From: a virus
IMG/VR virus record: IMGVR_UViG_3300026544_000002
Coordinates: 38,492 to 102,491 of that record
Length of the DNA stretch: 64,000 nt
Reading direction: 5' to 3' (one strand)
Below are positions 1-64,000 of the stretch, one piece after another. The position numbers were made by a program, and so were the translations under genes. Under the pieces are notes generated by a model, which did not search any database, was not told the origin of the DNA, and saw only the letters and a program-made list of their open reading frames with translations. Positions within the stretch are counted from its first letter, which is position 1. The number at the start of each line of letters is the position of its first letter.

Positions 1-153
1 AAAAGAAAGTGTCCTAGACGTGGACCTACTTGTTTAGTTGAATTAGAAGAGGGACAATATATGTGCAAAAATTGTAAACCAGAAAATCAAATAAATGAAA
101 ATTTATTTGATGCATATGAAGCATATGGGGAAATAAACGTAAAGGGAATATAA
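1..153 (+). CDS. C-terminal part of a zinc-ribbon protein (cut by window edge)
   Basis: The reading frame is open from base 1 to a TAA at 151-153, giving 50 residues of a protein whose start lies outside the window. Four cysteines (residues 4, 11, 22 and 25 of the visible part) occur as CPRRGPTC and MCKNC, which suggests a small structural zinc-binding ribbon. The acidic tail follows. It lies 4 bases before the next gene, in the same direction, so it is probably the upstream member of the same operon. The function is not recognised. Confidence 0.6.
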   Translation, partial: KRKCPRRGPTCLVELEEGQYMCKNCKPENQINENLFDAYEAYGEINVKGI

Positions 154-157
154 AAAC

Positions 158-685
158 ATGATAAAAATAGCTTTAGTAGGACCTGCTTGTTCAGGAAAAA
201 CATCTGCATATGAATATATAAAAAAATTATGTGATGAAAAAAATATATATTTATTAAAATTTGCTCAACCTCATTATGACGTATTAGCCATATTACACCA
301 AGAAAAACATAGACCATTTTTACAAGAATTTAGTGATCTTGCTAAAGAACATTTTGGCGAAGATATTTTTGTAAAAATATTTGAAGAAAAAGTAAATGAT
401 ATTTCGCAAGATAATATTGGTATTTTAATATGTGATGATTTAAGATATTTAATTGAATATGATTCATGTTATTTTTATGATTGGAATTTTATTTATATAG
501 ACGCACACGAATCAATTCGAAAAGAACGTTCTGATAAATTAGGTTTGAAATGGAATCCTAAACACAATTCTGAACAATGTCATGTATTCAAAGATAAATG
601 TGCAATTCAGATTGAAAACAATGATTTATTAGATGATTTTTTGAATAAAATAGAATCAGTTTTTCATAATATAATAAATCAATAA
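158..685 (+). CDS. P-loop deoxynucleotide/nucleoside monophosphate kinase-like protein
   Basis: The 175-aa protein opens with a beta strand and a Walker A motif GPACSGKT at residues 8-15. A CDDLRY segment at 92-97 and a basic lid-like segment RKERSDK at 121-127 follow. This layout is that of the (deoxy)nucleoside monophosphate kinase fold, for example T4 gp1-type dNMP kinases, which phosphorylate dNMPs to supply dNTPs for phage DNA synthesis. The assignment rests on motifs only. Another P-loop phosphotransferase is possible. The ATG lies 5 bases after the upstream stop. Confidence 0.6.
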   Translation: MIKIALVGPACSGKTSAYEYIKKLCDEKNIYLLKFAQPHYDVLAILHQEKHRPFLQEFSDLAKEHFGEDIFVKIFEEKVNDISQDNIGILICDDLRYLIEYDSCYFYDWNFIYIDAHESIRKERSDKLGLKWNPKHNSEQCHVFKDKCAIQIENNDLLDDFLNKIESVFHNIINQ

Positions 686-700
686 AGGAATTTTATTAAC

Positions 701-1075
701 ATGGGAAAAGAAAAAATTGATTGGATAACACTTTTGAATATAGATATAGATAAAAAAAGATTTTTGAGAATTTTTAGAAAAGAATTAATACAACATCCAG
801 ATTTACTTCCATATATTTTAACGATTGCATCAGGTGCTGCAATCGATTTCGAAACAAAATGCAAAACAGAAAATGATAATACATTGAGAAATGCATTAGG
901 TGATGCTGTTCATCTTTTAGCTATGGATAAAAAACCATCATTAAAATATATGTCAAAAAATTATTGTCAAAGAATTAAAAAAGCATTATATCCAAATGGT
1001 ATTTCTAATTATCATCATCAAGGAGAAAAAATGTTCTTTAAAAAAATGAATTGGGATAAAGATGAGGTAACATAA
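701..1075 (+). CDS. Hypothetical protein, 124 aa
   Basis: The start is preceded by an AAAGGA ribosome site. The product is basic, largely helical in appearance and soluble, with no signal peptide and no motif I recognise. Its stop overlaps the ATG of the next gene (TAATG at 1073-1077), which suggests translational coupling with it. It is probably an early or metabolic gene judging by its neighbours. No function is assigned. Confidence 0.6.
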   Translation: MGKEKIDWITLLNIDIDKKRFLRIFRKELIQHPDLLPYILTIASGAAIDFETKCKTENDNTLRNALGDAVHLLAMDKKPSLKYMSKNYCQRIKKALYPNGISNYHHQGEKMFFKKMNWDKDEVT

Positions 1076-1482
1076 TGGATACTCCATATATAAATTTAAA
1101 ATTAACAATTAATCAAGCTCGTTTATTATCAAGAACATGTGAATTAGTTAGCAGATTACATATGGGGCAAACAGATGTTTTAATGGATATTTCATCTAAT
1201 GCAAATTGGGATAATTGTTTATTAGTTAAAAAAATATTATTTCCAGAATTTCAATCTGGTGGTTATTATGGAATTAACAGCAATGAAATATCTGATGAAG
1301 CACGACAATTAACAGATATAAAACATGTTGTGCGACATCATTTAGCATGGAGAGAACAGAAAAATACACCAGAAACAAGAAAATGGCCAGAACAATTAGG
1401 GGTTCATTTTGATACTCCTAGTCGATATAGTCATAAAGAACCATTGCCAGAAATAGAAGAAGTTGATGTTAGAAAAGATTAA
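1075..1482 (+). CDS. Hypothetical protein, 135 aa
   Basis: Starts within the stop codon of the preceding gene (TAATG overlap), so the two are probably translated together. It has a helical N-terminal half and a proline-rich acidic C-terminus. The centre contains an HVVRHHLAW segment rich in histidine and tryptophan. I recognise no family. It is soluble, with no signal or membrane segment. Confidence 0.6.
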   Translation: MDTPYINLKLTINQARLLSRTCELVSRLHMGQTDVLMDISSNANWDNCLLVKKILFPEFQSGGYYGINSNEISDEARQLTDIKHVVRHHLAWREQKNTPETRKWPEQLGVHFDTPSRYSHKEPLPEIEEVDVRKD

Positions 1483-1525
1483 TTTTTAACTAAAATAGAA
1501 TTTAATATTAAAAAGGAGATGAAGT

Positions 1526-1696
1526 ATGGCTAAAGAGAAAAAAATAGAAACCCTTCGTGAAAAATTGACATCAGCAGATAAATTCAAAAAGCATTGTGAA
1601 AATGCTGGTGTCGAAGCAACTACGAGACAATTGTCGAAATATCAGATGAAAAAAGGCAAAGTGTATCGTTCACAAGTTTTAAAAGAGACTGTATAA
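1526..1696 (+). CDS. Small basic hypothetical protein, 56 aa
   Basis: The ATG at 1526 follows a strong AAAAGGAGATG ribosome site. The product is lysine-rich (pI clearly basic) and begins MAKEKK, with one cysteine. The size and charge suggest a small nucleic-acid-binding or regulatory phage protein, but no motif supports this. A perfect hairpin at 1701-1736 directly follows its stop codon. Confidence 0.6.
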   Translation: MAKEKKIETLREKLTSADKFKKHCENAGVEATTRQLSKYQMKKGKVYRSQVLKETV

Positions 1697-1700
1697 AATT

Positions 1701-1736
1701 AGAAGTGTGTGTAAAAATCTTTTTACACACACTTCT
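1701..1736 (+). terminator. Perfect 17-bp hairpin, terminator or RNA-processing site
   Basis: The 17-base arms 1701-1717 (beginning AGAAGTGTGTG) and 1720-1736 are exact reverse complements around a 2-base centre, so the real loop is a few bases larger. It lies 4 bases after a stop codon. There is no U-run after the stem (the A/T run is at the apex), so it may protect or process an mRNA 3' end rather than act as a classical terminator. Confidence 0.55.
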
Positions 1737-1749
1737 AAATAAGGAGAAT

Positions 1750-2067
1750 ATGGAAAATTTGAAATTAATCAAATCCGATTCTTTTGGGATATATGAAATT
1801 CCAGAAGCAATTAATGATTTTCGTAAATTTTGGGAATGTAAATTTGAACAAGTTCCGAAAGAATATCAAGATTCTATCACAATCGATTTTATGTTTTATG
1901 ATAGTTATGGTGCACCTGGTTTGGATGTAACTATTTATTATCAAAGAGAGAAAACAAAAGCAGAAATTGAAGATGAAAAGAAAAAATTTGATCATATACA
2001 AATGAAGAAAAGAAAACGACAGAGAGAAGAATATGATAGATTGAAAAAAATCTTCGAAGATGAATAA
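1750..2067 (+). CDS. Hypothetical protein with C-terminal coiled coil, 105 aa
   Basis: The start at 1750 is chosen over an in-frame ATG at 1705 because AAGGAG lies just before it, and because the upstream ATG sits in a perfect hairpin. The N-terminal 65 residues contain several aromatic residues. Residues 65-105 form a highly charged helix (many K, R, E) likely to be a coiled coil. The function is not recognised. The last codons overlap the next gene. Confidence 0.6.
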   Translation: MENLKLIKSDSFGIYEIPEAINDFRKFWECKFEQVPKEYQDSITIDFMFYDSYGAPGLDVTIYYQREKTKAEIEDEKKKFDHIQMKKRKRQREEYDRLKKIFEDE

Positions 2068-2254
2068 TATGAAAATTACTATTGAACTATATCAAGGTCC
2101 AAATCATGATCCAGAAGTTACAAAAAAAGATATTCAAAGAAACATCGAAACAATTGATAGATATTTAAATGGGAAACAAACTGCTAATGATTACATATCA
2201 TTGTTGGATACACAATCTATTTTAATAAATATTCGGAAACAATTAAAGGATTGA
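2060..2254 (+). CDS. Small hypothetical protein, 64 aa
   Basis: Overlaps the end of the previous gene. A second in-frame ATG at 2069 could be the true start. The product is helical and polar, and it ends with a TGA that is two bases from the start of the nucleotidyltransferase gene. The spacing suggests an operon. No motif is recognised. Confidence 0.5.
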   Translation: MNNMKITIELYQGPNHDPEVTKKDIQRNIETIDRYLNGKQTANDYISLLDTQSILINIRKQLKD

Positions 2255-2255
2255 T

Positions 2256-3191
2256 ATGCAATTTTCAGAAATAGAAAATAATATCATTTTAGAATATCCA
2301 GTTGGGTCACATTTATATGGTACAAATACCAAAGATTCTGATCAAGATTTTTCTGGTATTTTCATTGCTCCTATCGATTATTATTTTGGAATGAAAGATG
2401 TTAAGGAAATAGATTTTTCAATAGCGTCAAAACATGAAAATGGAAAGAATGATAAAAATGCAATCGATAGAAAATTTTATGAATTAAAAAGATTCATAAA
2501 ATTAGCTGCTGATAATAACCCCGCAATTATAGAACAATTATTTGTACCATTAGAAATATTAATCAATTCTACTTTTAGAGGATTAGCAATTTTAAATCAC
2601 AAAGAAATATTTCTACACAAAGGATTGTATCAGCGATTTCTTGGATATGCATATTCCCAAAAAAAGAAAATGATTGTTAAATTAGATAATCATGATAAAT
2701 ATGAACATGTGAAAAAAGTATTGGAGGAAGCAAATCCGACCGATACACTGCATCATGTTAAAAATATTCTCGGAAAATATTTTGATAAAGAACATATGGC
2801 AGTTGGTGATATCAAAATACCTTTAGGTGTATTGAATAAAAAAGCATTATCGATTATTAATAAAAGATTTTCTAATATGTCACATAGGAAAGAATTGATT
2901 CGTAAACATGGTTTCGATACGAAATTCGGTTCTCACCTAATTCGTTTGACGTTAGAAGGAATCGAATTGTTGGAAACAGGAAATTTGGTTTTTCCATTAA
3001 AAGAAAATAAATTAATTATAGATATAAAAAATGGGAAATATGATCTGAAAGTATTATTAGAATTATTCGATGAATTAGAAAATAGAATCAAAAAAGCAAA
3101 AGATAATTCAGAATTACCAAAGAAACCAGATTTTGATAGAATCAATAATTTATCTATTGATTTAATATCATCATTTTTTGATAATTGTTAA
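2256..3191 (+). CDS. RlaP-like predicted nucleotidyltransferase
   Basis: The 311-aa protein carries the polymerase-beta-type nucleotidyltransferase signature near its N-terminus: G17-S18, then LYG, then SDQD with the likely metal-binding aspartates D29 and D31. The wider context, GSHLYGTNTKDSDQDFSG, matches the predicted nucleotidyltransferase family (PF10127) that includes RNA-ligase-associated RlaP. Members are thought to act in RNA repair or in adding nucleotides to RNA ends. The length fits the family. No RNA ligase is visible in this window. A much smaller paralogous signature occurs at 61924-62343. Confidence 0.75.
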   Translation: MQFSEIENNIILEYPVGSHLYGTNTKDSDQDFSGIFIAPIDYYFGMKDVKEIDFSIASKHENGKNDKNAIDRKFYELKRFIKLAADNNPAIIEQLFVPLEILINSTFRGLAILNHKEIFLHKGLYQRFLGYAYSQKKKMIVKLDNHDKYEHVKKVLEEANPTDTLHHVKNILGKYFDKEHMAVGDIKIPLGVLNKKALSIINKRFSNMSHRKELIRKHGFDTKFGSHLIRLTLEGIELLETGNLVFPLKENKLIIDIKNGKYDLKVLLELFDELENRIKKAKDNSELPKKPDFDRINNLSIDLISSFFDNC

Positions 3192-3205
3192 AGGAGATTA
3201 TTCTG

Positions 3206-3454
3206 ATGTTAGAAAAAAAAGATACATATAATTTAGGTTGTCGTGCAGAAGATATAATAACAGAATTTCAAGGTATTATTACAGGTTTTTGTAGATACAT
3301 TACAGGATGTGATCAATATTTAATCACTCCTAAAGTAGATAAAGAAGGAAAACCCGTATCTGCAAAATGGTTCGATGAAAATAGAATTGAAATATTAGAT
3401 TATGAACCTATTGTTATCAACACTGGTATGAGTGAAGAAGCTCCTATTAAATAA
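3206..3454 (+). CDS. Hypothetical protein, 82 aa
   Basis: The start at 3206 is chosen because AAAGGAG precedes it. The in-frame ATG at 3185 has no ribosome site and overlaps the upstream gene. The middle resembles common phage and plasmid proteins of the pattern GCRAEDIITEFQGIITG, which often have a YWLNP-like element after the glycine. Here there are cysteines in that region (GFCRYITGCDQY). The exact function is unknown. It is followed by a strong terminator. Confidence 0.65.
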   Translation: MLEKKDTYNLGCRAEDIITEFQGIITGFCRYITGCDQYLITPKVDKEGKPVSAKWFDENRIEILDYEPIVINTGMSEEAPIK

Positions 3455-3466
3455 GCATATTCGATA

Positions 3467-3506
3467 AAATCCCCTCTTGATCAAAAATTCAAGAGGGGAT
3501 TTTTTA
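3467..3506 (+). terminator. Rho-independent terminator
   Basis: A 14-bp perfect stem (arms 3467-3480 and 3490-3503, core CCCCTCTTGA) closes an 8-9 base loop and is followed by a run of T. It is the most GC-rich element nearby and ends the 158-3454 operon. Confidence 0.9.
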
Positions 3507-3521
3507 CGTTATGGAGTTTGA

Positions 3522-3842
3522 ATGAAAAAAATAATTCTCCAAGAAGAAAGAAATTTAGATGATGTGTTAAAAAGTGCTATCAGAACATTTCCAAATGGTT
3601 GTAATTTTCGATTAACAAAAGAAGCAAATGATAAATATTATCTTGAATATGGTTGTTATGGTGTTCTTGTTAATTTATTAACAGGAGATGAACGATTATT
3701 ATACAAATGGTTTATTTCAAATAACAAAGAACAAATCAGAAAATGTTTATCAGATGTTGTTTCTTATGAAACTATATTGTTTTTATTAAAAAAAGAAACG
3801 TGTTCAGTCTGTGGTGGTATAAGATTTTTTAAAAAAAATTAA
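3522..3842 (+). CDS. Hypothetical protein with C-terminal CxxC, 106 aa
   Basis: The ATG follows a GGAG ribosome site downstream of a terminator, so a promoter should lie in or just before 3467-3521. The protein is soluble. It has a single CSVCGG motif near residues 95-100, which could be half of a zinc site or a redox-type CxxC. No family is recognised. Confidence 0.6.
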   Translation: MKKIILQEERNLDDVLKSAIRTFPNGCNFRLTKEANDKYYLEYGCYGVLVNLLTGDERLLYKWFISNNKEQIRKCLSDVVSYETILFLLKKETCSVCGGIRFFKKN

Positions 3843-3852
3843 AGGAGATAAT

Positions 3853-4311
3853 ATGAAAAAATATAAATTACCTGTTTCATGGGAAGCATATGGTATATTA
3901 CAAATAGAAGCAAAAGATGATATTGATTTTTTAACTAAAGTGAGAAATTATAAAATCAATAGCGATGAATTACCATTACCACAAGAATCTGATTATATAG
4001 ATGGTTCTTTTAAAATAGAAGAAGAAGATGATATAATTTTAGAAATGAATAAAATTGAAATAACTGATATAGATGCAGCAAAAATTTATATCAAATCATA
4101 TTTAGATTCACATACAGAATATCCAGAAGACAAATGGGTGCAAATATCTAATGATAATGATTTAAATATGTGGATAACAGATGATACAAAAGCAAGAAAA
4201 GCAGCATTGTATCCAGTTAAAAATGGAAAAACAGATACATCTGTTTGGGTAAAAATTAACGTACGTGAATTAGAAAAGGAATGTAAAAATGTTGCTAAAA
4301 AAGATAGCTGA
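3853..4311 (+). CDS. Hypothetical protein, 152 aa (two-part, acidic)
   Basis: Begins after AAAGGAG. The first half (LPVSWEAYGILQIEAKD, then YIDGSFKIE) resembles small beta-sandwich/barrel phage proteins that pair a conserved SWE-hydrophobic strand with a DGSFKI strand. The second half has a tryptophan-containing segment WVKINV. I do not recognise a catalytic motif. The end overlaps the next gene by 23 bases. Confidence 0.6.
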   Translation: MKKYKLPVSWEAYGILQIEAKDDIDFLTKVRNYKINSDELPLPQESDYIDGSFKIEEEDDIILEMNKIEITDIDAAKIYIKSYLDSHTEYPEDKWVQISNDNDLNMWITDDTKARKAALYPVKNGKTDTSVWVKINVRELEKECKNVAKKDS

Positions 4312-5164
4312 TATAAAAGGACCTTTATTAACAGAAGAAAAATATGGACATGAATTTACTATTCGTGAAATTCTTGAATATTATTACAGTAGTAATGATA
4401 TGACGAATTACAAAGAATTAGCTGAAAAATATATTCAATGTCATGGATCATCAAATAAAACCGTTCAAGATTTAAGAGAAAAAAATAATGATATTATGTT
4501 TGGAGATTTGGATAAACACCCTTCATATGGAATGGTTTCTATTAGTAGAACTTCTTGTCATCCAAGTGTTCCTGCATATGGCAGTAAAATAAAACATAAC
4601 ACATTAATATCATTAAAAGTTATGAGATCTGAAAAAAATCGTGATTTATATTCAGAACATTTTTTCTCAAAAAAAACTATTGTAGAATTATATTTTACAC
4701 CATCACAATTTGCACAAATGGTATCTAGTATAAATACATCAGGCGTACCATGTACATTACGATTCATTGAAGGTGAAGGTTGGTTAGAAGATACTCCTAC
4801 GAATGATGTTAAAAGAGAAATGATAGATGATATTGATAGACAAATGGTTAAATTAAAATCAGTAATTGCTAAATTATCGAATGAAGCATCTGATTTACTT
4901 GAAAAAAAAGGAAATTTGAAAAAAGATGATAAAAATAATATATCATCTTTGTTAACTAGAATATATAATGAAATTAATTCAAATTTCGATTTTCTTAATA
5001 GATGTCAAAAAGAAAAATTAGAAGATACAGTAGCAGAAGCACAAGCACAAGTAGAGGCTACAATTAATAAAACTATTTCTGATTATGGGATGAATGGTAT
5101 CAAAGAAAAAATGATAAGTTCATCGAAAATACATGATACGTTGGAGATATCTAATGAAGAATAA
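4289..5164 (+). CDS. Conserved-type phage hypothetical protein, coiled-coil C-terminus, 291 aa
   Basis: The central part (YGMVSISRTSCHPSVP, then YFTPSQFAQMVSSINT, then GVPCTLRFIEGEG) has the pattern of a protein seen in many large phages and annotated only as hypothetical. From about residue 175 to the end the sequence is charged and helical, probably a coiled coil. It is soluble. The ATG lies inside the upstream gene, which suggests coupled translation. The function is unknown. Confidence 0.65.
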   Translation: MLLKKIADIKGPLLTEEKYGHEFTIREILEYYYSSNDMTNYKELAEKYIQCHGSSNKTVQDLREKNNDIMFGDLDKHPSYGMVSISRTSCHPSVPAYGSKIKHNTLISLKVMRSEKNRDLYSEHFFSKKTIVELYFTPSQFAQMVSSINTSGVPCTLRFIEGEGWLEDTPTNDVKREMIDDIDRQMVKLKSVIAKLSNEASDLLEKKGNLKKDDKNNISSLLTRIYNEINSNFDFLNRCQKEKLEDTVAEAQAQVEATINKTISDYGMNGIKEKMISSSKIHDTLEISNEE

Positions 5165-5402
5165 AATTTTAATAGAAGTATCTAGTGGAACAATTACAAA
5201 TGTTAGAGCAACAAATAATGATATTGATGTACATATTATTGATCATGATATTGAAGATGATGATTATCCGACTGAAATAATGGAAGAATTTTATAGTAAA
5301 CCGATTGATTATTATGGTGATCCATTAACAGATGAAGAATTTACAAACATGTTAAATAATCTTATAGAAGATGCAAAAAAGCATATAGAGGAGGATTTAT
5401 AA
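5154..5402 (+). CDS. Small acidic hypothetical protein, 82 aa
   Basis: The start at 5154 is preferred to 5133 because TTGGAGAT precedes it. It overlaps the stop of the upstream gene (ATGAAGAATAA). The protein is strongly acidic (many D and E), which is common in DNA-mimic or regulatory phage proteins, but nothing specific supports such a role. Confidence 0.55.
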   Translation: MKNKILIEVSSGTITNVRATNNDIDVHIIDHDIEDDDYPTEIMEEFYSKPIDYYGDPLTDEEFTNMLNNLIEDAKKHIEEDL

Positions 5403-6308
5403 ATGTCATTTCTTACAGAATCCCTTGAGATGGGATTAGAAACAATTGATCATGGTTTATATGAATATCGTGATCGATATTCATCAGTTTGGTACGAGAT
5501 ATTGAGAGGTGTTACCAGACCTGATGAATTACCTTCATTGGCAATTTTCACAGGAGGACCGACTACACCAATTGATGATAGACAATATGTTGGAGCAGTT
5601 TCTACAGAATACAAATTCTTTGGAAATGCAATGGCTGTTGATGCAGTTATGGAATCTGTTAATAATTTATCATCAGGAAATAATAATATTTCTGAAAAAA
5701 CAATTTTTTCTGCCAATATGACTCAATTGTCATCCGAATTGATGATTATCAATCGTTCATCTAATTCAAATAGTAGAGAAATTGTTGTTCCAATGATCAA
5801 TATTGAAAATTCATATAATGGCACAAAAGCCGCTATGTATTCTTTTGGTATTGGTATTGTTGATGAAAATTTTAATTTGATTGGAAGTGTTTCTCTTAAA
5901 AAGAAAATTTCAAGCATGAGACAGATTCATATCATGTGTTCTAATACACAATTAGAATCAAATATTGGTAGTTATATTGATGTATTTAATACGAATATTA
6001 CTGATTTGATAAATGAAAATTTTGAAAAAGTTATTCCAGCAGAAGATGCAATGAAAGCATTGGGTATGGTAGAAAAGTTAGGAAAACGAAGATATGCAGC
6101 AGTTGTCCATAATCTTGCCAATTTGACAAATAATGGAAACGAATTTGATGAAGATAATATTCCTCCGATTAATGCATGGAATATGTTTATGGCTATTGCT
6201 ACTTATTCATGTAAAGAAGAGAATATCAATGCGAAGAAAATGCTTGATAATATTGCAGAAAGAACATTGAACATTCCTACCAGAATGTTGTCTGCATTGA
6301 ACGGATAA
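5403..6308 (+). CDS. Hypothetical protein, 301 aa, possibly DUF932-like
   Basis: Starts two bases after a GAGGATTTATAA end, so GAGG of the upstream gene is its ribosome site. The middle contains PMINIENSYNGTKAAMYSFGIG, reminiscent of the DUF932 pattern in which a conserved NSYDG is followed by hydrophobic strands. That family is common on plasmids and phages, with no firm function. This match is weak. The last gene before a strong terminator. Confidence 0.6.
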   Translation: MSFLTESLEMGLETIDHGLYEYRDRYSSVWYEILRGVTRPDELPSLAIFTGGPTTPIDDRQYVGAVSTEYKFFGNAMAVDAVMESVNNLSSGNNNISEKTIFSANMTQLSSELMIINRSSNSNSREIVVPMINIENSYNGTKAAMYSFGIGIVDENFNLIGSVSLKKKISSMRQIHIMCSNTQLESNIGSYIDVFNTNITDLINENFEKVIPAEDAMKALGMVEKLGKRRYAAVVHNLANLTNNGNEFDEDNIPPINAWNMFMAIATYSCKEENINAKKMLDNIAERTLNIPTRMLSALNG

Positions 6309-6313
6309 GAAGT

Positions 6314-6348
6314 ACAAAAAAAGTCACTGAAATGGTGACTTTTTTTGT
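6314..6348 (+). terminator. Rho-independent terminator
   Basis: The stem CAAAAAAAGTCAC / GTGACTTTTTTTG surrounds a 7-base loop and continues into T residues. It sits 6 bases after the stop codon of the 301-aa gene. Confidence 0.85.
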
Positions 6349-6404
6349 CTATTTATGCTCTAAAACGCTATATCATATATTCTTTTATACGACTATCACA
6401 CTGT

Positions 6405-6430
6405 TTTTATATATATTAATTAGTGATACC
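6405..6430 (+). promoter_or_regulatory. Putative early-type promoter
   Basis: The segment TTTTATATATATTAATTAGTG matches elements at 36103-36125 and 52961-52990 with the shared pattern TTATATATATT, one base, AAT, two bases, TG. All three lie upstream of rightward genes that start with strong ribosome sites. The 6349-6468 gap otherwise holds nothing recognised. Inference from motif recurrence only. Confidence 0.4.
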
Positions 6431-6468
6431 AAACGAATGATATTTTTAACTATATAAGGAGAAATAAA

Positions 6469-6759
6469 ATGACGAATTCGATAGCAGTAAAAAACGTGGT
6501 AGAAGTAGAATTTGATTTTTCTTGTGATGTTGTTCTCGCAGGAGAAAAATCAAATATCTTTCAAGAAATCAAACTGACTGATTTTTATAATCGGTCGGTT
6601 TCTTTTAACTTTTCGAAAGAGATGGTCTGTTCAAACAGAGATCTCTTTGAGAAGGTTAAAAGAAGTCAAGTAGCTGGTGGGTTGTTAACACCTAGCTACT
6701 TGACAAAATTAGTTGAAGAAGCTGATGGCTTCTTCAACAGGCATTGTTTCGCATATTAA
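6469..6759 (+). CDS. Hypothetical protein encoded by a hairpin-chain mRNA, 96 aa
   Basis: A strong ribosome site (ATAAGGAGAAATAAA) precedes the ATG. The 96-aa product has no recognised motif. Nearly the whole coding sequence from 6510 onward is made of consecutive inverted repeats, several of them codon-aligned (for example GTT GAA GAA GC pairs with GC TTC TTC AAC). The stop codon begins at the last base of the loop of one hairpin and runs into its 3' arm. Either the protein is real and its mRNA is under strong structural selection, or the reading frame is incidental to a structured RNA. Confidence 0.55.
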   Translation: MTNSIAVKNVVEVEFDFSCDVVLAGEKSNIFQEIKLTDFYNRSVSFNFSKEMVCSNRDLFEKVKRSQVAGGLLTPSYLTKLVEEADGFFNRHCFAY

Positions 6760-6799
6760 ACAATGCCGAAAAATCTTCTCTCATCTGGAAGATTTTTTT
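6510..6799 (+). other. Chain of seven consecutive RNA hairpins
   Basis: Arms that I can pair by eye: 6510-6522 with 6543-6555 (13 bp perfect); 6571-6583 with 6589-6601 (13 bp with two G-U pairs); 6602-6623 with 6641-6662 (22 positions, two mismatches, two G-U pairs, plus an inner 5-6 bp stem); 6665-6675 with 6694-6704 (11 bp plus GGTG/CACC); 6712-6722 with 6728-6738 (11 bp, 5-base loop); 6740-6749 with 6758-6767 (10 bp); and the terminator 6770-6799. G-U pairs point to selection on RNA. Almost no bases are left unpaired between the stems. Confidence 0.75.
6770..6799 (+). terminator. Rho-independent terminator
   Basis: The stem AAAATCTTC / GAAGATTTT around a 9-base loop is followed by eight T residues. 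It ends the hairpin-rich transcript and lies just before the end of the convergent gene at 6803-7213. Confidence 0.85.
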
Positions 6800-6802
6800 T
6801 GT

Positions 6803-7213
6803 CTATTTTTCCATTACACTAAATTCCAAATCCTCTGGAAATATAATAAATAATTTGATATCATATTTATCACATAATACTTTGATACGATAAACAAATT
6901 TCATATCTTTCATCTCTTCGACAATCAATAAAACTGCTGGTTTCAATTTCATCATTTCTGCATAATACAAAGATTGTCCAATCGATTCTGCCCACTTTGA
7001 AGCAAAGTCAACTTCTATTGCATATTCATTTGTGACGATATCTACTCTCGTTCTATCAGGTAAAATATATTCAGTAGCAATAGCATCATTTTCATCTGCC
7101 CAATACATTTGATATATCTTTTCTTTATGTAAATGTTTTGCGTAAGAATTGGTAATAAGAATAGGAACATAATATTGTAGAAGTATGATTAATAGAATAA
7201 TTATTTTTTTCAT
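6803..7213 (-). CDS. Exported PD-(D/E)XK nuclease-like protein
   Basis: The 136-aa product begins MKK followed by about 20 hydrophobic residues and NSYAKH, a likely signal peptide or anchor. The mature part contains RVDIVTNEYAIEVDFASKW followed by AESIGQSLYYA. This D...E-x-D...K arrangement followed by a GQ-containing helix is typical of the restriction-endonuclease-like fold. If exported, it would act in the periplasm, for instance on DNA outside the cytoplasm, but this is inference. It is alone on this strand between two rightward blocks and has its own late promoter at 7242-7260. A TTTGGAGAAATC ribosome site supports the start. Confidence 0.6.
   Translation of the reverse strand: MKKIIILLIILLQYYVPILITNSYAKHLHKEKIYQMYWADENDAIATEYILPDRTRVDIVTNEYAIEVDFASKWAESIGQSLYYAEMMKLKPAVLLIVEEMKDMKFVYRIKVLCDKYDIKLFIIFPEDLEFSVMEK
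7163..7183 (+). promoter_or_regulatory. Late promoter motif for the hub/terminase operon
   Basis: AGGAACATAATATTGTAGAAG on the + strand matches the late motif found upstream of nine other units. It lies inside the 5' coding part of the leftward gene at 6803-7213 and about 100 bases upstream of the hub-like gene at 7282. Confidence 0.55.
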
Positions 7214-7241
7214 GATTTCTCCAAATAAAAGATTATGATTA

Positions 7242-7260
7242 TTTCAATATTATGTTCCTA
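7242..7260 (-). promoter_or_regulatory. Late promoter motif for the exported nuclease-like gene
   Basis: Read on the - strand this is AGGAACATAATATTGAAAT, an excellent match to the late consensus, 29 bases before the ATG at 7213. It faces the + promoter at 7163-7183, so the two transcripts overlap by roughly 60-80 bases. Confidence 0.6.
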
Positions 7261-7281
7261 ATGAAAACAAGGTAAAAATAA

Positions 7282-8661
7282 ATGGCAAAATTAGTCAATG
7301 GTGGTGATCCAAAAATTCTACAAGTACCTACTGGATTTGTATTAGAATTAGTCATAGATGAATATGATTATGAACCAGATTTACAAAGTATGCGAATCAT
7401 TTCAACATTTAATAGTCCATATCCAATGTTTATTTTTAATTTGAATATAAAACCTATTGAAATGATCCGTCATAAATTATTAGGGGATATAACAATAAAT
7501 TTGACTATTCATATGAAAAATCATGACGGAACAGATATGCAATTTTCTCCTTTTACAGTTGATTTATTATATTTATCCGGTGAATATGAAGTCCCGATAT
7601 CAAATCAATTATTAAATAATGAAGAATCACTACAAGATCAAAAAGCATTTACAATAAGAGCTGTGCCAGAACATGCATATCGTGTAATGACATATAACAT
7701 AAATAAAATATATAGAAATCAAAGTCCCCATAAAATTTTATTCGATATGATATCTGATTTGATTCCTGAATTCAATAGTTCAAGAACAGGTTTTAATATA
7801 AAAACAGATACAGCTGGTGCAAATAATATTCCTATTGAACAAATAATTTTACCTCCAACTGTTGTGAAAAATCATTGTGATTATTTATTAAATGAATTTG
7901 GTGTTTTTGATGGATATGGTGTTTTTTATTCTAGTATAGGTCATGCTGATAATGATTATGAAGCATCTATAAATTATAAAATAATGAATATAACCGATAG
8001 ATGGTTACATTTTGATCCAGTTTTTAAAATAATCCAATTAGCAAACGACGAAGAAGATACAGATAAAATAACAAATAATTTTATATTAGGAAATTATACA
8101 GATTATTATATCTATACTGATGTAACTACTAAATATGTAGCAAATGGTGTTTATTCTGCTATTGGAAGAGATAATTATTATATAAACAAACCAATAGATA
8201 AATTCTATAGAATAGATAATATAGAAACAGATGAATATATCAATAGATATATTGATTACCCTGAATTAGCAGCTAGTATTTATGATAGAAAAAGATATAT
8301 ATCAAATCATATATGTCACAATAGAGATATAGAAAACTATTCACAAATAGCAGTGAATAATCAATATGACGGAACTCCAATACAAGATGAATATTGGTTA
8401 TCTGCTAAATTGAACAAAGCAGTTTTTAATATGACTAGATTAAATGTCACTGTTAACAGAGATTTTCCATTACACTTATTCACAAATATTGGAGAACCAA
8501 TTGAATTTGAATCAAGAACAAATGATTATGATAATTTAAATGGTAGATACATATTATTTTCTACAGATGTTACATTAAGAAGAGAACAAGGTGGATGGAA
8601 ATCATCAGCTAATATAACTTTCACTAGACCAAATTGGAGCAGAGAACAGTTTAATGTCTAA
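7282..8661 (+). CDS. Putative baseplate hub protein (gp27-like)
   Basis: The 459-aa protein is rich in beta strands. It contains NKIYRNQSPHKILFDMISDLIPE in the middle, a pattern seen in central hub proteins of contractile tails, where a helix-forming segment follows two beta-barrel domains. Such hub proteins form the trimeric centre of the baseplate and connect the tube to the spike. Its position directly upstream of terminase, with an 8-base overlap, and after a late promoter supports a virion role. No direct sequence signature proves the hub identity. Confidence 0.45.
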   Translation: MAKLVNGGDPKILQVPTGFVLELVIDEYDYEPDLQSMRIISTFNSPYPMFIFNLNIKPIEMIRHKLLGDITINLTIHMKNHDGTDMQFSPFTVDLLYLSGEYEVPISNQLLNNEESLQDQKAFTIRAVPEHAYRVMTYNINKIYRNQSPHKILFDMISDLIPEFNSSRTGFNIKTDTAGANNIPIEQIILPPTVVKNHCDYLLNEFGVFDGYGVFYSSIGHADNDYEASINYKIMNITDRWLHFDPVFKIIQLANDEEDTDKITNNFILGNYTDYYIYTDVTTKYVANGVYSAIGRDNYYINKPIDKFYRIDNIETDEYINRYIDYPELAASIYDRKRYISNHICHNRDIENYSQIAVNNQYDGTPIQDEYWLSAKLNKAVFNMTRLNVTVNRDFPLHLFTNIGEPIEFESRTNDYDNLNGRYILFSTDVTLRREQGGWKSSANITFTRPNWSREQFNV

Positions 8662-10318
8662 TAAAAAATTAGCTAAAAAACAACAAAAAATGGAAGAATG
8701 GTTAAAATGTCAACAATCATTTTTTTATTTTTGTGCTAGGTATGTTTTATTAGAATTACCAGGTGGTGATGTTAAATTTGATATGTATGATTTACAAAAA
8801 ACTTTAATAGATATGATTGAAGATTTGCATCATGTATTAGTATTAAAATCCAGACAGGTTGGTATATCAACAACACTCCAAGCTTATTGTGCATGGTTAT
8901 TAATATTTTTTCCAAATGTAGTAGTTGGTATTGTTTCAAAAGATGGCCCGGAAGCAACTACTTTTGCAAGAACAATTTCAGGAATGATAGATAAATTACC
9001 AATATGGTTAAAACCACCAGGTGGACAATCTAATCAAAAAGGATTTGCAAAAAGATCAGAACAATCTTTTATTTTAACAAATGGTTCTAAATGTTTTGCT
9101 GCCACAGTCAATCCAAAAGCACCTGGAAAAACTCTTCGTGGTAAAGCTATTACTTTTCTTGTTATCGATGAAGCTGCTTTTATTGAACATATTGATGAAG
9201 CATGGACAGCAATGGTACCTGCTTTATCAACAAATCAAAAACATGCTAAAAAAGCAGGGGTTCCATATGGAACATTGATATTATCAACTCCTAATAAAAC
9301 ATCTGGTGTTGGTTCATTTTATTATAGACAATATACAAATGCTATATCTGGTAATAGTTTACTTACTCCTATGGTTATTCATTGGAGAGATATAAAAGAA
9401 TTGGCAGATGATCCTGATTGGTACAAACAACAATGTATGTTGTTTGATAATGATGATCGAAAAATTAAACAAGAATTAGAATTAGTTTTCTTACCATCAG
9501 CAGGAGCTTTTTTCTCTGATAAAACATGTCAAATTTTACAGGAATTAACCAAAGATTCTAATCCTAATATTAGGAAAATGTTTAATGGAACTGTGTATGA
9601 ATTCAAGAAAGCTGTCAAAGGTCGACCTTATATGATATGTGTTGATACTGCATCTGAACATGGTAATGATTATTCAGCAATAAATATTACTGATTATATA
9701 ACAGACGAACAAGTATGGGAATATCAAGGGAAAAGTGCTGTAACAGATTTTGGAAAAGTAGTTTTATATGCGGCAACTGTTTATGATTCTGGACCCATTG
9801 TTATTGAAAATAATTCATATGGTACACAAGTGGTTGAATTTATGGAAAGAACTCCATTTAGTATGAGATTATATAAAGAACATCCGACAGAAAATACTGT
9901 TAAAACAGGTTTAACAACAACAGGTAAATCTAGACCGTTGATGATAGATGCATTATATTCAATGATAACAGAAGATCCTTCTGTTATTAAATCAAAAAGA
10001 ATGGCACTAGAATTGATTGGATTGGTTTCGAAAAATAATGGAAAAGTAGAAGCTGATTCTGATTGTAATGATGACCTTGCGATGACAAAAGCATTTGGAT
10101 GTTATGTGAAAAAATATGATCCACCATTGATGTTAGATGTTGATTCTCCTGCTACTGATGAATTTGCAGATATAATGGCGATGAATGATGATATATATAC
10201 AGAAAATTCAAATCCTTATGAAATAATAGATAAAAATTTATTAGCTAAAAATTTAAATGATTTTATAAATGAACATAGAAATGTTTCTACAATTGATACA
10301 TTTGAATTTTTAAATTAA
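8654..10318 (+). CDS. Terminase large subunit (packaging ATPase-nuclease)
   Basis: The 554-aa protein has a Walker A variant SRQVGIST (66-73), Walker B TFLVIDEAAF (167-176) with catalytic E173, and an RNase H-type nuclease domain with acidic residues at D331 (ICVDTA), E385 (IVIENN) and D473/D474 (CNDDLA). This is the layout of T4 gp17-type motors that drive DNA into the prohead and cut concatemers. The length is close to the family norm. It overlaps the hub-like gene by 8 bases and is followed by a late promoter, so the next virion genes are transcribed separately. No small terminase is recognised nearby. Confidence 0.95.
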   Translation: MSNKKLAKKQQKMEEWLKCQQSFFYFCARYVLLELPGGDVKFDMYDLQKTLIDMIEDLHHVLVLKSRQVGISTTLQAYCAWLLIFFPNVVVGIVSKDGPEATTFARTISGMIDKLPIWLKPPGGQSNQKGFAKRSEQSFILTNGSKCFAATVNPKAPGKTLRGKAITFLVIDEAAFIEHIDEAWTAMVPALSTNQKHAKKAGVPYGTLILSTPNKTSGVGSFYYRQYTNAISGNSLLTPMVIHWRDIKELADDPDWYKQQCMLFDNDDRKIKQELELVFLPSAGAFFSDKTCQILQELTKDSNPNIRKMFNGTVYEFKKAVKGRPYMICVDTASEHGNDYSAINITDYITDEQVWEYQGKSAVTDFGKVVLYAATVYDSGPIVIENNSYGTQVVEFMERTPFSMRLYKEHPTENTVKTGLTTTGKSRPLMIDALYSMITEDPSVIKSKRMALELIGLVSKNNGKVEADSDCNDDLAMTKAFGCYVKKYDPPLMLDVDSPATDEFADIMAMNDDIYTENSNPYEIIDKNLLAKNLNDFINEHRNVSTIDTFEFLN

Positions 10319-10336
10319 GAACATAATATTGAAGAG
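10319..10336 (+). promoter_or_regulatory. Late promoter motif
   Basis: GAACATAATATTGAAGAG lies directly after the terminase stop codon and 31 bases before the ribosome site region of the HExxH gene at 10367. It is an almost perfect match to the late consensus and would drive the HExxH, tape measure and 802-aa genes. Confidence 0.65.
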
Positions 10337-10366
10337 AATTATTAATAAAAATATAAAGGCAAAATT

Positions 10367-11293
10367 ATGATTTTATCCGAAAATGAATTGTTAAAGGAAT
10401 TATTTGCAATTCCAATTAATCCTAAATTGGTTGCGGTATTGGATGGAAAATTAAAATTATATTCATCCAAAGTCCTAATAAGCAAATTCAAACAATCTTT
10501 GTCAAAAAACAAATCAACATCTTCATCATATAAATTTCTAGATAGAATGATTGATAAACAAATGTTGACTCCTGTATATTTAACAAGAGGTTTATTGTCA
10601 TATTCATTTATGAAAGTATGGGGTCATTCAATGGAAGGAATTAATGCCTTTTATGATCCAAATTCAAATAGAATATTTATATTAATTGACAATAATACGA
10701 CATTCGGATTTTCATCTGATGAATGGATTGGGAGATTGTCTATTCATGAATGTATGCATATGGCATGTGCTCATGGCAAAGGAAATTTTTTGAAATTGTT
10801 TTATAATGAATTTGTTCATTTTTATAATGTATTTTTTCATATTCTTGCAGATAAGAATATAAAAACCGATACTTCAAAATTAATTGCTAAAGATATAGAT
10901 GCTTATCTAAAAGTATTTTATAACACAGAAGTACATGGTAAAGATTTACAAACAGCAGTATTCAAAAAAGGATTTCAAATTATTCATTCTATTTTAACAA
11001 AACTTGGTGTAGAAAAAAAATTGATTTCTATCATTCAAGATGGTTATAAAAAATTGATTTCTCTTTTTGTCAATTACCAATACGCTGGTATAATGAAAGC
11101 TATGCAAGATCCATCATGTTATTATATAATGTCTTGTTTACAAAAAACATATCCAGCTATATCTAATAACAAAGCTAAAACTTTAGCAATTCAAGAATTA
11201 ATTTTTCCTTCTGAAATAGCCGCAGTATTTTCTGAAATTCGTGTATCAGCTAATAAGATACCCAAAGCCATGTCAATGATCAAGGTGAAATAA
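10367..11293 (+). CDS. HExxH-containing putative metalloprotease, virion operon
   Basis: The 308-aa protein contains IHECMHMACAH at 126-136. This is an HExxH zinc-metalloprotease signature (H127, E128, H131) with a further histidine at H136. The rest is mixed helix and strand, with no signal peptide. It is the first gene of the operon carrying the tape measure, so it may be a virion component or a maturation protease. T4-type prohead proteases are serine enzymes, so it is not an obvious gp21 counterpart. The zinc site could also be structural. The function is inferred from the motif only. Confidence 0.55.
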   Translation: MILSENELLKELFAIPINPKLVAVLDGKLKLYSSKVLISKFKQSLSKNKSTSSSYKFLDRMIDKQMLTPVYLTRGLLSYSFMKVWGHSMEGINAFYDPNSNRIFILIDNNTTFGFSSDEWIGRLSIHECMHMACAHGKGNFLKLFYNEFVHFYNVFFHILADKNIKTDTSKLIAKDIDAYLKVFYNTEVHGKDLQTAVFKKGFQIIHSILTKLGVEKKLISIIQDGYKKLISLFVNYQYAGIMKAMQDPSCYYIMSCLQKTYPAISNNKAKTLAIQELIFPSEIAAVFSEIRVSANKIPKAMSMIKVK

Positions 11294-11294
11294 T

Positions 11295-14200
11295 ATGGCA
11301 ATAAACGATGTTAGTGATATTTCGTTTAATAATTTAGCACAAAATGCTAAAAATTATAAATCGAAAATACAAGATAAAAAGAAAAATAATTATTCAATTG
11401 GTGGTATATCTAAAAAAACAGAAAAAAACATCAGTGATTTAGTTATTTCTTCAAATAAAGCTATATTATTAGCAACAAAATTAGCCAATGAAAATAATAA
11501 GAAATTTTCGGCGCAATATACAAATATCCCTGATCGTTTGAAACAAATTAAAAAAGAGAAAGCTAAAATAAAAAGAGAATCGACTGCTAATGATGCAAAA
11601 TCACCAACAATGGCAGTTATGTCTATAGATAGAAATGTAAAGAAAATTTATAATTTATTGAATAGAAAATTTGGATCTGTTTCGGATAGAAAAACAAAAA
11701 ATTCATTAGATGCAAGTGCTGCATATGATGCTAAAAAATTAGGTATAGAAGGAACTGGTAAAACATGGAGTGCTAATTTATTTAGTCTGATATCAACAGC
11801 TATGCGACAAAGCACATTAAGTTCTTTGAAAGTAGACCAAGATACATATTTCCATTCACGATTCGGTGAGGGTGAAAAGAAGAAAGGTTTCATTGGATCA
11901 GCTATTCGTGCATATAAAGTAGCAAGTGATGAAACAACAATGTCTACCCAAGAAAAAATGGTAAAGGCATTGATTGAAATAAATAATTCACTTTCTGGAA
12001 AAGATTCTGTTTTTAGATTGACATATGAACGTCTATTGATGGAACATGCAGCATTTAGGAATATTGTATGGTTTTTGAAAAAAGGTCAAGATACATTAAT
12101 GGCTATCCCTCGTATATATAGATGGGCAACAAAATCAAGAGGAGGATATCAAAGTAAACTCCCAAGAGGAAAAGGAACTGCTGAACATACTGCTGCTGTA
12201 TTGGATATGATATATGTAGATAGTATGTGGCGATTGGATAATATTGTTCATCATCTGAAACAACAATATAATCTATGGAACAAATATATGATGAGTCAAA
12301 CTGGCTCCTCAGCAAATGGTATTAATGATATCGATGATGGTAAATATCAATTTACGAAAGGAATTAAGCAAAGATTTAAAGATTGGAGGAATAAAAGAAA
12401 AAATGCTGCTGAAGTTCCTGAATATCAAAAATATCAAGTAACACAAAAAGATTTATTGGAAAAACAAGTAAAAATTGGATATACACAAATTCAATTATTA
12501 CGGATAATTGGCGCATCTATAATCCATCTAGGTTCTCCTGATGTTGCTGGGAAAAAACGAACAACAAAAGAAAAACGTCATCGTGCTGCATTACAATCTT
12601 CTTTATCAGGGGCAATTGGTAGATTAGATGTCGGCAGAATCGATGCTGATAATAGATTGAATGAAGATGCTTATATTACCAACAAGAAACACCCTCATAG
12701 ATTATTATATTGGAAAGCTAAAACTAAATTAGAAAAAGATAAACAAAGTAAATTCGAAAAAACACAAGCTATTATAGAAAAAAATAAAAAGAAAATAGAA
12801 GACAGAAGAAATAAAAAAATAGCTAAACGGGTGTTTAAATCATATAAGAAAGATCCAAATGGATATGCAAAAGATTTGAATCAACAAGCAGATGAAAATC
12901 TTAGTTTAGCTATACAAGCAGGACCTGCACGATTCGCTATTGCTGCTGGAAAGAAAATTGGAAAAAGTAAAATATACAAATCAACAATTGAAAAAATGAA
13001 AGGATTCAATGAATCTGCTTCTGATAAAATTGATAATTTCAAAAACAAAGCAATAGCTGGAACATATAAATTTCTTTCTCCTGATTCTTCTCCACAAAGA
13101 GTAAGAGAAGCAGCTAGAAAGCAAGCAGTTGGACAAGATAATATTACTGATAGATTGGTATTGAAGATGGATCAATTGATCAGTGAAAATTCAATTGCAA
13201 ATAAATTGAGTCGAAATAGTTATCGATTATCTTTTAAATCTTTTTTAGCAGATGAAAAAGATAGAATGAAAAGAAAATTAAAAGATAGTTGGTTAGGTAA
13301 AATACTAGGTACTGGATTTGGATGGATAAAAGGATGGGGTAAAAGTATAATCAAATCCATATCAATGATATTAGGAGTGATGGGAGTCAAAGGATTAGTA
13401 AAATCTGGCATGGCAGGATTATCTAGAATGCTATTCAAAGATGGATTCAAAGAATTTGCTAAAAGAAATATGAAATCCTTTGGTGCTAAATTGATGACCG
13501 GAAGAGGTATGGCTGGTATGGCTGGCCTCGGTATGATGGGATATGATGCATACGGAGGAGTAAAAAAATCTAAAGAATGGGGTACGTCTAAATTAGCTAG
13601 TGGAATTGCTGGTGCATTGGGTGGTACTGGCGATGGTGGTGTAGGAAGTGCTTTAAAAGGTGCTGCAAAAGGTGCTCTTATTGGTTCGATGATTTTTCCG
13701 GGTATCGGAACAGCTATTGGTGGAATAGCCGGTGGTTTGCTTGGATATTTTGGAGGAAAAAATATAGCGAAATCCCTAGATGGTATAATGGGAGGTTTTA
13801 AAAAAGCATGGGAAGTTATAAAGAAAGCTATTAGTTATCCCATAGAAATGTTTAAATGGATTGGTAAAAAATATATACAATATTTCACCTTCATGAAAGA
13901 AGGATTATCATCTGCTATTAGTGGGGCATATGCATGGCTATATGACAAAGCGCCTTGGTATCTCAAAAAAGTTCTTCCAAAACCAAAAGAAGCACCCAAA
14001 ACGACAGAAGAATCTGTCAAAGGAGCAATTGCCACACATAAAAAAGGTAATTCTATTTCAATGTCTGCTTCATTAGTTGATCCAGCTTTTTTGAGTGTAG
14101 TTGATAAACAACAAAAGAATGATTTATTAGCTAGAACATCTGTTGTTTCTGGATTGCAAACACCTTCTCCTAATAAGCCAACTACAGGTAAAAAACCATA

Positions 14201-16157
14201 TGCTTTTGATAATAAAAATCGTCTATCACCAGAAGAAAAACAAGCAAATGTAGCTAGTCAAAAAATATATGCAGAAGAACATAAAGTAGGACCAACGATA
14301 GCTAGATCTGCGGCAAAAGGATTAGCAGCATTACCAACACCAAAAGAAGTGCAGACTGCTGGTGGTAATTTATGGGAAAAAACAAAGAAATTTGGTAGAC
14401 AATTAGGAAGTGATGCAATTTATATAGCAAATGATCTTGGGAATAGGACACAAGATTGGATCAATAAACATCCAAAATATTTACAACTACAAAAAGATTT
14501 GCAAAAAGAATATGGCGGTTCATGGGATAAAATAAAAACATTTGCAGATATACAAGCTATTAAGGCAGAGGGAAAAGGAAGAGATTGGATATCAAAATTT
14601 AATACATCTGATTTTGCACATTCTCTGAGCATATATGCCACACGAGCAGAATGGAATTGGAAGAAATTTAAACAATCTGATTTATATAAACAAGCATCAA
14701 CATATGGTATAACATCAGAAAAAAGATTTAATGCAGCAATGGCAGCAGTTACCAATTCACCAAAATATATTAAATTACAAGGAGCAATTGCTAATAAGGA
14801 AAATAGATGGAATGAGAATGATATAAGACAAGGTGCCACTGGTGTACAACAACAAATGGTCTCGGGAGCTAAAAAAGTACAACATACCATAACAGATTCA
14901 GTAGCATATACACAAGCAGAAAGTTTGGCAAGATCACAAGAAAATAGAGAGATTTTGGTAGATAGAATTGTGAAAAAAGGAAGAGAATTAGGAGAAACTG
15001 TACAAGAAAATGTTTCTACAGTTCTTCCTAAACAAAATTTAGTTCATAAAAAAGTTAGAACTGATTTGGTTAAAAAACATAAATCAAAAAAGAAAATAAT
15101 ATCACGAAAAAAATTAACATATGGAGATAAATTAAAAAATAAATTCAAAAAAGCTCTTGCTAAATATGAAAAATTAAAATCAGATTATTTAAAAATTCCT
15201 GAAGATTCTCGTAGTTTAATGATTCCTAAAACACGTCAAGCTTATATGGCAATAGAAGAAGCAAAACAAAAATTATTGGATATATCATATAAATATTCTC
15301 GTATGGATCATGATGGAAATCCTAAATATGAAACAAAATCAGCTTTGGGTAAAAAAATATTCGAATTGGGAATAGCTGGTAGACAACAAGATTCGACTAA
15401 AGAAGAACAAATAAATATGAACAATATAAGACCTTCTGAGAGAAAGAAAATATTAAATAAGAAAACATCTATGAAAGATTCATATGGCAATTTTATAGAT
15501 ACAACGCATGGTAAAATAATTGACATTTATAAAAATGCAACCAAATCAATAGATGAAATTTTATCAGGGAAAAAACAATATTCCGATGATTCTGATATGA
15601 CAACAATTAATACCAGTAAAGGTGTATTAGCAACAGAAAGAAGAACATCTACTTTTGGGAAAAAAGATTTAGAACAAGCAAAGAAAACAAATCAAAAAGG
15701 AATCCTTTTAGGAATAAAAGGAATTGATAAACAATTAATCACAGCTAAATCAAAAGGTGATCAATCACAAATTGATAAATTATTAGCAGCTAGGAAAAAA
15801 TTAACAAGCAAATTAGATGCTTCGAATGCAACTTCTGTATCACCCCCTCCTGTTATGACAGGAAAAGATATTGCATCTGCACATATCGAACAAGAAAAAA
15901 TAAAATCAGATAATCAAGACAAAAGTTTAAATAAAGCATTGAGCAATCAAACTACGCAAATTAACAAAAATCAAAAAGAATCAACTGCACATATCGTAGC
16001 AGCTAATACATCGATGGCAAATACAATTATAACAAATAATAATTCATCAGTACAGAATAGTAGCACTGATGGAGGAAGTGGAAATTCAAAACCACAACAA
16101 TCAGATGCTTTTGCTGATGCTGTTATGATAGGTCAATTTGATAATTTTGGACTTTAA
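11295..16157 (+). CDS. Tape measure-type tail protein, 1620 aa
   Basis: By far the longest gene in the window. The product is lysine- and alanine-rich, mainly helical and repetitive. From about residue 660 to 840 it has glycine-rich hydrophobic stretches (GMAGMAGLGMMG; ALIGSMIFPGIGTAIGG; IAGGLLGYFGG) typical of the membrane-inserting parts of tape measure proteins. Such proteins fill the tail tube, set its length and enter the host envelope at ejection. It is located downstream of terminase and next to another structural gene, two bases after the HExxH gene. A large inner virion protein ejected with DNA is an alternative. The extreme C-terminus is low-complexity (N, S, G, Q). Confidence 0.65.
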   Translation: MAINDVSDISFNNLAQNAKNYKSKIQDKKKNNYSIGGISKKTEKNISDLVISSNKAILLATKLANENNKKFSAQYTNIPDRLKQIKKEKAKIKRESTANDAKSPTMAVMSIDRNVKKIYNLLNRKFGSVSDRKTKNSLDASAAYDAKKLGIEGTGKTWSANLFSLISTAMRQSTLSSLKVDQDTYFHSRFGEGEKKKGFIGSAIRAYKVASDETTMSTQEKMVKALIEINNSLSGKDSVFRLTYERLLMEHAAFRNIVWFLKKGQDTLMAIPRIYRWATKSRGGYQSKLPRGKGTAEHTAAVLDMIYVDSMWRLDNIVHHLKQQYNLWNKYMMSQTGSSANGINDIDDGKYQFTKGIKQRFKDWRNKRKNAAEVPEYQKYQVTQKDLLEKQVKIGYTQIQLLRIIGASIIHLGSPDVAGKKRTTKEKRHRAALQSSLSGAIGRLDVGRIDADNRLNEDAYITNKKHPHRLLYWKAKTKLEKDKQSKFEKTQAIIEKNKKKIEDRRNKKIAKRVFKSYKKDPNGYAKDLNQQADENLSLAIQAGPARFAIAAGKKIGKSKIYKSTIEKMKGFNESASDKIDNFKNKAIAGTYKFLSPDSSPQRVREAARKQAVGQDNITDRLVLKMDQLISENSIANKLSRNSYRLSFKSFLADEKDRMKRKLKDSWLGKILGTGFGWIKGWGKSIIKSISMILGVMGVKGLVKSGMAGLSRMLFKDGFKEFAKRNMKSFGAKLMTGRGMAGMAGLGMMGYDAYGGVKKSKEWGTSKLASGIAGALGGTGDGGVGSALKGAAKGALIGSMIFPGIGTAIGGIAGGLLGYFGGKNIAKSLDGIMGGFKKAWEVIKKAISYPIEMFKWIGKKYIQYFTFMKEGLSSAISGAYAWLYDKAPWYLKKVLPKPKEAPKTTEESVKGAIATHKKGNSISMSASLVDPAFLSVVDKQQKNDLLARTSVVSGLQTPSPNKPTTGKKPYAFDNKNRLSPEEKQANVASQKIYAEEHKVGPTIARSAAKGLAALPTPKEVQTAGGNLWEKTKKFGRQLGSDAIYIANDLGNRTQDWINKHPKYLQLQKDLQKEYGGSWDKIKTFADIQAIKAEGKGRDWISKFNTSDFAHSLSIYATRAEWNWKKFKQSDLYKQASTYGITSEKRFNAAMAAVTNSPKYIKLQGAIANKENRWNENDIRQGATGVQQQMVSGAKKVQHTITDSVAYTQAESLARSQENREILVDRIVKKGRELGETVQENVSTVLPKQNLVHKKVRTDLVKKHKSKKKIISRKKLTYGDKLKNKFKKALAKYEKLKSDYLKIPEDSRSLMIPKTRQAYMAIEEAKQKLLDISYKYSRMDHDGNPKYETKSALGKKIFELGIAGRQQDSTKEEQINMNNIRPSERKKILNKKTSMKDSYGNFIDTTHGKIIDIYKNATKSIDEILSGKKQYSDDSDMTTINTSKGVLATERRTSTFGKKDLEQAKKTNQKGILLGIKGIDKQLITAKSKGDQSQIDKLLAARKKLTSKLDASNATSVSPPPVMTGKDIASAHIEQEKIKSDNQDKSLNKALSNQTTQINKNQKESTAHIVAANTSMANTIITNNNSSVQNSSTDGGSGNSKPQQSDAFADAVMIGQFDNFGL

Positions 16158-16182
16158 TAAAATATATAGAGGAAAAATTTAA

Positions 16183-18591
16183 ATGGCTACATTACCACCT
16201 ATTATTGGTTTACCACCTTTGTTCGATGATAACATTGGAAATATCAATGAAAAAATGATAGATTCAATGCCAATAGCTACAATAACTCCTTCATACCCAC
16301 AATTCAAAGCTGGTATGTCTACAATGATAATTAGTAAAACAAAAGGAATGGGTAAATATAAAGAAATTTTAAGGAAACATGGATATTCTTTATCTAATCC
16401 AAAAAATGGATTAAAAGTAGCTTTTCTTGCTGATAGTTTTCCAACAGATTCTTTTTCTAATTCATACACAGAAGGATTCTTACAAGATTTTTCAAATGGA
16501 TTATCTAAAAAAGCATCTACATTAATTCAAACATTTGGTGGTGATACTGGATTAGATGCTTTTGCACAGATAACAAAAGCAATGTCAAAAGAATCTGCTG
16601 ATTTAGGAAGTTTTGGAAAATTAGCTAGTGGAGTATTAGGGCAAGCATCTTCTTTTGCAGGAGGATTGGATAAAAAAATAAAAAATAGACAAATGTCTGA
16701 TAATAATACTGTTAATAGTATTGCTGGAAATTTAAATGCTATAGCAGCTGGTGCAAGAGTTGATTTTCCGCAAATATGGTCAGATAGTCAATTCACTCCT
16801 TCTTATACAATGACTGTTCGTTTATATAATCCTGATCCAAGTAATTTAGAATCTACAAGAAAATTTATAATAGGTCCTGTTGCTGCTTTGATGTTATTAG
16901 GAATCCCGATTTCGGCAGATGGGAATAGTTCCACATATAATTATCCATTTTTACATGATATCAATGCACCTGGTATTTATCATTTAAATCCATGTTATAT
17001 AAGTAATATTGCAATAATCAAAGGTGGGGATCAACAACAAATTGCATATAATCAAGCAATGGGAATTGTTGATGTTCGATTAGATTTTGGTTCATTATAT
17101 TCTTCTATTTTAGCTTCTAACGATGATGAAATAAAAGACAGACCTACATTAGCATCATATTTAAAATCTTTTGAAGAAGGTAAAATTTTAAAATATAAAA
17201 ATCCAAAATCATCTAGTGGTAAATCAGAAGAAGAAGAAGAAGAATCAGAAGATTCTGGATATGATATTCCTGATCCAACTGGAAAAGATGGTGAGCCTAG
17301 AGATCCTGATCCATATTTAACAAAGAAAATGTTTTCTGATGCTGTTAAAAAAGCTGGAAGTTTGTCACAAGCAATTAAAAATGGATTAGCTATACCAGAA
17401 AGTATGGCAAAAGAATTGTTTAAAGATGGTTTGATCAAACTACAAGATTTGTTAGCAAGTTTCCCTGATATTAGCTTAGAAGGTTTAGAAAAATATATAA
17501 AATCATTACCGCCTGATTTTATAACTAATTTAACAGACGAACAATTAAAATATATATCTGGTAATATGTTGCAAAATATTATTGATAGTTCATCTTATTT
17601 AAATCTCCCACAAGTTGATGTTTTCGGTATGAATCAAAATATACTTAACAATATTTCATCTATAGCAGATATAAATAATTTATCTGTTGATAATATAATA
17701 AAAAATCAACAATCATTTTTTTCATCATTAACAAGTTCAATTGCAAATGGTGCAAAATTTACATTTAATGGTGTGAAGAATTTATTTTCCAGTGCGGGTT
17801 CTATAGCAAGTAAATTAGGAATGGGAACAAATGATGTTTTACGAATGGGAGATAGTTTATTTGCTAATTTATCACATAATATCGGAGGGGTATTAACTAA
17901 TAATCAATTAATAAGATCAGCAGGTAGTATGCTAGGTTCTATTGGAAATAGAATGACTCCTACCGAAGGATTTTCTTTATTGAAAAATTTACAGTCCACT
18001 ATAGGAGATTTTAGTTTAACATCTGGTATAGATTTAGTTAATAAAGTAAAAGCTGTTGCAGAAGGAGATATTTTTGCTAGTTTGGATTTGGTAGAAAATG
18101 TTAAAAAATTAGCAAAAGGTATGGGAATAGAAGATAATGCTATGTTATCTTCATCTATTGGGATTTTTGATGGATTACAAAATACTGTCAATGAAACAGG
18201 GATTCTTGATAATCTTGTTGTAGCGGGAGGAATTGAACTATTTAAAAATAATTATCAATATTATGATAGTTATGATTTATCTCTTAGATCATCTTCTAGT
18301 TTATTACAATCTATGGCACACATTGCAGATGATTTGAATTTAGATGGTAGTGATGTAATAACAACTGGATTTAGTACATTTAATAATTTATCTGAAATTC
18401 AAAATACATTACAATGGACAGATTCTAATATATTAGAAACAAGTTCTAATATATTAGAATCTGTTTCTAATATATCACATGATTTAGGAATATCAGAAGA
18501 AGAGACGGTTAGATCAGGAAAAAATACATTGGATAATATGAGTAAAATAACCAATGATGTTGAGACGATGATGTATATAATCAAAAGTTAA
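16183..18591 (+). CDS. Large virion structural protein, possibly tail tube initiator/baseplate (gp48/gp54-like N-terminal part)
   Basis: The 802-aa protein has two parts. Residues 1-330 include FPQIWSDSQFTPSYTMTVRL and later PFLHDINAPGIYHLNPCYISN, resembling baseplate proteins that cap the hub and start the tail tube. An acidic low-complexity linker (SEEEEEESEDSGY) comes next. The remaining part is built of degenerate helical repeats (motifs like SIGNRMTPTEGFSLLKNLQ), ending in three 7-residue SNILE/SNISH repeats. Its stop codon overlaps that of the convergent gene at 18588. The gp48/gp54 relation is only a resemblance. The helical repeats may be a phage-specific addition. Confidence 0.5.
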   Translation: MATLPPIIGLPPLFDDNIGNINEKMIDSMPIATITPSYPQFKAGMSTMIISKTKGMGKYKEILRKHGYSLSNPKNGLKVAFLADSFPTDSFSNSYTEGFLQDFSNGLSKKASTLIQTFGGDTGLDAFAQITKAMSKESADLGSFGKLASGVLGQASSFAGGLDKKIKNRQMSDNNTVNSIAGNLNAIAAGARVDFPQIWSDSQFTPSYTMTVRLYNPDPSNLESTRKFIIGPVAALMLLGIPISADGNSSTYNYPFLHDINAPGIYHLNPCYISNIAIIKGGDQQQIAYNQAMGIVDVRLDFGSLYSSILASNDDEIKDRPTLASYLKSFEEGKILKYKNPKSSSGKSEEEEEESEDSGYDIPDPTGKDGEPRDPDPYLTKKMFSDAVKKAGSLSQAIKNGLAIPESMAKELFKDGLIKLQDLLASFPDISLEGLEKYIKSLPPDFITNLTDEQLKYISGNMLQNIIDSSSYLNLPQVDVFGMNQNILNNISSIADINNLSVDNIIKNQQSFFSSLTSSIANGAKFTFNGVKNLFSSAGSIASKLGMGTNDVLRMGDSLFANLSHNIGGVLTNNQLIRSAGSMLGSIGNRMTPTEGFSLLKNLQSTIGDFSLTSGIDLVNKVKAVAEGDIFASLDLVENVKKLAKGMGIEDNAMLSSSIGIFDGLQNTVNETGILDNLVVAGGIELFKNNYQYYDSYDLSLRSSSSLLQSMAHIADDLNLDGSDVITTGFSTFNNLSEIQNTLQWTDSNILETSSNILESVSNISHDLGISEEETVRSGKNTLDNMSKITNDVETMMYIIKS
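18423..18475 (+). repeat. Tandem 21-bp repeat carrying a palindrome
   Basis: TTCTAATATATTAGAA, a 16-base perfect palindrome, occurs at 18423 and 18444. A partial third copy (TTCTAATATAT) occurs at 18465. The 21-bp period encodes seven-residue repeats (SNILETS, SNILESV, SNISHDL) near the end of the 802-aa protein. Confidence 0.7.
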
Positions 18592-19712
18592 TTTTTACAT
18601 ACAAAATTTTTTAAAGACCAACATAAATAAAATATTATAAAATTTAAATAAGCATATTTACTTTGTTGAGTTAATTTTTTATAATTTTTTTCTATATTTG
18701 CTTTTTTGATTGAATGTTCTAATAATTCTAAATTAGCTTCTTTGAAAAATTTTGTTTTTGAATTTTTCCCTCTAATTATAGATTTTAATTCAGATACAAA
18801 TTTATGCGAACATAATGAATTTATATTTTTTAAATTTGCAATATATGATCGATAAATAGTTAATAATATATCAGAATTGTAAACAGCACTTATTTCTTTT
18901 ACAATTTTTTCTGCATATACTTTGTTAACGGAATTTAATCTAGCAGCACTTTCCATAGCTTTTATATCAACAAATCTATGAATGGTAATTTTCTCAACTA
19001 AATCAACTATTTTTTGTGGAGTTCTAACTTGTCCTCCTACTTCTGATGTTTCCCCATGCTCATTCGTTATTTCTTCTCTAGTTTGTCCTATTTTATTTCC
19101 TTTTTCAGAATTATTATAATATGAAACAGTGAAACTTTTTAAACTTTGTGCGTGTCTATGTCTACATTCTCGTACAAATTTTGAAACCATCATAGGATTA
19201 TTTAATTTTTCGAATTCTCTTTCCCACCTATGAACCATTTGATTACTGAAATGATATATTGCATTTGCAATGGTTTTCTCTCTTGAGTAAATATGACTTT
19301 TACTCATATTTTCCATTGTATATTTAAAAACGTCTGGTTGACAGAATTTAAAATTTCGATGGAATAAATTAGAATACTGTCTAATATTATAGAATATCAT
19401 TGTAGCACGAAATCCAATTTTATCTTTATTTATAGCAAAATAATGAAGAATCAAAATTAATAAATTTGTTGTTGTATCATTTTCCAATAACCATTTCTCT
19501 GCTGCTGTACCCTTGTAAAAACTCTTTATTTCTTGTTGTAATTCTTTTTTGGATACATTCACCATATCATACAATGAATCTTCATATTTACGCAATTTAG
19601 GCGTATAACAAGGTTCTGATAAATTTAATAATTCTTGACTAGTAATTACATGAAAAAATTTACGTAATTTTATCTTGTGTATATGCCATTCATCTGTGAT
19701 AATATTTCGCAT
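18588..19712 (-). CDS. Hypothetical late protein, 374 aa
   Basis: Last gene of the leftward baseplate operon. The protein is basic and mainly helical. The middle has REEITNEHGETSEVGGQ, a polar loop-like stretch, and the C-terminus is hydrophobic (YLNFIIFYLCWSLKNFV), possibly a single membrane or buried helix. I recognise no family. The stop overlaps the stop of the convergent 802-aa gene with no terminator between them. Its position suggests a structural or assembly role. The start has only a weak ribosome site. Confidence 0.6.
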   Translation of the reverse strand: MRNIITDEWHIHKIKLRKFFHVITSQELLNLSEPCYTPKLRKYEDSLYDMVNVSKKELQQEIKSFYKGTAAEKWLLENDTTTNLLILILHYFAINKDKIGFRATMIFYNIRQYSNLFHRNFKFCQPDVFKYTMENMSKSHIYSREKTIANAIYHFSNQMVHRWEREFEKLNNPMMVSKFVRECRHRHAQSLKSFTVSYYNNSEKGNKIGQTREEITNEHGETSEVGGQVRTPQKIVDLVEKITIHRFVDIKAMESAARLNSVNKVYAEKIVKEISAVYNSDILLTIYRSYIANLKNINSLCSHKFVSELKSIIRGKNSKTKFFKEANLELLEHSIKKANIEKNYKKLTQQSKYAYLNFIIFYLCWSLKNFVCKN

Positions 19713-19718
19713 AATTTA

Positions 19719-22265
19719 TTATTGTACCAATCTAATTGTTATATTTGTTGAATTGAAATATAATAATTCTGGTGTATAATGTAATAATTGATCAGTAGTT
19801 AATTCTTCTAATCTATAATTATAGAATATATTCGTAACAGGTTTTATTAGACGGCAATGATCAACTCCTTGTGTGTTTTGGATAGTTGCTACTATTTCAC
19901 TTCTATTCAAATATGATTGACATACCATTCTTGATTTATAATCATTTAATATATTTTCTTTTATTTCATCAATAAAAGCTTGTTTATCAATAGAATAATT
20001 ATCTTGCATTCTAACATCTGCTTCTATTAATAATGGTATTTCAAAAATAGGTTCGATCCAATCATGACCTGTATATATATATTTCTTTTCAGTATTTTTT
20101 GCATAAATAATATCATCCATTTCTGGTTTTACATATGACCATTCTGTTGAAGATGTGCTATCAGCTCCTTTTGTACAAATAGCAATATAGCCAATTGGTA
20201 CATCTTTCCAATCAATTATATCATCATTAACAATAAATCTTTCGTTTGTTTCTGGTTCGTGTTCGAATTGAGAAATATTGATATAATCAATTGGTAATCT
20301 TGTTTCTCTATTTAATAACATATTTTTTAAATATTGAGAAGTATTTGCAAATTTAATATTTGTAAAATCTGTTATCATTCTAGTCTTCTTAAAATCAACA
20401 TTATCAATAATTCTTTGGAAAACATGATATTCAAACTCTTCTTTATTTTCAACAGCATCATAATATTTTTTATTTACAACAGGAATATCATAAACAGAAA
20501 CAGTACCATCGTTATTTACAATAGTATTTGATAACATCATCTGATCTAAATTTTTACGGAAAGTAAAATTAACAGAATAAGTATTTAATTGACCAAGATT
20601 GCTATGTGAAAAAATAAAAGTATATGTTTCATTACTTTCTGGTAATCTCTCATATGGTTCGATATATACTTCAAAAAAACCTTCGCTCGTATCACCATTA
20701 TTAGATTGAACAATATTCATAGCAGATGTATTTAATGTCATTGGAACATTTATCATTGTGTTTGAAACTGTCATTGTACATGATATTTCATTATAATCAA
20801 TTTCCATCGTTTGAAAAAATATACGTAATCTGATTCTATTGTCATATGTTTGTACATATAAATAATTACCAAAAAAGACATAATCTTCGATAGGGATATT
20901 TGTCGATTCTAGAACCAAATTATATTTGACACTATTAGTTATATATTTATAACGAGTTACTTCTAAATCAGGATCAACTAATAAATCAAAAGGTGACACA
21001 AATTCTTCATTATTAAATTCAAATATTGTATATTTATCAATTACAATACTATTCGTGGTGTCTAGTTCAATATAAATATTTTCTGTTGGTACGATAGTGT
21101 TATTGTATTTCAATAATGTAAATAATTGAATTTCATTTGTCCGTATATCACTTCGTTTTAATACTGGATAAGTATTTAATGCTAATGGAGAATTTGGCAT
21201 TAACGAACCAACATTCATATAATCATTTTCAGAGACAAATCTGTGTAATGCAGTTAGATTATCAATTGCTAAATATTTGATTTCTTCGAGAGTTGGTTCG
21301 TTAATTCCTCCCACACCAGGTGTACCATTCAAAGCTGAATAATTAACAGTGAAATGTTCTCCTGTATCAGTTGCAACAGCATTTATTCTTGGTGTATTTG
21401 TTATAACTCCTTTTATGACATTACCATCAAATCCAGATGTTGTGTAAGCAGTTACATATATTCTCGCTCCTACTGGAGGTTGTACTCCGATCAAGCCATT
21501 CCCGAAAGACAACTTATATCCATTGTCTGTTTTTCTTGCAACAAAACCATGATCAGTTGAAGACATTAAATAAATAGATTTAAATTGTTCATATATTTGT
21601 TCTATCGTGCTTCCATCTTCTACTATTATTACTTTTATTTTTGCTAATTGTCCAGATGTTTTGATGGCATAATCAGTAAATCTATATTCAGTTGAATTAG
21701 CACCAACAGAAAATTCAAATTTTTCTATTTCCATTTGATCTAATGATACCATTATATTGAATACGTGTTCTTCTGGAATGATAGTAACAGGAACTATTTC
21801 TGATTTTCCATCTTTGAATTTATAACATTGTACCATTGAATTTGCTGTCACGGTTGTTCTTATCGAATAATTTAAAATAAATTTTGTTTCTAATGCTCTG
21901 AATTCAGTACCTTCTGGTATTTCAAAAATAATCTCATTGAATTCGAATCTAAATGGGAATGTTAAAATAACTTCTACGGAAGAACTTTTTGCATTTTCTG
22001 GTTTATATCCAATACTAGCAGCACCATCTATTACAGAATTATCTAATTGTGCTTTTGTTAAAAAGAATTCACGGTAAACTGATATCTGATAAAAAAGAAT
22101 ATTAGCAGTTAATGTGGATAATATACCAATTATATAAGATAGAAAAGAAGATTTAGTTAAATCTACATCTGTTAATTCAAGATAATTTTTTATTTCTTTA
22201 ATTATCTGACTTTGTATCGCATCCCGTGAGAGAAATATTTCTTTAGACAAAGATGAAATTTTCAT
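19719..22265 (-). CDS. Baseplate wedge protein, baseplate J / gp6-like
   Basis: The 848-aa protein has the architecture of baseplate J/gp6 proteins. An N-terminal helical part (DAIQSQIIKEI, YIGILSTLTANILFYQISVYREFFLTKA) is followed by SVIDGAASIGYKP and strands leading to FEIPEGTEF. GLIGVQPPVGARI and a GTPGVGGINEPTLEEIK segment then precede LTALHRFVSENDY, the conserved start of the J core. Such proteins dimerise to form the ring of the baseplate. It lies next to the gp25-like gene, as in other contractile-tail phages. SD AAGGA supports the start. Confidence 0.85.
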   Translation of the reverse strand: MKISSLSKEIFLSRDAIQSQIIKEIKNYLELTDVDLTKSSFLSYIIGILSTLTANILFYQISVYREFFLTKAQLDNSVIDGAASIGYKPENAKSSSVEVILTFPFRFEFNEIIFEIPEGTEFRALETKFILNYSIRTTVTANSMVQCYKFKDGKSEIVPVTIIPEEHVFNIMVSLDQMEIEKFEFSVGANSTEYRFTDYAIKTSGQLAKIKVIIVEDGSTIEQIYEQFKSIYLMSSTDHGFVARKTDNGYKLSFGNGLIGVQPPVGARIYVTAYTTSGFDGNVIKGVITNTPRINAVATDTGEHFTVNYSALNGTPGVGGINEPTLEEIKYLAIDNLTALHRFVSENDYMNVGSLMPNSPLALNTYPVLKRSDIRTNEIQLFTLLKYNNTIVPTENIYIELDTTNSIVIDKYTIFEFNNEEFVSPFDLLVDPDLEVTRYKYITNSVKYNLVLESTNIPIEDYVFFGNYLYVQTYDNRIRLRIFFQTMEIDYNEISCTMTVSNTMINVPMTLNTSAMNIVQSNNGDTSEGFFEVYIEPYERLPESNETYTFIFSHSNLGQLNTYSVNFTFRKNLDQMMLSNTIVNNDGTVSVYDIPVVNKKYYDAVENKEEFEYHVFQRIIDNVDFKKTRMITDFTNIKFANTSQYLKNMLLNRETRLPIDYINISQFEHEPETNERFIVNDDIIDWKDVPIGYIAICTKGADSTSSTEWSYVKPEMDDIIYAKNTEKKYIYTGHDWIEPIFEIPLLIEADVRMQDNYSIDKQAFIDEIKENILNDYKSRMVCQSYLNRSEIVATIQNTQGVDHCRLIKPVTNIFYNYRLEELTTDQLLHYTPELLYFNSTNITIRLVQ

Positions 22266-22278
22266 ATATTACAAATCC

Positions 22279-22935
22279 TTATATTAAATAAAAACCAGTA
22301 TGTTCATCAAAACGGTTTTTAACTATATTTTTTAAATTAGAATTAGTTTCTAATAATTTCAATAAAATATTTGCATTTTCTATTGTATGTATTTGTTTAG
22401 CATAATCAAAAAACATATATGTATCAAGGGTTTGGTTTTCTACTTCTGAAATTTTTCTAGATTGATCAACTTCTAATTTTAATTTCCAGAAACGCCTATC
22501 TGTATTAGGAGCTATTTCTACACCAGATACATGATAAACTGGATGTGCATTTGGATACATTTGTAAATAATCTTGTTCGAATTGTATAATATCATGTGGT
22601 AATGGTGTAAAACCATATTCGGAAGGGATGACACAATATGTTTCTGTTAATTTATTTTGACCTATTTCAGATGCATCAAAACCAATTGAAGATATTTCGT
22701 CAATGAAAAAAACAGGTAATAATAATATTTTATCCCATCTTATTCCTGTTAATTCTCCAATTTCCTCATACGCACCACCCATCAAATATTCATTATCCCA
22801 AATAGTTTCATCATTATTTAAATGAAAATACGTAGTCAAAAAAGCTACTGCATCTTTTGCATAATATTCATAAGCTAGATATTGATATTCATGAATATAA
22901 TGATAAAGTCTTTCCCATAATTGAGGTGATGACAT
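22279..22935 (-). CDS. Putative baseplate/tail protein, 218 aa
   Basis: The start is set at ATG 22935 (MSSPQLWERLYHY). Extension to a TTG at 22941 is possible but unlikely. The protein is acidic with many aromatic residues (Y, F, W). It lies between the gp25-like and gp6-like genes, the usual place of baseplate wedge proteins. No family motif is recognised. Two tiny membrane-protein frames lie directly upstream. Confidence 0.55.
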   Translation of the reverse strand: MSSPQLWERLYHYIHEYQYLAYEYYAKDAVAFLTTYFHLNNDETIWDNEYLMGGAYEEIGELTGIRWDKILLLPVFFIDEISSIGFDASEIGQNKLTETYCVIPSEYGFTPLPHDIIQFEQDYLQMYPNAHPVYHVSGVEIAPNTDRRFWKLKLEVDQSRKISEVENQTLDTYMFFDYAKQIHTIENANILLKLLETNSNLKNIVKNRFDEHTGFYLI

Positions 22936-22937
22936 AA

Positions 22938-23057
22938 TCAATTTCCATTATTTGATAATTTTTTAAAAATATAATATAAAAATTTATCAATATAAATAAG
23001 ATTTTTCTCTACATATATTGCAAATAAAAAACCTAAAATAAAAAAAAATAAATTCAT
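22938..23057 (-). CDS. Tiny membrane protein, 39 aa
   Basis: Begins in an ATGA overlap with the stop of the frame upstream (23054-23143). It encodes MNLF followed by a hydrophobic helix FFILGFLFAIY and a charged, aromatic tail. Its end touches the start of the 218-aa gene. The one-helix layout suggests a small inner-membrane protein. Very short, so coding status is uncertain. Confidence 0.4.
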   Translation of the reverse strand: MNLFFFILGFLFAIYVEKNLIYIDKFLYYIFKKLSNNGN

Positions 23058-23143
23058 TTTATACTCTTAATAAAACCTATTATGATTTTCAAAAAAATCA
23101 TAGCAAATATACCCAATAAAAAATACCTCCATTCATAATTCAT
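23054..23143 (-). CDS. Tiny membrane protein, 29 aa
   Basis: Short frame just after the gp25-like gene, encoding WRYFLLGIFAMIFLKIIIGF, essentially one membrane helix. A GGAGG lies inside it, before an in-frame TTG, so the actual start may be internal. It is coupled by ATGA to the next tiny frame. The pair fills a gap that otherwise would be unusually long for this operon. Confidence 0.35.
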   Translation of the reverse strand: MNYEWRYFLLGIFAMIFLKIIIGFIKSIK

Positions 23144-23144
23144 A

Positions 23145-23576
23145 TTATTGACCGTATGAGTTGATTATATCTAATGATAATTCTTTGACAGTACCTTTGT
23201 ATTCAACATCTATTTTAACATTAAATCCTTTTTTAGAAGAAACTCCTTTTAAAAATTTAACTGTTATTTTATTTATTTTAGCACGATTATCATAATAATA
23301 TACACTGTTATATATTTCTTCTCTTATTATATTTTGAGTATCCCCATCAACTGGTTCAAATATCAAATCAAATAAACCACTACCATAATTAGGATCATGG
23401 TCAAAAGTACCTCTTGGTGTCAACAAAATATTATTCCAAGAATTTATGATAACATCTATATTTTCTATTCTTATAAAATCTTTAGTGGCATCATTTTTTG
23501 GAATATAATCAAAATATTTTATTTCAGTTGTTCTAGTTCTAGATGATAAATGAAATCTAGATAATGGATTTGCCAT
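23145..23576 (-). CDS. Baseplate wedge protein, gp25/GPW-like
   Basis: The 143-aa protein contains NSWNNILLTPRGTFDHDPNYGSGLFDLIFEP, followed by an EEIYNSVYYYDNRAKI helix and beta strands. This is the GPW/gp25 family pattern (RG..P..PxyGs.L..ll.e). gp25 starts sheath assembly on the inner baseplate and is a key marker of contractile tails. Length matches the family. A GAGG ribosome site precedes the ATG. Confidence 0.9.
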   Translation of the reverse strand: MANPLSRFHLSSRTRTTEIKYFDYIPKNDATKDFIRIENIDVIINSWNNILLTPRGTFDHDPNYGSGLFDLIFEPVDGDTQNIIREEIYNSVYYYDNRAKINKITVKFLKGVSSKKGFNVKIDVEYKGTVKELSLDIINSYGQ

Positions 23577-23598
23577 ATAAAACCTCTGAAAATGTTGA

Positions 23599-23646
23599 AT
23601 TAATGGAAGAAATGAATCTTATTATGAATTCATTTCTTCCATTAAT
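23599..23646 (-). terminator. Perfect 19-bp hairpin at a gene end
   Basis: Arms 23599-23617 and 23628-23646 are exact reverse complements with a 10-base loop. On the - strand the stem covers the last codons and stop of the frame ending at 23622. No U-run follows. It could block 3' exonucleases or mark a processing site between the hub-chaperone gene and the gp25-like gene. Confidence 0.5.
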
Positions 23647-23834
23647 TTTTGTTTTTTATCTTCTAAATCATGTTTCCATTTTAAATACGCAGTTAATCTT
23701 AAAACAGGCATCTGCATAATATTTTGATATGGTTGTTTACCTGCCTCCATGCAAGAAAATATCAATTCATTGTTTGTTTTGATAAATTCTTCACGAAATT
23801 CTTCACTAGTACATTGATCGAAAGAAATTATCGA
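23622..23834 (-). CDS. Out-of-frame C-terminal extension of the gp26-like gene (possible +1 frameshift product)
   Basis: This frame is open from just after a TAG at 23835-23837 to a TAA at 23622. It encodes convincing protein (TSEEFREEFIKTNN, then YQNIMQMPVLRLTAYLKW, then LEDKKQKLMEEMNS) but has no good start codon or ribosome site. It overlaps the end of the upstream gene in the +1 frame. The upstream frame reads TTC TTT CGA near 23818-23826. Slippage of Phe-tRNA from TTT to TTC at a slow CGA codon would join them into about 322 residues. An internal ATG (MEAGKQ) without a ribosome site is the alternative. Confidence 0.45.
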   Translation of the reverse strand, partial: SIISFDQCTSEEFREEFIKTNNELIFSCMEAGKQPYQNIMQMPVLRLTAYLKWKHDLEDKKQKLMEEMNS

Positions 23835-24591
23835 CTAAGTCGATATCAATTACCTCCACTTTACCACATGCTGGACAATTCACTTTCATTTTTAATGAAA
23901 TTTTATATTTTCCAAAATTTTCTTTATAAGCATTTTTGATAACAGTTTTATCTTTTGCTGGTAAAGATTCGTATGCAGAAATAATATCATCAAATTCATT
24001 ATATATAGTAGGAATAGTAGCTTCTTCTGTTGTTTGTTCGAAGCTATCAATAATCAAACAATCCATTAGGATATCATTTGATTTTCTAGCAGTAAATGCA
24101 AATCTACGATTGATTTCGTTTTCATCATTTAAAGTAGGTTGTTTGATTTTAAAAACAACTCCTTTTAAAATTTTCAATGGAACAGAAATAACTTTTGAAA
24201 GAATTTCATTTTCTTCACCTGGATACAAATCCATAGAAAATGTATCAGATGCATTCACTGTTACATCATGAGATTTTCCACAATTACCACAACTAACAGA
24301 ATAATTTCTAATTTCTTCATATGTTATATGATATAATCCATATAACAATGCATCACGATCTTTCAATGTTACTGTTTCAAGAAATTTCTTTAAAGTATAA
24401 CCTTCTGGTTTTTCTGCAATAGCGTCATATAAACATTTGTTCAAATGTGATAAAATTTTCGATTCATTCATCATACTAGCTTTCAATCGTTCTTCATCAC
24501 CAACTGTCATACTTTTTAATTTGAACGATTGTTTTGTTTGTGGAACAATTACTTCGTACGTGGGCAAAATTGCATTAAATGATGTAAACAT
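23806..24591 (-). CDS. Baseplate hub assembly protein-like, gp26-type, with two CxxC zinc pairs
   Basis: The 261-aa protein begins with a beta-rich segment (PQTKQSFKLKSMTVGDEERL) typical of T4-type baseplate hub/assembly proteins (gp26/gp51 group). It carries CGNCGK in the middle and CPACGK near its C-terminus, which probably bind one zinc. In related phages these proteins help assemble the baseplate centre. It is the first gene after the late promoter at 24671 and has SD AAAAGGAG. A +1-frame extension of 65 residues follows (see 23622-23834). The family name is a best guess. Confidence 0.55.
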   Translation of the reverse strand: MFTSFNAILPTYEVIVPQTKQSFKLKSMTVGDEERLKASMMNESKILSHLNKCLYDAIAEKPEGYTLKKFLETVTLKDRDALLYGLYHITYEEIRNYSVSCGNCGKSHDVTVNASDTFSMDLYPGEENEILSKVISVPLKILKGVVFKIKQPTLNDENEINRRFAFTARKSNDILMDCLIIDSFEQTTEEATIPTIYNEFDDIISAYESLPAKDKTVIKNAYKENFGKYKISLKMKVNCPACGKVEVIDIDLVDNFFRSMY

Positions 24592-24670
24592 AATCTTTGT
24601 TACTCCTTTTCGTTTTTAGTTATTTTTATTACTTTATGTCTCATTTTATAAAACAAACTTCTAAATAGTT

Positions 24671-24690
24671 TTCTTCAATATTATGTTCCT
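24671..24690 (-). promoter_or_regulatory. Late promoter motif
   Basis: On the - strand: AGGAACATAATATTGAAGAA, the best match to the late consensus. It lies about 80 bases before the gp26-like ATG and would drive the baseplate operon down to 18588. Confidence 0.65.
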
Positions 24691-24712
24691 TAAATATAAG
24701 TCGAAATCATAA

Positions 24713-25291
24713 TTATTTAGATTTTAATTTTTGTAATCTAATTTCTATTTTTTTCTTGAATGATTTTGGATCACTTGTTTTATCAGCCATTGATAAACTT
24801 TTCTTTAGTGCATTTTGTTGCATTTTATATGCATTAGCACGATAATTATTCATACATGCTTCTTTTTCAGAAGCAGTTTTTCCTTTACATGCTTTCGCTG
24901 CTTTAGAAAAATAATTCTTATAAATTTTATATGAAGCAGTTATGACAAGAGCTGCCAAAGCAGTTGCACCAATAACACCACCATGATTCTTGATAGTATC
25001 CCAAATAGATTTAAAATCCACCATTGGTTTTGGTTTTTCTACACCATTTGACATAATACCTTCTGTTATAATATTTTTGTATTCTTTATTTATATCTTCG
25101 ATTAATTCTCCTGTTACTTTTGCTCCAAAAATATTTACACAATCACGATAATTATTTTGCACAAATAACATAGTAGAACCAATTTCAGAAAGCATCTCAA
25201 TTTCATTTAATTCTTTTCGATCAATTCCAAATTGGCCTAAAAAGCTATCATCATTTAATTCATTGATTGTTTCTAATAGTATAGATGACAT
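24713..25291 (-). CDS. Paralogous late membrane protein with CxGKxxxEKxxC motif, 192 aa
   Basis: Short member of a six-gene family in this window. Residues ~107-125 (VIGATALAALVITASYKIY) form a membrane helix, followed directly by KNYFSKAAKACKGKTASEKEAC with two cysteines and a basic helical tail with repeated K and a TSDPKSFKKKIE ending. The N-terminal domain differs from its neighbours. The genes sit with tube and sheath genes under late promoters, so virion location (inner or membrane-contacting) is likely. The function is unknown. Confidence 0.6.
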   Translation of the reverse strand: MSSILLETINELNDDSFLGQFGIDRKELNEIEMLSEIGSTMLFVQNNYRDCVNIFGAKVTGELIEDINKEYKNIITEGIMSNGVEKPKPMVDFKSIWDTIKNHGGVIGATALAALVITASYKIYKNYFSKAAKACKGKTASEKEACMNNYRANAYKMQQNALKKSLSMADKTSDPKSFKKKIEIRLQKLKSK

Positions 25292-25312
25292 CTTACAAAT
25301 CCTTTTTAATTT

Positions 25313-25350
25313 AAAAAAAGGGAGAGAGATTTAAAATCTCTCTCCCTTTT
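25313..25350 (-). terminator. Rho-independent terminator (leftward)
   Basis: A 17-bp stem (AAAGGGAGAGAGATTT and its complement) with a minimal loop is followed on the - strand by seven T residues. It ends the transcript of the 290-aa paralog and reduces read-through into the 192-aa paralog. Confidence 0.85.
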
Positions 25351-25368
25351 GATTAAGAAATTAAATTC

Positions 25369-26241
25369 TTATTTTTTGATTGCAGCAATTTTTGCATTCA
25401 GAGCAGCTCGTGCTTTAGCAGGATTGGTAGAATTTCTGGCAAGAGAAGCACCTTTTCGAAGTGAAGCAATACGAGCTCGCTGTGCTTGTTGTTTTGCTTT
25501 CGCCATACAAGCAGCTTTCTCTGCACCAGATTTACCTGCACACGCTTTGGCAGCTTTTGAGAAATAATTCTTGTATGCTTTATAAGCAATGAAACTAGCG
25601 GCAGCAACAAGGGCAGCAACACCAATAGTTTTTCCTGTTCCAGATGTGGCAAACTGTTTGATTTTACCCCATGCTTCTGAACCTGTGATACCGTTCTGTA
25701 TTCTTTTGAAAAAATTAGTGAAATTTTCTATTTTTTGTTCTTTAGCTACTTTTGCCATTTGTTTCTCAGTACCATCAAATTCACCAACACCTTGTTGTTT
25801 AGCAACTTCCCAAGAAGCAATTTTGTCTTTTTCTGCCGCAATTCTATCTTTCCCTTGTGCGAGATTAATATATTCACGATTCCGTCGTTCATCAGGTTCT
25901 ACTTCTTCACGAATAATATCCATTGAAGAAATATCACTTAATGTTCCAATTTCATTAATAAAATTTGCCATTGTATAATCTTCGCTTTCAACAAACATTT
26001 CTGGATTTGTCAAAACATTTTCTTTGATAATACTCATAAGAGCAGTTTCATAAAAAGTTTTGTCAAATTCTTCAGGGGCGGCTTTGCCAGTTACAGCATA
26101 TGAAATAATATCTGTATCAGAAGCAGATTCGATGAAAGAAACCATTTCTTCATCTTCACCAACTTGTTCAATTAATGCTTCCCGCATGAAAGCATAAAAA
26201 ATAGCACTATCTTTGATGTTTGTAGATTCATTAATAAACAT
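25369..26241 (-). CDS. Paralogous late membrane protein with CxGKxxxEKxxC motif, 290 aa
   Basis: The N-terminus has the family domain: DSAIFYAFMREALIEQ, then IESASDTDIISYAVTGK. A middle linker and a helix (TIGVAALVAAASFIAYKAY) precede NYFSKAAKACAGKSGAEKAAC and an Ala/Arg/Lys-rich tail (ARAALNAKIAAIKK). The architecture is a soluble N-domain, one membrane helix, a two-cysteine loop and a basic tail. The GC content is visibly higher than in flanking genes. A GAGGTG ribosome site supports the start. Role unknown, probably virion-associated. Confidence 0.65.
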   Translation of the reverse strand: MFINESTNIKDSAIFYAFMREALIEQVGEDEEMVSFIESASDTDIISYAVTGKAAPEEFDKTFYETALMSIIKENVLTNPEMFVESEDYTMANFINEIGTLSDISSMDIIREEVEPDERRNREYINLAQGKDRIAAEKDKIASWEVAKQQGVGEFDGTEKQMAKVAKEQKIENFTNFFKRIQNGITGSEAWGKIKQFATSGTGKTIGVAALVAAASFIAYKAYKNYFSKAAKACAGKSGAEKAACMAKAKQQAQRARIASLRKGASLARNSTNPAKARAALNAKIAAIKK

Positions 26242-26298
26242 TTTTATACACCTCGATTTAATTTTTATTTATAATTTATTTTTCGCAAAATAAAACAT

Positions 26299-27651
26299 TT
26301 ATGACATTTTTGCTTGTAGTTTTTGTCTACAAGCTGCTGGGTTACTGGTTTTGGAACATGCAGACATTGCTCTCTTGATGTTTGCTTTTTTGACACCCAA
26401 AGCTCCTTGTTTAGCTCTAGCCATACAAGCATCTTTTTCAGCACCGGATTTACCTGCACATGCTCTAGCAGCTTTCGAGAAATAATTCTTATATGCTTTA
26501 TAAGCAAGGAATGCGGAAGCACCAACCAATGCAGTTACACCAATTGCTTTTGCATGACCACCGGAATATTTATTTACAAATCCGGTGAAAGTAGACCAAG
26601 CTGTTCCTATATTATCACCAGCTTGTCGAATTTTGTCCATCAAACCACTACCACCTGTATCATCTAAATTACCTTTGTGATCGACGATACCAGGTCCAGT
26701 TTGTTGAGCCAAAGCAGCTGCTTCTTTTCGATCAGCTAAATCTTTCGCAGCTGCATGACCACGTTTTGCAGCTGCCACACCAGTATCACCACCAGCAGCT
26801 TTTCCACTTCCTTTTGCCGCTTTTGCCGCTTTTGCCGCTGCTGTAATTCTACGTTTTTCTGCATCATCTACAGCATTTTTGATAAGGGCATTTCTTCCGG
26901 CTGCTCTAGCGTTAGCAGTTACACCAGCACCAGGTCCATCGCCAGCTGCATCTCTAATTTTCATACGATCTGCTAAATCTTGTTTGGCTAATTGATTCAC
27001 TGATGCATGACGAGCATTTGTTGCTGCTTTTTCATTTTCGATACCAGGTCCAGATGCTTCTGCTGCATCACTAACTTTTGAACGATGTTTCAACTCACGT
27101 CTGGTTATTTCATTCTTAGCAGCATCTCTTGCTTTATTAGTCACACCTACACCAGGTCCGGTTTGTTGAGCATTATGTGCAGTTTTTACTCTATTATATT
27201 TATCTTTGACATAATTTTTACCTTGATTATATGTCATTTTAGCAGCACCAGCTAAATCGTTTCCAAATTTTTTCCAATCTTTTTCTTGTAAATTAGAAAA
27301 TTCTGTTATGATCGAAATCGAATCAGAATCAATTAAAGATAATCCACCAATTTCATTCATAAAATCTGCACATGAATATTCATCAGTAAAATCAAAATCA
27401 TTGACATTTTCAATCATATAATCTTTAAGATTTGACATAAGATAAGATTCGCCAAATACAGGATTATCATTAGGACATGATTTGCCATACATCGCCAATG
27501 ACAATACTTGTGCATCACTAGCTGATTCTTCTATATATTTAATAGATTCATTATCAGCATTATTTTCTTTCAATGATTCAATTAATGCATGTCTCATAAA
27601 ACCCATAAAAATAGCACTATCTGAAACATTGATATTTTCATTTATAAACAT
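26299..27651 (-). CDS. Paralogous late membrane protein with repeat linker, 450 aa
   Basis: Longest member of the family. It has the N-domain (DSAIFMGFMRHALIES, IEESASDAQVLSLAMYGK). A linker of four or more degenerate ~37-residue repeats follows, each carrying GPG and an Ala/Arg/Lys-rich helix (for example GPGVGVTNKARDAAKNE and GPGAGVTANARAAGRNA). The membrane helix AIGVTALVGASAFLAYKAY and NYFSKAARACAGKSGAEKDAC come next. The high Ala/Gly content and the basic linker could bind DNA or span a distance in the virion. Higher GC than surroundings. Function unknown. Confidence 0.65.
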   Translation of the reverse strand: MFINENINVSDSAIFMGFMRHALIESLKENNADNESIKYIEESASDAQVLSLAMYGKSCPNDNPVFGESYLMSNLKDYMIENVNDFDFTDEYSCADFMNEIGGLSLIDSDSISIITEFSNLQEKDWKKFGNDLAGAAKMTYNQGKNYVKDKYNRVKTAHNAQQTGPGVGVTNKARDAAKNEITRRELKHRSKVSDAAEASGPGIENEKAATNARHASVNQLAKQDLADRMKIRDAAGDGPGAGVTANARAAGRNALIKNAVDDAEKRRITAAAKAAKAAKGSGKAAGGDTGVAAAKRGHAAAKDLADRKEAAALAQQTGPGIVDHKGNLDDTGGSGLMDKIRQAGDNIGTAWSTFTGFVNKYSGGHAKAIGVTALVGASAFLAYKAYKNYFSKAARACAGKSGAEKDACMARAKQGALGVKKANIKRAMSACSKTSNPAACRQKLQAKMS

Positions 27652-27680
27652 TTTATTAATACCTCGTATAATTTTATATG

Positions 27681-28406
27681 TTAACCGTTAAATTTTTTCT
27701 TCATAGCAGTATTGAAATCAGATTTAATTGCACCAGTTGACAAACTAACTGCTTTTTCATGTACCCATTGTTCATGCCATACATAATCAACATTGAATTC
27801 GATTTCTGGTTCAATTTTACCAACATTTTCAACATCACTTGAAAATAAATCTTGTGGATCTTTTAATGGGAATACGCCAGCATAACATGCTGAATATTCA
27901 ACAGTAATTCCATCTGGTGCAGTAGTCCAATATAAAAGAGTACCAGCATATTCTTTTTTCGAATAACCTTTTCTTTCTTTTCCTGAAATCAGTTTACTGG
28001 ATACACCCGTTCTATAATCACGAATATTTTTTACCCATGTATGAAAAATCTGAGTAATTGGTAAACCAGAATATTCTAAGAATTTTATTGATACAGAATC
28101 ACCATAATCAATACTTCCAGGCACTGCCCATTTTGTACCACCCAAACCAGTGAATGATACTTTATTGAGAGTTCCACCTGGTGGTGTGACAGACAAACAA
28201 CTAGCAGCAAGCAAATCTGCACAATCACCTTCTGTTAATGTTCCACTGCTTCCTTCAATTTCAACCTTAGCAATTTTAGGAAGTTTCAACCAATGAATGT
28301 GATGATATCCAGTCACATATGGTTCGGCTATTCCTTCAACAGAACCACCATGATATCTAGTAGCTAGTTGATTTTTTACATTTGAAAATGAAAATTTCAT
28401 GCTCAT
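27681..28406 (-). CDS. Tail tube protein
   Basis: The 241-aa, beta-rich protein directly follows the sheath gene in transcription order, the usual position of the tail tube. The segment DSVSIKFLEYSGLPITQIFHTWVKNIRD matches the tube fold pattern in which a strand with FxE is followed by a helix with W. The tube forms the inner DNA channel and stacks as hexamers. SD AGAGG precedes the start. Confidence 0.75.
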   Translation of the reverse strand: MSMKFSFSNVKNQLATRYHGGSVEGIAEPYVTGYHHIHWLKLPKIAKVEIEGSSGTLTEGDCADLLAASCLSVTPPGGTLNKVSFTGLGGTKWAVPGSIDYGDSVSIKFLEYSGLPITQIFHTWVKNIRDYRTGVSSKLISGKERKGYSKKEYAGTLLYWTTAPDGITVEYSACYAGVFPLKDPQDLFSSDVENVGKIEPEIEFNVDYVWHEQWVHEKAVSLSTGAIKSDFNTAMKKKFNG

Positions 28407-28425
28407 GATAAATACCTCTAGATTT

Positions 28426-28463
28426 TTTCCCTTGATGATTATATTTCAAATCATCAAGGGAAA
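28426..28463 (-). terminator. Hairpin between sheath and tube genes
   Basis: Arms TTTCCCTTGATGATT and its reverse complement (15 bp) close an 8-base loop. It lies 7 bases after the sheath stop. On the - strand A residues, not T, follow, so it may be an mRNA-processing or partial terminator element that sets the ratio of sheath to tube transcript. Confidence 0.5.
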
Positions 28464-28469
28464 TATTAA

Positions 28470-30467
28470 TTATTTAATATAAAAATTTAATTCTATTTTC
28501 TCTACAACACGAGTTGGTTCTAAAGTAACATTCACATGAAAGCGTTTGCTTTTTCTTTCATAATCAGTGGCACCAACATCAACTGTATAAGAATACAATC
28601 CACGTTTACCAGCTACTTCTTCGAGAAATTCATTTATATCACCAGACACAGATGACCAAGTTTGTGCATCATTTTGTTCAAAGATATAAAAACGGCAATA
28701 TCTTTCTAATGCTTCTTTACAATATAATACTAGACGAACAATATTTAAATCTTGTAAAGCAGATGGTTTAGCTTGTGTAGTCAATTGACCCCATACGCTG
28801 TATCCAATATTGAATTTAACAATTGGATTTAGCTGACGAAGATACATTCGATCACGTTGTCCAAGAGTTGGATTATATCGTAATTCAGATATAGTATTAA
28901 TTGCACCCCGTTGAAAACCAGCAATTGCATACCAAATTTCAGCAACATTGTCATTTCTAGGAGCGAGATACGACATATGGAAAAGAGGAGATACCCAAAT
29001 ATCAGCACCAGTAAAACCATCATATACTTTATTATACCCTTCATAAAGAGCAGCTAAATAAGTATTATAAACATGATCAGAATTTCTTTTAGAAATTGCT
29101 TTACCATAATCTGAGTTGTCACCATTATCTAACATAGCAACACAGTCACGACGAAGGTCCACTAAACTAACAATTCCAGTTTTTACTCTTGTCGGATAAC
29201 CACAATCAAAAACCATTGTGAAGAAAATTCTTTCTCTGTCTTGAATCTGTGTATCAATAGAACCTTCATATCCTCTGAATAATAATTCTTCACATATACC
29301 AGGAGCTACTTTATGGTTAATATTATAAATATCACCATCTGAACCTTTTCGTAAAACTGGAGGTTCATCTCCTAAAAACGCATCTGACACATCTGATAAA
29401 TCCTTTTTGATGATATATTCTGGACTTGCGGTGGTCGAAAATACATCAATACTTCGCATATCGACAACACCATCATCATCAGTGTCTAATTCAACACTAA
29501 TCCATTCTTGTGAAGCAGTATCTAAATCACGATCATTAAATATATTGATAGTTTCGTTATCAACACCAGATGATGCACCAAGCCAACCATATAAGCGAAT
29601 ACCTCGTTCATCTATCATAGTTACTGAATAAATAGCATTTCCAGATTCGGCATGATTTTCCCAATCTATGAAATCTTGTTGACTATCTGTTAAAGTAGCA
29701 TTCCCGGGTGTCAGATCAACGGAAACATTTCCCATATTGTTATCATAATTTTTAACAACTAAATCATAACCTGGTGAAGTTTCACCATCAGGTGTTAAAT
29801 GATGACCTCTAAGAATATTTGAATACTTTTCAAGAATATCAGTGATAAAAATAGAATCACCAGAACGATCACGGGAATTGATATTCAAAGAAACTGTAAA
29901 TGATTCAACAATAGCAGATGTACCGTCTGCTTGTTTTTCATAAATATCTAAAACATATACACCTTCAAACATAGGATTAACATGTTTTGTCAATCGAACA
30001 GCAATCATGTTATAATAATCACCACGACCAATTGGATACAGAATCATAATTGGATATGTTGTACCATATTGTTCTAATTGAGATTCGATATCTATCATTT
30101 TTTCTAAACGATCTACACATGTCAATATAATATCCGCTGTGGTATCAATACCATCCCAAACAGCATCGATACGAATATTTGAATATGTAGCATTATCTGG
30201 TAATACACGCATAAACCATAATGAACCAGATTCTCCTAGAAAATTATATGCATTATACAAACCTTGTCCATATTCTTTACCAAAATCTGTAATACAAGGT
30301 TCACCCCATTCACGAATCAAATCATTTCGTGAAGAAACAAAAATTGCTTTATTATCCCTTCCCTTTTTAGTCAGGGCACAAATAAATCCTGTGGTAGCTG
30401 GAACTGCGGATACGTATGTTGAAAGATCAATGATTTTCGTATATACGCCCGGAGAAATATTACTCAT
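28470..30467 (-). CDS. Tail sheath protein
   Basis: The 665-aa protein begins MSNISPGVYTKIIDLSTYV, the typical sheath N-terminus. It has the C-terminal sheath subdomain (LNIVRLVLYCKEALERYCRFYIFEQND, then KRFHVNVTLEPTRVVEKIELNFYI). The sheath contracts to drive the tube through the cell envelope. Length agrees with T4-type sheaths (about 660 aa). Tube gene follows at once, with a hairpin between. TATTGGAG precedes the ATG. Confidence 0.95.
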   Translation of the reverse strand: MSNISPGVYTKIIDLSTYVSAVPATTGFICALTKKGRDNKAIFVSSRNDLIREWGEPCITDFGKEYGQGLYNAYNFLGESGSLWFMRVLPDNATYSNIRIDAVWDGIDTTADIILTCVDRLEKMIDIESQLEQYGTTYPIMILYPIGRGDYYNMIAVRLTKHVNPMFEGVYVLDIYEKQADGTSAIVESFTVSLNINSRDRSGDSIFITDILEKYSNILRGHHLTPDGETSPGYDLVVKNYDNNMGNVSVDLTPGNATLTDSQQDFIDWENHAESGNAIYSVTMIDERGIRLYGWLGASSGVDNETINIFNDRDLDTASQEWISVELDTDDDGVVDMRSIDVFSTTASPEYIIKKDLSDVSDAFLGDEPPVLRKGSDGDIYNINHKVAPGICEELLFRGYEGSIDTQIQDRERIFFTMVFDCGYPTRVKTGIVSLVDLRRDCVAMLDNGDNSDYGKAISKRNSDHVYNTYLAALYEGYNKVYDGFTGADIWVSPLFHMSYLAPRNDNVAEIWYAIAGFQRGAINTISELRYNPTLGQRDRMYLRQLNPIVKFNIGYSVWGQLTTQAKPSALQDLNIVRLVLYCKEALERYCRFYIFEQNDAQTWSSVSGDINEFLEEVAGKRGLYSYTVDVGATDYERKSKRFHVNVTLEPTRVVEKIELNFYIK

Positions 30468-30511
30468 ATTTAAACTCCAATATTTTTAAAAAATTTGTTT
30501 CTCTATGTGTT

Positions 30512-31177
30512 TTAGAAAAAAAGATACCAAACAAATAACAATTGTCTAGTAGATGTTTTAACAACAGGTGGAAATGTTACTCTTGAAAATAAATGAAAAT
30601 CCCCACTATAACCAGCAATAGGTCCTCCTTCACTTGTAAATAGACCAGCTTCGCTGATATGTTCATCAATGCAATCTCCTAAAGAAATTCTTGATGTTGA
30701 TTTGACAATTAACCATGAATTATTATTATAGGTATCTTGTTCGAATTCAATTGATTCAATAGGTTTTTTATAAAAAAATCCGCCTCGTGGATCAGCACAA
30801 TTTGGATCAATAGCACTTATTCCTACAGATATAGCTAAATCAGTATCAGTAGCAACAGGAGGAGATGGATTAAAAGGATCTCCTACATTCACACCACCAG
30901 AACCAACTCCTAGCCATGTGATAAATTCATCTTTAGTAGAAGCAGAAGCAGAATTATTAGTACCAAACATTCGTTGTGCGATTGTTTCTCTACCAACATA
31001 TACAACTAAATTGGATTTGGACAATAAATTTTCATTATTATTTTCATCAATTTCATATACTTCTACCCAACCCTGAGGTTTCCTTTCAATATTATTATTT
31101 TGTCCTACATTATCTTTTAAACAATTATCACCATAAGTATCTTTAGCAACAATCTTTATAGTATCTTCATTGTTCAT
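30512..31177 (-). CDS. Tail/baseplate-associated structural protein, 221 aa
   Basis: The start at 31177 is preferred because GAGG lies upstream of it. An ATG at 31195 overlaps that ribosome site. The C-terminal part (ISEAGLFTSEGG, then HLFSRVTFPPVVKTSTRQLLFVWYLFF) matches a pattern common in phage structural proteins, where an EAGLF turn is followed by strands ending in FxW-x-hydrophobic. The role is probably virion or baseplate. It is the first gene after the late promoter at 31213. Confidence 0.6.
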   Translation of the reverse strand: MNNEDTIKIVAKDTYGDNCLKDNVGQNNNIERKPQGWVEVYEIDENNNENLLSKSNLVVYVGRETIAQRMFGTNNSASASTKDEFITWLGVGSGGVNVGDPFNPSPPVATDTDLAISVGISAIDPNCADPRGGFFYKKPIESIEFEQDTYNNNSWLIVKSTSRISLGDCIDEHISEAGLFTSEGGPIAGYSGDFHLFSRVTFPPVVKTSTRQLLFVWYLFF

Positions 31178-31212
31178 TTTATATTTGTTCCTCATAAATT
31201 AAATTAAAATTT

Positions 31213-31232
31213 TCCCTCATTTATATGTTCTC
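31213..31232 (-). promoter_or_regulatory. Late promoter motif, TATAAATG variant
   Basis: On the - strand: GAGAACATATAAATGAGGGA. It shares GAACATA and the GA-G end with the other late motifs but carries TATAAATG, close to the T4 late box TATAAATA. It precedes the 221-aa, sheath and tube genes. Confidence 0.6.
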
Positions 31233-31248
31233 ATTTTACCAATAAAAA

Positions 31249-33246
31249 TTATTCTATAACCTGTATAAGACACAAATCGCTACCATATTGACCATCAAAA
31301 CACCCACCTTCATCGAAATTCATAAAATTACCAGATTGTGCAACAACAGATGTGATAGTTTCTCCTGCATTTTCAGGAGGAAAAAATTCAGGAGGTATAT
31401 TAATAACTTCTGTATCCACATATGCATCATGTTGGAAATCTGGATGTGAAGGATTTTCATAATCAGCTAAAACAGTAAAACCTTGTAAACAATTCAATGG
31501 TTCTTGTGGATGGTCTTCTATATATGTCATAAAAGAATTTTCTCTCCCATCACATGCACCACCTATATCATAAAAAGATCCACAATCATATGTATCTCTC
31601 GAATAAAAACTATCAGGAGTTAATTCTTCACACGTATCATTACAACACGGTTTGCTATTACACGTATCCCAATCAAGAGTGACTTCTACAATATGATCTT
31701 CTGGTGCATCTTCTACAATAACAGATTCAGTATTTCTATCATCTTCTACAAAAGCCATATCATATGCTAGTAATCTAGCATGATATGGTTTAAAGAAATC
31801 CAGTAATGGAGACATTATTCTTTTGAATTCTAATGTTCCAAATAATACAAAATTCAAATGAGGAAGTGCAATAGATAAATAACTACTTACCCATTTCATC
31901 AAATCTTCTAAAAGATTCCCAAGAACAATTGTTTCAGGATTTATATCATATAAATCATTTATTCTTTTAAATAATTCTGGATTTATTAATTCTAAAACTT
32001 TTCCAGCTACTTTTTCATTTTGAAGAAAATTAGTAGATGTCAATCGAGAAAATTTATCTAAAAAATATTCCTGATTATTTTTTATATCATCTCTTGTTAA
32101 AGGATAATTTTCTAAATATTCTTTAAAATCTTCTATTATATTAAGATATGATGCATCTGTTCCATCATAACAAAGAAAATTTTCTCCATGATCTCCTAAT
32201 TGCGAAGATGTATCCCATATAGGATTTGTTGGATGTTTTATATTTACTTCTGTTCCATAATATCGATAATACGTATAGACACATGATAAATATAATTCTA
32301 AAACAGAAGCGTCCATCGTACATGATTCTATATATAATTCTTTTGGAGGATCTACTTTTGTTGATAAAATTGATTGTGCCCATGCTTGATATTGATCTTG
32401 TACTCTTCTTGAAATGAATGTCATTAATTTGACATAATCATTTACATTTATAAAATGACGTAATGAAAAATATGGACTTTTTGTAGGAAGATGTAAACCA
32501 TTATTATTCTGACCATATACAATAGATTTTTCAGAAGTCAAATAATGAGGATCCCATTGTGTAACTTCATCATATGGAAGAATATCTGTTTGTGTTGAAT
32601 ACCATTTTCCAGTATAATCAGAAGAAGTAGAATGAAATTCCACTTTTTGTGTAGATCGTCTAACATATGTAAAATATTCAAGTAATTCTATATTAGGAAA
32701 ACCAAAATATGTTAATGTATTTAAAAGAGTTCTAGGAGAACCTTTTTGTTTATAAAGATTAACTAAATCATAATAAAAATTTACTTTATTATAATTAATA
32801 TCTAATCCATAATTAGATAATTGTGTCGAAAATAAAAATCCTTTAGATCGAAAAGCTTCATCTAAATGTTCATCGGGCATCCCATATAAATCAGATACAT
32901 TCTTCTGGACTGAAACCATTGTTTTTAATGCAGTGTACCAATCAATAACCAATTTCCTTATTTTGTTCCAATCTGATGTATTGAATGATAATTGATCAAT
33001 AGTTTTTTCGAACAAAATGTTCGAAGATGATAAATCTGATAATGAAGCTGTTATAACAGGTTTTCCTAATTTAGAACCTGTTGATAATTTGTCATATTCA
33101 TCTTTAACTAGCTGTTTTGTTATATCATCTAACATATCAAATTTAGTAGGATGAAATATATAATCCAATATTTCTTCACTATACTCTGATTCACCAAAAC
33201 TTTTTAGAAAATCAAATATTTTTTCGTAATCTTTTATTAACCACAT
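31249..33246 (-). CDS. Baseplate wedge protein with P2 gpI-like part, 665 aa
   Basis: The segment YDLVNLYKQKGSPRTLLNTLTYFG matches the gpI/wedge hallmark in which KGT/S-P precedes a helix and a glycine. Near the C-terminal third, LLDFFKPYHARLLAYDMAFV matches the family ending in which KPxHxRLL precedes a strand. The last ~120 residues are cysteine-rich (CNSKPCCNDTCEE; GGACDGRENS) and acidic, an unusual addition. Wedge proteins link the hub to the tail fibres. Neighbours are wedge, sheath and tube genes. Confidence 0.7.
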   Translation of the reverse strand: MWLIKDYEKIFDFLKSFGESEYSEEILDYIFHPTKFDMLDDITKQLVKDEYDKLSTGSKLGKPVITASLSDLSSSNILFEKTIDQLSFNTSDWNKIRKLVIDWYTALKTMVSVQKNVSDLYGMPDEHLDEAFRSKGFLFSTQLSNYGLDINYNKVNFYYDLVNLYKQKGSPRTLLNTLTYFGFPNIELLEYFTYVRRSTQKVEFHSTSSDYTGKWYSTQTDILPYDEVTQWDPHYLTSEKSIVYGQNNNGLHLPTKSPYFSLRHFINVNDYVKLMTFISRRVQDQYQAWAQSILSTKVDPPKELYIESCTMDASVLELYLSCVYTYYRYYGTEVNIKHPTNPIWDTSSQLGDHGENFLCYDGTDASYLNIIEDFKEYLENYPLTRDDIKNNQEYFLDKFSRLTSTNFLQNEKVAGKVLELINPELFKRINDLYDINPETIVLGNLLEDLMKWVSSYLSIALPHLNFVLFGTLEFKRIMSPLLDFFKPYHARLLAYDMAFVEDDRNTESVIVEDAPEDHIVEVTLDWDTCNSKPCCNDTCEELTPDSFYSRDTYDCGSFYDIGGACDGRENSFMTYIEDHPQEPLNCLQGFTVLADYENPSHPDFQHDAYVDTEVINIPPEFFPPENAGETITSVVAQSGNFMNFDEGGCFDGQYGSDLCLIQVIE

Positions 33247-33256
33247 ATGATATAAC

Positions 33257-34021
33257 CTATGATTCTACTAAATCAGATCCATTTTTAATTATTTGTTGAA
33301 ACACATTATCTATTACATATATTTCATACAAATGTTCAAACAAATTATTACTTAAATAATTTGTTCCATCCCATTGATAAAAGAGGAAATCTTTGTTAAC
33401 CATTAAATTTAAATACAAAAAAATTAATTTTGATAATGGAGAAATTAAAGTATTAAATGAAACACTCAATAACCATTTATGCTCATCAGGTAATAAAACT
33501 AAATTATTAGAAGGAACAGATTCTTGTTCATAAATAATGATTGCTGTTGAATCACATCGATAAATATTTAATGCATCCAACATTAAAAAATCATCTTCTT
33601 CTAAATTGAATATATTTGTTGAAGCAGTTGAATCTACACAACATTGTGATGAATTATGATTGATAGTGTTTAAAAAATCTGTTGATGTAGCATCACATGG
33701 AGTGTATACTAAATCAAAATTAGTTGAATCACAACATGGTAAATAATATTCGGTATGTGTATATACCATTAATCTATCTCTAATTGAAACAGGCCATGCT
33801 AATTTATCTTCTATTTTAGTATAACAATGTGTATAATTTGGATAATGCCAATCATCATCAAATAACATTCTTATAAAAGATCGACATTCAGCAAAATGCT
33901 CATTATATATCTCACCTGGTATCGGTACTTCATACCGATCCACCTGATTTGTTTTCAAGTATTTATTGAAGTATTTTTGCAAATCAGGAAACATTTTCGC
34001 TGAACCTGGGTATAATGCCAT
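33257..34021 (-). CDS. Cysteine-containing baseplate-associated protein, 254 aa
   Basis: Begins MALYPGSAKMFPDLQKYFNKYL after SD AAGGGA. It contains scattered cysteine pairs (PCCDST, QCCVDS) like the C-terminal part of the wedge protein next to it, suggesting the two proteins interact or share disulphide or metal chemistry. The position between wedge and other structural genes supports a baseplate role. No family is recognised. Confidence 0.55.
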   Translation of the reverse strand: MALYPGSAKMFPDLQKYFNKYLKTNQVDRYEVPIPGEIYNEHFAECRSFIRMLFDDDWHYPNYTHCYTKIEDKLAWPVSIRDRLMVYTHTEYYLPCCDSTNFDLVYTPCDATSTDFLNTINHNSSQCCVDSTASTNIFNLEEDDFLMLDALNIYRCDSTAIIIYEQESVPSNNLVLLPDEHKWLLSVSFNTLISPLSKLIFLYLNLMVNKDFLFYQWDGTNYLSNNLFEHLYEIYVIDNVFQQIIKNGSDLVES

Positions 34022-34027
34022 ATTTAA

Positions 34028-34174
34028 TTATCCCTTACGAGGTAAACATTCGACCACATATTGAACACCTTCATCTTCTGGTGATATATCTTCTTTTCCA
34101 GGTGGAACATTTAATGCTTCACCAGTTTTTCTTCCAAAAGCATCAAAGAAATATATATCTATATTAAATTTCAT
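34028..34174 (-). CDS. C-terminal part of a gene interrupted by an in-frame TGA, 48 aa from internal ATG
   Basis: The frame after the TGA at 34202-34204 stays open for 57 codons, to a TAA at 34028. It reads IERAFHTVGMKFNIDIYFFDAFGRKTG, like ordinary structural protein. Translation could restart at the ATG at 34172-34174, but no ribosome site precedes it. The reading frame is identical to that of the upstream 62-aa piece, so read-through or a recent nonsense mutation is more natural than two separate genes. Confidence 0.4.
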   Translation of the reverse strand: MKFNIDIYFFDAFGRKTGEALNVPPGKEDISPEDEGVQYVVECLPRKG

Positions 34175-34201
34175 ACCAACTGTATGAAATGCTCTTTCAA
34201 T

Positions 34202-34390
34202 TCACGTTACAAATGGAAAGATGTATGCCTTGTTATATGGTATTGAATCATAAACAGACAGTCCATCTTCCATTTCTTCGTATGTTTGAAAAGAATAAAC
34301 TTCTTTGAATTGTTTTAAGAATATATCTAAATCAGATACTTTCTGTGTTTGTTTTAAAAAAGCTTCAAATAATTTTGTTCTTTTTCTCAT
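34202..34390 (-). CDS. N-terminal part of a gene interrupted by an in-frame TGA, 62 aa
   Basis: The ATG follows a GAGG ribosome site. The protein reads MRKRTKLFEAFLKQTQ and ends YIFPFVT at TGA. The same frame continues beyond for 57 codons (see 34028-34174), giving a potential 120-residue protein. It lies in the wedge region and is probably a small baseplate or neck protein. Whether the short or the long form is made cannot be decided by eye. Confidence 0.5.
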   Translation of the reverse strand: MRKRTKLFEAFLKQTQKVSDLDIFLKQFKEVYSFQTYEEMEDGLSVYDSIPYNKAYIFPFVT

Positions 34391-34408
34391 CTATTTACCT
34401 CGTCTGAT

Positions 34409-35281
34409 CTATTTACTAAAACTTTTTTTAATTTTATTTATTTTATCTTGAATCATTTGTTTAAATTTATTTGGATCAGATGTTTTATTAGCCATTGATT
34501 TTGCTTTAGCTAATTGTTGTACTTGTGCATTTTTAGCTTTATTTGTATCACCAAATTTAGCTTTATATAATTTATATGCACCATATGCAGCGGCAGCGGC
34601 AGCGGCAACACCTACACCAACTTTTAGATTATGGGCATTATTTCCCATGAAAAAATCTTTAAAATGTTTAACAGCATTTTGAAAAGATGATTGTGCATTT
34701 CCGGTTTGATTTGCAATTTCTTCTCCGACATGCCCCATGTCAGATTTTTGTTTTTGTACTCTAACATGTGGTTTGTGTTTATGAGGGATTGGATCATCAA
34801 AACCACTCTTAGTATGGTTTATTTTTGTATTTTTTGTAGGATGAGGATTATCGAATCCCTTTGATGTTTGTTTATTTGCAATTTGATTCCCTACTTTTCC
34901 CATATCAGATTTATTTATTTGTTTCACTGGTTTTGCTTTAGGAGTAGGTTCATCTTCATCAGGAAAAAAATCATCTTCTCTTGAAACTGTTTCTTGTAAA
35001 TTTTCTTTTAAAATACTAAAAGAATTATTATTTGCATCAATATCTAATTTTAAATCACCTTCAAAAAACATTTCACTAAAAGCATGAGCAATTCCTTCTG
35101 TATATGCTTGTTTATCTTCATTTTCTGGAATAGTTTTTCCAATTAATGAAAGTGATAAAATATCACCATCTGAAAAGTTTTCAATTACATAATTTTTATC
35201 ACTTTCTGTCAATGATTCATTTAATTCATCTACTAAATTAGAACGTAATGAAGTAATGAAATATAAAGATTCTTTATTCAT
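34409..35281 (-). CDS. Paralogous late protein, divergent member, 290 aa
   Basis: Has the family N-domain (ESDKNYVIENFSDGDILSLSLIGK). A linker contains two copies of a SDMGxVGxxIANxxxxxGFDxP pattern. A helix GVGVAAAAAAAYGAYKLYK and a basic tail follow (ANKTSDPNKFKQMIQDKINKIKK). The two-cysteine motif of its relatives is missing, replaced by KAKFGDTNKAKN. It is between the endolysin and wedge genes in a late operon. Function unknown. Confidence 0.6.
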   Translation of the reverse strand: MNKESLYFITSLRSNLVDELNESLTESDKNYVIENFSDGDILSLSLIGKTIPENEDKQAYTEGIAHAFSEMFFEGDLKLDIDANNNSFSILKENLQETVSREDDFFPDEDEPTPKAKPVKQINKSDMGKVGNQIANKQTSKGFDNPHPTKNTKINHTKSGFDDPIPHKHKPHVRVQKQKSDMGHVGEEIANQTGNAQSSFQNAVKHFKDFFMGNNAHNLKVGVGVAAAAAAAYGAYKLYKAKFGDTNKAKNAQVQQLAKAKSMANKTSDPNKFKQMIQDKINKIKKSFSK

Positions 35282-35283
35282 AA

Positions 35284-35928
35284 TTAAATTTTCCTTTGAA
35301 TCATAGAAGCTATCTCTATGATTCCTTGTGTATATGCTTTGATTAAAAGATCATATTTTTCAATAGCAGCAATTTGATAATCACTATCATTGTCAATAAA
35401 AAACGGTTCTGAAATAATACATGGAGCGTTTGTACTTTTTAATAAATATCCTCCTCTATCTTCTGCTGATTTTTCACGAATATCTCTATTTTTCAAATTG
35501 AGATATTTCAACAAATTACGTTGTAGGATAGTTGCAAATTTCTTTCCTTTTTCAGATTTATGATAATATAAAACTTCTGAACCCGTTGCTTTTTTATTAA
35601 AAGCATTACAATGTAATGAAATTACAAAATCTGGATTCAATTCATTTATATCATTTGGTAATGAAGCATAAGTTCTTCTATATATTCGATATATATCTAT
35701 ATCAGTTTTATCTATTTGTGATTCAATATTTTTTGACAATGTTTCATTAAATTCGAATTCATGCATATCGAATTTTTTATTATATGCACCTTGTGATGTT
35801 TTTTTATGTCCAATAACTAATGCACATTTAATTCTGTTCTTAGATGTTTCGTTTGAATTTTTCATTTTAATACCACTTGGTTTATCAGATTTTAATATAT
35901 TAATAAACCATTCGATAAAATTATACAT
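35284..35928 (-). CDS. N-acetylmuramoyl-L-alanine amidase (endolysin or tail lysin), Amidase_3
   Basis: The 214-aa protein has the Amidase_3 zinc site: H41 (VIGHKKTSQGA), E62 (FNETLSKNI), H106 (VISLHCNAF) and the catalytic-type E174 (ISEPFFIDN). The enzyme cuts the bond between N-acetylmuramic acid and L-alanine of peptidoglycan. There is no signal peptide, so a holin would be needed for lysis. Alternatively it is a tail-borne lysin, given the adjacent wedge genes. First protein gene after the late promoter at 36059, behind tRNA-Asn. Confidence 0.85.
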   Translation of the reverse strand: MYNFIEWFINILKSDKPSGIKMKNSNETSKNRIKCALVIGHKKTSQGAYNKKFDMHEFEFNETLSKNIESQIDKTDIDIYRIYRRTYASLPNDINELNPDFVISLHCNAFNKKATGSEVLYYHKSEKGKKFATILQRNLLKYLNLKNRDIREKSAEDRGGYLLKSTNAPCIISEPFFIDNDSDYQIAAIEKYDLLIKAYTQGIIEIASMIQRKI

Positions 35929-35969
35929 TGTTTCGATTCCTCTCGACTAACCTATTATTGTAGATATTC

Positions 35970-36046
35970 ATGGCTCCAGCGGTAGGAATCGAACCTACGA
36001 CCACAAGATTAACAGTCTTGAGCTCTACCAACTGAGCTACACTGGA
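35970..36046 (-). tRNA. tRNA-Asn (GTT)
   Basis: The - strand folds as a tRNA. The acceptor TCCAGTG pairs with CGCTGGA (one wobble). The D-arm is AGCTCAGTTGGTAGAGCT, the anticodon stem is CAAGA/TCTTG with loop CTGTTAA (anticodon GTT), and the T-arm has GTTCGATTC. CCA is encoded at the 3' end (35970-35972). It lies between a late promoter and the amidase gene, so it is co-transcribed with late genes. AAU/AAC codons are abundant here. Confidence 0.9.
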
Positions 36047-36058
36047 ATAAATTATTTC

Positions 36059-36076
36059 TCTCAATATTATGTTCCC
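36059..36076 (-). promoter_or_regulatory. Late promoter motif
   Basis: On the - strand: GGGAACATAATATTGAGA, 12 bases before the tRNA-Asn 5' end. It heads the tRNA-amidase-wedge operon and is divergent from the early-type motif at 36103. Confidence 0.6.
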
Positions 36077-36102
36077 ATTATTGATATTAAAATCTTCTAT
36101 TT

Positions 36103-36125
36103 GTTATATATATTCAATATTGATA
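36103..36125 (+). promoter_or_regulatory. Putative early-type promoter
   Basis: GTTATATATATTCAATATTGATA matches the elements at 6405 and 52961. It lies about 35 bases before the ATG at 36158 and starts the short rightward operon 36158-38642. Confidence 0.45.
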
Positions 36126-36157
36126 AAGAATCTTTTAATTTTAAAAAAGGAGTTATT

Positions 36158-36418
36158 ATGAAAATCGTAAATAAGAGAAAAAAGAATATGAACAAAACAG
36201 AAACAAAAACAGTTGGTTTACAAGAAGTTTGTATCAAATCAGATAAAGTATCACCAGCTATTATGATTTTCAAATGTCCGATTTGTAAAACAGTAAAATC
36301 TGTAGATAATAATGATATTATTGAAAAAGATAATATCAAAGTTATTATTTGTAATAATTTTAAATGCAAACAAACATTCAAAATAAAATATGAGGATAAT
36401 CATGACAGAATATTCTAA
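36158..36418 (+). CDS. Small zinc-ribbon protein, 86 aa
   Basis: The start at 36158 has AAAAAAGGAG before it. The longer frame from 36101 has none. The N-terminus is strongly basic (MKIVNKRKKNMNKTETK). The C-terminal half has CPIC and CNNFKC, forming a four-cysteine zinc ribbon. Probably a small nucleic-acid-binding or adaptor protein. It overlaps the next gene by 17 bases. Confidence 0.65.
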   Translation: MKIVNKRKKNMNKTETKTVGLQEVCIKSDKVSPAIMIFKCPICKTVKSVDNNDIIEKDNIKVIICNNFKCKQTFKIKYEDNHDRIF

Positions 36419-36668
36419 AAAATTTTTTGACGTAGATGTAGTAGATATTGCATATCAAATTATTGCAATGTATAAAGAAAATGAAGATTTGAAACACGAA
36501 TTGAAACATACTAAAGAATTGCTTGTTATTCATAAAAAATCATTAGATAGTCAAATCGACCAGCAGAAAAATATGTTAGGCATGATAATGACTGCTGGCT
36601 TCGATCAACAAAGAGCACGACTACTCGATCAAAAAAGAAAACATTCGTGTAAAAAGGAAAAAGGATAG
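36402..36668 (+). CDS. Small coiled-coil hypothetical protein, 88 aa
   Basis: The start at 36402 is set by the GAGG ribosome site upstream. An ATG at 36390 is inside that site. The sequence from about residue 20 to 55 (ENEDLKHELKHTKELLVIHKK) is a coiled coil, and the C-terminus is basic (KRKHSCKKEKG). No known domain. Confidence 0.6.
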   Translation: MTEYSKKFFDVDVVDIAYQIIAMYKENEDLKHELKHTKELLVIHKKSLDSQIDQQKNMLGMIMTAGFDQQRARLLDQKRKHSCKKEKG

Positions 36669-36670
36669 AT

Positions 36671-37054
36671 ATGAATAAACGATTTATTTATGATAAGGAT
36701 TGTAAAAATATGGGGAAGTGTCGAAAATGCAAAGGTTCAGGAATGATAAGAGGAGAATATATCCGTCCAGATACAGGACCAGAAAGTGGTATGGCAAACT
36801 ATTTTGACCCATACCATTCGTGTCCAAAATGCAATGGTACTGGTTCAGATCGTTTAATTATTCAATTAACTAAACATATGTCTTATTTCGAACCAGTATT
36901 TAATCGTATGAATCGCATTTCTAAAGTATTTCCTTCCTATTGTTTCATTAAAAAAACAATTACGAATAAAAAACTGAAAACATCAATGATTGGTAATATG
37001 AAACAAATAATTCAAAAAAATTTGGATGATATGTTTACAAAAAAGAGGATATAA
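36671..37054 (+). CDS. DnaJ-type zinc-finger protein, 127 aa
   Basis: Contains CRKCKGSGMI and CPKCNGTGSD, two copies of the CxxCxGxG repeat of DnaJ central zinc fingers, spaced by 30-40 residues. There is no J domain. Such short proteins in phages may act as chaperone-like or redox-type cofactors. The C-terminus is basic. It lies between two rightward genes with 2-base gaps. Confidence 0.65.
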   Translation: MNKRFIYDKDCKNMGKCRKCKGSGMIRGEYIRPDTGPESGMANYFDPYHSCPKCNGTGSDRLIIQLTKHMSYFEPVFNRMNRISKVFPSYCFIKKTITNKKLKTSMIGNMKQIIQKNLDDMFTKKRI

Positions 37055-37056
37055 AA

Positions 37057-37698
37057 ATGTATGATATGAACAAACGATTCACACATGATTGTGATGATTG
37101 TATTTTTCTTGGACAGTATAATGAATTTGATTTATATTTTTGTCCAAAAGAAAGTACAACAGTTATTGCTAGATATGGAGATGAAGGAGGAGATTATCAT
37201 TCTGGATTAGAATTTGCCAGATCAAAAAGAATACCTCAATTAGTAGAAGCTTTTAACAGAGCAATTAATAAAGGATATATAGAAAACACAGAGAATCATA
37301 AAGAAAAATATGGTAAATTGGTGTTGGTTAGGGGATTACCAGGTTCTGGAAAATCGACATTTGCAGAACAAACTTTTCCTGAACATGAACATGTAGAAAC
37401 AGATATGTTTTTTATGAAAAACGGTGAATATGAATTTAATTATTCAAAATTAAAAACATATCATGCAACATGTCAATTTTTAACACAACAATTATTATTA
37501 CAAGGAAAAGATGTTGTCGTATCCAATACTTTTGTTCGTTTGTGGGAATTGGAAAAATACACAACGATGAAATTTTCTGAATTAACTGTTATTAGATTAT
37601 TAACTGTATATGAAAATATACACAATGTTCCTAATGATATCATGGGAAAAATGAAAAATAATATGGAGGATTATGATGGAGAAATTATTATTGAATAA
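37057..37698 (+). CDS. P-loop kinase (AAA_33/polynucleotide kinase-like) with N-terminal phage domain
   Basis: Two parts. Residues 8-70 (FTHDCDDCIFLGQYNEFDLYFC, then VIARYGDEGGDYHSG) match a small domain common in phage proteins. Residues 86-213 form a kinase domain with Walker A GLPGSGKS (93-100), ETDMFF (114-119) and a DVVVSNTFVR strand. This kinase type resembles T4 polynucleotide kinase and N4BP2-like kinases, which phosphorylate 5'-OH ends of nucleic acids or small molecules. Together with the nucleotidyltransferase genes it may indicate RNA repair, but no ligase is seen. Confidence 0.7.
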   Translation: MYDMNKRFTHDCDDCIFLGQYNEFDLYFCPKESTTVIARYGDEGGDYHSGLEFARSKRIPQLVEAFNRAINKGYIENTENHKEKYGKLVLVRGLPGSGKSTFAEQTFPEHEHVETDMFFMKNGEYEFNYSKLKTYHATCQFLTQQLLLQGKDVVVSNTFVRLWELEKYTTMKFSELTVIRLLTVYENIHNVPNDIMGKMKNNMEDYDGEIIIE

Positions 37699-37713
37699 AG
37701 CAAAGGTATATTA

Positions 37714-38259
37714 ATGTATATATCAATGGAAAATTTATTAGCTACTAGAGAATGGTGGACATATGGACATGTGCGAAAATATTTAAAACCTGTTAAATAT
37801 ATGAATGAAATTGAATACTATGATTATATTGATATTTCTATTGTTGAAACTCTTGAACGATTAGAATTATTGAAAAAGAAAATGAAAATTGATATTATCA
37901 AAAAAGGAGGAGAATGCCATAGAATACATAATATTATTAATTGGATAAGAGTTACGATTCCAGAAGAAATAGATATTCAAAAAATAATAAAAAAAATAAA
38001 ACATCATAAAAAATCAGTTCAACATAAATATAACAATAGAATATCAAAAAAACAAAATAGTAAAATTGCTATTTTGGCATTCATTAGACATAATTATACT
38101 AATTATGAAGATATCATATATAATCAAATTGATGAAATTATAAAAATAAGTAGTGATATTGATAAAAATAATTTGATTAAAAAATTAAAAGACAATATAA
38201 ATAATTCACTTTTATACAGATTTCCTGAAATAAAAGGAAATAAAGGAGATAAAAAATAA
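37714..38259 (+). CDS. Basic hypothetical protein, 181 aa
   Basis: The protein is rich in lysine and isoleucine and mostly helical, with no motif I recognise. It overlaps the next gene by one base (TAATGG). The weak ribosome site (AAAGG) and an early-type operon context are the only clues. Function unknown. Confidence 0.55.
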   Translation: MYISMENLLATREWWTYGHVRKYLKPVKYMNEIEYYDYIDISIVETLERLELLKKKMKIDIIKKGGECHRIHNIINWIRVTIPEEIDIQKIIKKIKHHKKSVQHKYNNRISKKQNSKIAILAFIRHNYTNYEDIIYNQIDEIIKISSDIDKNNLIKKLKDNINNSLLYRFPEIKGNKGDKK

Positions 38260-38642
38260 TGGAAACGATAAAGAATTTTTGTGTGGCTGTGCTGTGTTCA
38301 TTTATTATTGGCATATTAGTATTAACAAGTTATCTTATAACAGTCAGAATTGAATCTGATCGACATGCTAATATGACAATACGAGAAATCGTATTGATGT
38401 TAGAAACAGAAAATTTTGTTAGAAAAGAATGGTTGGAAAATGGAGGGGATAAAATTTATCTAACTAAAAAAATAAATGACAATAATATCAGAATTAAATT
38501 TTTTCAGAAAAAAATAAAAGATAATTCTGATATAACAAAAGAATTTAAATCAGAAATGAATATAATGCTTAAAAAATTTCAAAAGAAAATAAAAAATAAT
38601 TCTGATATAACAAAAGAATTTAAATCAGGAAATACTTTATAA
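38259..38642 (+). CDS. Membrane-anchored coiled-coil protein with internal duplication, 127 aa
   Basis: An N-terminal hydrophobic helix (FCVAVLCSFIIGILVLTSYLI) anchors a charged helical domain. The C-terminal part carries two copies of KIKxNSDITKEFKS, 25 residues apart, encoded by identical 31-base repeats (38523-38628). Last gene of the early-type operon, followed by a two-way terminator. Function unknown. Confidence 0.6.
   Translation: METIKNFCVAVLCSFIIGILVLTSYLITVRIESDRHANMTIREIVLMLETENFVRKEWLENGGDKIYLTKKINDNNIRIKFFQKKIKDNSDITKEFKSEMNIMLKKFQKKIKNNSDITKEFKSGNTL
38523..38628 (+). repeat. Direct repeat inside a coding sequence
   Basis: Two identical 31-base copies starting AATTCTGATATAACAAAAG lie at 38523-38553 and 38598-38628, 75 bases apart, in frame. 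Perfect identity points to a recent duplication. Confidence 0.75.
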
Positions 38643-38652
38643 TTATTTCGAA

Positions 38653-38693
38653 CAAAAATCAAAGAGAGTGTAATTTATTCTCTTTGATTTTTG
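38653..38693. terminator. Bidirectional terminator between convergent operons
   Basis: The stem CAAAAATCAAAGAGA / TCTCTTTGATTTTTG (15 bp, 11-base loop) has A-rich and T-rich flanks, so it works on both strands. It separates the rightward 36158-38642 operon from the leftward operon ending at 38705. Confidence 0.85.
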
Positions 38694-38704
38694 TTTAAAA
38701 TATT

Positions 38705-39535
38705 TTATTTCATTTTTTTCTTTTTTAATGTGTTTATTTTTAATTGAGATTTTTGTATTAATTTATTTATTCGTTCTTTACATTTATTTGGATCTTTTGT
38801 TAACTTACAATTTTTCATGTTATCTTTATATATTTTAATAGTTTCTTCGATAGCTTTTATTTTTACATTTGTGATGCATACTTCTTTATTATATCCAGAT
38901 TTTCCTGCACATGTTTTTCCCGCAACAGTAAAATATCTTTTATACACTTTGTATCCGATCATAGCAGTTGCAGCAATCAACAGAGTAGCACCAATCAGAC
39001 CAACTCCTATACCGTCATCTGTCACTATTGCTTTTTTAGTATCTGCTACCATATCTTTGAATTGATTGCGTATAGAATGTTGAGAAATATCTGATCTTTC
39101 ATCCCTAAGACGTGCTATTTGTTTTAAAATATTATCGTGCATCTTAGATGAGAAACGACTATTTATTTTTATTAATTGGTTTGATTGTTTTTGCAAACTT
39201 TTTATAGCTTCGTCTATATCTTCTTTTCTCCATTTTGCGTTTAATACATAAGAATCTGTCGTAACTCCTTCTAATAATGATTCTCTTTCATCTATTATAT
39301 TATTCTGTTCCAATATAGTCATATATTTATCAATCAATTTTTGTTCAACAAAAATATTATCTTCTTTTAAAACTTTACCATACATAATTAATGATAGAAT
39401 ATTAGCATCAGATGCGTCTTCTTTAATATAATTAATCATTATTTCATCATCTGTTAATTCTTTAATATGATTTAATAATGCATTTCTATTACATTCAAAA
39501 AATACATAACGATCTAAATCTGATAAAATATCCAT
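38705..39535 (-). CDS. Paralogous late membrane protein with CxGKxxxxKxxC motif, 276 aa
   Basis: Has the family N-domain (IKEDASDANILSLIMYGK), a helical middle, a membrane helix (VGLIGATLLIAATAMIGYKVYKRY) and FTVAGKTCAGKSGYNKEVC, then a lysine-rich tail with a further CKLTKDPNKC pair. Compared with its relatives the middle region is different and the tail has two extra cysteines. Last gene of a late operon. Function unknown. Confidence 0.65.
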   Translation of the reverse strand: MDILSDLDRYVFFECNRNALLNHIKELTDDEIMINYIKEDASDANILSLIMYGKVLKEDNIFVEQKLIDKYMTILEQNNIIDERESLLEGVTTDSYVLNAKWRKEDIDEAIKSLQKQSNQLIKINSRFSSKMHDNILKQIARLRDERSDISQHSIRNQFKDMVADTKKAIVTDDGIGVGLIGATLLIAATAMIGYKVYKRYFTVAGKTCAGKSGYNKEVCITNVKIKAIEETIKIYKDNMKNCKLTKDPNKCKERINKLIQKSQLKINTLKKKKMK

Positions 39536-39545
39536 TTGTTTTTCC

Positions 39546-40106
39546 TCACTTTATCATATATGCATATCTACCAAATGCATCTAAAGTTTTAGGTTTGATA
39601 TCTACAATATGTTTTTTTAATTTATTCACTGTTTCTTCTACTTTTTTTCTATATACACTTTTATGAACATCGTCAATAATAATTGGACAACCTGTATCAG
39701 CAAAACTTAGAATATATTCTAAGTTTTCTGATCTAGCTGACATATTACCCAAATCATATAATATAAAATCATATTTTTTCACAGGCATTCTTTTTGTTTT
39801 AAAATCTTCAAATGTATATAGGTGATCTAAATTCAAATCATTATTAGATAAAAATTTATTTGTCTGTGTTAACCATTCCATAGATGTATCAACAGAAACA
39901 ACTTTACATTTTGAAGGAGCATTTGATTTTTGATAATATCTAAACACAAATGAACTATAACCACTTCCCAAATCTAAAATTTTTATACATTTATGTTTGT
40001 TAATATATTTCCACATAAAAGAAGCTAATTCAAATGATATAGCCATTGTTTGATTAGAAATAGTAGATGTATAAATTTTATATTTTTGTCTGATCATATT
40101 ATCCAT
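39546..40106 (-). CDS. Class I SAM-dependent methyltransferase-like protein
   Basis: The 186-aa protein from ATG 40106 has motif I ILDLGSGYSSF (43-53), the acidic end of strand 2 VVSVDTS, and later KYDFILYDLGN, the layout of a Rossmann-fold methyltransferase. A DDVHKS segment and C-terminal strand complete the fold. The substrate is unknown. A TTG at 40118 is an alternative start. It lies within a late operon rather than among DNA-modification genes, so a role in virion or glycan modification is conceivable but unproven. Confidence 0.65.
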   Translation of the reverse strand: MDNMIRQKYKIYTSTISNQTMAISFELASFMWKYINKHKCIKILDLGSGYSSFVFRYYQKSNAPSKCKVVSVDTSMEWLTQTNKFLSNNDLNLDHLYTFEDFKTKRMPVKKYDFILYDLGNMSARSENLEYILSFADTGCPIIIDDVHKSVYRKKVEETVNKLKKHIVDIKPKTLDAFGRYAYMIK

Positions 40107-40110
40107 AATT

Positions 40111-40587
40111 TTATCCAATTATTTTATTCAAGTATTTATTTTTTAAATATTGAAGAAAAATTGCTACCACAAATACTGATATTACAGGAATTAATTTATT
40201 TTTTATATCTCCACCATGCATATGACGAAGTTGATTCCTTGAAATCCAACACAGTATTGCCAATAAAATAAATACTGAAGTGGTAACACCTTTGTTTTCA
40301 GATTTTTTATTGATTTGTGATGTATATTTTTTAACAAATTCATTAGGATTGGATATATCATTCTGTTCAATATCAGAATTTATATCTGATATCACCGATT
40401 TCATTTTTTTCATTGTTTTTGAAATATCAATTTTTTGTTCTTTTAATTTATTTGAAACAAAATTTTCCAATGAATTTATTTTATTTTTAAAATTTGTTAT
40501 AGAATCATTTGCTGAGAAAGAAAACAAAGATTCATTTAAAAAATTGTCATTATTATAATAATTTTCTAAAAATATATACTGATCCAT
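40111..40587 (-). CDS. Late membrane protein, 158 aa
   Basis: The N-terminus is acidic/aromatic (MDQYIFLENYYNNDNFLNESLF). A helical coiled-coil middle is followed by two hydrophobic segments near residues 102-114 and 131-150. The N-terminal start resembles that of the 234-aa gene at 40868 (NYNLLEDRYYN), suggesting a related pair. SD GGAGG lies in the end of the upstream zinc-ribbon gene. Function unknown. Confidence 0.6.
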   Translation of the reverse strand: MDQYIFLENYYNNDNFLNESLFSFSANDSITNFKNKINSLENFVSNKLKEQKIDISKTMKKMKSVISDINSDIEQNDISNPNEFVKKYTSQINKKSENKGVTTSVFILLAILCWISRNQLRHMHGGDIKNKLIPVISVFVVAIFLQYLKNKYLNKIIG

Positions 40588-40591
40588 TTGA

Positions 40592-40762
40592 TTATACCTC
40601 CGTCAAAATCTGTCTACCATCATTAGCAGTTGGTGTGTATTGATTACTTTCATTCATTTCATCTTTTACACATGGACATTGATTTATATGAGGAGCATTT
40701 ACTTTTCCACATTTAGGACATATCCATCCTTTTGCCTCTTGATTCATCTGATCTTTTTTCAT
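40592..40762 (-). CDS. Tiny zinc-ribbon protein, 56 aa
   Basis: The frame runs from ATG at 40762 (SD CGAGG) to TAA at 40592. It encodes GWICPKCGKVNAPHINQCPC, a complete four-cysteine zinc ribbon, then an acidic polar tail. Such ribbons often appear in phage late operons as adaptor proteins. It lies between tRNA-Thr and the 158-aa membrane protein. Its GGAGG end also serves the next gene. Confidence 0.65.
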   Translation of the reverse strand: MKKDQMNQEAKGWICPKCGKVNAPHINQCPCVKDEMNESNQYTPTANDGRQILTEV

Positions 40763-40789
40763 GATTAACATTCCTCGTATTTTATAAAA

Positions 40790-40864
40790 TGGAGCCGATG
40801 ATAGGACTCGAACCTACATGAAACGGTTTACAATACCGTGCCCTAGCCATTAGGTAACATCGGC
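40790..40864 (-). tRNA. tRNA-Thr (TGT)
   Basis: The - strand has acceptor GCCGATG/CATCGGC (7 bp), a D-arm with TAATGGCTA, anticodon stem ACGGT/ACCGT with loop ATTGTAA (anticodon TGT), and T-arm GTAGGTTCGAGTCCTAT. CCA is encoded. It is embedded in a late operon between protein genes. It would help decode ACA, frequent in this AT-rich genome. Confidence 0.9.
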
Positions 40865-40867
40865 AAA

Positions 40868-41572
40868 TTATTTTTTTATTTTCTGAATAACATTTTTAAA
40901 TGAATTTATGAATACATGCAAAATATAAATTTTTTCATTCGCAGATTCATCATATTTTTGAATCTTGATATTTTTTAATTTATTTCGATATGAAACAACA
41001 GTGCTATCCGAATCACCATCTATCCATTTAACCATCAATGAAAAAGATAATTCATAAATAGCAAAAATAAAAAACAAAACTATTATATATGCCAAAACAA
41101 TATTTACATTCAATATAATATTTAAAATTCCAATAATAACCATCATCATAAATAACATAATAGCAACAGCAAAAACCAATGACATTATTATCTGTATTCC
41201 AGATAATGTGCTATCTTTAATTTGTTGACTGACAGATGCTATTACTTTTTTTTCAATTTTCTTTGCTGTTATTTTTGATGGTATTTTATTTTTTAACCCT
41301 TTATCTATTATTGAATATATATCTTTTGTGGATTTCTTAGCAGAATTCTTTATAGCTTCTGGATCAACATCAAATTCTTTTAATTTATTAGATAATTTTT
41401 TATTTATTTTTTCAAAAACAATACTTGCATTTGTTAAATTTAATTTTGAAAGTTTTTCTTTGAAGTCGTCTTTTATGGAAGATAAATCAAATTCGTACAA
41501 TAGTTTATCCATCAATTCATTATTTGACAATGAATTATAATAACGATCTTCTAAAAGATTATAATTATTCAT
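40868..41572 (-). CDS. Late membrane protein with coiled-coil N-terminal part, 234 aa
   Basis: The first ~100 residues are acidic to basic helices (DDFKEKLSKLNLTN, then KKIEKKV). Two strong membrane segments follow (IIMSLVFAVAIMLFMMMVII and LNVNIVLAYIIVLFFIFAIY), then a polar C-terminus. The gene overlaps the stop of the 346-aa gene. It resembles the 158-aa gene at 40111 in its N-terminus. The role is unknown, perhaps a virion membrane-contact protein. Confidence 0.6.
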   Translation of the reverse strand: MNNYNLLEDRYYNSLSNNELMDKLLYEFDLSSIKDDFKEKLSKLNLTNASIVFEKINKKLSNKLKEFDVDPEAIKNSAKKSTKDIYSIIDKGLKNKIPSKITAKKIEKKVIASVSQQIKDSTLSGIQIIMSLVFAVAIMLFMMMVIIGILNIILNVNIVLAYIIVLFFIFAIYELSFSLMVKWIDGDSDSTVVSYRNKLKNIKIQKYDESANEKIYILHVFINSFKNVIQKIKK

Positions 41573-42613
41573 TTAATCACTCTTCTTAAAAACTTCCATT
41601 GCTTTGTTATAATTTTCCTGTAAACCCATTCCTTGTTGTGCTTTTGGAGGAAACAACATACCTTTGATAGTATCAAATATTTCTATATCGGATTTTGCTC
41701 CTTTATCTTTTGCATGTTCTATCATTTTAGATTGAGTCTTTTCTGTTTTCATTCCAACAGATTCCATCATCAATCTAATATTTTGGATATTAACATTTGA
41801 TTCATTGATAGATTCAACATCGAATGTTTCAGAAATAATTTCTTTTGACTGTGGTGATTCAATAATAGCTTCTGATACAGTCTTAGTATTTTTCTTGATT
41901 GTTTTTAGTTTCTTAATATATCCCTCTTGAACAATATTACGAATTTTCATACGAAATTCTTTTTGTTCAGGAGTATCGTTTTTAGATGTTTCTGAAAAAG
42001 ATACATTGTTTTCAACAGCATATTTCTCTTGTTCAGATGCTTCTTTTAAAAATTTCTTTTTATCAAAAGTCATTTTCTTTTTATTATTTTTTCTTTTTAC
42101 CGTTGTTTCTTTTTTATCAAATGTTTCTTTTTCAAGTGATTCTGATATAATTTCATTTGTACTTTTTTCATTATAAACAGATTCACTACCATTGCGTAAT
42201 TTTCTTAAAAATTCAATATCTTCCTTCAAAACATTGTCATAAATAGAATTATTTTCATCAGAAGATTGTTTGATTTTTTTAGATTCTGGCAAATCATCAA
42301 TATATGGATCATCACTTTCTATAAACAATCCTCTTTTTATTGTCATATCACCTTTCCATGCAGGAAGATGGAACATATCACCATTTATTTCTAATCTAGC
42401 AGTAATTTTATCTGTTTCTTCAATATGTTTTCTTATAATAGATTGTAAAGGAGGGACTTCTACTTCAATTCTATCTTTATAAATTTTAGTAGGAAAAGCA
42501 TAAATAACATCTTCGTACATAAATTCTAATTTACCGGATAATGCAGTATAGTCTATTCCTTCAATTGTAACATTAAATTGAAAAAATTTTGGTTTTGTAA
42601 CATCAATATCCAT
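41573..42613 (-). CDS. Putative virion/assembly protein with N-terminal beta domain, 346 aa
   Basis: Residues 1-100 form a beta-rich domain (FQFNVTIEGIDYTALSGKLEFMY, then AFPTKIYKDRIEVEVPPLQSI). The remainder is charged, helical and probably partly disordered, with short repeats of K/E. The C-terminus has MLFPPKAQQGMGLQENY. This two-part plan is reminiscent of head or baseplate assembly proteins of large T4-like phages, but I cannot name one. SD AAGGGA. Confidence 0.55.
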   Translation of the reverse strand: MDIDVTKPKFFQFNVTIEGIDYTALSGKLEFMYEDVIYAFPTKIYKDRIEVEVPPLQSIIRKHIEETDKITARLEINGDMFHLPAWKGDMTIKRGLFIESDDPYIDDLPESKKIKQSSDENNSIYDNVLKEDIEFLRKLRNGSESVYNEKSTNEIISESLEKETFDKKETTVKRKNNKKKMTFDKKKFLKEASEQEKYAVENNVSFSETSKNDTPEQKEFRMKIRNIVQEGYIKKLKTIKKNTKTVSEAIIESPQSKEIISETFDVESINESNVNIQNIRLMMESVGMKTEKTQSKMIEHAKDKGAKSDIEIFDTIKGMLFPPKAQQGMGLQENYNKAMEVFKKSD

Positions 42614-42624
42614 TTTATATCCCT

Positions 42625-42843
42625 TTATTGTGAAGAAAGAACATCATCTATTTTGATAGAAATATTAGACATCTCGGTTAAATCTATCCCTTTTTTAATT
42701 ACTTTTGTTCTTATTTTGGTAACATTTATGATAGGTGCTTCAATAACTGATTCTTGAAAAGGTCTACCATATGTACCATTCATAGTATTATTCGCAATTC
42801 CTTGACATATCATGCCTTTAGTTATTAAAGCAATACCAGACAT
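42625..42843 (-). CDS. Small late protein, 72 aa
   Basis: A small, mostly beta-strand protein (GIALITKGMICQGI; SVIEAPIINVTKIRTKVIKKG) between two structural-type genes, two bases from the upstream one. It could be a minor virion or neck component. Nothing specific is recognised. Confidence 0.55.
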   Translation of the reverse strand: MSGIALITKGMICQGIANNTMNGTYGRPFQESVIEAPIINVTKIRTKVIKKGIDLTEMSNISIKIDDVLSSQ

Positions 42844-42845
42844 GA

Positions 42846-43352
42846 TTATATTTTCTCTACGTTATATGATGTCATTTGATTCGTACCGGCCGCATAAGTA
42901 GCTATCATATCATATGAAGCTATCACACCATTTCCTGTACCAACATTAATCGCAGAATCATATATACGAATTCTTGAAGATGTTAAATTACCATTTGCAT
43001 CATATACAGCTTGATCAACAGAATAATTTTCTTGCATCAATCCAGCTATTCTAGTTAAAATATTCAAATCACTGGTATATATTATAGCTGTATTCGATTT
43101 TCCAGCAGGAAAATGTACTGGATGAACAATTGTTATAAACCATGTTCCAGTTGAATCAGGAAAAAATTCACATCGATATGCACCATTTCCCATTTCATAG
43201 AAATTGGTGATACCTGCATATAAATTACGATCATTATCATAAATAAATGAAGTAAATTCAGTAACATCTACATTAGTTACAAATCCTGCCCCCGTACTAT
43301 CTATAACAATAAAATCTTCATATACAGGTTGATTAATTCTTCCTAGAATCAT
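42846..43352 (-). CDS. Virion structural protein, 168 aa
   Basis: Beta-rich N-terminus (MILGRINQPVYEDFIVIDSTGAGFV, then FFPDSTGTWFITIVHP) resembles an immunoglobulin-like or carbohydrate-exposed domain. The C-terminal part (ENYSVDQAVYDANGNLTSSRIRIYDS, then YAAGTNQMTSYNVEK) fits a pattern seen in phage head-tail or baseplate decoration proteins. First gene behind the late promoter at 43393. SD AAGGG. The exact role is unknown. Confidence 0.6.
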   Translation of the reverse strand: MILGRINQPVYEDFIVIDSTGAGFVTNVDVTEFTSFIYDNDRNLYAGITNFYEMGNGAYRCEFFPDSTGTWFITIVHPVHFPAGKSNTAIIYTSDLNILTRIAGLMQENYSVDQAVYDANGNLTSSRIRIYDSAINVGTGNGVIASYDMIATYAAGTNQMTSYNVEKI

Positions 43353-43392
43353 AATTTACCCTTATATAAATTTAACTTCTGTATATTTAATA

Positions 43393-43412
43393 TTCCTCAG
43401 ATATATGTTCTC
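43393..43412 (-). promoter_or_regulatory. Late promoter motif, variant
   Basis: On the - strand: GAGAACATATATCTGAGGAA. It lies about 41 bases upstream of the ATG at 43352, heading the operon that includes tRNA-Thr and ends at the 38653-38693 terminator. Confidence 0.55.
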
Positions 43413-43426
43413 TGTATATATGATAT

Positions 43427-45358
43427 TTATGAAGGAACATATCCTAATAATTTTTTTATAATAGGTCTCATGTTTTTATCTATTTCTTCTTCTCCAACTA
43501 TTCCATTGAACATATTTTTAGACCAAGAAACAATTTCTTCCATTCTTGTAGATAAATTTAATTTAGAACCTGTGTCCAAAACAAAAGTATAAATATATAC
43601 ATCTGTATCTTGTCCTATTCTATGACACCTATCTTCTGCTTGTATCTTATCTACATATCTCCACGGATTGTTCAAAAAAACAATTGTATTTGCATTTGTT
43701 AAAGTGACGCCTGTTGATAATGTTTGAATAGTAGCAATGAGGGGGTTACTGTTTTTATTATTTTTATAATCATTGATTAATTTAGGAATTTTAGATGATG
43801 TTTCACCAAATATTTTTATTGGTTTAGTTTTACAATTTTTTTCTAAATAATTACTACATTGTTTCACAACATCTACATATGTCGTGAAACAAATTGTTTT
43901 TTTCTCAGCATTATTTATTATTTTACATAATGGACTATGAATAATCATTTCATTGAACATTTCTGATCGTAATTTTGTCAACAGATTCCCTATAACTTCT
44001 CCCATTATTTTCAAATTAACATATTTAATAACAGATCTAGTTTTATCAAATTTCTTTTTAAGTTCATTCGGGAGTAATGGTCTCAAAACATTTTTTTCAT
44101 ATATATTTAATTCTTTTACTCTTTGAACTTTTTCTTGATTGTTAAATTGATATCCATATTTTTTTAGTTCTATTATTAATTTTAAATAATTTGCAAAATT
44201 TTCTGTTTTGCCTTCTTTCGTAGTTTTTAAATAATCAATTACTTCATTATAATCATTCAGGTACAAATTATAATTCTGACGATAATATTCTTGTCTATCT
44301 GTTATATATAAAGCTATTTGTTTTTTAACTTCTTCTAATGTATATTTTTTTCCATTTGGAATTGATATTTTTTCATCAAAATATTTTTTCATTGGTAATT
44401 CAAAAACTTCACTTTTTAATTTTCGATGCATTATCATTCCTAATCTATTTTTCATTATATCCAAAGCAATTTCTGTTTTTAAACCAAAAACTTTTTTAAA
44501 TATAATTTCAGCTTCATTGTCAAAAAAATTATCCAATAATCTCAAAGCAGGTATCATTTCACTTCCGATTGCTTTTATAGGAGTGCCACTCATTAATAAG
44601 ATATCACTACAATGTATTTTGTTAACAAATTTTTCTAATTCAACAACTCTTTTAGTCAATGAATTCCTAAAATTATGACACTCATCGATAATAATACCAT
44701 TCTTTTTATGAATAAAGTTAGATATAGAATTTAATTTATTAATTGACTCATAATTAACCAAATAAAAATCTGATTTTCGTGGTTTATCACCAATTATCCA
44801 TATAGAATATTTATTTTTAAAAACAGTTTTTATTTCATTTTCCCAAACAGACCGTAGAATACTTTTAGGGGCAATTATAACAACAGATTGTTTATTCAAA
44901 CAATGCATTAAAGCTAAAGAAGTAATTGTTTTTCCTATTCCTTGTTCAAAAGCTAAAATATATCCATTTAATTTATACTGTTGTTTTTTAATATCATATA
45001 TTTGTAAGAAATTTTTTTGGTAATTTTTTAACGTATATACAATATCTTTTAACTTAGACATATTCAATCGATTGGGATATTTTTTATCAACATTTTTAAC
45101 CCAAGAATTATTTAATATAAGAGAAATAAATTTTTTATATATTGGTCTATTTAATTCATTCAATATATAAACCATTTCTGGTATAAAAAAATAATGAATT
45201 GTAATAATCCCTTTTCTAAAAAAAAGTAATTCTTGATCAAATATATGAGATATTTTCGATGACTTGTATTTTTTTTTAATATCTCTTTTAAATAAAATTA
45301 TAGGAAAATTTGATAATTTTATTCTATGATTGTTAATATCCGAAACATTTTCAAACAT
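43427..45358 (-). CDS. SNF2-family DNA helicase/translocase
   Basis: The 643-aa protein has all main SF2/SNF2 motifs: Walker A EQGIGKT (138-144), DECH (225-228), MSGTP (motif III), and in the C-terminal lobe FLNNPWRYVDKIQAEDRCHRIGQ (motifs V-VI). The arginine-finger region RCHRIGQ is diagnostic of SNF2. Related phage enzymes act in replication, recombination or branch migration (T4 UvsW is a more distant SF2). It lies downstream of two small genes under the late promoter at 46001. No extra nuclease domain is visible. Confidence 0.85.
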   Translation of the reverse strand: MFENVSDINNHRIKLSNFPIILFKRDIKKKYKSSKISHIFDQELLFFRKGIITIHYFFIPEMVYILNELNRPIYKKFISLILNNSWVKNVDKKYPNRLNMSKLKDIVYTLKNYQKNFLQIYDIKKQQYKLNGYILAFEQGIGKTITSLALMHCLNKQSVVIIAPKSILRSVWENEIKTVFKNKYSIWIIGDKPRKSDFYLVNYESINKLNSISNFIHKKNGIIIDECHNFRNSLTKRVVELEKFVNKIHCSDILLMSGTPIKAIGSEMIPALRLLDNFFDNEAEIIFKKVFGLKTEIALDIMKNRLGMIMHRKLKSEVFELPMKKYFDEKISIPNGKKYTLEEVKKQIALYITDRQEYYRQNYNLYLNDYNEVIDYLKTTKEGKTENFANYLKLIIELKKYGYQFNNQEKVQRVKELNIYEKNVLRPLLPNELKKKFDKTRSVIKYVNLKIMGEVIGNLLTKLRSEMFNEMIIHSPLCKIINNAEKKTICFTTYVDVVKQCSNYLEKNCKTKPIKIFGETSSKIPKLINDYKNNKNSNPLIATIQTLSTGVTLTNANTIVFLNNPWRYVDKIQAEDRCHRIGQDTDVYIYTFVLDTGSKLNLSTRMEEIVSWSKNMFNGIVGEEEIDKNMRPIIKKLLGYVPS

Positions 45359-45360
45359 AT

Positions 45361-45585
45361 CTAATCTTTTTTATCTATTTCAAAATATGAACTTGGGGGT
45401 GGTACTCTCTTTTTTAATTGTTCAATATCATCTAAAGTTGGTTCTGTTACTTCCCAATCTTTAACTAATTGTAATGCAAGAGGAACACCGTGTTTCAAAA
45501 CTAATTCTGATATAGATAAAATCAATGCTAATTCCATTTTCTGCCCCTTTGGTTTTTCTACTGGTGTGGTAATATTATCATTCAT
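45361..45585 (-). CDS. Small hypothetical protein, 74 aa
   Basis: Contains MELALILSISELVLKHGVPLALQLVKDWEVTEPTLDDIEQLKKRVPPP. The helix ELVLKHG...ALQLVKDW followed by EPTLDDIEQL and a P-rich end is a pattern often seen in small phage proteins next to lysis or tail genes, with no known function. SD GGAG. It lies between a lipoprotein gene and the SNF2 gene. Confidence 0.6.
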   Translation of the reverse strand: MNDNITTPVEKPKGQKMELALILSISELVLKHGVPLALQLVKDWEVTEPTLDDIEQLKKRVPPPSSYFEIDKKD

Positions 45586-45586
45586 T

Positions 45587-45973
45587 TTATTTGATCTCCG
45601 TTTGGCTAATTACTAATAATTCAATCAAAGCATTGTTCATATGATCTAAATTTTCAACCAATTTTTGTTTATTAGCAGGAGTGCTTTGTCTAATATATAT
45701 TTCATAAATAATAACACTTGAATGATAAGCTTTCCAATAAATATTAGCTTTTTCGATTATTTTATCTTTTGTTTCATCACTTATCATTCCTTTTTTATAT
45801 GCTTCTCCTACTGTTTCCATAGTTCCTTCATATGTAGAAGCAGCCATATTTAATGCTTTGAATGATGAATCTTTGAATGATGATGTAGTAGTTACGCAAG
45901 ATACTAGAGAAAGAATTATCAAAAAAATACATAAATTGTAACTAATAATTAATCTTTTAAATCGTCTGCTCAT
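45587..45973 (-). CDS. Lipoprotein, 128 aa
   Basis: A basic start (MSRRFKRL), a hydrophobic segment, and LSLVSCVTTTS, a lipobox with the modified cysteine at residue 26, mark a lipoprotein. The mature part is helical. In phages small lipoproteins serve as outer spanins or superinfection-exclusion factors. Size and helical nature allow either. There is no matching inner spanin recognised nearby. First gene after the late promoter at 46001. Confidence 0.65.
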   Translation of the reverse strand: MSRRFKRLIISYNLCIFLIILSLVSCVTTTSSFKDSSFKALNMAASTYEGTMETVGEAYKKGMISDETKDKIIEKANIYWKAYHSSVIIYEIYIRQSTPANKQKLVENLDHMNNALIELLVISQTEIK

Positions 45974-46000
45974 AATAACACCTCATAATTTAAATTTATT

Positions 46001-46019
46001 CCTTCAATATTATGTTCCT
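46001..46019 (-). promoter_or_regulatory. Late promoter motif
   Basis: On the - strand: AGGAACATAATATTGAAGG, 28 bases before the lipoprotein ATG and just downstream of the terminator at 46039-46083. Confidence 0.65.
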
Positions 46020-46038
46020 TATTTTATACACGAAAATT

Positions 46039-46083
46039 CTCCCATCCGATAGAATGTTCTAGAATAATTCTATCGGATGGGAG
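46039..46083 (-). terminator. Terminator hairpin (leftward)
   Basis: Arms CTCCCATCCGATAGAAT (46039-46055) and its complement (46067-46083) form a 17-bp perfect stem with an 11-base loop. On the - strand AATTTT follows. It ends the 48766-46184 operon. The rest of the 45974-46183 gap holds only the promoter. Confidence 0.75.
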
Positions 46084-46183
46084 CTATATAATTTTGAGAG
46101 TTACGATTATATATATATTATTATTTTGCCATATTCAAATGGCCACTTTTTTAAAATTAATCGAATTTATCTCTCAAATTTAT

Positions 46184-46855
46184 CTAAAATCCATGCACCA
46201 CTGATGTAATAATCCCTTTTATTCCTCCAAATAAACCAATGATTGTCACGACAATAGTAACTACTGCAAACAATTTAAACAAACGATTGTTGAATATAGA
46301 TAATTTATCTATAATTGTTTTCATAGATTCTGCTAATTCTTCTAATTTTTTTGAAGTATTCTTAAATTCTGTCAAAATATCTTCATTTTTATCTTTAATC
46401 AATTCCATAGTATTACTACTTATATCAGTTACTTTGTTTATAATAATACCATGTTCGTCAGAATTTCCACCAATTTCATTCAAAATCAATTTTATTTTAT
46501 CATTTAAAGAATTTTCTGATTTTTGATCAATCTCCTCTAATTTTTTTATTATAAATTTGTGTTGATCACTATTTAACTGGATTTCATTTATTATTAAACC
46601 AGATTGATCTTTTATCAAAATAGTCAATCTTTTTTCAATATTCTCAATATTTTTTCTTGTTTCTTGTATCGTACTATCAAAAATACGTTGATTATCAGTT
46701 ATGACAATTACAACATTACTTATTTCTTTGATTAATTCAGATACTCTTTTTAAACCGTCTTTTACTTGTTCTATCATTGCTTTTAAAAGATTTGATGATA
46801 AAATCATATTAGTATCATCATTTTGATCATTATGGGAAGATAATTTATTTGACAT
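46184..46855 (-). CDS. Coiled-coil protein with C-terminal membrane helix, 223 aa
   Basis: Residues ~30-190 form long coiled-coil heptads with repeated NEIGGNSDEHGxIIxK-like segments (INEIQLNSDQHKFIIKK, then LNEIGGNSDEHGIIINK, about 35 residues apart). The C-terminus is a membrane segment (LFAVVTIVVTIIGLFGGIKGII). The layout is a tail-anchored stalk. It overlaps the GAF-protein stop, so the two may function together, for example as a membrane sensor or tether. Function unknown. Confidence 0.6.
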   Translation of the reverse strand: MSNKLSSHNDQNDDTNMILSSNLLKAMIEQVKDGLKRVSELIKEISNVVIVITDNQRIFDSTIQETRKNIENIEKRLTILIKDQSGLIINEIQLNSDQHKFIIKKLEEIDQKSENSLNDKIKLILNEIGGNSDEHGIIINKVTDISSNTMELIKDKNEDILTEFKNTSKKLEELAESMKTIIDKLSIFNNRLFKLFAVVTIVVTIIGLFGGIKGIITSVVHGF

Positions 46856-48091
46856 TTAATTGCCTTTTGATAAATTATGATCATCAAAAATAGCTTTCAT
46901 TTTAGAACTTAGATTTTTAAATATTTTATTTTCTTCAATTGCTTCTTCTTCCCATTTTAATATATTTTCCAATGTCGTTCTATTCAAATTTGATATATTT
47001 TGATATTCTCTACGTCTTTTGACGGCTTCTGAAATATAAAAAGATAAAACTTTTAACATATCAATCAATTGCTCAGGAAATTCTTTAGCTAATTTAACTT
47101 GTGAAAATCCTAAAATAGCTAAAGTGAAAACATTGTCATTATAATGATCTGAAACAGGGATCAATAGAACTGATTTTAGATTTTTAGAAGAGATGAGATA
47201 TTCAACAGATTTTTCAATTTCTGGTTGTATATCTTTTTTTGTTTCAACAGATTTGAAGATTTTTTCTAATTTATTTAACATATTAGGAATATGTATCGGA
47301 GTGGTTGGATCAGTATTAAACTTGTGAATAATATGTTCCCATGGAAATAATTCAAAAGGAATAGATTTTTCTTTATCTAATAAAGAAGGTATTCCTTCTG
47401 CACACCATTCATTTGTTTTTTTTAATTTTTCATTTTTAAAATCAACTATGAACAAATATCCTCTATCAATATTCCACATTTCACACGTTTGTCTAATACA
47501 ATCATCAATATACGAATCCATTTCATGATTTTTAGCAGTTATTAATTTTTCTGATAAATTATTTAATAATTTTCTATATTCATTTGTAACTTTTAGAACA
47601 TGTTTGACACGATATGAATTTTCTTGAATTGATATTATGTTAGTAGCTAATTTATAATACGATAAATCAACTATTCTAAACAGATGGGAACCAATAGATT
47701 CAGGCAAATATGATGCAAAGATACAACCTATAAATTCATTCCGTAGAATCACAGGAGAAATTATTACAAAATTTTCTATTTTATAATACGGATTAATTTC
47801 AAATGTATGATTTAAAATCAAAGGATCAGATAAACTAAACGATAATGATAAAATACATTTATAAATATCTTTGTTTAATAATTTTTGACAGAATGTTTCA
47901 GATGGGGAAATGATAGGAAAGGTGGTTGAATCAGATTGTTTTTGAATAAAAGCTATTTCATCACATTTAAATACTTTGGCCATATTAGCCAATAGATCAG
48001 TAATATTTTTTTTTTCGTTATCGTCAAAACTCGAAATTATTTCAGTTAATTTTAAAACTTTTTCCAAATTAACACAATCATGTTGAATCAT
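46856..48091 (-). CDS. GAF-domain protein without output domain, 411 aa
   Basis: Two GAF-like regions are visible, about residues 20-150 and 175-340. The second is clearer: RGYLFIVDFKNEKLKKTNEWCAEGIPS, then IPFELFPWEHI, and LKSVLLIPVSD with a final NVFTLAILGFSQ strand. GAF domains bind small ligands (cyclic nucleotides, haem, bilins) or form dimers. No kinase, cyclase or phosphodiesterase follows. The C-terminus is a coiled coil. It is unusual in a phage late operon. It is followed by a tail-anchored coiled-coil protein. Confidence 0.65.
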   Translation of the reverse strand: MIQHDCVNLEKVLKLTEIISSFDDNEKKNITDLLANMAKVFKCDEIAFIQKQSDSTTFPIISPSETFCQKLLNKDIYKCILSLSFSLSDPLILNHTFEINPYYKIENFVIISPVILRNEFIGCIFASYLPESIGSHLFRIVDLSYYKLATNIISIQENSYRVKHVLKVTNEYRKLLNNLSEKLITAKNHEMDSYIDDCIRQTCEMWNIDRGYLFIVDFKNEKLKKTNEWCAEGIPSLLDKEKSIPFELFPWEHIIHKFNTDPTTPIHIPNMLNKLEKIFKSVETKKDIQPEIEKSVEYLISSKNLKSVLLIPVSDHYNDNVFTLAILGFSQVKLAKEFPEQLIDMLKVLSFYISEAVKRRREYQNISNLNRTTLENILKWEEEAIEENKIFKNLSSKMKAIFDDHNLSKGN

Positions 48092-48153
48092 TGGTCACAC
48101 CAATTAAAATACATTGAATATTTTATTTTTGAATAAAATCATGACTAATATAA

Positions 48154-48435
48154 TTAATCAAATGTTCCATTTTTTGAAAATAAATCAGATAATTTAGAAC
48201 CAGGATCAGAAAAAATATTAATCCCTTTGTTGTGTTTTTGTAAATTATCTATAAGAAGACTTAAACTTTCTTTCGCTTTATAAATATTCTCTAAAATATA
48301 TAATTCATTTTGATCAGGATCTGATTTATTCTCTATTAAATCAGATAGATTGCATAAACCTTCTAATAATTGCTTACCATCTTTACTAGTTAAATTCAGC
48401 AAAGTAGCTTGCACCCGATTCGCAATTGCAGCCAT
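48154..48435 (-). CDS. Small hypothetical protein, 93 aa
   Basis: Helical protein (NRVQATLLNLTSKDGKQLLEGL, then ESLSLLIDNLQKHN) with a polar C-terminus. SD CAGGA. It lies in the operon with the GAF and coiled-coil genes. No known family. Confidence 0.55.
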   Translation of the reverse strand: MAAIANRVQATLLNLTSKDGKQLLEGLCNLSDLIENKSDPDQNELYILENIYKAKESLSLLIDNLQKHNKGINIFSDPGSKLSDLFSKNGTFD

Positions 48436-48478
48436 AAATCAAATCCTGTTTAAAAATAAATTAAAGATATAAAGATTA

Positions 48479-48766
48479 TTACTTTTGAACTACGATGAAT
48501 TTCATAGTTGAAAAATCTAAACGATATTGATTTGGAATATTCATCTTTTCCATATATTGTAAAATTTCATTATTAATAGTCATAGATAAATTGTTTATTT
48601 CTTTTTCAATTGACGACTTATTAATATTCAGCATATCAATTTTTAATTTCATATTTTCGAATTTCAAACTTTGTAATTCATCAATACTAATTGGTTTTGG
48701 TTGAATATTTGAATTCTGATCTTCACTTGGAGAAACTGATTGTATTTTATCTTTCTTTTTTGCCAT
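48479..48766 (-). CDS. Small coiled-coil protein, 95 aa
   Basis: Start at 48766 (MAKKKDKIQ) is chosen because CGAGGAAAAG precedes it. The longer frame to 48817 would overlap the late promoter. It has a polar N-terminus and then a coiled coil (IDELQSLKFENMKLKIDML). First gene of the operon driven from 48809. Confidence 0.6.
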   Translation of the reverse strand: MAKKKDKIQSVSPSEDQNSNIQPKPISIDELQSLKFENMKLKIDMLNINKSSIEKEINNLSMTINNEILQYMEKMNIPNQYRLDFSTMKFIVVQK

Positions 48767-48808
48767 CGTCTTTTCCTCGTAATATAATTGATTGATATAA
48801 TTATCGTA

Positions 48809-48829
48809 TTTCCTCATTTATATGTTCTT
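48809..48829 (-). promoter_or_regulatory. Late promoter motif, TATAAATG variant
   Basis: On the - strand: AAGAACATATAAATGAGGAAA, the second clear TATAAATG form. It is located 43 bases before the ATG at 48766. Confidence 0.6.
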
Positions 48830-48873
48830 AGTATTTTATAAAAAATGACTTCTTTTTTAAAAAAATAAAACAA

Positions 48874-49785
48874 TTAATAATTCAACGTATTATATGCATA
48901 ATCTCTAACAGTTGTTCCATTCGCATCAATAACATATCCTAACCATGCACGATCTTCTGGAAGATCATTTATATCAATTGCGGCTAATGAATTTTTCCAA
49001 TCTGGTAATCCAAGATCAATAAACATTAATCTTTGTGCTTCTGTATCATTCCAATAAGGAAGCACCATCATAATATTTTCATTTTGTGTATTATCAGGAT
49101 GATATTGTGCCAAAACACCCAAAATAAAAATGTTCAAAGAATCTACAATGTATTGTCTAGCAGTCACACGCTCTTGAACAACTAACGAAGCATCTGATAC
49201 ATCATTTATATCATATATTTTATCTTTGATTGTTATTAAATTTCCTTCTGTATCATCATTTTTTATATATACTAATTTTTCTGTTCTGCGTGTTAATAAA
49301 TTATTTTCATTTGATTCAAAAATAAAATATATTTTCGCCATCAATTCCCCATCATAATAATATTCATTATATGTAGGTCGACCATCTGCTGCTCGATATG
49401 TTTTTTTTGTCAAAGCTACATTAGCTTTCAAATGTCTTTTAAAATCTACCAAATGAATTCTGTCATCAATAAAATTAACATCTACATAAGGAGCAATCTT
49501 ATAATTAGAAATATGTTCATCAGAAATATGTTCATATAAATCAGATATTTGATATGGTATTTCAGATAAATCATCAAATGTAAAATAATCTATTTCATCA
49601 TTTTGTATTTTTATTTTAAAATCATTATATTTCAAAGTTAAATCATTATACCAATTTCTAATTGATAATGCTTTTTCATTTCTATTATGTATTTCTTGGT
49701 TTAAAATAATTTGATCATCAGCAGATAATACATTAATTTCATTATATGAAATATCTAATTGTTCTAATAATTCTTGTTTTGTCAT
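48874..49785 (-). CDS. Putative tail-fibre-associated protein, 303 aa
   Basis: The third gene after the two fibre-like genes, with SD AGGGA. Residues 1-90 are helical, then beta-rich segments (YKIAPYVDVNFIDDRIHLVDFKR, NEYYYDGELMAKIYFIF). The sequence resembles virion proteins located after fibres, but I can name no family. A fibre connector or chaperone is a guess based on position. Confidence 0.5.
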   Translation of the reverse strand: MTKQELLEQLDISYNEINVLSADDQIILNQEIHNRNEKALSIRNWYNDLTLKYNDFKIKIQNDEIDYFTFDDLSEIPYQISDLYEHISDEHISNYKIAPYVDVNFIDDRIHLVDFKRHLKANVALTKKTYRAADGRPTYNEYYYDGELMAKIYFIFESNENNLLTRRTEKLVYIKNDDTEGNLITIKDKIYDINDVSDASLVVQERVTARQYIVDSLNIFILGVLAQYHPDNTQNENIMMVLPYWNDTEAQRLMFIDLGLPDWKNSLAAIDINDLPEDRAWLGYVIDANGTTVRDYAYNTLNY

Positions 49786-49800
49786 CTTATTATATCCCTA

Positions 49801-50886
49801 TCAAACAGAAGTGAGTATTATATTATCAATTGCCGTATCAGCATCATAATTAGTTGATTCGGAAAACACAAATCTAATAGCTTTACATAACCATGTAGAT
49901 GTATCTAAATTAACATAAATAAAAGGACTATTCTGCGAAGTTGGATTTTGACCTTTTTGTATCCATCTCTGTGTCCACAATCCATCCATATCTTGAGATT
50001 CAACAATTAATACACCATGCCCTTTACCATACATATGATAACGAAATTCCATTTGTGTTAATTGTTTAAAATTATTAGTATATGCCTTTGCTATTTGTTT
50101 GCTTCCACTATTATCACCGCTTCTCTCAGTAAACATATAATATTCATCATACGGAGAAGAAGGACCTGTTCCATTTGAAGGGGTTCCTCTTTTAGAAGTC
50201 TTAAAAAAACCATCAATAGAATCAATTTTTCCTTCTATTGATAATTTCCATTTATCCCCCCATGCTTTTTCACCTGTACCACCATTATTAAAATTAGTTA
50301 TAAATGTACCAGCTTCACCGATTCCAATAACATAAGGAGCAATTTCTATAGTAGGTGTATTGCCATAATGATAAAGATTTCCTTTTTTCATTATGATATC
50401 ATAAATAGCTTTTAAATCACTTCCAATCGAAATATTTGCAATTATTCTATTTGGTTCTATCAATGTATAATGATTAAATGTTATTCCATCACCAAATTCA
50501 AGAACAACACTAGGATCATATATACCACCAATAATTGTTATATCAACAGTAGTATTCTGATAAACAATAAAACGAGTATCTGTTTCAATATATGGACGAG
50601 TTGCTATAATCTCTTCTGTGTATATATTCGGAATTGTTTGAATATCATTTTCATATTGGAATTTTAATGTATCTTTCATTAAATGTAATCTATATTCATC
50701 AAAAGCATTTCCATGACATCCAAAATCTTTTACCCCAACAAATCTAACTGGTGTAAGTGTTGAAATTATAAAACCTACAACATCAGAACCATCAACAATT
50801 TTTATATCAATATCATCTTTATATTGCATATTATCATCATTCAATAATTCCCCTACTTCTGTTGCATTCGGTGTGAGAAATTGCAT
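49801..50886 (-). CDS. Tail fibre-type protein with MAM-like C-terminal domain, 361 aa
   Basis: The N-terminal half is beta-rich and includes a strand-turn region typical of fibre shafts. From about residue 200 a jelly-roll resembling MAM domains is visible: EKAWGDKWKLSIEG, MEFRYHMYGKGHGVLIVESQD, GLWTQRWIQKGQN, CKAIRFVFSES, and an ADTAIDNIILTSV end. MAM-like modules bind glycans or proteins, so the protein may contact host surface receptors. Neighbouring gene is also fibre-like. SD CGGAG. Confidence 0.65.
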   Translation of the reverse strand: MQFLTPNATEVGELLNDDNMQYKDDIDIKIVDGSDVVGFIISTLTPVRFVGVKDFGCHGNAFDEYRLHLMKDTLKFQYENDIQTIPNIYTEEIIATRPYIETDTRFIVYQNTTVDITIIGGIYDPSVVLEFGDGITFNHYTLIEPNRIIANISIGSDLKAIYDIIMKKGNLYHYGNTPTIEIAPYVIGIGEAGTFITNFNNGGTGEKAWGDKWKLSIEGKIDSIDGFFKTSKRGTPSNGTGPSSPYDEYYMFTERSGDNSGSKQIAKAYTNNFKQLTQMEFRYHMYGKGHGVLIVESQDMDGLWTQRWIQKGQNPTSQNSPFIYVNLDTSTWLCKAIRFVFSESTNYDADTAIDNIILTSV

Positions 50887-50889
50887 ATT

Positions 50890-52287
50890 TTAAGTCTCCG
50901 TATATGTAAGCCAAGCAGTTACCACACAAGGCCCAGATGATCCTGATTCAGTTGTTGTCCTAAAATTGATGTAATCACCATCGGAAAGAGAAATAGGAGA
51001 AGAGATAGTATTTGTATTGCCTTGTCCAGATGAAACAGCAACATTGCAATTAGAACCTTGTAATGTTCCATTTTTAACCAATTCAACCGTAGCTGTTCCT
51101 CCTCCTAACCGAAGAGACATAGCTGTAACAGCACATGAATATCCAGATGGAACATGAATTGTAATACCTCCTGAATTTCCAGTATTTGCTCCGTTACCAT
51201 ATGCCCATTCATAATTTCCTGAACCCAATGCTGCATTTTCTTCTGCCCATATTGGTATCATATATTTATGTTTTGTTGGTAATGCATAAATATTGGCAAC
51301 TCCTGAACCAGCATCAGCTGCTCCGATCAAAGTGCCAGTGAAATTTAATTTACTATGCGGAGTGTTTGCTAAATTGGTTCCGTCATCTGCTACAACTATA
51401 GATGTTCCAGAACCATCTGTTCCTTTTTTAGCAAGTAAATCCCATCCAGTATTTGGACTAGCAGGTGTACCCGGGTTCGAAATAGTTCCATTTGTGTTAC
51501 ATACAAAAGAAGATCCTTGATATTCAACTGCTTGATTTTCATTATATGTTCCAGCAGACCATGATCCTTCCCATGTCATATCACCATCTGCACCAGTATT
51601 CCCTTGATCTCCTTTGTCTCCCTTTCCACCTTTATTATTGAATATAGAAATACTACAACCTGCTGGAAGAGTAACTAGTGTAGAAGTACCATTATAACGA
51701 ACTGTTTGAATTCTTATTTTATTATTAGCACTCACTGTTAATGGAAACGTGATACTACCAGTGTCTTCTGCTGTTGCTGATGTTCTATGATACATAGAAA
51801 ACAAAACATTTGATATATCAGAATAACCACTTCCAGTATTTAATTGAACATATACATTTGACCCTGATCGTGATGTACCAGAAGAAATTCCATTTGTGAT
51901 TGTCACAGAAATAATATAAATGCCAGCTTTTTTGAATGTTATTTCACCGGATGCCACAGAAAAATTAGAATCTGTTTGTCGTTCTGTATTAAAATTTACA
52001 GTGATTCTTGTTCCTGTGAATGTTTGACTAGAGGAAGGATAGACAGAATATAAAACAGTATCAGTTACCAATTCTTTCCAATCAGTTGTTGCTATATCAG
52101 GAGCATTTGTCAAATCTCCTTCTGTTGTTCCTGTTACTGAATTCAATGCTTCGTATTGTTTATTTTTCCAACTAACAACAGTACCAGAAGTATAATTAGC
52201 TGTTTCATCATAAAATCCTAGATTAGAATCTAAACTAGCACCTGTCAGATTATTATCTAATAATTGACTTCTTTTTATTTGAACCAT
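50890..52287 (-). CDS. Tail fibre with carbohydrate-binding, C1q-like and collagen-like segments, 465 aa
   Basis: Domains in order: a CBM5/12-like module (residues ~25-75: ANYTSGTVVSWKNKQYEALN, ATTDWKEL), a C1q/TNF-type jelly roll (~78-215: FTGTRITVNFNTER, EITFKKAGIYIISVTIT, SISIF), a short collagen-like run of GDKG/GNTG repeats (~218-233), a second CBM5/12-like module (~235-285: WEGSWSAGTYNENQAVEY), and a beta-rich tip. Such modular trimeric proteins recognise host glycans. The GC content is higher than that of its neighbours, consistent with domain acquisition. Confidence 0.75.
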   Translation of the reverse strand: MVQIKRSQLLDNNLTGASLDSNLGFYDETANYTSGTVVSWKNKQYEALNSVTGTTEGDLTNAPDIATTDWKELVTDTVLYSVYPSSSQTFTGTRITVNFNTERQTDSNFSVASGEITFKKAGIYIISVTITNGISSGTSRSGSNVYVQLNTGSGYSDISNVLFSMYHRTSATAEDTGSITFPLTVSANNKIRIQTVRYNGTSTLVTLPAGCSISIFNNKGGKGDKGDQGNTGADGDMTWEGSWSAGTYNENQAVEYQGSSFVCNTNGTISNPGTPASPNTGWDLLAKKGTDGSGTSIVVADDGTNLANTPHSKLNFTGTLIGAADAGSGVANIYALPTKHKYMIPIWAEENAALGSGNYEWAYGNGANTGNSGGITIHVPSGYSCAVTAMSLRLGGGTATVELVKNGTLQGSNCNVAVSSGQGNTNTISSPISLSDGDYINFRTTTESGSSGPCVVTAWLTYTET

Positions 52288-52308
52288 TTATCATTTACTC
52301 CGATGTTT

Positions 52309-52863
52309 TTAAACATTTTTCATTTTAATATTTAGTACGTGAATTTTTCTTTCAATGACTTCTTTGCATTTAGCAGGATTTTTTGATTTAGAACATTTTG
52401 AGGAATCTTTTTTAATTTCATTTATTTGTGCTTGAATAGCTTTTCTTTTCGCATCTTTCATACAAGCAGTTTTTTCTGAAAATGATTTCGATGCACATTG
52501 TCTAGCATACTTAGATAGGTATCGACTATATATTTTAGATCCTGCATAAAATGCTGCACCTGTGATAGCAGATATCATAAAAAGGTGTGTCCCAATAACA
52601 GAACCTTTGACAATAGTTTTTTGACGATCATCTAATTTGTTTCCAGTTATTTGTTCTGATCGATCAATAGCCGTATTTATGTTATTCATATAATCATCAA
52701 AAAATCCTTCCGTGAAATGCTTTCCTGTTAATGATAATGATAAAACATCTTTATCAGATAAATGCTCTGAAATATATTCAATAACATCATCATTGTTGTC
52801 TGTTAATTTTGCTTCTATGATTAATGCTTCTTTTATAGAATCAATGTATAATTTTTTATCCAT
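52309..52863 (-). CDS. Paralogous late membrane protein with CxxKxxxEKxxC motif, 184 aa
   Basis: Short member of the six-gene family: N-domain (IEYISEHLSDKDVLSLSLTGKHF), a membrane segment (GTHLFMISAITGAAFYAGSKIY), SRYLSKYARQCASKSFSEKTAC, and a tail with KCSKSKNPAKC. It sits at the head of the fibre operon, directly behind the late promoter at 52896. Function unknown, probably virion-linked like its relatives. Confidence 0.65.
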   Translation of the reverse strand: MDKKLYIDSIKEALIIEAKLTDNNDDVIEYISEHLSDKDVLSLSLTGKHFTEGFFDDYMNNINTAIDRSEQITGNKLDDRQKTIVKGSVIGTHLFMISAITGAAFYAGSKIYSRYLSKYARQCASKSFSEKTACMKDAKRKAIQAQINEIKKDSSKCSKSKNPAKCKEVIERKIHVLNIKMKNV

Positions 52864-52895
52864 GATAAAAATTCCTCTTTAAAATATAATTACAT

Positions 52896-52915
52896 TCCAT
52901 CAATATTATGTTCCC
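52896..52915 (-). promoter_or_regulatory. Late promoter motif
   Basis: On the - strand: CGGGAACATAATATTGATGG, about 32 bases before the ATG at 52863. It is divergent from the early-type motif at 52961. Confidence 0.6.
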
Positions 52916-52960
52916 GAAATTATTTAAAATAATCGATATTTTATCAGATAAAAAACAATT

Positions 52961-52990
52961 TATTATATATATTGAATAATGTAAATGGAA
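52961..52990 (+). promoter_or_regulatory. Putative early-type promoter
   Basis: TTATATATATTGAATAATG lies in the segment and matches 6405 and 36103. It precedes the small membrane gene at 53026 and, further on, TIGR array 1 and tas. Confidence 0.45.
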
Positions 52991-53025
52991 ATTTAATTTT
53001 AATTTTTTAAAAAAGGAGAGAGAAT

Positions 53026-53229
53026 ATGTACAAACAACAAAGAAATATGAGAAATATAATAATTATAAATATTGTTATTTTTTGTTTGATAATGTCAGGT
53101 TGGTTTATGAATGTATATAAACTAACCAAATGTGATTTCAAGCAACCATATAAAACAGAAATCATCCGATTCATTGGATTAGTTCCTCCAATCGGTGCAA
53201 TAGTCGGATGGATGGATTTCGGAAAATAA
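53026..53229 (+). CDS. Small membrane protein, 67 aa
   Basis: The ATG follows a strong AAAAAAGGAGAGAG site. The basic start is followed by a membrane helix (NIIIINIVIFCLIMSGWFMNVY) and a second hydrophobic segment (FIGLVPPIGAIVGWMDF). It is a likely two-helix inner-membrane protein. It directly precedes TIGR array 1 on the same strand. A link between them is not shown. Confidence 0.6.
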   Translation: MYKQQRNMRNIIIINIVIFCLIMSGWFMNVYKLTKCDFKQPYKTEIIRFIGLVPPIGAIVGWMDFGK

Positions 53230-53238
53230 AATTAATTT

Positions 53239-53540
53239 AACATATCATTTGTCACTAGTTAAACCAAAGTCGAAAAATGTATCACAAGAAATTAGCAAAC
53301 CGAGTGGTTAAAATAAATCATCGTCCATTAGAAAACCAGAAAATTTTAATGTATCACTTAGAGAACGTAAACCGTCAATTTCAAAATGAATCAACATCAC
53401 CTTACATAAACCATACAATAAAAATGTATCACATGTATATAGAAAACCAGACGGAGAAAATGTATCACAAGAAAATAGTAAACCAGTGGGTAATTAATGT
53501 ATCACCTTTGAGAAGAAAACCACAGGGAATTAATGCATTT
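53239..53540 (+). repeat. TIGR-type array 1 (tandem interspaced guide RNA), 8 units plus terminal degenerate unit
   Basis: Units start at 53239, 53276, 53312, 53348, 53385, 53423, 53459, 53496 and 53532 (spacing 36-38). Each unit is motif 1 (consensus AATGTATCA), a ~9-nt variable segment, motif 2 (consensus AGAAAACCA) and a second ~9-nt variable segment. Variable pairs, first / second: tttgtcact / aagtcgaaa; caagaaatt / agtggttaa; tcgtccatt / gaaaatttt; cttagagaa / tcaatttcaa; acatcacct / tacaataaa; catgtatat / gacggagaa; caagaaaat / gtgggtaatt; cctttgaga / cagggaatt. The last unit starts AATGCATTT and decays. This is the most degenerate array, and it ends 100 bases before the tas start. Confidence 0.85.
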
Positions 53541-53607
53541 ATTTATTCAATAAATTCCATATGAGATAAATCATAATAAGTATGATATTCATGTGGAATT
53601 ATTTAAC

Positions 53608-53621
53608 GAGGATCGATCCTC
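53608..53621 (+). promoter_or_regulatory. 14-bp perfect palindrome before tas
   Basis: GAGGATCGATCCTC lies 4 bases before the AAATAAAGGAG ribosome site of the Tas gene. It is far more GC-rich than its surroundings. It may be an operator, or an mRNA hairpin that controls translation of tas. Confidence 0.35.
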
Positions 53622-53640
53622 AAATAAAGGAGTAAAGAAA

Positions 53641-54696
53641 ATGGCTAAAAAAGAAACAGAAAGAAAAAAAGTGGAAGACATGAGAATTTGTTCACCGTCA
53701 GAAGATGTTGTTAATGCTCTCGAAAGTGGGCGAGAATTCCGTGATGCAACATTGGGGTGGAATGATAAGGACAAACCTGTCAAATATGTTTCCGAAGCAC
53801 ATCGAGAATATATCGCACAAAAATCACAATTGAAAATGATTGTCTCAAGTTATTATGACATGCAGAAACAGCGTGTTGCAGTCGGCAATCGAATTGTTGG
53901 TAATTTTCTTCTTCGTATCGGCGGGAAGGAAACTATGGAAAAAGATGTGAAAGATGATAAATTGATTGCTGAAATGGTGAAAGAATATGCAACATTGGCA
54001 GATGCTTTCACCAGTCCGAAAAAAATCAGAAGTTTCTTTGAAACACAACGAGAAGGATTCATCACAACTGAACATGAATTAACAATGATGAATACTTATC
54101 TCAGTTATCGTGGTGCGGAAAAGAAATTGATGAAAGATATTCAAAGATATGTGGAAGATTTCCCTCTTTATCAAAATTTTCTGAAACATGTCAATGGATG
54201 TGGACCGGCTATGTCAGCGTGTATCATTTCATGTTTTGATCCATACAAGGCAAAACATGTTTCTTCATTTTGGAAATATGCTGGATTGGATGTTATTGAT
54301 GGTGAGGGGAGAAGTAAGAAAAAACGTCATCAAATTGTTGAGAAATACGTAGACAAGAATCAAGATATTGATTGGAAGTTTTCAATCTCTTACAATGCTT
54401 TTTTGAAAGCAAAATTGTGTGGTGTTCTCGCAACTTCTTTCCTTCGTGCTGGAAAAGATTCTAGTAAGTATAATACCATTTATTATAATTACAAAGAACG
54501 AATTTCAAACAATGAAAGACATAAAGAAAAATCAGATGGTCATCGTCATGCAATGGCTATGCGGTATATGATCAAAATGTTTGTTGCTGATGTGTGGGTA
54601 CAGATGAGAAGCATCGAAGAGCTTCCGGTAACAAAACCATATCATGAAGCCAAACTGGGGTTGGTTCATGGCGGGACAGAAAGTAAAGCAGCATAA
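53641..54696 (+). CDS. tas: Tas protein (TIGR-associated, Nop/IS110-like), nuclease-less TasA type
   Basis: The 351-aa start is set at 53641 by AAAGGAG. A longer frame from 53593 crosses the palindrome. Residues 50-175 are helical, probably coiled coil. Residues 176-320 resemble the Nop-like/IS110 C-terminal RNA-binding region: VNGCGPAMSACIIS (184-197), SFWKYAGLDV (209-218), a basic SKKKRH loop (225-230) and HAMAMRYMIKMFVADVW (303-319). No HNH motif and no convincing RuvC acidic triad is visible, so it fits the nuclease-less TasA group. By family knowledge, Tas binds ~36-nt tigRNAs and targets DNA with two short spacers. Four 36-bp-period arrays surround it, the nearest just upstream. An IS110 transposase relic is less likely: no DEDD N-domain and no insertion-sequence ends are seen. 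Confidence 0.8.
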   Translation: MAKKETERKKVEDMRICSPSEDVVNALESGREFRDATLGWNDKDKPVKYVSEAHREYIAQKSQLKMIVSSYYDMQKQRVAVGNRIVGNFLLRIGGKETMEKDVKDDKLIAEMVKEYATLADAFTSPKKIRSFFETQREGFITTEHELTMMNTYLSYRGAEKKLMKDIQRYVEDFPLYQNFLKHVNGCGPAMSACIISCFDPYKAKHVSSFWKYAGLDVIDGEGRSKKKRHQIVEKYVDKNQDIDWKFSISYNAFLKAKLCGVLATSFLRAGKDSSKYNTIYYNYKERISNNERHKEKSDGHRHAMAMRYMIKMFVADVWVQMRSIEELPVTKPYHEAKLGLVHGGTESKAA

Positions 54697-54705
54697 ATCT
54701 TTTTA

Positions 54706-54751
54706 AATCTGAATCGTATCAAATGAGAAATTGTTTGATACGATTCAGATT
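54706..54751 (+). terminator. Perfect 18-bp hairpin after tas
   Basis: Arms 54706-54723 and 54734-54751 are exact complements with a 10-base loop. The stem ends two bases before TIGR array 2. CTCTTT follows rather than a U-run. It may separate the tas message from the array transcript by termination or by RNase III-type processing. Confidence 0.6.
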
Positions 54752-54752
54752 C

Positions 54753-55014
54753 TCTTTATCATAGTATAAAAGGTAATCCAATAATTTATAATGTGTCGGT
54801 AGATCGAAGAGAACCGGATATGAAAAACGAATCGAAATTTCAGAGAAAACCTGCGGGAAGCAATGTATCTCTATTCCAAAGAAAACCACTGGAAGGTAAT
54901 GTATCGTTAGATTGAAGAAAACCAGAAAGTTTTAATGTATCATTCAGAACGAGAAAACCAGTTACTTGCAATGTATCATTCTGCTTTAGAAAACCAGTTC
55001 AAGAAAATGTTTCA
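54753..55014 (+). repeat. TIGR-type array 2, 7 units plus terminal half unit
   Basis: Units start at 54753, 54790, 54826, 54862, 54898, 54934, 54970 and 55006. After the first, spacing is exactly 36. Variable pairs: tagtataaa / ataatttat; gtagatcga / gatatgaaa; aaatttcag / gcgggaagc; ctattccaa / ctggaaggt; ttagattga / gaaagtttt; ttcagaacg / gttacttgc; ttctgcttt / gttcaagaa. The last motif AATGTTTCA runs into the ribosome site of the gene at 55036. The first two or three units are the most degenerate, the last four the most regular, so the leader-distal end is best preserved. Confidence 0.9.
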
Positions 55015-55035
55015 AAACAATTTAAAGGAGAAATT

Positions 55036-55587
55036 ATGTATAACGTGACACCTGGAATATACACGAAAAAAGAAGCAGCAGGATTAGCTGCAAAAGCTTT
55101 TGCATTGGAAGAAAGGAATAGTTGGATTGTTTGCCACAAAACAGTCAAAATAGATTCAAATATTTCTATGATGTATTATAAACCTGTTCCTCAAGATAAT
55201 TTGAAGGAAGCAAAAGAAGATGGATGGGTGGTCGTATCATTCAAAATAAAAAAAGAAGATAAATGTATTGATTATCAATCATCTGCTATCATCAACCCTC
55301 GTCGATGTGATCTTGCCAAAAAGGAAGATCCAATCAAATTATCAACAGATTTTTATTCTATTATAATTGAATTTCGAGATATTAACAAATCTGCTAATTT
55401 TGATATGGTAGAAAATTACTGCATGGATAGTGATTTTGACTATTCAACAAATGAATCTGTGGGTAAAATCATTGTCAAAACAATCACGAAACATAATGCA
55501 AATGATATCATTTCCGATATCTTAGACATGACTGCTCCTGTTCATGTAAGTGAATGGGAAGGAAGAAAAGTGACAATGAGAATCTGA
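55036..55587 (+). CDS. Hypothetical protein downstream of TIGR array 2, 183 aa
   Basis: The ATG follows AAAGGAG directly behind the last array motif. The N-terminus (TKKEAAGLAAKAFALEERNSWIVC) is helical. The rest is mixed alpha/beta, with ENYCMDSDFDYSTNES, an acidic loop. No family recognised and no nuclease motif seen. The position between two arrays and after tas makes it a candidate accessory gene, but co-location is the only support. Confidence 0.6.
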   Translation: MYNVTPGIYTKKEAAGLAAKAFALEERNSWIVCHKTVKIDSNISMMYYKPVPQDNLKEAKEDGWVVVSFKIKKEDKCIDYQSSAIINPRRCDLAKKEDPIKLSTDFYSIIIEFRDINKSANFDMVENYCMDSDFDYSTNESVGKIIVKTITKHNANDIISDILDMTAPVHVSEWEGRKVTMRI

Positions 55588-55595
55588 TTTATTAG

Positions 55596-55641
55596 ATTCA
55601 TTCTGACACAAATACATGGTAGTATTTGTGTCAGAATGAAT
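55596..55641 (+). terminator. Perfect 20-bp hairpin after the 183-aa gene
   Basis: Arms 55596-55615 and 55622-55641 are exact complements with a 6-base loop. No U-run follows. The 85-base stretch from here to array 3 has a short frame (55636-55716) of doubtful status and nothing else recognised. Confidence 0.6.
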
Positions 55642-55726
55642 GTCAATTATTCAACAACAAAAGCAACAGATATTATCGGGAAACGTACTGTTGAAGAATG
55701 GGCACGAAATAATTAATCAATGATAT

Positions 55727-55988
55727 AATTTATCAAGAGGGTATAGAAATCCTAATGTATGGAATGTATCATTTTCCAAAAGAAATCCAGCACGTCTCAA
55801 TGTATCAAACATTAGAAGAAAACCATAAAATTATAATGTATCAGAACCCTAAAGAAAACCAAATATGTATATTGTATCAAAACTAGCAAGAAAACCAACG
55901 AGCTTGTAATGTATCATTTACTGGTAGAAAACCAACCTTCGAAAATGTATCAAAGAGAAAAAGAAATCCTAAAATGCAAAATGAATCA
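55727..55988 (+). repeat. TIGR-type array 3, 7 units plus terminal half unit
   Basis: Units start at 55727, 55763, 55799, 55835, 55871, 55908, 55944 and 55980, with spacing 36 except one of 37. Variable pairs: agagggtat / aatgtatgg; ttttccaaa / gcacgtctc; aacattaga / taaaattat; gaaccctaa / aatatgtat; aaactagca / acgagcttgt; tttactggt / accttcgaa; aagagaaaa / aaaatgcaa. The final motif AATGAATCA is followed by ACTTTGAAAAGGAG, the ribosome site of the MESH1-like gene. Motif 1 is nearly invariant in this array. Motif 2 varies at one position (AGAAATCC in three units). Confidence 0.9.
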
Positions 55989-56008
55989 ACTTTGAAAAGG
56001 AGAACAAT

Positions 56009-56548
56009 ATGATCGAAACAGCTATATTTTATGCAACCAAAAAGCATGAAAATCAAAAAAGAAAATACATCAATATTCCTTATATTGTTCATCCTTTAAC
56101 TGTCATGGAAATCGTCAGAGGATGTGTACAAAATCACACAGAGGAAATGTTATGTGCAGCAGTTTTACATGATACTGTAGAAGATACAGATGCAACTATC
56201 GAAGAAATACATAAAATTTTCGGAAAAACTGTTGCTGAATATGTACATTATCTTTCTGATATTTCTAAACCAGAAGATGGAAACAGAAGAACAAGAAAAG
56301 AAATAGATAGAATTCATATTTCAAAAGGACCCGCAGAAGTTCATTCAATCAAATTAGCTGATCTTATAGATAATTCAGCATCAATTCTTTTATACGATCC
56401 TAACTTTGCTAAAATTTATATTAAAGAAAAAGAAGCATTATTAGAAGTTCTGACAAAAGGAGATTCTTCTTTAATATATGCAGCAAATGAAATTGTAAAA
56501 AATTTCTATCTTCAAAGAATCAAAAAAGGATGGAATGGAATAAAATGA
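56009..56548 (+). CDS. HD-domain (p)ppGpp hydrolase-like protein (MESH1/SpoT-type)
   Basis: The 179-aa protein has the HD signature of RelA/SpoT/MESH1 hydrolases: ATKKHENQKRKYINIPYIVHP (9-29) with H28, LHDTVEDTD (53-61) with H54-D55, FGKTVAEYVHYLSD, and KLADLIDN (115-122). Length is that of stand-alone small alarmone hydrolases. The known role is removal of the 3' pyrophosphate of (p)ppGpp, which would dampen the host stringent response. It sits directly behind array 3. Its stop overlaps the next start (ATGA). Confidence 0.8.
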   Translation: MIETAIFYATKKHENQKRKYINIPYIVHPLTVMEIVRGCVQNHTEEMLCAAVLHDTVEDTDATIEEIHKIFGKTVAEYVHYLSDISKPEDGNRRTRKEIDRIHISKGPAEVHSIKLADLIDNSASILLYDPNFAKIYIKEKEALLEVLTKGDSSLIYAANEIVKNFYLQRIKKGWNGIK

Positions 56549-56622
56549 GTAAATTTTTTGAACTACGAGAAGGAACAAGAGGAATTTATAAAAATATCAA
56601 TTCAAATATCAATGTCAAATAA
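56545..56622 (+). CDS. Short overlapping frame, possibly the true N-terminus of the next gene in another frame
   Basis: ATGA overlap with the hydrolase gene gives MSKFFELREGTRGIYKNINS and stops after 25 codons. If the T6 run at 56553-56558 had five T, the frame would continue as MSKFLNYEKEQEEFIKISI into the 56636 gene. So this is either a homopolymer error, a frameshift site, or a tiny leader peptide. Low confidence as a gene of its own. Confidence 0.25.
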   Translation: MSKFFELREGTRGIYKNINSNINVK

Positions 56623-56635
56623 TAAAGGATATTAT

Positions 56636-57343
56636 ATGTATAAACATGAAAATTTCAGATTTGTTGATGAATTTTTTGACGAATTCAGCTATCTGAATAA
56701 AAATAAAGAAGATATTGAAAATCTTTATAATTTTGCTAAAAGAATTTTTGTAGGAAATAGTAAAATTAATGAAATATTTACATATCGCCAATTAGAAGGA
56801 TTTGTTCTTTGGAATAAAAATGAAACATCTAATTGGTCATCTTCTTGGTTTGATAAAGGTGTTTTAATAAAAATCGATGACCATTCATATAATTGTGATC
56901 TTTGTTCTTTAACTGTTGCAGAACAAAAAAGAAAAGATTATATCAAATATAGTATTTTTTATCTTCCTTTTTCAGTTGAAAAAAAATTAGTAACAATGAA
57001 TAATACGAAAGATAATTATTTAAAGATACAAAGTAATGATGGTCATATATGTAGAAGAACAGATATGACTTATGAAGAATTCATATCATTACGAGCAAAT
57101 ATGACACCGGATGAATATGAAGAACATAATAAAAACATCAAAAAAGCTTTATCTGATGTTGCTAAAAATATGTTCAGTTTGACCAAAGAAAATCCAATTC
57201 GTATTTATATGTGCGGAACAGATGATACATCATTTACATGTTATACAAATAATATGAAAAATGCAAATCGCATAGTCGAAAATATATTAAACACCCCATC
57301 AATGAATACTATACAAAAAGCTGGATTTTTCTTTTCTAATTAA
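56636..57343 (+). CDS. Hypothetical protein, ~235 aa
   Basis: ATG at 56636 (MYKHENFRFVDEF) follows AAAGGA at good spacing. The frame is open upstream to a TTG at 56558 and that extension (NYEKEQEEFIKISIQIS) looks like coding sequence too, so the real protein may be longer through frameshifting near 56555. The protein has NCDLCSLTVAEQ, an aromatic-rich middle and MTYEEFISLRANMTPDEYEEHNK. No family is recognised. Confidence 0.55.
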   Translation: MYKHENFRFVDEFFDEFSYLNKNKEDIENLYNFAKRIFVGNSKINEIFTYRQLEGFVLWNKNETSNWSSSWFDKGVLIKIDDHSYNCDLCSLTVAEQKRKDYIKYSIFYLPFSVEKKLVTMNNTKDNYLKIQSNDGHICRRTDMTYEEFISLRANMTPDEYEEHNKNIKKALSDVAKNMFSLTKENPIRIYMCGTDDTSFTCYTNNMKNANRIVENILNTPSMNTIQKAGFFFSN

Positions 57344-57358
57344 AGAGGACATTGTGTT

Positions 57359-57757
57359 ATGAAAGTAAAATTTCAAAATGAAGATTTGGTTGCAAAAATA
57401 GATCCATATCGAAGCACATCAGATATTTCTAAAAATGATGATATGGTTCGTGTGGAAATGTGTATGAATAAACATATATGGCAAAGAATGTATAAACATT
57501 TGACAACAACTTCGTGGATTAGTGTTGATGATGAATTACCAGAATTACCAATTGGTAGACATTCTATTCCTGTTTTGGTAATAATGGTTGATCCAGTATT
57601 TGAAGAAATGCATCCAGGCGGGGGAGCAACTACTGAATTATGTTTATTCGATGGGAAACAATTTTTAGAATTAGGAACAAATGGAAATTGCGGGTGGAAA
57701 TTTTTGCCAACTTCTGATCCAATTACACACTGGATGTATAAACCAGAACCGATTTAA
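57359..57757 (+). CDS. DUF551-like protein, 132 aa
   Basis: The C-terminal 85 residues show the DUF551 pattern: SWISVDDELPELP, a strand with PVLVIMVD, a LCLFDGKQFL strand, and THWMYKPEP at the end. This small beta domain is common in phages and prophages, without a known activity. The N-terminal ~45 residues are extra. A second, minimal copy follows at 57774. SD AAGAGGAC. Confidence 0.7.
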   Translation: MKVKFQNEDLVAKIDPYRSTSDISKNDDMVRVEMCMNKHIWQRMYKHLTTTSWISVDDELPELPIGRHSIPVLVIMVDPVFEEMHPGGGATTELCLFDGKQFLELGTNGNCGWKFLPTSDPITHWMYKPEPI

Positions 57758-57773
57758 AAAAGGAAAAAATAAA

Positions 57774-57977
57774 ATGTCACAAGATAAATGGATTTCTGTC
57801 AAAGACCATCTTCCCCCAAAAGACGAAAATGTACTATGTTATGTGGATGGAAAAATTTATATTAATTCTCTAGTTCATAGTGAATTACATTATTTACATT
57901 ACATAGACGAAGCAGCACATAATCATATAAAAAACAATACTACCCATTGGATGAAATTACCAGATGCACCAATATAA
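57774..57977 (+). CDS. DUF551-like protein, minimal form, 67 aa
   Basis: Start at 57774 is chosen by AAAAAGGAAAA. The longer frame is a shadow of the upstream gene. KWISVKDHLPPKDENVLCYVDGKI and a THWMKLPDAP end give the complete DUF551 pattern. Tandem with the preceding DUF551 gene, so probably a duplication that diverged. Function unknown. The 57978-58039 gap holds nothing firm. Confidence 0.7.
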   Translation: MSQDKWISVKDHLPPKDENVLCYVDGKIYINSLVHSELHYLHYIDEAAHNHIKNNTTHWMKLPDAPI

Positions 57978-58039
57978 TTAAATGTTGATAAGTAAAACTT
58001 GTACTTCTGAATCAACTCCTGTGATAAAAAGAGGTTATT

Positions 58040-59185
58040 ATGATTTCAAAATATAATTTTCAGAATAATATAATTTCGACAGTGACAGAATATATACAAA
58101 ATAAACATGATAAAAATCATCTTTTAGTTCTTCCCACTGGATCTGGAAAAAGTGTTATTGCTGCTATTATTGCAAAAAAATTTAAAAGAATTTTATACGT
58201 CGCACATAGATTAGAATTGATTCAACAATTTCAAAATTATCATATGTTATTTGAAGATAGTTTTTTATTATGTTGTGATATCAGTGTTGTTTATAAATAT
58301 TTTGATCAGTTTTTTGATTTAATTATTATTGATGAAGCTCATAGGAGTGCAGCTAAATCTTATGTAACAATGATGAAAAATTTTTCAGATACTCCTATAT
58401 TGGGTCTGACCGCTACCCCAATAAGAAATGATATGAAAAAATTAACTGATCATTATCAATTTATTCATAAAGGCCCTACGACACCATTTCTTCAAGATAT
58501 TGGTGTCATATGTCATTATGATGAACACAGTGTCTCGCAAAATTTATTGCCTGATTTATCAGATATTTCATTAGAGAATAATGATTATAACAACGAATAT
58601 TTATCAGAAAAATATCGACAAATTTTCCTATATGGAAATATTATAGAAGAATTTAAAGAAAAATCAATAAACAGGAAAACTCTGATATTTTGTGTTGATA
58701 TAAAACATTGTATCGAATTAACAGAATATTTCTATAAAAATGGTGTTAGAAATGTTGTTTATGTGACAAATGCTACTCCTAAAAAAGAAAGAGCAGAAAT
58801 ATATAATGATTATGTAAATGATAAAATACAAGTTTTGATAAATTGTATGATATATACAGAAGGTATCGATATTCCATCTGTATCATCAATTATCATGGCT
58901 AGACCAACATTATCACAAATATTATTTCTTCAACAAGGTGGAAGAGGTGGCCGTCCTTTTAAAAATAAAAAAGATTGTTTGATTTTAGATCATGCAAATA
59001 ACATTGCAACACATTCATCTTTAAACAATGGAAGAAATTGGATAATAGGAGAAGACGATAGCAAAGGTGGCCATCATGACCCAATAACATCTGATGAATA
59101 TATTGATAGAATAATAACTACTTTCGAATATTTGAAATTAGAAAGCAACAAAAAATCTAGAAAAAATATTGAACTTTTCATGTGA
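58040..59185 (+). CDS. SF2 DEAH-box helicase (RadD/type III restriction-like)
   Basis: The 381-aa protein has LPTGSGKS (31-38), DEAH (98-101), LTATP (123-127), and a C-terminal lobe with GIDIPSVSSIIMARPTLSQILFLQQGGRGGR. This is a compact SF2 helicase close to RadD-type or UvsW-like enzymes that unwind or remodel branched DNA. No extra domain is visible. The next gene overlaps its ribosome site. Start supported by AGAGG. Confidence 0.85.
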   Translation: MISKYNFQNNIISTVTEYIQNKHDKNHLLVLPTGSGKSVIAAIIAKKFKRILYVAHRLELIQQFQNYHMLFEDSFLLCCDISVVYKYFDQFFDLIIIDEAHRSAAKSYVTMMKNFSDTPILGLTATPIRNDMKKLTDHYQFIHKGPTTPFLQDIGVICHYDEHSVSQNLLPDLSDISLENNDYNNEYLSEKYRQIFLYGNIIEEFKEKSINRKTLIFCVDIKHCIELTEYFYKNGVRNVVYVTNATPKKERAEIYNDYVNDKIQVLINCMIYTEGIDIPSVSSIIMARPTLSQILFLQQGGRGGRPFKNKKDCLILDHANNIATHSSLNNGRNWIIGEDDSKGGHHDPITSDEYIDRIITTFEYLKLESNKKSRKNIELFM

Positions 59186-59193
59186 GGTTTGCT

Positions 59194-60576
59194 ATGTATG
59201 ATAAATTATACTTTGACAATTGTGCCCCATCAGATTATCATGCTCCATCAAATTATAGAATGCCCATAACATTTGACAGAATCAAGAAAGAATTCTATGA
59301 TGATCTAGATCAAAAATCAAAAAAAGTCATCAATAAAATTCAGCGGAAAAGGATTGGTTTTCATTTACCATATGAAATATATAAAAAAATCCATCCTGTT
59401 ATTGCAATTCCATTTTTATATGATAAATATTTTAAATTTGATGCAAAATATAAAAAAATTTATCATGAAATGAAAGATTATCGATCAGTGAATAGACACA
59501 AAACATTTTTGGATATGTTCAAAGATCCTAAATATTTAAAACAAATAAATTTAAAGGAGTATTGTTCAACAATTATCAACGATTATATGGATCATTTTGT
59601 CGATAGATATCCAGAAGCGAATAATAATGTTATCAGAGATTATATGAATAAATTTCCAGATAACAAAACTTTTTTATCAATGTACAAAACATTATCAAAT
59701 GATAAACTAGATTGGTTAGTTCCTCGTAATAACGATCAAGTATCTATAATGTTATTTATTGTTTATATGTTGTCTGCATTTTTATATGCAGAATATAATC
59801 ATGATGAAGGAGATGATAGATCATTTATCAGATATAGGTATGACAAAGATTCGTTGAGAGAATTTTTATATGACAATCTAGGTAGATCTGGTCTAACAAA
59901 TTTCTGTAGTCAATTGAAACATTTGTATAACGATAATTCTATTTTAGCAACTAGAATATTTCAAAATATTCTTTTTGACTATCCATCATTTCCTACGATT
60001 TCAATAATAATGAATCAATTAGCAGACCTTCAAACAATGACAATAAAGAGGAAAATTCATAAATTCAATAACCATTTACACACAGATTTTAAACACAAAT
60101 ATATTTATGCTCTGGACAATTCTTTAGAATTCATACAATATATGCTTGATGTTTCTAATTCTGTTAATGCATTCACTCCAATCTGGTCTGAATGTATGTC
60201 TGTTATAAATTCATCTAATGCAAAAACTTGGATTAAAATACTTATTCCATATGAGATATGCTGTGAAGTAGGAGAACAAGAAATTTGTCAAACATACTAT
60301 GGTGGATTTATTAATATGTTTTATCAAAAATGTATGAATAAATCATCACTGTCAGATATTAAAAAAGAACAAAAGATTATTAAAAATAGATGGAAATTTT
60401 TAATCAATGATGCAGCAAATTCGGATAACGACGAAATATTCAAATTTAAACAATTGAATAAAATTGATACAACAAATGATATTCTTTGTGTAGGTTGGAG
60501 TGAAAATTTCATTTACACACTGAGTAATTACAATGGCGAAGAAAAAATTAATAAAATAGAAATAAAAAGGAGATGA
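59194..60576 (+). CDS. Hypothetical protein paired with the SF2 helicase, 460 aa
   Basis: Start set at 59194 because GAGG follows the helicase stop. An ATG at 59182 lies inside that overlap. The protein is mostly helical with many Asp, Asn and Tyr residues, contains CAPSDYHAPSNYRMP near the start and no catalytic motif I recognise. The 8-base spacing suggests the two are made together, so a helicase partner is possible. Unknown function. Confidence 0.6.
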   Translation: MYDKLYFDNCAPSDYHAPSNYRMPITFDRIKKEFYDDLDQKSKKVINKIQRKRIGFHLPYEIYKKIHPVIAIPFLYDKYFKFDAKYKKIYHEMKDYRSVNRHKTFLDMFKDPKYLKQINLKEYCSTIINDYMDHFVDRYPEANNNVIRDYMNKFPDNKTFLSMYKTLSNDKLDWLVPRNNDQVSIMLFIVYMLSAFLYAEYNHDEGDDRSFIRYRYDKDSLREFLYDNLGRSGLTNFCSQLKHLYNDNSILATRIFQNILFDYPSFPTISIIMNQLADLQTMTIKRKIHKFNNHLHTDFKHKYIYALDNSLEFIQYMLDVSNSVNAFTPIWSECMSVINSSNAKTWIKILIPYEICCEVGEQEICQTYYGGFINMFYQKCMNKSSLSDIKKEQKIIKNRWKFLINDAANSDNDEIFKFKQLNKIDTTNDILCVGWSENFIYTLSNYNGEEKINKIEIKRR

Positions 60577-60579
60577 CGA

Positions 60580-61008
60580 ATGTTAATTGATGAACCACGT
60601 ATATATTATCCAACTGAAATCGGTAACATCCTTGCTGAAACAGCAGGAAAGAAAACCGGCGTAATAAAAATTCGTAAAGGGATTTACGAACAAGGGCATA
60701 CCAACTTTCATGTATCAGGATATGATGCATGGCCTAATAATTTGGAAAATGGTATTTACGAATATGGGGTGTGTGATAATATTGAACAATTGTTGGAGAA
60801 ATGCCCTAATTTAGAAAAAGATCCAAACAGACAATTCGTAATAATCATATGCGAAATTGTAGCATCTGAACAATCAGAAGAAGGTGGTTGGAGATGGTCA
60901 AAATGGGGAGATTATATTGGTGATCATAAGATTACTGCTGAATATTTATATGATGAAAAAGAAATTTCATCTGTATATGTTTATCATATCTATGAGAAAA
61001 TATCATGA
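60580..61008 (+). CDS. Hypothetical protein, 142 aa
   Basis: SD AAAAGGAG lies in the end of the upstream gene. Acidic, mixed alpha/beta. WPNNLENGIYEYGVCDNIEQLLEKCP and a WRWSKWGDYIGD tryptophan cluster are notable. These tryptophans and the strand EKEISSVYVYHIYEK suggest a compact beta domain. No family recognised. It overlaps the next gene by 4 bases. Confidence 0.55.
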   Translation: MLIDEPRIYYPTEIGNILAETAGKKTGVIKIRKGIYEQGHTNFHVSGYDAWPNNLENGIYEYGVCDNIEQLLEKCPNLEKDPNRQFVIIICEIVASEQSEEGGWRWSKWGDYIGDHKITAEYLYDEKEISSVYVYHIYEKIS

Positions 61009-61265
61009 AATTTTTCCGGAAGATAATTAATATATTTGATTATATGTTAGCATCAATAACATGGTCATTAGTGAACGTATCAACAATAACAATTCTTCCT
61101 AAAAAACATCCGTGGTATAAAAGATATTTCACTTTAAAAGAATGGAAGGAAAACAGAACAGGATATACCAGAGCAATTGACATATGTTGGTTTATATATA
61201 TGATTGCCTCATGTTATGCATTTATCAAATTTAACATATTTGAAAGGATATTATCATGCTTATAA
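61005..61265 (+). CDS. Small membrane-associated protein, 86 aa
   Basis: Starts in an ATGA overlap. It has a hydrophobic stretch near the N-terminus (FDYMLASITWSLVNVSTITIL), a polar basic middle (KKHPWYKRYFTLKEWKENR) and a second hydrophobic stretch (ICWFIYMIASCYAFI). Likely two membrane helices. Function unknown. Confidence 0.55.
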   Translation: MKFFRKIINIFDYMLASITWSLVNVSTITILPKKHPWYKRYFTLKEWKENRTGYTRAIDICWFIYMIASCYAFIKFNIFERILSCL

Positions 61266-61456
61266 AAATAATTCCAAAATCACAGAGAGCGAAAAATAGA
61301 GTTCGTGAACATGGTGAAATAATGGAAAAAATTCCTGATGCCACCAATTCTACATTTCGTGGAGAAAAAGCCCATTTATTAAAATCAATAAAAGAAAATG
61401 ATGAATGGGTTGGTTGGATTACATATGAAGAAGCAAGTTTTGAGGTGGTAAAATGA
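61256..61456 (+). CDS. Small hypothetical protein, 66 aa
   Basis: AAAGGA precedes the ATG. It contains KSQRAKNRVREHGEIM and NDEWVGWITYEEASFEVVK. The C-terminal DEWVGWI...FE pattern recalls small phage proteins of unknown role. It overlaps its neighbours by 10 and 4 bases. Confidence 0.55.
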   Translation: MLIKIIPKSQRAKNRVREHGEIMEKIPDATNSTFRGEKAHLLKSIKENDEWVGWITYEEASFEVVK

Positions 61457-61686
61457 TTATGCTTTCAACTGGTGATCCCAGTACATTGGGAACATATAAA
61501 AAATTAGCAAAAATATTTGGTGAAAAAGCAGAAACATTTATACAAAATAAAATAGATGAATCACCAAATGGTGAAAACGAAGAAGTTTTAGCACCAGAAG
61601 GACAAATGATATTTATTTTGTCATCAATGATGGAACAAAATGAAACAAAACAGGAGAATGATTATGGGGAGCAAAAGAAAACCTGA
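61453..61686 (+). CDS. Small hypothetical protein, 77 aa
   Basis: ATG lies in an ATGA overlap with GAGGTGG just upstream. Helical (TLGTYKKLAKIFGEKAETFIQNKID), acidic C-terminus. No known domain. It is a coupled member of the 60580-62343 operon. Confidence 0.5.
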   Translation: MIMLSTGDPSTLGTYKKLAKIFGEKAETFIQNKIDESPNGENEEVLAPEGQMIFILSSMMEQNETKQENDYGEQKKT

Positions 61687-61924
61687 TACTATATATCATC
61701 AAACTACTTTAGATTTATTAGATAGATTAAGAGCAGAAGATAATAAAACAAACAAATTATATAAAATCAAATTCATTGATTTTTCTTCAAAACAAGTAGC
61801 TCTTCTTGATAAAGAAGAGGAAAAAAATATTTCATGGATAAAATGGCATAATTTCTCAAAAAGAGGAACTATGAAATTATTGTTCATTGATAAAGAAATA
61901 AAAAGAAAAAAGGAGCTACAATAA
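61664..61924 (+). CDS. Small basic hypothetical protein, 86 aa
   Basis: Start at 61664 is set by CAGGAGAATG. ATGs at 61640 and 61658 lack a site. LYKIKFIDFSSKQVALLDKE is probably a beta hairpin, followed by a basic C-terminus. One-base overlap with the nucleotidyltransferase gene. Unknown function. Confidence 0.55.
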   Translation: MGSKRKPDTIYHQTTLDLLDRLRAEDNKTNKLYKIKFIDFSSKQVALLDKEEEKNISWIKWHNFSKRGTMKLLFIDKEIKRKKELQ

Positions 61925-62343
61925 TGAATCAAAAAATCATGGACTATATTGAATTAAATTGCATTCCAATCGGATCAAGAGCATTTCGACTTCATACAGA
62001 AGATTCTGATTTTGATTTTGTTATGCCAAAATCAAAATCAGATAATTTAATTAAATTGTTAGAAAAAGATAAAAATTTTAATCTAACAATTGAAGATGAA
62101 TATGACGTACAATGTAATAATACACCAATGGAAAATTTAGCTGTTTTAAGATTTGATATGAACAATGCTAAATATGAAATATTGATATATGAATATGATC
62201 AATATTTATGTTATATTCAGATCAATAGTTTGATGAGAAAAATACTTTTAGACCCAATAAATTTTAATAAATTATTGGATAAAGAAAGAAGAATCAATGT
62301 ATATAACAATCTTATGAAAGCAGTTTTCGCTTTGAATAAATAA
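61924..62343 (+). CDS. Minimal nucleotidyltransferase-like protein, 139 aa
   Basis: Residues 17-31 read GSRAFRLHTEDSDFD, the same GS...SDxD signature as the larger protein at 2256 (G17-S18, D29, D31). The length is that of minimal nucleotidyltransferases such as MNT or toxin-antitoxin NTases. A third carboxylate could lie in LRFDMNN. It may modify RNA or protein by adding nucleotides. It lies directly before TIGR array 4. Confidence 0.65.
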   Translation: MNQKIMDYIELNCIPIGSRAFRLHTEDSDFDFVMPKSKSDNLIKLLEKDKNFNLTIEDEYDVQCNNTPMENLAVLRFDMNNAKYEILIYEYDQYLCYIQINSLMRKILLDPINFNKLLDKERRINVYNNLMKAVFALNK

Positions 62344-62345
62344 CA

Positions 62346-62528
62346 AATATACCAGCTCACCTTAGAAAACCACGACGACTTAGAAGTGAATTATGAAAAT
62401 AAAGTAAACCACATCTCCAAAATGAATCAAGCAGGATTAGAAACCCTTAAAAGTTCAATGTATCATTCATACCTAGGAAAACAATACGTACAAATGTGTC
62501 ATTTATCCAAAAAAACCAAATTATAAAC
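62346..62528 (+). repeat. TIGR-type array 4, 5 units
   Basis: Units start at 62346 (AATATACCA), 62385 (AGTGAATTA), 62421, 62457 and 62493. Variable pairs: gctcacctt / cgacgacttaga; tgaaaataa / catctccaa; agcaggatt / taaaagttc; ttcatacct / atacgtaca; tttatccaa / attataaac. Motif 2 forms are AGAAAACCA, AGTAAACCA, AGAAACCCT, AGGAAAACA and AAAAACCAA. More degenerate than arrays 2 and 3 and shortest. It begins 2 bases after the nucleotidyltransferase stop and ends 17 bases before the radical SAM ATG. Confidence 0.8.
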
Positions 62529-62545
62529 AAAATAAAGGAGGATAT

Positions 62546-63454
62546 ATGCTAACAAAAATAAATTCAATTGGAAATATTATTCAATGTTACCAAAATGGGA
62601 ATTATCACATAATTATATTGAATGATGGAACAAAAATAAGATATACCGAAGAAGAAAAATGGAGACCTCTTTTTCCCGAATCAATCGACGTTAAAATTAC
62701 AAATAAATGTGATTTGAAATGTCCTTATTGCCATGAAAGTTCTACTATTGATGGCGAACATTGTGACATGAACAAAACAATAGAAGTTTTAAATGATTTA
62801 CCAGCAGGTGTCGAATTAGCAATAGGCGGTGGAAATCCTTTAGAACATCCAGAATTATTTCCATTTTTAGAATGGTGTAAATCAAGACATTTGATTTGTA
62901 ATATAACTATAAATAGTGACCATTTTAAAAAAATGAATCATATTAGTAAAATATTATCTAATAAATTAATTTATGGTTTAGGAATTTCATATTCAAACGA
63001 AACATTTAGAGTAGCACCACATTATAAAAATACTGTTTGTCATGTTATTCTTGGAATACATTCTTTAAATGAAATTGAAAATGCATTATCTTTATATGGA
63101 AAAATTCTTATTCTTGGATATAAAGATTTTGGAAGAGGGCAGATATATAAACATTCTCTTTCTTCTAAAATAGATAATATAAAAAATAATTTATGGAAAT
63201 TGTTTCAAATGGATGGGATTATTTCTTTTGATAATCTCGCTATTAAACAATTGCAATTAGAGAATTATTTTTATGAATATGCATGGAAAGAATTTTATAT
63301 GGGAAACGATGGTGATTTTACTATGTATTACGATGCAGTAGAGCAAAAATTTGGAAAAAATTCTTGTACAAAAAATACGGAAAGAGAATCATCTGATTAT
63401 GGTATTATTAAATTTTTTAACAGTTTAAAATTATTTGAAGAGGAGAAAAAATAA
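62546..63454 (+). CDS. Radical SAM protein
   Basis: The 302-aa protein has VKITNKCDLKCPYCHES with the 4Fe-4S cysteines C55, C59 and C62 (CxxxCxxC) and AIGGGNPLEHPELFPFL (92-108), the radical SAM GGE-like SAM site with GGN in place of GGE. The rest of the barrel is plausible, but I see no auxiliary cluster motif. Substrate unknown. Phage radical SAM enzymes often modify tRNA, nucleotides or peptides. SD AAAGGAGG directly follows array 4. The GGN variant may alter activity. Confidence 0.75.
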   Translation: MLTKINSIGNIIQCYQNGNYHIIILNDGTKIRYTEEEKWRPLFPESIDVKITNKCDLKCPYCHESSTIDGEHCDMNKTIEVLNDLPAGVELAIGGGNPLEHPELFPFLEWCKSRHLICNITINSDHFKKMNHISKILSNKLIYGLGISYSNETFRVAPHYKNTVCHVILGIHSLNEIENALSLYGKILILGYKDFGRGQIYKHSLSSKIDNIKNNLWKLFQMDGIISFDNLAIKQLQLENYFYEYAWKEFYMGNDGDFTMYYDAVEQKFGKNSCTKNTERESSDYGIIKFFNSLKLFEEEKK

Positions 63455-63455
63455 T

Positions 63456-63962
63456 ATGTTAAAAATTAATAAACGAATTGGTGTATTTGAAACCAATTCA
63501 TCTAGTTCCCATTCTGTTTCTGTTGCTATGGCAGAAAATGATAAAGTATTAAAATGTCATTTAGATGTAACAGAAGAAGATGGAGAAAAAATTATTTATA
63601 TTGAACCTGGTGAATTTGAATGGGAAACCGAATCATATTCAGATGCAGAAACAAAACTGTCATATTTAATAACATATCTTTTTGAATTTGTTAAAAAAGA
63701 CAATATACATTTATCATTGTTACATAATTTAGGCACAGAGAAAAAAGAATTATATGATAAATTAGAAAGAATTGTGTGTGATTTTTGTGATGCTGATCGA
63801 ATAAGTGTTTGTTCTATAAATAATAGTTGGAATCCATTTGGTTCAATTGACCATCAATCAACAGATGTAGCAATAAATGTATTAAATGAAGATGATGATT
63901 ATATTTTAAATTTTATCTTTAATCCTAACTCTGTATTATATACAGATAATGATAATCATTAG
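63456..63962 (+). CDS. FETNSSSxHS-motif phage hypothetical protein, 168 aa
   Basis: Start at 63456 follows GAGGAG. The frame from 63435 is only an overlap with the previous gene. The N-terminus (KRIGVFETNSSSSHSVSV) has the FETNSSSxHS pattern found in many large-phage hypothetical proteins. The rest is acidic and mixed. Function unknown. Confidence 0.65.
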   Translation: MLKINKRIGVFETNSSSSHSVSVAMAENDKVLKCHLDVTEEDGEKIIYIEPGEFEWETESYSDAETKLSYLITYLFEFVKKDNIHLSLLHNLGTEKKELYDKLERIVCDFCDADRISVCSINNSWNPFGSIDHQSTDVAINVLNEDDDYILNFIFNPNSVLYTDNDNH

Positions 63963-63973
63963 GAGATATTCAT

Positions 63974-64000
63974 ATGTTTTTATGGAAAAAAAATCTAAAA
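63974..64000 (+). CDS. Start of a further gene, cut by the window end
   Basis: ATG at 63974 follows TAGGAGAT, and nine codons (MFLWKKNLK) remain before the window ends. Direction and spacing match the upstream operon. Nothing more can be said. Confidence 0.4.

What the first reader, a model, noticed from the sequence alone, without database searches (positions are those of the whole stretch)
53641..54696. Tas effector without a nuclease domain
No HNH motif and no convincing RuvC acidic triad is visible in the 351 residues. The effector would therefore bind but not cut. A binder could silence competing phage promoters, block replication, or regulate host or phage genes. The neighbouring unknown gene at 55036 might supply an activity. 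Both functions are inference.
Basis: partly seen in the sequence, partly recalled or inferred. Interest (0 to 1): 0.8.

Follow-up and report, generated by a model that had tools for sequence, protein, structure and literature searches.

The report
Nuclease-free phage TasA with guide arrays
A phage carries a small RNA-guided DNA-binding protein (TasA, of the TIGR-Tas systems) that has no cutting domain, together with three arrays of paired guide sequences; this nuclease-free form is already described and is the commonest form of the system, so the only open point is what it targets, and I found no target.

Summary
Window 53641-54696 encodes a 351-aa Tas protein. It passes NCBI's curated TIGR-Tas model, matches solved TasR and TasH by sequence and fold, and lies among three co-directional TIGR arrays (22 dual-spacer units, 9-nt repeats, mostly 9-nt spacers). 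No nuclease is present. The solo-Nop core starts at about residue 58, where nearly all of 51 relatives begin. Residues 1-57 are a short, low-confidence, poorly conserved helical extension, too short for RuvC or HNH. The model shows no beta strand in residues 1-175. This is TasA, which Faure et al. 2025 (PMC12045711) named as the commonest TIGR effector, with function unknown. 'Binds but does not cut' is therefore the expected reading, inferred by homology and not shown here. New here are negative results: 22 guides show no target in the phage's own genome above a mis-paired control; 573 guides from this and related loci show none in 1.93 Mb of TasA-phage DNA; an integrase occurs in only 2 of 21 records. 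These weaken self-regulation and integrase-helper models. ORF 55036 has no detectable homologue, so its proposed partnership is unsupported. Best guess: an RNA-guided roadblock against other genetic elements, with the host not excluded.

The parts
53641..54696 (+). tasA-like gene, 351 aa, TIGR-associated Nop-domain protein without nuclease
53641..53811 (+). residues 1-57: N-terminal extension found in almost no relative; predicted low-confidence helices; function unknown
53812..54693 (+). residues 58-351: coiled coil plus Nop/Transposase_20-like RNA-binding core
53628..53632 (+). ribosome-binding site AGGAG of tasA
   Evidence: sequence
53239..53540 (+). TIGR sub-array A, 8 units upstream of tasA (edge AATGTATCA, loop AGAAAACCA), partly degenerate; ends in a 3'-truncated edge
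54753..55014 (+). TIGR sub-array B, 7 units between tasA and ORF 55036; runs into the leader of ORF 55036
55727..55988 (+). TIGR sub-array C, 7 units between ORF 55036 and the HD-domain gene; runs into the leader of 56009
54706..54751 (+). perfect hairpin just after the tasA stop and just before sub-array B; terminator-like
55596..55641 (+). perfect 20-bp hairpin just after ORF 55036, before sub-array C; no T-run
55036..55587 (+). 183-aa protein of unknown function between sub-arrays B and C; no homologue found

Best explanation
The gene is a TasA: the nuclease-free effector of a TIGR-Tas system carried by a large tailed phage of myovirus type. By analogy with solved TasR, two TasA protomers hold one 36-nt tigRNA cut from the three arrays. 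Spacer A pairs with one strand, and spacer B with the other strand, of an adjacent 18-bp DNA target (top strand = spacer A, 0-2 nt, reverse complement of spacer B). The target is unwound and bent but not cut. The most likely use is as a programmable roadblock to transcription or replication of other genetic elements (competing phages, prophages or plasmids), or of host DNA. Shown here: the Tas/Nop core, the absence of a nuclease domain, the dual-repeat arrays, and no detectable self-targeting. Inferred: the dimer, processing, DNA binding, bending, and the purpose.
For: Curated TIGR-Tas model passed. Sequence homology to TasR (9mty, E 1.5e-14) and TasH (1.4e-5), rising to 1e-34 and 1.3e-24 with the family profile. 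Top Foldseek hits are all TasH/TasR, then IS621 and Nop5. There are 22 dual-spacer units in three arrays. Arrays of the same design were parsed beside the tas gene in about 40 loci, and the edge repeats co-vary at positions 3-6 (C-G 467, T-A 85 units) and 2-7 (G-C 407, G-T 106, A-T 71); the window has T3-A6 and A2-T7. Relatives start at residue ~58 and lack nuclease domains. No HNH family match anywhere in the phage record. No self-target above control.
Against: No target was found anywhere, so the roadblock role is unsupported directly. Exact hits of four guides in IMG/VR were 0, 3, 4 and 0, in unrelated contigs. TasA binding to DNA has not been shown in the source paper, only tigRNA binding. 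Structural evidence is a predicted model. A cutting activity supplied by another protein is not excluded.
Confidence: 0.6

Rival explanations
1. Self-regulator: TasA binds sites in the phage's own genome to silence or time phage genes.
For: The arrays and gene are phage-encoded, co-directional and lie in leaders of neighbouring genes.
Against: 22 guides against the whole 102,491-bp record: best-mismatch distribution {2:3, 3:9, 4:9, 5:1}, control {1:0.1, 2:2.8, 3:10, 4:7.8, 5:1.3}. Over 573 guides in this and related loci, self hits at 2 mismatches are 17 against 15 and 21 in controls.
Confidence: 0.1
2. Host-directed: guides target the bacterial chromosome (defence genes, prophages) for host takeover or counter-defence.
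For: Guides match neither the phage nor related phages, so targets lie elsewhere; a host is one obvious place.
Against: Host unknown, so no test was possible; no positive evidence.
Confidence: 0.2
3. DNA-bending helper for integration or packaging, as Faure et al. suggest for integrases.
For: TasR bends target DNA by nearly 180 degrees (PMC12045711).
Against: No tyrosine integrase in this record and only 2 of 21 TasA phage records have one; no serine recombinase in any. Records may be incomplete. Many different guides do not fit one attachment site.
Confidence: 0.04
4. A cryptic or trans-supplied nuclease makes it a cutter after all.
For: Faure et al. note some TasR have degenerate RuvC; residues 1-57 are uncharacterised.
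Against: Residues 1-50 are too few, all helical and low confidence; no beta strands in 1-175; no nuclease family in the protein; no HNH family match in the record; no neighbour conserved across loci other than artefact ORFs and genes shared by a few similar phages.
Confidence: 0.04

Closest known systems
TasA of TIGR-Tas systems (e.g. FpTasA, Faure et al. 2025, PMC12045711)
   Same: Solo Nop domain, no nuclease, dual-repeat TIGR arrays with 8-12-nt repeats and about 9-nt spacers, phage-borne
   Different: Here a 57-residue N-terminal extension precedes the core; edge repeat AATGTATCA uses T-A/A-T pairs where most relatives have C-G/G-C; three short sub-arrays split by genes
TasR (TaTasR, PDB 9mty)
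   Same: Nop core homologous over residues 157-334; same two-strand guide logic expected
   Different: TasR has an N-terminal RuvC and cuts; absent here
TasH (PDB 21kl, 9vzx, 9w02-9w04)
   Same: Nop core homologous over residues 174-340
   Different: TasH has an N-terminal HNH and cuts; absent here
IS110/IS621 bridge-RNA recombinase
   Same: Related RNA-binding fold; weak Transposase_20 match
   Different: No DEDD/RuvC recombinase domain, no bridge RNA seen; NCBIfam IS110 model far below cut-off (18.7 against 140 bits)
Type IV and V-M CRISPR
   Same: Would be RNA-guided interference without cutting
   Different: Unrelated proteins, single-strand guide, no shared ancestry; analogy only

Membership tests
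TIGR-Tas, TasA | Nop-domain Tas core | tested here: met
   NF052498 132.7 bits over cut-off 100; TasR/TasH in PDB by sequence and fold
TIGR-Tas, TasA | Adjacent dual-repeat array: two alternating 8-12-nt repeats with about 9-nt spacers, 36-nt period | tested here: met
   22 units in three arrays, 9-nt repeats, mostly 9-nt spacers
TIGR-Tas, TasA | Box C/D-like motifs matched between edge and loop, with supporting covariation | tested here: met
   Edge A2-T7, loop G2-C7; family-wide edge covariation at 2-7 and 3-6
TIGR-Tas, TasA | No HNH or RuvC domain | tested here: met
   relatives lack the N-terminal part too
TIGR-Tas, TasA | Array starts with 5'-truncated edge, ends with 3'-truncated edge, then terminator | tested here: inconclusive
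   First and last edges are degenerate; hairpins precede arrays B and C rather than follow arrays
TIGR-Tas, TasA | Array processed to 36-nt tigRNAs bound by the protein | not testable with these tools
   needs small RNA-seq of pulled-down protein
TIGR-Tas, TasA | tigRNA-guided binding to dsDNA on both strands | not testable with these tools
   needs binding assay; no natural target found
TasR / TasH (nuclease Tas) | N-terminal RuvC or HNH nuclease | tested here: not met
IS110 transposase | N-terminal DEDD catalytic domain and passing the IS110 family model | tested here: not met
   NF033542 18.7 bits against cut-off 140; no catalytic domain in the model

The most novel reading that the evidence does not exclude
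The 57-residue N-terminal extension, found in almost no other relative, is a docking or effector segment that recruits another phage or host protein to tigRNA-marked DNA, making this TasA an RNA-guided recruiter rather than a passive roadblock.
Probability: 0.1. Interest if true: 0.65.

Novelty: new member of a known kind. Interest (0 to 1): 0.33.

Why it matters
TasA is the commonest TIGR effector, yet its job is unknown and no natural target had been identified in the source paper. A phage with 22 guides, a complete tas gene and about 50 relatives is a usable test case. If TasA blocks DNA by guided binding alone, it is a compact phage-made interference system that needs no cutting. The negative target scans here narrow the choices: targets are not detectable in the carrier phage or in related TasA phages, and in most carriers no integrase was found for TasA to help.

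Tried and rejected
Hidden nuclease in residues 1-175: rejected by family alignment, family models and fold. ORF 55036 as a partner: no homologue in phages, IMG/VR or other tas loci; single-sequence model useless, pLDDT 34. Self-targeting: no signal. Cross-targeting among TasA phages: the raw count at 2 mismatches looked high (275 against about 206 in controls), but counted once per guide and gap it is not specific to gaps 0-2 or to the expected strand geometry, so not claimed. Exact target scans of four guides in IMG/VR: 0, 3, 4, 0 hits in contigs of different GC and genes, one of the seven hit loci with a single weak protein match to this phage; treated as chance. Conserved neighbour genes: the largest clusters are ORFs antisense to arrays, an artefact of the 36-nt period. 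DNA-level search for near relatives of the locus in phages: none.

Full report
Observation. The ORF at 53641-54696 is real: 351 aa, ATG start with AGGAG eight bases upstream. The window is part of a 102,491-bp virus record with terminase, contractile tail sheath and baseplate genes, so it comes from a large tailed phage.

Identity. PHROG 4285, labelled 'transposase', matches with E 3.8e-37, and Pfam Transposase_20 only weakly. The curated NCBIfam model NF052498, TIGR_Tas_endo, matches with 132.7 bits against a cut-off of 100 over its whole length, residues 64-323. In this protein the match lies entirely in the nuclease-free core, so the word endonuclease in the model's name is not evidence of cutting. 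By sequence the nearest solved proteins are TasR (9mty) and TasH (21kl and others). With a profile of 35 relatives the E-values fall to 1e-34 and 1.3e-24.

No nuclease. Searches of IMG/VR and GTDB genomes gave 51 loci encoding relatives. Nearly all of them start within a few residues of position 58 of the window protein and align from there. The longest apparent N-terminus, in L015, is the array itself read as protein. L044 has an extra N-terminal segment of unknown type. The 57-residue extension of the window protein has no match in the other loci. The AlphaFold2 model has pLDDT 81; residues 1-50 are low-confidence helices and residues 52-171 are helical, with no beta sheet where RuvC or HNH would sit. 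Foldseek against the PDB lists TasH and TasR first, then IS621 and IS110-type recombinases, then Nop5. No HNH family match was found in the record. Acidic residues conserved in the family (D73, E146, E160, D200, E326) are spread over the coiled coil and Nop core; I could not test whether any lie together in space.

Arrays. Three sub-arrays on the plus strand, at 53239-53540, 54753-55014 and 55727-55988, hold 8, 7 and 7 units: edge AATGTATCA, spacer A, loop AGAAAACCA, spacer B. Arrays of the same design were parsed beside the tas gene in about 40 loci. Across them edge positions 3 and 6 are C-G in 467 units and T-A in 85; positions 2 and 7 are mostly G-C, G-T or A-T. The window has T3-A6 and A2-T7, the AT-rich version of the same pairs. 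This agrees with the edge-repeat pairing described for TasR (PMC12045711). Two strong hairpins lie between genes and arrays; only the first looks like a terminator.

What is known. Faure et al. 2025 (PMC12045711) define TasA as the solo-Nop effector, say it is the commonest, show that it binds 36-nt tigRNA, and say that its function is unclear: possibly blocking transcription or replication, or helping integrases.

Target tests. From the published cut positions (8-nt 3' overhangs) I derived the target as spacer A, 0-2 nt, reverse complement of spacer B on one strand. In the phage's own record the best matches of the 22 guides do not differ from mis-paired controls. Using 573 guides from this and related loci against 1.93 Mb from their records, self hits at two mismatches number 17, with 15 and 21 in two controls. 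Excess hits in other phages were not specific to the expected geometry. Exact scans of four guides in IMG/VR gave 0, 3, 4 and 0 hits in unrelated contigs. Fragmentary records, imperfect pairing or unsampled targets could hide real sites.

Neighbours and integrase. The product of 55036 has no homologue in annotated phages, IMG/VR or the other tas loci, so a partnership is unsupported. A tyrosine integrase occurs in 2 of 21 TasA-phage records and not in this one; no serine recombinase occurs in any. This speaks against an integrase-helper role in most carriers.

Mechanism. Most likely TasA dimers carry a tigRNA to an 18-bp site in foreign or host DNA and hold it open and bent, blocking polymerases. 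The protein family, lack of a nuclease domain and arrays are shown; dimer, processing and binding are inferred from TasR, TasH and FpTasA; the purpose is inference.

Verdict. New member of a known kind. Interest is moderate, because the role of TasA is open and this locus is a workable test case, but nothing here goes beyond the published class.

Noticed in passing
window 56009-56548: HD-domain gene directly after sub-array C matches the hydrolase part of RelA/SpoT (NCBIfam TIGR00691 E 2.9e-24, well below the full-length cut-off): possible small alarmone hydrolase of the phage.
   Followed up: no
L009, L011, L013, L025, L034, L052 and others, array regions: Because 36 nt is 12 codons, arrays often form long false ORFs on the opposite strand (repeats such as GFLxxxGSL) that look like a conserved neighbour gene. 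In L015 the array reads through into the tas frame and fakes an N-terminal domain.
   Followed up: yes
L044 4581-5000 (202-kb virus record): A 477-aa Tas relative with about 140 extra N-terminal residues matching no Pfam family: a candidate new Tas fusion domain.
   Followed up: no
L043 2741-6478: Relative with the same edge repeat AATGTATCA and a very large array (51 units parsed, many more edges).
   Followed up: no
window 53285-53311 and 53468-53495: Units A1 and A6 have near-identical spacer A (CAAGAAATT, CAAGAAAAT), which may hint at unit duplication in an array without known adaptation genes.
   Followed up: no
window 2256-3191: RlaP, an RNA-repair-pathway nucleotidyltransferase family (Pfam E 1.6e-24).
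   Followed up: no
window 35971-36046 and 40790-40864: Two tRNA genes (Asn-GTT, Thr-TGT) in the phage.
   Followed up: no

Follow-up and report, generated by a model that had tools for sequence, protein, structure and literature searches.

Organization of the locus

The window analysed here, a stretch of 64,000 nucleotides, corresponds to bases 38492–102491 of a 102,491-base IMG/VR virus record (IMGVR_UViG_3300026544_000002) and encodes, among other proteins, a tail sheath and a baseplate wedge protein. From about 53 kb up to the contig end, the genes lie exclusively on the + strand. The gaps between co-directional genes of this phage have a median of 11 nt, and several of the largest ones are arrays.

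Four dual-repeat TIGR arrays with a period of 36 nt are found in one gene block, all on the + strand like the surrounding genes, in agreement with the initial annotation, which had them oriented with transcription. A loop repeat (AGAAAACCA) alternates with an edge repeat (AATGTATCA), each 9 nt long, and the spacers are mostly 9 nt long as well. Array 1 (53239–53522) comprises 16 repeat motifs followed by a truncated edge (AATG..), whereas arrays 2 and 3 end with full-length edges: array 2 (54772–55014, 14 motifs) with the 9-nt edge AATGTTTCA (55006–55014) and array 3 (55727–55988, 15 motifs) with AATGAATCA (55980–55988). Array 4 (62346–62518) contains 10 motifs, including one irregular unit, and its last loop is AAAAAACCA (62510–62518). 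Four chains of 7–15 motifs were detected in the 102-kb record, while shuffled sequences reached four motifs at most; scanning both strands of the record disclosed no further comparable chain. Three weaker candidates were set aside: a five-motif chain (4186–4344), judged to be due to chance; a 37-nt periodicity (42006–42205), judged to reflect chance or coding; and an edge-like 9-mer at 55042, 36 nt past the last edge of array 2, which lies within coding sequence and was not counted. A search of the phage's own genome for targets of the 23 complete units, in four geometries, gave no match beyond the level of shuffled pairs.

Each array lies upstream of a protein gene. Array 1, preceded at a distance of 9 nt by a 67-aa ORF, is followed by the tasA gene (53641–54696, + strand), which codes for a solo Nop-type Tas protein of 351 aa with no recognised nuclease domain. 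Array 2 precedes an orphan gene of 183 aa (55036–55587, + strand), for which a search for relatives found none; array 3 precedes an HD-domain hydrolase gene of the MESH1/(p)ppGpp-hydrolase type (56009–56548, + strand); and array 4 precedes a radical-SAM gene coding for an Fe-S oxidoreductase (62546–63454, + strand). Relatives of the HD hydrolase occur in 353 phage records, and the phage enzyme may target host alarmones. Note that a 95-aa frame (53277–53564) is open across array 1 because the 36-nt unit preserves the reading frame; it has no ribosome site and is probably not a gene.

The system is TIGR-TasA

The Tas protein matches phrog_4285 (4e-37), and a profile built from Tas and nine relatives retrieved, among solved structures, TasR (9mty, 1e-19) and TasH (4e-17). 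TasH and TasR are also the top matches of the predicted Tas fold (E 3e-7; mean pLDDT of the model, 72). The only domain matches of the protein were of the Nop/Transposase_20 type, residues 2–49 of the model being of low confidence. The arrays have the architecture expected of TIGR-Tas, namely two alternating repeats (8–12 nt), spacers of about 9 nt and a 36-nt unit. Their edges also show the box C/D-type pairing of this family, as judged from pair counts made across loci: between AATGTATCA in this phage and AGCGAGCCA in most relatives, pair 2–7 changes from A-T to G-C and pair 3–6 from T-A to C-G. Covariation of this kind is described for TIGR edge repeats (PMC12045711). In view of the profile and fold matches to TasR and TasH and of this covariation, the system of the window is TIGR-TasA, the nuclease-free subtype.

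Junctions between the arrays and the neighboring genes

The junctions are tight downstream of arrays 2–4, where the start codon lies 21, 20 and 27 nt past the array end, respectively, which leaves no space for a promoter between these arrays and their genes. Behind array 2, the ribosome site AAAGGAG (55024–55030, + strand) is located 9 nt past the last edge and is followed by the ATG at 55036; behind array 3, AAGGAG (55997–56002, + strand) precedes the ATG at 56009. The initial annotation had described the final motif of both arrays as running into a ribosome site, at 55006–55030 and 55980–56002, and both intervals match. For array 4, it had placed the end of the array 8 bases before AAAGGAGG; the actual gap to this ribosome site (62534–62541, + strand; ATG of the radical-SAM gene at 62546) is 15 nt (62518 to 62534). 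At its other end, array 4 begins 2 nt past the stop codon of the preceding gene. Array 1 is separated from tas by a 118-nt structured leader (folding of 53523–53660, z −4.2), with two stable hairpins on the + strand, one at 53553–53600 and the other a perfect 14-bp palindrome, GAGGATCGATCCTC, at 53612–53625, just before the ribosome site.

No terminator-like hairpin was found between any of the four arrays and its gene. Sigma-70-like promoter matches around the arrays are uninformative because they are no more frequent than in shuffled sequences. The predicted accessibility of the ribosome sites rises somewhat once the last full edge is cut (from 0.20 to 0.50, from 0.56 to 0.70 and from 0.54 to 0.72), but we do not infer a structural switch, since the arrays are predicted to be no more structured than shuffled sequences.

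Two strong hairpins on the + strand lie before arrays 2 and 3, directly 3' of the preceding genes: a perfect 18-bp hairpin between tas and array 2 (54706–54751), which is a terminator-like or a processing hairpin, and a perfect 20-bp hairpin separating array 3 from the 183-aa gene (55596–55641). Perfect hairpins occur at 11 further intergenic sites of the 102-kb record, with stems of 14–20 bp overall; they mostly lie 3–25 nt past a stop codon, a T-run is often lacking, and several of them are followed by the next gene after 10–20 nt. They are possibly 3'-end or processing hairpins of the phage. The hairpins that precede arrays 2 and 3 could insulate them from the upstream genes, so that separate units with their own promoters are possible, in which the arrays would still be leaders. 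They are no proof of such units, because similar hairpins mostly trail stop codons, with the next gene often close by.

Arrays of relatives commonly lie between a stop codon and a ribosome site

To place these junctions in a wider context, we assembled 131 Tas-related loci, including the window, from three viral-contig scans, one genome-contig scan and four phage records, and called arrays with a chain parser using locus-specific repeats. Arrays were found in 120 of the 131 loci, all of them in the direction of tas and none antisense; the same parser returned no array from shuffled loci. Removal of near-identical loci left 118 arrays in 84 clusters. Where counts are given by Tas cluster (52 clusters at 65% identity, not fully independent of each other), one array was counted per cluster. 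All survey counts depend on the thresholds, and the start codons in relatives come from a simple gene caller, so that some short downstream ORFs may be wrong.

A co-directional start codon lies at most 60 nt past the array end for 66 of the 118 non-redundant arrays, and 46 of the 118 abut genes on both sides, being also at most 40 nt away from the preceding stop codon (median 5' gap, 12 nt). In 26 Tas clusters, an array immediately precedes tas; in 21 of these, it ends at most 60 nt from the tas start codon. The placement of arrays as 5' leaders of protein genes, as proposed in the initial annotation, thus exceeds chance. A terminator-like hairpin is found within 60 nt behind the array in only 7 of the 118 cases, and in none of the 21 clusters does a terminator separate the upstream array from the tas start. 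Under two definitions, terminators follow 0 of 42 leader arrays versus 4 of 37 other arrays (p=0.044); the loosest definition gave no difference (5/42 versus 8/37). As a side observation, three arrays of one phage (L018; 9918–9985, 11430–11490 and 16997–17048) share a motif similar to CTTTATTCTTTTGGT between array and ribosome site.

At the 5' boundary, eight Tas clusters show an overlap between the first edge and the stop codon of tas: TAG-CCA (UAG-CCA) forms the edge tail, and the first loop comes exactly 12 nt further on. The tas stop codon is TAG in all eight of these clusters, versus 4 of 21 tas genes that lack a downstream array (p=1e-4). This overlap leaves no space for an intergenic promoter of the array. 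The window differs from the overlap clusters in that a hairpin lies between tas and array 2, as is also the case in L045, L046 and L047. In L045, a very long array (2694–6457) of about 196 repeat motifs has the same edge as the window (AATGTATCA); it is preceded by another hairpin behind tas and followed by a strong terminator. A terminated array is also present in Microcystis phage Mvi-JY20 (L006), a relative of the phage.

These data bear on the idea that each array is an independent unit, with its own promoter and 3' end, whose proximity to genes merely reflects the compactness of phage genomes. The hairpins before arrays 2 and 3 speak for such a scheme, as do the terminators found behind the arrays described in the TIGR-Tas paper (PMC12045711). 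The rarity of terminators in our survey, the start of array 4 almost at a stop codon and the edge–stop codon overlaps all argue against it, and we consider it quite improbable. Rather, arrays commonly extend from a stop codon to a ribosome site, which suggests that they are transcribed as part of the operon that hosts them. Note that a promoter within an array is possible.

The last edge and the ribosome site

The terminal edges of relatives show how arrays merge into the translation start region. Their positions 1–4 are kept at 0.90–0.97, nearly as in internal edges, but conservation drops to 0.44 and 0.54 at positions 8 and 9 (background, 0.24 and 0.30): the last edge usually retains its 5' half only and the ribosome site comes next. 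A 3' truncated edge is also a feature of the published TIGR-Tas arrays, but here a ribosome site, not a terminator, comes after it. Across relatives' arrays, the median distance between a predicted mid-edge cut and the start codon is 26 nt.

We examined the position of this predicted cut in the 35 leader arrays whose Shine-Dalgarno motif is clear, counting one per Tas cluster and class. It lies upstream of the motif in 29 of them and within or behind it in the remaining six, four of which precede tas (L049, AGGAGCGAGCCATG; L033; L016; L019) and two other genes (L039 and L043); some start codons of this overlap set are uncertain, e.g. the GTG of L019.

The ribosome sites themselves might be decayed array units, in which the A/G-rich loop repeat has turned into a Shine-Dalgarno motif. 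Array 3 displays AGGAGAACA at the loop position, identical to AGAAAACCA at 6 of 9 positions, L025 has AGGAAACCC, and the phase of the Shine-Dalgarno motif relative to the last repeat is non-uniform (p about 0.004, n=51). However, a truncated edge tightly packed against a ribosome site would yield an equal phase preference, the loci are not independent and only 4 of 9 positions match in array 2. The resemblance is only suggestive, and an origin of the ribosome sites from loop repeats seems improbable.

The downstream gene is probably not specifically chosen

The initial annotation had raised the possibility that guide production is linked to the expression of each downstream gene. Elsewhere, the genes behind arrays include those for terminase subunits, a DnaB-like helicase, another helicase, methyltransferases, an exonuclease and an HNH endonuclease; the 183-aa gene is an orphan; and none of six sampled relatives of the HD hydrolase and radical-SAM genes (five phage records and one viral contig) has an array nearby. 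Because the downstream genes vary and the sampled relatives are devoid of arrays, control specific to the downstream gene is unsupported, and we rejected gene-specific coupling; the downstream gene is probably not specifically chosen. The other option considered at the outset, that the arrays ride on existing operons, better fits the 183-aa, HD and radical-SAM genes.

If there is a regulatory link, tas itself is its most plausible target. Processing, or the binding of Tas at the last repeat, would then deliberately control the downstream gene, above all tas, by negative feedback. Consistent with this, the predicted cut falls inside or after the Shine-Dalgarno motif in six Tas clusters, including four before tas; processing needs Tas, according to the TIGR-Tas paper (PMC12045711); and, as summarized in a review, the 5' overlap of an archaeal C/D sRNA lowered the expression of the downstream gene (PMC7994747). 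Yet the ribosome site is left untouched in 29 of 35 leader arrays, arrays that do not precede tas have genes of differing kinds behind them, six relatives of the HD and radical-SAM genes are array-free, and some start codons of the overlap set are uncertain. Deliberate control is therefore a tentative possibility, somewhat on the doubtful side. Negative feedback on tas in the four Tas clusters with a predicted cut in the tas start region is possible, by analogy with published processing.

A proposed model for array transcription and processing

Taken together, the layout leads us to favor, as the likely reading, a model in which the arrays are intercistronic elements of a polycistronic phage mRNA that Tas-dependent processing should cut. 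Each array, placed after one gene and before the ribosome site of the next, would be co-transcribed with the downstream gene as its 5' leader. By analogy with characterized systems, a host RNase would cut the Tas-bound transcript inside each edge repeat, releasing 36-nt tigRNAs; the same cuts would also separate the mRNAs of the neighboring genes. The TIGR-Tas paper reports that arrays of TasR, TasH and TasA are processed at edge repeats and that Tas is required (PMC12045711). The proposal that processing cuts the downstream leader follows to the extent that the edges are handled here as in these three systems: with an array lying between a stop codon and a ribosome site, guide maturation must then cut the linking mRNA.

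For most loci, arrays 2 and 3 among them, the last predicted cut would fall about 25 nt upstream of the start codon, leaving the ribosome site intact, so that the downstream gene should still be translatable from a very short leader. The arrays would thus mainly ride on operons whose transcription they borrow. A minority of loci have their last edge inside the translation start region of tas; there, tas should be repressed by Tas binding or by the cut itself. Since terminal edges are often truncated and since minimal arrays are, in the same paper, reported to be processed when their edges are full (PMC12045711), the last unit may stay on the mRNA in some loci. A more general scheme, which we regard as rather unlikely, would make TIGR arrays general mRNA-splitting leaders that adjust tas levels by feedback wherever the last edge overlaps its start region, and that leave behind new short 5' ends or an uncut tigRNA-like unit that Tas can hold.

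The layout predicts Tas-dependent mRNA ends at edge repeats, and it singles out L049, L033 and L016 as loci in which tas autoregulation is directly testable. It bears on the transcription, maturation and control of TIGR arrays.

Comparison with known systems

The layout of the window is a variant of TIGR-Tas. It shares with the system described by Faure et al. 2025 (PMC12045711) a Nop-type Tas protein, alternating 9-nt edge and loop repeats, two 9-nt spacers, a 36-nt period and arrays both upstream and downstream of tas; the truncated terminal edge of that system is seen across relatives and, in the window, in array 1 but not in arrays 2 and 3. It departs from it at the 3' end of the arrays: a rho-independent terminator is typical, though not essential, behind the arrays of that description (PMC12045711), whereas none of the four arrays of the window is followed by one. 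Instead, the arrays run into the ribosome sites of tas or of unrelated genes, in one case at a distance of about 8 kb. The main text of the TIGR-Tas paper makes no mention of a ribosome binding site, a UTR or a start codon, and we found no description there of a layout extending from stop codon to ribosome site (PMC12045711).

Like CRISPR arrays, TIGR arrays consist of a repeat–spacer precursor that is cut into guide RNAs, but they have two alternating short repeats and split guides. A CRISPR locus usually consists of a leader and an array, with no protein gene as its immediate 3' continuation.

A close parallel is offered by archaeal box C/D sRNAs, which are related guide RNAs, are bound by a Nop-domain protein and overlap ORFs. 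According to the review that covers Tripp et al. 2017 (PMC7994747), most of their genes overlap ORF ends, 25% include the upstream stop codon, mostly in box C, and 7% overlap the downstream start; only about 20% have a promoter-like motif, and most need no promoter of their own. The two differ in that the archaeal sRNAs are single or paired, reside in cellular genomes and guide RNA methylation, whereas TIGR arrays are multi-unit and phage-borne. The layout reported here extends to phage TIGR systems a habit of archaeal box C/D guide genes, that of overlapping ORFs.
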